DNA from: an uncultured bacterium
GTDB taxonomy: Bacteria; Patescibacteriota; Minisyncoccia; CAIUEV01
Assembly: GCA_903898335.1 (NCBI GenBank)
Contig: CAIUEV010000015.1
Location: 1-11,252, forward strand
Direction: 5' to 3'
DNA length: 11,252 nucleotides
This document shows, in pieces, positions 1 to 11,252 of this stretch. A program made the translations under genes and the position numbers. Numbering within the stretch: position 1 is the stretch's first letter; each line of letters opens with the position of its first letter. The notes beneath the pieces are model-generated. The model made no database searches. It worked only from the letters and a program-made list of their open reading frames with translations, and was not told where the DNA came from.

Positions 1-7
1 CCCACTT

Positions 8-39
8 AAATCACTTTTTAATTAATTTAGAAGTGATTT
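8..39. terminator. AT-rich hairpin, possible terminator of a gene to the left
   Basis: Nine bases at 8-16 (AAATCACTT) pair perfectly with 31-39 (AAGTGATTT) around a 14-nt AT-only loop, and the right arm runs into a T-rich stretch (TTTATTTTG). This looks like an intrinsic terminator for a gene lying off the left edge, although the stem holds only three G-C pairs and the loop is long. The same bases can act in either direction. No gene is visible between here and 457. Confidence 0.35.
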
Positions 40-102
40 TTATTTTGTTTTAATTCAAAAACAAAATAAATTATCGGAAATTTGTTTGTTTTTATAAACA
101 AA
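39..102. repeat. Two adjacent AT-only inverted repeats
   Basis: A perfect 13-bp inverted repeat pairs 39-51 with 58-70 around a 6-nt loop (AATTCA). Its left end overlaps the right arm of the hairpin at 8-39, so the two stems compete for base 39. A second, 7-bp inverted repeat pairs 85-91 (TTTGTTT) with 96-102 (AAACAAA) around a 4-nt loop. The stretch is almost pure A/T, so chance pairing is likely for the shorter one, less so for the 13-bp one. Confidence 0.4.
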
Positions 103-170
103 ATTATTGTATTTTTTTAGCTCTACTGTGCTATTTTTTATTATTTGTGTTTATTTTTTGTTTTAATTTA

Positions 171-199
171 TTGACAATATTAAAACTAGGTGCTATTTA
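171..199 (+). promoter_or_regulatory. Sigma-70-type promoter with extended -10
   Basis: A perfect -35 TTGACA (171-176) is followed by a 17-nt spacer and TATTTA (194-199), preceded by TG at 191-192, giving an extended -10 (TGCTATTTAT). The -10 itself matches consensus at only three of six positions, but spacing and the TG element are right. Predicted transcription start is near 206. The element resembles the promoter at 970-998: both read TTGACAA, then a TTAAA run, then TGCTA at the same spacing. It would drive the structured leader and the gene at 458. Confidence 0.6.
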
Positions 200-206
200 T
201 ACACTC

Positions 207-440
207 GACATCGATAGAAGCCACTTCTAAAGTTTGTCAGGACTTTGAAACAAGATTCTCAGCACTTTAATATATCCCATGTTCTCCCCCGCAAAATTTG
301 CAAGAAGAAGGAAGATTTTTATACTTTTTGATCTTTCCGACAATTCTTAGAGGCGTTGTCATTCTTGCAAATCTTCCAGGGGAGAAAACAAACGGATCGG
401 ATATTGCAGTGGTTTTACCACGGATACCGACCTAATTCTT
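207..440 (+). ncRNA. Structured 5' leader RNA (unrecognised; possible cis-regulator)
   Basis: About 250 nt separate the predicted start of transcription from the ATG at 458, and this leader is rich in pairing. Near the 5' end, 215-220 pairs with 224-229 (loop CCA). Then P1 282-289/379-386 (TTCTCCCC/GGGGAGAA) and P2 296-306/362-372 (11 bp) enclose a three-way junction made by P3 310-316/331-338 (one bulged base) and P4 339-343/356-360. A competing perfect 9-bp pairing, 310-318 with 369-377 (GGAAGATTT/AAATCTTCC), cannot coexist with P2 and P3. Downstream, 397-400/427-430 and 409-413/417-421 form a hairpin with an asymmetric internal loop. I do not recognise a known riboswitch class. The nested pairings are seen in the sequence; a regulatory role is inferred. 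Confidence 0.5.
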
Positions 441-454
441 ACCTGTGGAGGTGA
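441..454 (+). promoter_or_regulatory. Full-length Shine-Dalgarno within a small hairpin
   Basis: GGAGGTGA at 447-454 is an eight-base match to the anti-SD end of 16S rRNA, six bases (from GGAGG) before the ATG at 458, and it fixes that start. ACCT at 441-444 can pair with AGGT at 449-452 over a GTGG loop, which would hide part of the SD. The hairpin is only 4 bp, so it may be weak or incidental. SD matches of this quality are absent from the larger genes of the window. Confidence 0.65.
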
Positions 455-457
455 CTC

Positions 458-814
458 ATGGAGAACATAAAGAAACTGAGGGAAGAGGCTGAACTGTCCA
501 TTCCGGCAGCCTTGGGGGGAAGAAAGCTTGAAGAGGCTTTCGCTTACGACTTGTGGGTGATGTTACATAATGTCATCCGTCATCAATGCATCATCTCTTT
601 TGAGGATGATGAATCGATGACCTCTTTGAGACAAGTCATGATGAGCATCCATCGAGAGGATCAACAAAAATACGGGGAATGGGCTTACCTTGAACCCGAG
701 CTTGTTGAGACACTCATAAACACCACCAGGAACATACTCGAAGAGTTCCTGATTCTGGTGGATATTCGAGGGCTTTCCTTCGTCAGGAAGTCGCTCGGAA
801 TGGAGGATGAATAG
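458..814 (+). CDS. Hypothetical 118-residue acidic helical protein
   Basis: I do not recognise the family. The product is a soluble, acidic, probably all-helical protein without signal peptide or membrane segment. Notable stretches are the charged N-terminus (MENIKKLREEAE), a hydrophobic middle helix with Trp, His and Cys (around residues 30-45), and an amphipathic region rich in Leu/Ile near residues 80-100 (ETLINTTRNILEEFLILVDI). Coding status is well supported by the eight-base SD, the matching promoter, the long structured leader and a strong terminator 17 nt after the TAG stop. The gene stands alone as a single-gene transcription unit. The structured leader suggests post-transcriptional control. 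It could be a small regulatory or adaptor protein, but nothing in the sequence decides this. Confidence 0.8.
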   Translation: MENIKKLREEAELSIPAALGGRKLEEAFAYDLWVMLHNVIRHQCIISFEDDESMTSLRQVMMSIHREDQQKYGEWAYLEPELVETLINTTRNILEEFLILVDIRGLSFVRKSLGMEDE

Positions 815-830
815 AGTCCTCCGAACCTTG

Positions 831-864
831 CCCGTTTCTAATAACCTTAGAAGCGGGCTTTTTT
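831..864 (+). terminator. Intrinsic terminator of the 118-residue gene
   Basis: An 11-bp stem pairs 831-841 (CCCGTTTCTAA) with 847-857 (TTAGAAGCGGG), with one G-U pair and loop TAACC, followed by CTTTTTTC. This is a textbook rho-independent terminator for plus-strand transcription. Confidence 0.9.
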
Positions 865-916
865 CTTTTTAAACTGATTGTTGTTATTTAAAAACATTTT
901 TAATTTGATTATTTTT

Positions 917-937
917 GCTTTACCAATAAAGCTTTTT
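917..937 (+). terminator. Small second hairpin with T-run
   Basis: GCTTTA (917-922) pairs with TAAAGC (927-932) around CCAA and is followed by TTTTT (933-937). It has the form of a weak intrinsic terminator and sits between the main terminator at 831-864 and the next promoter, so it may be a backup insulator. The stretch 865-916 is AT-rich and shows nothing else. Confidence 0.35.
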
Positions 938-969
938 CCTTGTTTTGTTTTTATTATTGTCCAAAACAC

Positions 970-998
970 TTGACAAATTTTAAAGGTCGTGCTAAACA
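970..998 (+). promoter_or_regulatory. Sigma-70-type promoter with extended -10
   Basis: TTGACA (970-975), a 17-nt spacer and TAAACA (993-998) preceded by TG at 990-991 (TGCTAAACAT). The layout and part of the sequence match the promoter at 171-199. The transcript would start near 1005, immediately at a hairpin, and lead into the gene at 1067 after about 60 nt. Confidence 0.6.
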
Positions 999-1005
999 TT
1001 ACGCA

Positions 1006-1037
1006 GGCAAGATAAGAAGTGCTTCACTTTCCTTGCC
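1006..1037 (+). other. 5'-end hairpin of the second small mRNA
   Basis: GGCAAG (1006-1011) pairs with CTTGCC (1032-1037), and inside it GAAGTG (1016-1021) pairs with CACTTT (1025-1030, one G-U) over a CTT loop. The stem begins almost exactly at the predicted transcription start. Hairpins in this place are known to protect mRNAs from 5'-end-dependent decay, and that is the simplest reading. The mRNA of the 118-residue gene also has a short stem close to its start. Confidence 0.5.
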
Positions 1038-1066
1038 AAGGACTTTAAAGAAAGGGGAAGAAAATA

Positions 1067-1306
1067 ATGAGAAACACACTGATAATGGTTTCCTTGGTAA
1101 CAATGACAGTTGCAATCGCAACTGTTTTCACGGGAGGCTTTGATGCTTCCTTCTCCGTAAACCTGAGGGTTTCGGCCCTCAACAGCTCATCCCGGTTCGT
1201 TGACTGGGATGGTGATGATTGGGGCTCCCGTTGGGACGATGATTCCAACCGGGGCTGGGAATACCCCGTTTGGGAATCCCCCAACTGGGAAAAAGGCTGG
1301 TCTTGA
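1067..1306 (+). CDS. Small exported Trp/Asp-rich protein (hypothetical)
   Basis: A 79-residue product of unknown family. Residues 1-27 form a signal-peptide-like or membrane-anchoring segment (MRNTLIMVSLVTMTVAIATV, then Phe-Thr-Gly-Gly). The rest should be outside the cytoplasm. Residues from about 45 to the end are striking: seven Trp in some 35 residues, spaced about four to seven apart, in an Asp/Gly/Ser/Asn/Arg background (VDWDGDDWGSRWDDDSNRGW, then EYPVWESPNWEKGWS). No Cys occurs. The start ATG lies ten bases after a moderate SD-like AAGGGGAAG. The gene has its own promoter and is followed at once by a row of hairpins. Coding is supported by the transcription signals and signal peptide. 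The function is not known: a secreted, carbohydrate- or ion-binding, or surface-active peptide are possibilities only. Confidence 0.65.
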   Translation: MRNTLIMVSLVTMTVAIATVFTGGFDASFSVNLRVSALNSSSRFVDWDGDDWGSRWDDDSNRGWEYPVWESPNWEKGWS

Positions 1307-1309
1307 ACC

Positions 1310-1368
1310 GGCCAAGCTTTCCGGAAGCTTAGCCCATATTCCGAAGATTCATTCCGGAGAGAATCTTC
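1310..1368 (+). other. Two tandem hairpins after the Trp-rich gene
   Basis: Hairpin 1 pairs 1310-1319 (GGCCAAGCTT) with 1325-1334 (AAGCTTAGCC), one C-A mismatch, loop TCCGG, starting three bases after the TGA stop. Hairpin 2 pairs 1343-1350 (GAAGATTC) with 1361-1368 (GAATCTTC) perfectly, with loop ATTCCGGAGA. Both loops expose TCCGG. Neither is followed by a T-run, so these are not terminators themselves. They may protect the 3' end or bind a partner. Confidence 0.55.
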
Positions 1369-1376
1369 AAAACGCC

Positions 1377-1410
1377 AAGCACGAGCGTTTCAAAACAAAT
1401 CGTGCTTTTT
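1377..1410 (+). terminator. Intrinsic terminator of the Trp-rich gene
   Basis: AAGCACGA (1377-1384) pairs with TCGTGCTT (1400-1407) around a 15-nt loop and is followed by TTT. The perfect 8-bp stem ending in T's and its position after the gene at 1067 support a terminator. The T-run is short (five T's counting the stem end). Confidence 0.65.
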
Positions 1411-1447
1411 CAAGAAGTTTTTTCGAACTGAAAAAATTTCTTGAGAA
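1407..1447 (+). other. Long hairpin upstream of the basic-protein gene
   Basis: Bases 1407-1424 pair with 1430-1447 over 18 positions with two G-U pairs and a 5-nt loop (GAACT). The left arm shares its first bases with the T-run of the terminator at 1377-1410. It ends 18 nt before the SD (1465-1471) of the gene at 1479. No promoter is obvious between this hairpin and that gene, so the gene may depend on read-through or processing at this site. Confidence 0.55.
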
Positions 1448-1478
1448 CTTTGAAAGAAAATTTGAAAGGAGAAAGAAC

Positions 1479-1715
1479 ATGAAGAGGAGAGTAAAAAAGC
1501 AGACGATCAGAAACCGTTTGCCGATAAAATTTGTCCTTGCTTTGCGTCAGGGCACAGGGATTGGCCCCCATTGCTCCAAAAAGGGCAAGAGGGGCTACAA
1601 CCGCAACGAGGGCAAGCAGATCGACAAGGATCAAACTTACCCCCTCAACCAAAAGACCGCAGCGTCGTTGCTACGGTCTTTTTTATTACCTAAAAATCTC
1701 GATTTTTATGTCTAA
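1479..1715 (+). CDS. Small very basic hypothetical protein (78 codons)
   Basis: Unrecognised. The start is fixed by AAAGGAG at 1465-1471, seven bases before ATG. The N-terminal 50 residues are strongly basic (MKRRVKKQTIRNRLPIKFVL, then a Gly/His/Lys/Arg-rich part with GTGIGPHCSKKGKRGYNRNE), as in small nucleic-acid- or ribosome-associated proteins. No signal peptide or membrane helix is present. The reading frame continues through the hairpin terminator at 1651-1684 and stops only at 1713-1715, so the last 20 or so residues are encoded by terminator and downstream DNA. Either read-through gives the 78-residue form, or most mRNAs end without a stop codon, or the frame is not a gene. The good SD argues for translation. 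The reading frame is also open for some distance upstream of this ATG, without a start that has an SD. Confidence 0.5.
   Translation: MKRRVKKQTIRNRLPIKFVLALRQGTGIGPHCSKKGKRGYNRNEGKQIDKDQTYPLNQKTAASLLRSFLLPKNLDFYV
1651..1684. terminator. Bidirectional intrinsic terminator
   Basis: GACCGCAGC (1655-1663) pairs with GCTACGGTC (1670-1678), one mismatch, loop GTCGTT. TTTTTT follows on the plus strand (1679-1684) and AAAA precedes it (1651-1654), giving TTTT on the minus strand. It can therefore end both the plus-strand gene at 1479 and the minus-strand gene at 1723-2100. Confidence 0.85.
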
Positions 1716-1722
1716 AACTAAC

Positions 1723-2100
1723 CTATCCGATTATTTCCTTTCTGATTTGGTTTGATTTTTTGAGACTGACTTTGAATTCCGGCTCGTAACGGTTGTTGTA
1801 CTCATCAACAATTTCCACTTGCTTGCCATCCATGATTGTGTTCATGGCAATATCGTTTATCATTTCCTGATCGGCCTTAATGTCATTTTGCATAAGTTCG
1901 AGCTTGTCATAAGCCTCACCCAAGTCAACTTGAACATTGGTTTCGATTTGTTTTTTCTTATCTCGGAGAACCTTGATCTCCGCCACTATGTCTTTGTACT
2001 TTTGCTCTGCATCGAGACCTTCTCGATACATTTTCTTTATTTCTTTGGCTTCTTTCTTCTTCTTCTGCATCCGATCGAAAATCTCTTGGATGTTTTGCAT
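1723..2100 (-). CDS. Coiled-coil hypothetical protein, 125 residues
   Basis: A charged, Lys/Glu-rich, soluble protein of unknown family. Residues 1-75 or so have the heptad-like pattern and composition of a long coiled coil (MQNIQEIFDRMQKKKKEAKE and onwards through KVLRDKKKQIE). The C-terminal third is less helical (VDEYNNRYEPEFKVSLKKSN). No signal peptide or membrane helix. It is a single-gene unit: its promoter at 2157-2185 overlaps that of the cyclophilin operon, and the bidirectional terminator at 1651-1684 closes it. No clear SD precedes the ATG, like the other larger genes here. Small cytoplasmic coiled-coil proteins are common in this kind of genome. A structural or adaptor role is possible but not shown. 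Confidence 0.8.
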   Translation of the reverse strand: MQNIQEIFDRMQKKKKEAKEIKKMYREGLDAEQKYKDIVAEIKVLRDKKKQIETNVQVDLGEAYDKLELMQNDIKADQEMINDIAMNTIMDGKQVEIVDEYNNRYEPEFKVSLKKSNQIRKEIIG

Positions 2101-2156
2101 GTTTCTTTTTTAATGGTTATTTCTTTTGAGATATTATCTTTAATGCTACGCCCTCA

Positions 2157-2185
2157 AGTCTAAAAAAACCTTTGAAATGTGTCAA
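2157..2185 (-). promoter_or_regulatory. Promoter of the coiled-coil gene
   Basis: On the minus strand, TTGACA (2185-2180), a 17-nt spacer and TAGACT (2162-2157), a perfect -35 and a four-of-six -10. The transcript would start near 2150, about 50 nt before the ATG at 2100. Its -35 lies inside the divergent promoter at 2172-2200. Confidence 0.55.
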
Positions 2186-2200
2186 AAAATATGTTATTAT
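2172..2200 (+). promoter_or_regulatory. Promoter of the cyclophilin/envelope operon
   Basis: TTGAAA (2172-2177), a 17-nt spacer and TATTAT (2195-2200), each five of six to consensus, with TG at 2192-2193 as extended -10. Predicted start near 2207, giving a leader of about 35 nt without a clear SD before ATG 2241. Confidence 0.65.
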
Positions 2201-2240
2201 TTTTTTATGATTTCTTATTTATCTTTTAATTTATCCTGGG

Positions 2241-3080
2241 ATGAAAAAAACATTAGAGATTACAGCTATCTTTCTGGGAGCAATAGTACTTTCCGGCTGC
2301 GCAAGCAGTAAAGATACAATAATCCCAGAAGAAAACATTAATCGCAATCTAGGCGTGCCGGGCGAAAATATTAATCAAAGGAGCTACTCAGTGCCCATTG
2401 AAATAGAAGATGAAGGCACAATACAGGCCAATATTGACGCCGGCCAAGCCGGAGCGACGAACGGTAATCAAAACACTAACAACAACTCGAATAAAAACGC
2501 TAATCAGAATTCCAATAAGAACAAATCTATGCAAACCAATTCAAACAGCGCAAGCGTCACCGCCCCAAGCGAAGCGGAAGTTAAAGAACTTTCAAAATAC
2601 ATTGGTGCGACAATCAAAACCGATCTGGGTGACATTAAAGTCAAATTTTACGGAGCCGATTCTCCAAAGACAGTTGCCAATTTCGTTAAACTGGCAAAAA
2701 GCAAATTCTACGATGGCGTTTCTTTTCATCGAGTTATTAAAGATTTTATGATTCAGACCGGTGACCCGAATTCCAAAGACGATGATTGGTCAAATGACGG
2801 TATGGGCGGACCGGGCTACAAGTTTGAAGATGAATTTAATTCGCACAAACTGGTCAAAGGCTCACTGGCGATGGCCAATTCCGGCCCCGGTACTAACGGT
2901 TCTCAGTTTTTTATTGTCACGGCCGAGGCGACCTCCTGGTTGGACGGTAAACACACTAATTTCGGCGAAGTCGTCTCCGGCTTGAATATAGTCCAAAAAA
3001 TAGAAGCGGCTCAAGTTAATCAGAACGACCATCCAATGAAAGATATCCGTATCAAAACGATAGAAGTTTCCGCTAAATAA
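2241..3080 (+). CDS. Lipoprotein cyclophilin-type peptidyl-prolyl cis-trans isomerase
   Basis: Catalyses cis-trans isomerisation of Xaa-Pro bonds, here at the outer face of the membrane. Residues 1-20 are a lipoprotein signal with lipobox LSGC, so Cys20 is the expected lipidation site. Residues 21-118 are a low-complexity linker, Asn/Lys/Ser-rich around 73-105, that would hold the enzyme away from the membrane. The cyclophilin domain runs from about 121 to 279 and keeps the active-site set known from cyclophilin A: Arg164 (FHRVI), Phe169, Met170 and Gln172 (FMIQTGDP), SQFFI at 221-225, Trp233 and His238 (WLDGKHTNFG). It should therefore be active. It is followed after 33 nt by the 767-residue envelope protein, so they are probably co-transcribed, and it may help fold that or other exported proteins. 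The start is set by the signal peptide; no SD is evident. Confidence 0.95.
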   Translation: MKKTLEITAIFLGAIVLSGCASSKDTIIPEENINRNLGVPGENINQRSYSVPIEIEDEGTIQANIDAGQAGATNGNQNTNNNSNKNANQNSNKNKSMQTNSNSASVTAPSEAEVKELSKYIGATIKTDLGDIKVKFYGADSPKTVANFVKLAKSKFYDGVSFHRVIKDFMIQTGDPNSKDDDWSNDGMGGPGYKFEDEFNSHKLVKGSLAMANSGPGTNGSQFFIVTAEATSWLDGKHTNFGEVVSGLNIVQKIEAAQVNQNDHPMKDIRIKTIEVSAK

Positions 3081-3113
3081 AAAGTAGTTTTTAAAATAAA
3101 AAGAAAAAAACAA

Positions 3114-5417
3114 ATGGATCAGCTTGTTACTTGCGGAGGCATGGATTGCTCTCTCTGTTCACTTTTGCAAACCATAAGTGGCGCTTTTTCACTGCTGATA
3201 GGAATATCTTCCATCGTCGGATCTATGTTTTTAGTCGCTGGAGGATTTACCTACTTAACCGCTTTTGGCCACGATAAGAAGCATAGAAAGGCCAAAAGAT
3301 CCATAAGATATGCGCTCTGGGGATTCGGATTGGCCTTGCTGAGCTTTTTGTTTGTCAATATTGTTTTTGTTATTGCCGGCGCCAAAAATAGTCTGAGCTG
3401 GTGGAAAATCGATTGTGTCACTCAAAATACGGGCGGTCTTATTGAAGGTAGAAAGGAACCTCTGAAACAAATATATTCTCGCATCAGTAACGACATCGGT
3501 GACACTGCTCCCATTATTAAAAAAATGTCCAGCTTGAATCAAATTACTGACAGCAACAAAAAAATTGGAATTTTCGATTTGGAAAAAATCGATTCAAAAA
3601 ATCTCAAACAAGATTTAATCAACCTTTTTTCCGGGGATTCTTTTCGTTTACTGGCGGTGAACGAGAACCTCAGCGATGAAGATATTGCTGATTATACTCT
3701 CCTGGACAGTGGATTTTCCGGTAAAACTTCCAACGAGAAAACCAATGAGGTGATTAAACAAATTGAAAAAATAGCAGACTTTAGAAAAGACGATGGTGAT
3801 ATCAGCTTAGTCACAAATGAAAACAATGAAAGCAGCAGCAGTACTCTGTGGTGGAGCGATTCGGATCTTGATAAAAAACTAAACGACTTAATCAACAAAT
3901 TGGACAAAAGAAATGACGTCAAAATTGTTGCCTATAAAGATTCTCGCGCTCAAGGATCACTCAATTATTGCGTTGATTCGGAAGGTGATTATCGGGAATT
4001 CACAAATGAATGTCAAGCGAAAAAAGCGACTTGCGGAAACCAATCTTTGGCATGTTCCAACACGTATCATCCGACCATGGGCTGCCAATGTTCGGCCGGA
4101 TCTTGCTCTGTTAATGGAAAATGCGTTAAAGAGGAATCCTATCGGGAAGCGGAGAGCTTTGCCGATACTTTAAATGGTGACCAAGAAGATGATAAAGATA
4201 AAGACAGTGATGGAGACGGCGTTTTAAATGATTTAGATCACTGCCCCAACACTCCGACCGGGGAAGTGGCCAATAAAGACCGGTCCGACTATAATTATGG
4301 TTGCTCTTGTTCACAAATAAGCTTGGTCTATCGATCTTGTGCTCAAAGTCGCTGCGAGGGTGAAAATTGGGTTGAATACCCAATTTCCGGCTATGATAGT
4401 TGCAAAGACGGCCAAGTCATCAAGCACTCCTGCGAAGCTAAACTGTCTTCCGGCCAAGATTATCGTTGTTTTAGGAATGAAAATATAAACGACAATCAGA
4501 GCAATCAGAACCAAAGTACGAGTAAATCAGACTGGTGGAATAATAACACTAATTCCGGCTCTTCCAACGGAGATACCGGCCAAAGCGGAAGCGATGACAG
4601 TGGCAACACCGGAAATGGGGGCAATACGGGTAGCAACGGAAAAAATAATGGTGAGCAAACGGGAAACGGCCAAAACACCGACAATGGGAAAATGCCGCCC
4701 GATCTTGGTCCCGGTAATTTTAATCCGACGCCTTCTTTTAAAGAATTGGCTGAGTGTATCGGCTTTAAAGATGGAAAAGTGCCATACAATGGAGTTTTGG
4801 TGGTTCTGCTTAACAAAGAAGATCCCACCAATGAGCGCCACCCGAGCAATAACGCCAGCCGACTTTTCTACTTGACTCGCGAAGGTAAAGTTATCGGCAA
4901 TGCCGGAGATCCCAACGGCGGAGGCCTGAAAGTCGGGCCTTGGACCAAAGGTAGCGGCGGAACAGCTTGGAGCCCCGGTTGGGCTATAATTCCAAACGCT
5001 CAAGGTGTTCATTCCGGAAGTAGCGGACCGGATCAGTGGTCATTCAGGTCTGGCGACGGTCATCGAGTTGGGCCTCAAGGAGAGAAGATGAACCATAACG
5101 GAACTCTCAACCCAAACGGAGGTAAAGTTCAAGATATGTCCGGCTGCAACATGCATTCCGGCAACAAAAGAAGCCATTCGGCCGGCTGTATGACCATGGG
5201 TGGAAATGAAAGAAAAGGCCTCACCGACACAGTCAAAAAAATGGCCACCAAGAGTGGAGGTAAAGTTTTAATTGCCAGACTGATTGCCGACAACAGCGAT
5301 CCGAATTCTCAGCAAGTCAAAAGTGAATATTGCGGCAAAATGGATCCGGAAAAAGCGATAAATCAATTCAAAACTCTTCGTCAATACCAAAACTATAATC
5401 CTTACGAGGGATATTGA
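3114..5417 (+). CDS. Large envelope protein: pilin-like N-terminus, TSP3 motif, L,D-transpeptidase-like C-terminus
   Basis: A 767-residue modular protein. Residues 1-20 carry three Cys (C7, C12, C15), followed by two hydrophobic helices (about 22-50 and 65-90) separated by a basic loop (KKHRKAKRS), the pattern of TrbC/VirB2-type pilin-like proteins common in CPR genomes. Residues 91-285 are soluble and charged. A Cys-rich part (about 285-345) precedes a thrombospondin type 3 calcium-binding motif at 359-379 (DKDSDGDGVLNDLDHCPN), then more Cys-rich sequence and a linker rich in Asn, Gly and Ser (about 465-540). The C-terminal part (about 541-730) contains H681-SG and S687-H-S-A-G-C692-M, resembling the HxG...S-x-G-C signature of YkuD L,D-transpeptidases and of DUF2778/DUF5675-like peptidoglycan enzymes. 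A wall-processing role with C692 as nucleophile is inferred from this motif only. No SD precedes the ATG; the start fits the N-terminal pattern. Co-transcribed with the cyclophilin gene. Confidence 0.85.
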   Translation: MDQLVTCGGMDCSLCSLLQTISGAFSLLIGISSIVGSMFLVAGGFTYLTAFGHDKKHRKAKRSIRYALWGFGLALLSFLFVNIVFVIAGAKNSLSWWKIDCVTQNTGGLIEGRKEPLKQIYSRISNDIGDTAPIIKKMSSLNQITDSNKKIGIFDLEKIDSKNLKQDLINLFSGDSFRLLAVNENLSDEDIADYTLLDSGFSGKTSNEKTNEVIKQIEKIADFRKDDGDISLVTNENNESSSSTLWWSDSDLDKKLNDLINKLDKRNDVKIVAYKDSRAQGSLNYCVDSEGDYREFTNECQAKKATCGNQSLACSNTYHPTMGCQCSAGSCSVNGKCVKEESYREAESFADTLNGDQEDDKDKDSDGDGVLNDLDHCPNTPTGEVANKDRSDYNYGCSCSQISLVYRSCAQSRCEGENWVEYPISGYDSCKDGQVIKHSCEAKLSSGQDYRCFRNENINDNQSNQNQSTSKSDWWNNNTNSGSSNGDTGQSGSDDSGNTGNGGNTGSNGKNNGEQTGNGQNTDNGKMPPDLGPGNFNPTPSFKELAECIGFKDGKVPYNGVLVVLLNKEDPTNERHPSNNASRLFYLTREGKVIGNAGDPNGGGLKVGPWTKGSGGTAWSPGWAIIPNAQGVHSGSSGPDQWSFRSGDGHRVGPQGEKMNHNGTLNPNGGKVQDMSGCNMHSGNKRSHSAGCMTMGGNERKGLTDTVKKMATKSGGKVLIARLIADNSDPNSQQVKSEYCGKMDPEKAINQFKTLRQYQNYNPYEGY

Positions 5418-5421
5418 GTTT

Positions 5422-5462
5422 GAAAGTTAGAAAGTTTATAAAGTTAGAAAGTTGGAAAGATG
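5422..5462. repeat. Tandem 8-nt micro-repeat
   Basis: Five imperfect copies of GAAAGTTA follow each other: GAAAGTTA, GAAAGTTT, ATAAAGTTA, GAAAGTTG and GAAAGATG. The array begins four bases after the TGA of the 767-residue gene and fills the gap between two convergent genes. Short arrays of this type occur between genes in CPR genomes; they look like slippage products. No function is evident. Confidence 0.7.
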
Positions 5463-5467
5463 AAATA

Positions 5468-5488
5468 AAAAATTCCACTAAGATTTTT
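5468..5488. terminator. Weak AU stem-loop between convergent genes
   Basis: AAAAAT (5468-5473) pairs with ATTTTT (5483-5488) around a 9-nt loop. It could serve as a poor bidirectional terminator for the envelope operon (+) and the glycosyltransferase cluster (-), but the stem has no G-C pair. No better terminator is seen in this gap. Confidence 0.25.
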
Positions 5489-5493
5489 GCCCC

Positions 5494-5514
5494 TTGTCCC
5501 TTGCTACTTGCTAC
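5494..5514. repeat. Heptanucleotide tandem repeat reaching into the glycosyltransferase gene
   Basis: TTGTCCC, TTGCTAC and TTGCTAC lie head to tail. On the minus strand they read as AGTAGCAAGTAGCAAGGGAC. The repeat supplies the last codons (Ser-Lys) and the TAG stop of the glycosyltransferase. Confidence 0.7.
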
Positions 5515-6670
5515 TCCCCGTAACCTCTTCGTAAATTTTTTTCAACCGAGTCACAATTTTCTTGCGAGAATATTTGAGTGCGATTTTTCTTGAGTTTAAT
5601 GCAAATTTTTTACTTAGCGTCTTGTTATGTAAAATTTCGTTTATTCTCTCAGTCAAAACTTTTGAATCGTCGGAGAAGGAAAGAAAACCGTTTTCTCCAT
5701 CTCTGACAAGTTCTTTAACTCCTTTTTTGCCGACCGCCACCACCGGCAGTCCGCAGGCCATCGCCTCCAGAACGGAAAGGCAGAAAGTTTCACTTTTGCT
5801 GGCCGTCACAAAAACGTCTCCGATTTGCAAGGATTCTACCAATTGTTTTCCCTTCTTGATACCCAAGAAAAAAACTGAATTCTCCAATTTTTTCTTGGCA
5901 CAAAGCTTTTTTAAATTGGGAATTTCCGGACCGGATCCAACGATCACAAAATTTAAATTCTTATTTTTCTTTTTCAACTCCGCAAAAACCGAAATCAAAA
6001 TGGCCACATTTTTCTCATAGCTTATTCTCCCCATGTGAACAAGGGTTTGACCTTCATTGCCCAGTTCCTCCATTTTCAATTTCAGCTTCTTGCTTCCGCT
6101 CGAGACCGGTCGAAAAAGATCCGTGTTGATCGGATTGGGTAAAGCCACGATTTTTTTCTTGAAACCGTTTTGGACAAAAGCCTTTTTCAGCGATTCGGAA
6201 GGAGTTAGGAGCAGATCGCACTCTTCGTAAAATTTAATAACATACTTCCAAGAAAGCTTTTTGGCATAACTGAAATCGAGTTTTACATGTTTCAGATAGT
6301 GATCAAAAAAAGTATGATGCGAACCGACCAAAGGCACACGCAAGATTTTTGCCCCGATTACCGACTCCCAGCCCATGGCAAACGGCGTGTGAGTGTGGAT
6401 AACATCAGGCGCAAATTTTTTCAGCTTTCTCAAGGTAAATCCCAGAGGAATGGTTAAGCGTAAATCGGGATAAACAAAAGCCGGAAGCGAAGGCACGGTT
6501 TCGATTTTCAGATTCCGCCCCAGACCGGTCAGCTTTTTTTTGGGATTTGAGAGAGTAAAAACCCTGACCTGATGGCCCATATCGGCCAATTCCTTGGCTG
6601 AGTCGAAGGCTACATTGGCCACACCGTTAACTTGAGGAGGAAAGGTGTCGGTGAAAATCGCAATTTTCAT
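5504..6670 (-). CDS. GT4-family glycosyltransferase (glycogen-synthase fold, GT-B)
   Basis: Transfers a sugar from a nucleotide-sugar donor to a lipid or glycan acceptor at the cytoplasmic face of the membrane. The 388 residues match the usual length. The N-terminal acceptor domain opens with MKIAIFTDTFPPQVNGVANV and has HTHTPF (92-97) and SHHTFFDHY (117-125), features shared with diacylglycerol glucosyltransferases and the phosphatidylinositol/GDP-mannose mannosyltransferase group. The C-terminal donor domain shows GRISYEKN (214-221, Arg215 and Lys220) and the retaining E-x7-E motif E294...E302 (SETFCLSVLEAMACGLP). Glycolipid or cell-surface glycan synthesis is the likely job; the exact sugar and acceptor cannot be read. 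It is the last gene of the cluster, 8 nt after topA, without an SD. Its final residues come from a heptanucleotide repeat. Confidence 0.92.
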   Translation of the reverse strand: MKIAIFTDTFPPQVNGVANVAFDSAKELADMGHQVRVFTLSNPKKKLTGLGRNLKIETVPSLPAFVYPDLRLTIPLGFTLRKLKKFAPDVIHTHTPFAMGWESVIGAKILRVPLVGSHHTFFDHYLKHVKLDFSYAKKLSWKYVIKFYEECDLLLTPSESLKKAFVQNGFKKKIVALPNPINTDLFRPVSSGSKKLKLKMEELGNEGQTLVHMGRISYEKNVAILISVFAELKKKNKNLNFVIVGSGPEIPNLKKLCAKKKLENSVFFLGIKKGKQLVESLQIGDVFVTASKSETFCLSVLEAMACGLPVVAVGKKGVKELVRDGENGFLSFSDDSKVLTERINEILHNKTLSKKFALNSRKIALKYSRKKIVTRLKKIYEEVTGSSK

Positions 6671-6678
6671 TTGATTTT

Positions 6679-8874
6679 CTATTTAGATTTAGTAGGCTTG
6701 TTTTGATTTATTTGCTTCAGAACGTCTCCCTTGGCAATATATTTGCATTTTGGATACTGATTGCAAGCATAGAAAGGTCCGCGACGACCATTCTTCTGAA
6801 CCAACTCACCTTCGCCACATTCGGGACACTTAACGCCCGTCTTGTTTTCGAATTTTTTGATAAACTTACAAGTCGGGTAGTTGGCACAACCCAAGAATTT
6901 CCCCCACTTACTCCGCTTCAGTTTCAGATCTGATCCGCATTCCGGGCATTTTTCTCCCGTAATCGACTCTTCCAATTTTTTATCCTCCTCCGAAGCTTCC
7001 GTATGTTTACAGTCCGGAAAGCCGGAACAAGCATAAAATTTACCGAAGCGACCGAATTTTTCCATCATCGGCTTTCCACATTCTGGACAAACTTTATCTG
7101 TCTGTTTCTCGAATTTCTTCACTTCTTTTTCTTTGGATTTGAGGTTTTTTTCAAAAGGAAGGTAGAAGTTTTTCACCATCGGTGTCCACTGCGTTTTTCC
7201 TTTGGCAATCTCGTCCAGCTCCTCCTCCACTTTGGCCGTAAATTTTATTTCCACAATTTCCGGGAAGTGCTTGACCAAAATGTCATTCACGATGCAACCG
7301 ATTTCTTCCGGAAAAAGATACTTTTTCTCGTCTCTGGCAATATAGCCACGCAATTGAATAGTGCTTAGAGTTGGAGCGTAAGTCGAGGGTCTCCCCACTC
7401 CGTTTTCTTCCAAGGCCTTGATTAGTGTTGCTTCAGTGTAACGAGCGGGCGGTTCCGTAAAGTTCTGTTCTCCCGAAATTAATTTTCTGGTTACCGTTTC
7501 GCCCTCTTTGACTTCCGGCAAAGTTCCCTCTCGTAGCATTCCTTTCCCCAGTACTTTGAAAAAACCGTCAAAAATAATTTGTATACCCTCTGAGACTAGC
7601 TCGTTTGGACCGGCGGAAAAATTAATTTTAGAAATCTTGACTTTTGCCTGAGCCATCTGACAAGCAACAGCGCGATTCCAAATTAATTGGTAAAGTCTAA
7701 ATTGATCCCTCGACAAAGTTGATTCAAGCTCTCGAGGAGTCCTTTCCGGAAAGGTCGGACGAATGGCCTCATGCGCCTCCTGCGCTCCTTTGATTTTTTG
7801 TTTATAGAATCTCGGCGTCGCCAAAGCATATTCTTTGCCGAACTCTTTTTCTATTACTTCTTTGATTACCGGCAGAGCTTTATTGGAAATGAAAATAGAG
7901 TCAGTTCTCATATAAGTAATCAAACCGACCTGCTTGCGATCGATTTTAATTCCTTCGTAAAGTTGTTGAGCGATCATCATTGTCTTCTTGGCAGAAAACC
8001 CCAGTTTGCGACCGGCTTCCTGCTGTAGAGTACTCGTTCGAAAGGGAGGCGGTGGGGTTCGCAAAGATTCTTTACTCTGAATTCCACTGACTTTCATTGC
8101 ATTTTTCGCTATCTCTTCGACGATTTCTTCAACTTCTTTTTGAGTTTTCAATTGCATCCGCGCAACACTTTTACCCCTAACTTTTGTTAGTAAGGCAGCT
8201 AAGTCGGAATTTTTCTGCTCTTTATTTTTTTCTTTAACGGTCACAATTTCAATTTTAGGTTTCTTGGAATCCCCACCTTGATCCCAGAAAACTTTCACTC
8301 GCCAAAATTCTTCCGCTTTGAAATTTTCTCGTTCTCTTTCGCGCTCTACTATCAAACGAACGGCCACCGACTGAACTCGACCGGCCGAAAGACCTTTGCG
8401 TACTTTTTTCCACAAGAAGGGCGAAAGCTTGTAACCAACCAAACGGTCCAACACTCGACGCGCCTGCTGAGCATCGTAAAGCGCCTCATCAATTTCTCGC
8501 GGATTTTCCAAAGCCTCTTCAATAGCCGAAGGAGTAATTTCGTGAAAAGTAATGCGCTCAAAGGGAACTTTTTTGTTTTTAGCACTTAAAATTTCCTTTA
8601 AATGAAAAGCAATCGCTTCTCCTTCACGGTCTTCGTCAGTCGCCAGAATTATTTTCTTCGCTTTCACCGAAGCTTTTTTCAAAACTTCAACATTTTTTTT
8701 CGCTTTCTGAGGAATAATATATTGGGGTTCAAAATCTTTTTCCACTTCCACCCCCAGTTTTCCCTTCGGCAAATCTCGAATATGTCCATAGGAGGACAGA
8801 ACTGTATACTCTTTTTTCAAAAAACGGCTGATAGTTTTAGCTTTGGTCGGCGACTCGACGATTACCAATTTCAT
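6679..8874 (-). CDS. topA: DNA topoisomerase I (type IA)
   Basis: Relaxes negative supercoils by cutting and passing one DNA strand. The Toprim domain starts at residue 1 with Glu7 (VIVESPTKAK) and the acidic triad D80-x-D82-x-E84 (DEDREGEA). SAGRVQS (163-169) and the catalytic Tyr321 with Arg323 (LITYMRTDS) mark the core, which reaches about residue 585. Three C-terminal C4 zinc ribbons follow: Cys596/599/616/622, 643/646/663/669 and 683/686/704/710, all with their four Cys. The tail is Lys-rich. At 731 residues it is shorter than the E. coli enzyme but normal for many bacteria. It lies 18 nt after dnaJ and 8 nt before the glycosyltransferase, and has no evident SD. All residues needed for activity are present. 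Confidence 0.98.
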   Translation of the reverse strand: MKLVIVESPTKAKTISRFLKKEYTVLSSYGHIRDLPKGKLGVEVEKDFEPQYIIPQKAKKNVEVLKKASVKAKKIILATDEDREGEAIAFHLKEILSAKNKKVPFERITFHEITPSAIEEALENPREIDEALYDAQQARRVLDRLVGYKLSPFLWKKVRKGLSAGRVQSVAVRLIVERERERENFKAEEFWRVKVFWDQGGDSKKPKIEIVTVKEKNKEQKNSDLAALLTKVRGKSVARMQLKTQKEVEEIVEEIAKNAMKVSGIQSKESLRTPPPPFRTSTLQQEAGRKLGFSAKKTMMIAQQLYEGIKIDRKQVGLITYMRTDSIFISNKALPVIKEVIEKEFGKEYALATPRFYKQKIKGAQEAHEAIRPTFPERTPRELESTLSRDQFRLYQLIWNRAVACQMAQAKVKISKINFSAGPNELVSEGIQIIFDGFFKVLGKGMLREGTLPEVKEGETVTRKLISGEQNFTEPPARYTEATLIKALEENGVGRPSTYAPTLSTIQLRGYIARDEKKYLFPEEIGCIVNDILVKHFPEIVEIKFTAKVEEELDEIAKGKTQWTPMVKNFYLPFEKNLKSKEKEVKKFEKQTDKVCPECGKPMMEKFGRFGKFYACSGFPDCKHTEASEEDKKLEESITGEKCPECGSDLKLKRSKWGKFLGCANYPTCKFIKKFENKTGVKCPECGEGELVQKNGRRGPFYACNQYPKCKYIAKGDVLKQINQNKPTKSK

Positions 8875-8892
8875 GATTAAATAATTTATTGT

Positions 8893-9975
8893 TTAAAATC
8901 CTTCTTTTTTTAGTTCCTCTAACAATTTTTTGGCTCTCTCCGTTAGCCTCCTCGGTCTCCTGACTTTTATCTTAACAATCTGATCTCCCTGTTCACCCTG
9001 AATCCCTTTGGCAATGCCGAGACCTTCCATTTTTATCAAATCACCGTTTTGAGTAAAAGCCTCTATCTCCAAACTTTTTATCCCCCTGAGAGTCGGCACT
9101 CTGATTTCCGTTCCGGCAATTACGTCCGTTAAGTCCAGCTCCCGCTCTAAAATAATATTGCGACCGCTTCTTTTAAATTCCGAGTGTTCTCTGACATGAA
9201 TTTTAATGAAAAGATCGCCGCTGATGCCGTCACGCGATTCTTCCCCTCGGCCCTCCAATCTCAAAATATTACCGTTTTCCACTCCGGCCGGAATGGTAAT
9301 TTCTATTTCCGCCTTTTCTTTCGTCACTCCCGCTCCATGACAGTTAGAGCATTTGTTTTTTATTGTGAATCCGGCGCCCTGGCAATGAGTACAGACTGAT
9401 TTTTGCATAATAGAGCCAAATCCGAGATTGATTCGCCTTTCCGTCTTGCCGGTACCACCGCAAAAAGAACATTTTTCCAAATCGGATTCTTTCTCCGCTC
9501 CGCGACCTCCGCACTTGGCGCATTTCTTTAGTTTATAGAGGGAAACTGTCTTTTTTGTGCCCAAGGCCATTTCTTCGAAAGATATTTCCAGATCGATTTG
9601 AACATCGGAGCCTCTCTCTCGCCGATCGTAATTCCTGGATTGCGTTCGACCGGAAAAGCCTTCAAAAATGTCACCGAAAATGTCACCGAAATTAAAATCG
9701 GAGAAGTTGCCGTAACCACCGCCGGAAAAATCTTGCCAATTCATATTGCCAAAACCGGAAAAATTTTCGCCGGCCGAACCGAATTGATCGTAGTTGGAGC
9801 GCTTATCTTTGTCGGACAAGACAGCGTAAGCCTCACTGGCCTCTTTGAATTTCTCGGCGTCTCCGCCCGCTTTATCGGGATGATATTTGTGCGCCAATTT
9901 GTGGTACGCTTTCTTTATTTCCGTTTCCGAAGCCGTTTTTGAAACGCCCAAAATAGAATAATAATCTTTAGCCAT
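8893..9975 (-). CDS. dnaJ: Chaperone DnaJ (Hsp40, type I)
   Basis: Co-chaperone that delivers unfolded proteins to DnaK and stimulates its ATPase. It has all parts of a type I Hsp40: J domain at 1-66 with the HPD motif at 32-34; a Gly/Phe-rich region at about 67-110 (with Asp and Asn, e.g. [19 protein letters not shown]); the zinc-binding region with four C-x-x-C-x-G-x-G repeats (Cys152/155, 169/172, 195/198, 209/212); and the C-terminal substrate-binding domains to residue 360. The length is slightly under the usual 370-380. dnaK and grpE are not beside it in this window. It follows nrdG by 15 nt and precedes topA by 18 nt on the same strand, so they are likely one transcript. No SD is seen, and no CIRCE operator. 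Confidence 0.97.
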
Positions 9976-9990
9976 AGCTTAATTTTAGTG

Positions 9991-10710
9991 TTACGCGATT
10001 CCGTTTATTTCAACTTTTTTAACGAATTTTTTTAGTTGATCTTTCATTTTTTCCAGATCTTCCTGCGTGTAAGGTAATGCCTCTTGATACTTTTTGTCAA
10101 ATGTTTTAATGGGACGGAACTGTTGAAGCACAATTTTTTCCGCTCCCTCAATCGCCTCACCCATCATTTTTATATCCTCTTCACTAACCAACCCCGGAAC
10201 GACTGTCGTTCTAAATTCATACTCCACCCCACTCTTCATCAAAAGCTCGATGCTGCGCTTTATATTTTCCAGTGGTGGATCTTGAATACCGGTAGCCCGA
10301 GCATAGCTCTCAAAACTGCTCTTAATATCCATCTGCACTCGGTCCAACAATTTTTCTTCCAGCAACTGCGCCAGCATTTCCGGGTTGCTTCCGTTCGTTT
10401 CCAATGCTGTTGAGAAACCTTTTTCTCTGATTAAACGAAAAAAATCGGGTAGTTTTTCGTGCAAAGTCGGTTCGCCCCCTGTAACGATAATCGCATCCAG
10501 CCAACCCTTCTTTTTTTCCAAAAAAGCTTCCACTTCCGCCCAAGGAAATGGCGCTATTTTATTTTCTTTGGCCAATTTCAGGTCAATCAGCTCGGGATTG
10601 TGACAAAAAGGACAGCGGAAATTACAGCCGCCCGTAAAGACAATACCGGAAATCTTACCCGGCCATTCCACCAGAGAGAATTTTTCTAAACCGTAAATTG
10701 GTATTTTCAT
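9991..10710 (-). CDS. nrdG: Radical SAM activating protein, anaerobic ribonucleotide reductase type (NrdG-like)
   Basis: Members of this family use a [4Fe-4S] cluster and S-adenosylmethionine to place a glycyl radical on the class III ribonucleotide reductase NrdD, permitting dNTP synthesis without oxygen. The cluster motif C29-x3-C33-x2-C36 (GGCNFRCPFCHNPEL) lies near the N-terminus, after the family's typical opening (YGLEKFSLVEWPGKISGIVF). GGEPTLH (78-84) is the SAM-binding GGE element. The 239-residue length and this opening fit the NrdG2 group (TIGR02495-like) better than the shorter E. coli NrdG. The partner nrdD is not in the window, so the substrate is inferred from the family; another glycyl-radical enzyme is possible. 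It starts nine bases after the stop of the AlbA_2 remnant and heads the intact part of the cluster. No SD is seen. Confidence 0.88.
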   Translation of the reverse strand: MKIPIYGLEKFSLVEWPGKISGIVFTGGCNFRCPFCHNPELIDLKLAKENKIAPFPWAEVEAFLEKKKGWLDAIIVTGGEPTLHEKLPDFFRLIREKGFSTALETNGSNPEMLAQLLEEKLLDRVQMDIKSSFESYARATGIQDPPLENIKRSIELLMKSGVEYEFRTTVVPGLVSEEDIKMMGEAIEGAEKIVLQQFRPIKTFDKKYQEALPYTQEDLEKMKDQLKKFVKKVEINGIA

Positions 10711-10719
10711 TGAATAATT

Positions 10720-10913
10720 TTAATGATTTACTACTTCCCAATAGCCACCCTTGTCCGGTCCGACTCTTTTAATCATCTTTTTTTCTTTCATTTGTCTTAC
10801 GTTTGAAAAATAATTTCAAACCCAAGACTATCATTCACTTTGTAGCTTTCCTTAAACTCCAGATTGTAGCCTTCTCCTTCTTGAATGAGAAAATCAAGCT
10901 CTTTCTTTTTCAT
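10720..10913 (-). pseudogene. Remnant of an AlbA_2 (Schlafen-like) domain gene with a large internal deletion
   Basis: From ATG 10913 the frame reads 38 codons to TAA at 10797, starting MKKKELDFLIQEGEGYNLEF and then KES. The LIQEGEGxxLEFKES run is the typical start of AlbA_2-domain proteins (RecG-like helicase-related transcriptional regulators). Then, in another frame and open from 10815 to TAA at 10720, comes NYFSNVRQMKEKKMIKRVGP followed by DKGGYWEVVNH, which looks like the last winged-helix segment of the same family (IKRxGPDKGGxWEV). The two ends belong to one protein of some 400 or more residues, so most of the gene is missing and the frame shifts at the junction near 10800-10820. The stop is nine bases before nrdG, so the intact gene was probably the first of this operon. 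It could still be expressed as a 38-residue peptide; I consider that a by-product. Confidence 0.7.
10801..10821. repeat. Perfect 8-bp inverted repeat at the deletion junction
   Basis: GTTTGAAA (10801-10808) and TTTCAAAC (10814-10821) are perfect inverted copies around AATAA. They sit where the N-terminal and C-terminal halves of the AlbA_2 remnant meet, so the repeat may have helped or resulted from the deletion. Confidence 0.6.
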
Positions 10914-10945
10914 GTAGAATAATATATCATTAGTCTATCCCAGTA

Positions 10946-10974
10946 AAAATAGTTTACGAATACATTTTTTTCAA
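10946..10974 (-). promoter_or_regulatory. Candidate promoter of the nrdG-dnaJ-topA-glycosyltransferase cluster
   Basis: On the minus strand, TTGAAA (10974-10969), a 17-nt spacer and TATTTT (10951-10946); start near 10939, 26 nt before the ATG of the AlbA_2 remnant. A rival -10, TATTAT at 10924-10919 with a weak TTTACT -35, would give a transcript starting at or next to that ATG (leaderless). The region is AT-rich, so both calls are modest. Confidence 0.35.
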
Positions 10975-10991
10975 GTTTTTTTTGTTTTTCT

Positions 10992-11175
10992 CCGGACCGA
11001 TTCTTCGCGTTTTTTAGGCGTTACCAAAACGGTCCGGCAATGTCCATTGTTTTTTTCATCTTTATTAATCGGCAAGACGAAAAGGGCAAAACAAGCAAAG
11101 CAGTTTCTTGGGTGCGATCTATTTGTCCTTCTGACAGTGACAAATAAAATTCGACTCACTTTGTTAGAAACAAAG
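10992..11175 (-). ncRNA. Hairpin-rich non-coding stretch downstream of the DGR repeat
   Basis: Three inverted repeats follow the repeat on the minus strand: 11175-11169/11165-11159 (perfect 7 bp, 3-nt loop), 11146-11139/11127-11120 (perfect 8 bp, 11-nt loop) and 11037-11030/10999-10992 (perfect 8 bp CCGGACCG/CGGTCCGG, 30-nt loop). None has a T-run after it in either direction, so they do not look like terminators. In studied DGRs the RNA running on past the template repeat is structured and needed to prime cDNA synthesis, and a hairpin just after a variable repeat marks the target. Either role would fit; neither is shown. No convincing gene lies in 10914-11163. Confidence 0.4.
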
Positions 11176-11252
11176 ATAAAACTCCCGAAGAAAGGCACAG
11201 CGGAACCCAATGTTGTTGTTCGAGTTCCCCGGAACGTTGTTCAAATTGAGCG
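11164..11252 (-). repeat. 3' end of a diversity-generating retroelement repeat, probably the template repeat (partial)
   Basis: Read on the minus strand from 11250, the frame encodes LNLNNVPGNSNNNIGFRCAF and ends at a TAA (11166-11164). Asn-rich sequence ending in NIGFRCA is the hallmark of the C-type-lectin/formylglycine-enzyme-like fold diversified by DGRs, and the GC-richer end (GGGTTCCGCTGTGCC, 11208-11194) corresponds to the place where mutagenic homing starts. All seven Asn codons are intact AAC or AAT. A template repeat keeps such codons, while a variable repeat normally shows them altered by adenine mutagenesis, so a template repeat is favoured. The hairpin with the stop codon in its loop (11159-11175) would also suit a variable repeat at the end of a target gene. 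The element is cut by the window edge; no reverse transcriptase is visible. Confidence 0.7.

Follow-up and report, generated by a model that had tools for sequence, protein, structure and literature searches.

Description of a template repeat of a diversity-generating retroelement at a contig end in an uncultured member of Patescibacteriota, and its probable full form in a same-family relative

Description of the window

The last ~75 bases of the contig, read on the minus strand, are confirmed by sequence comparison as the 3' part of the template repeat (TR) of a diversity-generating retroelement (DGR). Very probably the contig end cuts through this TR, and the full element is built as in a same-family relative, G003. 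Here ~75 bases next to a contig break suffice to recognise a DGR fragment, which is resolved by way of a relative. DGRs are well-known bacterial elements by which a section of a surface protein is rewritten, and the general picture of their function is unchanged.

The window, the whole stretch of DNA analysed, is the complete contig C15 of genome G000, 11252 bases in length; nothing is therefore assembled to the right of position 11252. The genome comprises 961 kb in 148 contigs and is listed as 97% complete. The features of the right part of the window, all on the minus strand, are as follows.

11179..11252, minus strand: DGR TR, truncated by the contig end to its 3' part; recognised by DNA identity to the G003 TR and by the pattern of adenines.
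10992..11186, minus strand: putative spacer RNA of the DGR, a conserved stretch of ~195 nt on the 3' side of the TR; delimited by alignment with G003 (L030:6912-7133).
11082..11112, minus strand: most conserved core of the putative spacer (CCCAAGAAACTGCTTTGCTTGTTTTGCCCTT), near-identical in G003.
10992..11037, minus strand: predicted terminal hairpin of the spacer with an 8-bp stem; stem pairs kept in G000 and G003.
9991..10710, minus strand: NrdG2-type radical SAM gene (TIGR02495, 198 bits, cut-off 131); neighbour outside the element.

The end of the TR, ~11179, is defined by the point at which TR and VR of G003 cease to match, and the first bases of the putative spacer overlap it. The radical SAM gene starts at 10710 and is separated from the TR by ~450 nt. 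The sequence-only reading had described about 450 nt beside the repeat that hold no reverse transcriptase (RT), and none is seen left of the TR up to this gene. At the other end of the window an inverted repeat of 25 nt (282-306 / 362-386, 88% complementary, spacing 55 nt) lies upstream of an ORF (458-814) that has no Pfam match at E 0.01.

Description of the template repeat

The right end of the window begins on the minus strand with CGCTCAATTTGAACAACGTT. Positions 11250-11194 of this strand translate to LNLNNVPGNSNNNIGFRCA, with seven Asn per 19 residues, encoded by six AAC codons and one AAT codon. The earlier count of seven Asn codons in 19 is correct. The frame continues as FLREFYLCF and reaches a stop at 11166-11164. 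The TR peptide is the sole match to the pattern GFR[CLV][AV] in the six frames of the window.

The DNA of 11080-11252 matches the TR and flank of G003 with 72% identity over 173 nt (E 4.6e-22). Within the first 59 nt, none of the 15 window adenines differs from the G003 TR, against 9 of the 44 other bases; counted from the G003 TR, whose compared piece has 16 adenines, one of these corresponds to a G in the window. Since adenines are kept where other bases differ, and since the 3' flank is conserved, the piece is read as TR and not as VR. A DGR template repeat is what the sequence-only reading had proposed, and the G003 match, the kept adenines and an adenine-specific TR/VR pair in G003 bear this out.

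It is very improbable that the piece is a VR, the end of a target gene. Such an identity would suit the NIGFRCA ending, the open frame with a nearby stop and the one G003 TR adenine that is G in the window. It is opposed by the distribution of differences given above, by the match of the window 3' flank to the flank of the G003 TR, and by the lack of any match at E 1e-3 between the window and the VR-bearing contig of G003 (L084). Still less credible is the conserved C-terminus of an ordinary formylglycine-generating (FGE)-type protein, the outcome that the sequence-only reading had itself named as fatal to its proposal. The peptide does carry GGSW...GFRCA, which is presumably an FGE-like motif. 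No FGE-sulfatase match is observed in G000, by a search that is positive in four of the 14 control genomes. In G003 the corresponding frame has a length of 66 aa and a VR partner that differs from it adenine-specifically, which speaks against such a protein.

Among 188 related genomes, nine, the own genome included, have a DNA match at E <= 0.001, and G003 is the best by far. Shorter matches to the TR part of the window are found in G166, G073 and G006, where they lie inside DGR loci with RTs nearby. G057, G109, G137 and G182 have short matches only, all of which except that of G057 fall outside the TR part. Six phage records match weakly (E limit 1, best E 3e-5); they represent four phages, VHML and VP585 being present twice each, and in two of the six the match lies inside features annotated as reverse transcriptase. 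Exact copies of 17 bases of the TR, AACAACATTGGGTTCCG, occur in 18 stretches (L012-L029) from MAGs of other groups.

Description of the element in the same-family relative

The element of G003 is distributed over two contigs, C10 (L030) and C21 (L084). On C10 the TR occupies 7130-7255 of the minus strand, and its frame of only 66 aa has no enzyme body upstream. The RT is encoded on the plus strand at 7560-8795, ~300 nt from the TR. It matches RVT_1 with 78.9 bits (cut-off 29.6) and the PHROG reverse transcriptase with 419 bits, and contains IGNLTSQ and YVDD, which are taken here as signs of a DGR-type reverse transcriptase. In PADLOC it matches many generic RTs, defence RTs included, and the result is uninformative.

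On C21 the target ORF (1246 aa) matches FGE-sulfatase (35.5 bits, cut-off 23.3) and bears the VR close to its 3' end. This contig also carries a bAvd gene (PF22296, 48 bits, cut-off 40; also a PHROG Avd match) and, on the opposite strand, the 3'-terminal part of an RT gene with 91% DNA identity to the RT of C10 over 350 nt. The NCBIfam Avd model gives the Avd 59 bits, below its cut-off of 80, and the RT is likewise below the NCBIfam cut-offs. Avd and RT are convergent and overlap at their 3' ends, 104 nt being shared on C21; on C10 the end of the Avd match overlaps the RT. The layout is assembled from two contigs, and the 350-nt overlap at 91% could stem from two different strains or from two copies of the element.

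TR and VR of G003, which lie on separate contigs and are linked by their pairing, differ at 18 positions, of which 17 are among the 25 TR adenines and one is among the 101 other bases (Fisher p 4e-14). The VR (L084:4285-4412) has a 2-nt insertion relative to the TR, by which the target frame leaves the GFRCA ending for a longer tail; a retrohoming error, decay or an assembly error would each account for it. Between TR and RT (L030:7319-7482) lies a stretch of ~160 nt bounded by imperfect inverted repeats, GTGTCATTCCCG.../...CGGGAATGACAC, MITE- or REP-like in appearance and with no second copy among the loci compared. It may mark the rearrangement by which the RT was inverted.

In the full element, parts of which are seen in G003, the TR would give rise to a non-coding RNA whose 3' spacer is structured. 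A complex of RT and bAvd would bind the spacer and reverse-transcribe the TR, inserting random bases wherever the template has adenine. The resulting cDNA would then be exchanged for the VR, which sits at the 3' end of a large gene encoding an FGE/C-type-lectin-like domain. The element is presumably active in G000.

Search of the genome for the missing parts

The RT, the Avd protein and the second, near-identical repeat differing at adenines, which the sequence-only reading had suggested looking for, are all absent from the G000 assembly and all present in G003, on its two contigs. RVT_1 has no match in the whole of G000, the window included, by a search that is positive in three of the 14 control genomes. 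The G003 RT as a query finds nothing in G000, and matches 88 of 188 relatives; G001, of the same family, is likewise without a match. This frequency of RTs among relatives, like the small genome, would suit a CPR bacterium. A search for Avd finds none in G000 and gives matches, some of them weak, in all the others of the six genomes searched (5/6). No second repeat is found in G000 by DNA comparison, the other matches listed being short, with E >= 0.07.

Two further candidates in G000 were considered. The motif GGNTTYMGNTGYGCN has two matches in the genome, and that on C114 was rejected as it lies out of frame in an ORF of 577 aa, where the frame reads GIPVRG. The other candidate is a surface-protein-like ORF of 691 aa, incomplete at its contig end (G000:C111:7320-9392, L137), which resembles the G003 target in residues 90-208 (42% identity, E 6.6e-18) and, weakly, in residues 756-863. 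Its last ~30 residues are helix-turn-helix-like (PF01381, 16.6 bits, below the cut-off of 23), and this contig end is perhaps chimeric. By sequence similarity the ORF is a possible, weak candidate for a DGR target in G000.

Repeats of the TR/VR kind tend to break assemblies, and this is the likeliest reason for the missing RT, Avd and VR. It is unlikely that the TR is an orphan, left with its spacer after the rest of the DGR was lost or rearranged in G000. A loss of this kind would explain why an assembly listed as 97% complete holds no RT, Avd or VR, and G001 without an RT match would agree with it. The position of the contig end inside the repeat, just where assemblies tend to break, speaks against it, and the kept TR adenines and the compensatory changes in the flank fit recent function. 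The sequence-only reading had allowed that it would fail if the genome held neither an RT nor a second near-copy; neither is found in this draft assembly of 148 pieces, in which, however, the repeat itself is interrupted by the end of its contig.

With the TR taken as cut by the contig end, the missing parts would be situated beyond the right contig end in the layout of G003, the RT divergent from the TR and the Avd antisense over the RT 3' end. Given that layout, and given that no RT is present on the 3' side of the TR, the RT of G000 is expected on the 5' side and thus right of the contig. The sequence-only reading had proposed an RT to the right or else a rearranged element; by analogy with G003 the former is the best-supported guess.

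Description of the 3' flank

The flank is putatively a DGR spacer, conserved in two genomes of one family, and by analogy it may act like the spacer of Bordetella phage BPP-1. In that phage a folded spacer on the 3' side of the TR recruits bRT-Avd and serves to prime cDNA synthesis, with avd situated 5' and brt 3' of the TR (PMC12875486, in the portion available). BPP-1 and the window/G003 pair are alike in that a TR is followed by a structured 3' stretch, here a predicted one, and differ in that the brt of BPP-1 lies 3' of the TR, the RT of G003 5' of it and on the other strand. The short conserved flank of G000 and G003 is a candidate for RT-Avd binding.

RNAalifold predicts for the spacer, from two sequences only, a structure of -28.6 kcal/mol with 37 pairs, five of which are changed on both sides. 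Folded as a single sequence, window 10985-11193 has a z of -2.40 (3 of 200 shuffles equally good) and the G003 flank a z of -3.19 (2 of 200). The loop of the terminal hairpin has TTTTGGTAAC on its 5' side and GCGAAGAAT on its 3' side, identical in G000 and G003; all eight pairs of the stem are kept in both genomes, three of them changed on both sides. This hairpin is present in the minimum-energy fold of G003 and absent from the minimum-energy and centroid folds of the window. No T-run terminator is found after it.

The window, flank included, has no Rfam match at the gathering score. The hairpin pattern is found in 4 of 383 genomes; the stem is present in G000 and G003 only, the other two lacking the outer stem. 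In the viral scan, among the matches listed (at least 120 stretches), none outside G000 and G003 has more than five stem pairs; the stem check covers 131 matches in all, repeats of the G000 and G003 loci included. The 24-base pattern of the spacer core has no exact match in viral contigs. RNA model R1 matches 8 of the 383 genomes; two of these, G000 and G003, were used to build the model, and their scores follow by construction. The other six (22.8-30.3 bits, rough E 4e-6 to 8e-4) are taken as chance matches because their loci of ~3.1 kb contain no match to the G003 RT. In the available portions of four papers on DGRs (PMC6642488, PMC8144416, PMC12875486, PMC8867640), neither this hairpin nor the layout of the G000/G003 family is found described.

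Orientation of template and reverse transcriptase

Layout was tallied in 47 loci, of which 40 were taken in score order from the list of G003 RT matches and seven were others; several share a genome, and both G003 contigs (L030 and L084) are among them. Ten are without a TR/VR pair. In the remaining 37, TR and RT lie on the same strand in 36; the pair of the single opposite-strand exception, L126, is adenine-biased both ways, and the locus is ambiguous. The commonest order, VR+ TR+ Avd- RT+, occurs in exactly this form in 27 of the 47 loci. A TR/VR pair is present in 24 of 33 viral loci, in all 24 on the same strand as the RT. In most related loci (L086, L097-L136) avd is antisense between TR and RT, so that the 3' end of avd is close to the stretch 3' of the TR or lies antisense to it.

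G003 differs from this layout. L030 is outside the 37 because its VR is on the other contig; read by eye and by BLAST, TR and RT are on one contig, minus and plus respectively, and a same-strand arrangement is not observed. The window has no RT on the 3' side of its TR, and the common single-strand order TR-(Avd)-RT is absent. The DGRs of class-level relatives are like that of G003 in their adenine-specific TR/VR pairs, Avd-like protein and RT; they have TR and RT on one strand with Avd mostly antisense between them, whereas the RT of G003 lies on the strand opposite to the TR and is convergent with Avd. Their likely counterpart is Patescibacteria DGR clade 2 (Roux et al. 2021, PMC8144416, portion available).

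In the RT tree 40 related loci form one group without G003 (support 100/99). The group consists of L086 and L097-L136 without L128; a TR/VR pair, with Avd antisense between TR and RT, is recognised in 34 of its 40 loci, and in six no pair is recognised. The RT of G003 is placed near those of G166, G073 and G006, with poor support.

The divergent TR/RT layout of G003 is a cassette inversion of a type that is uncommon, though reported before. The available portion of Yan et al. 2019 (PMC6642488) places cassettes with inverted RT in group G5, over which the prototype is >20 times as frequent; the RT of G5 cassettes is inverted relative to the prototype, as in G003. The G000/G003 pair is an uncommon natural case in which a DGR template is seemingly uncoupled in orientation from its RT.

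Promoter-like sites number two in the TR-RT region of G003 (1.0 expected) and four in the window end (1.0 expected), none of the latter upstream of the TR, whose upstream side lies off the contig; no terminator-like site is found in the window end. These counts speak neither for nor against an independent template unit. It is tentatively proposed, at somewhat less than even chances, that the template RNA of the G000/G003 family forms a transcription unit of its own, divergent from the RT and ending in the lineage-specific TTTTGGTAAC/GCGAAGAAT hairpin. If so, template and enzyme would be expressed separately, unlike in the co-directional relatives scored.
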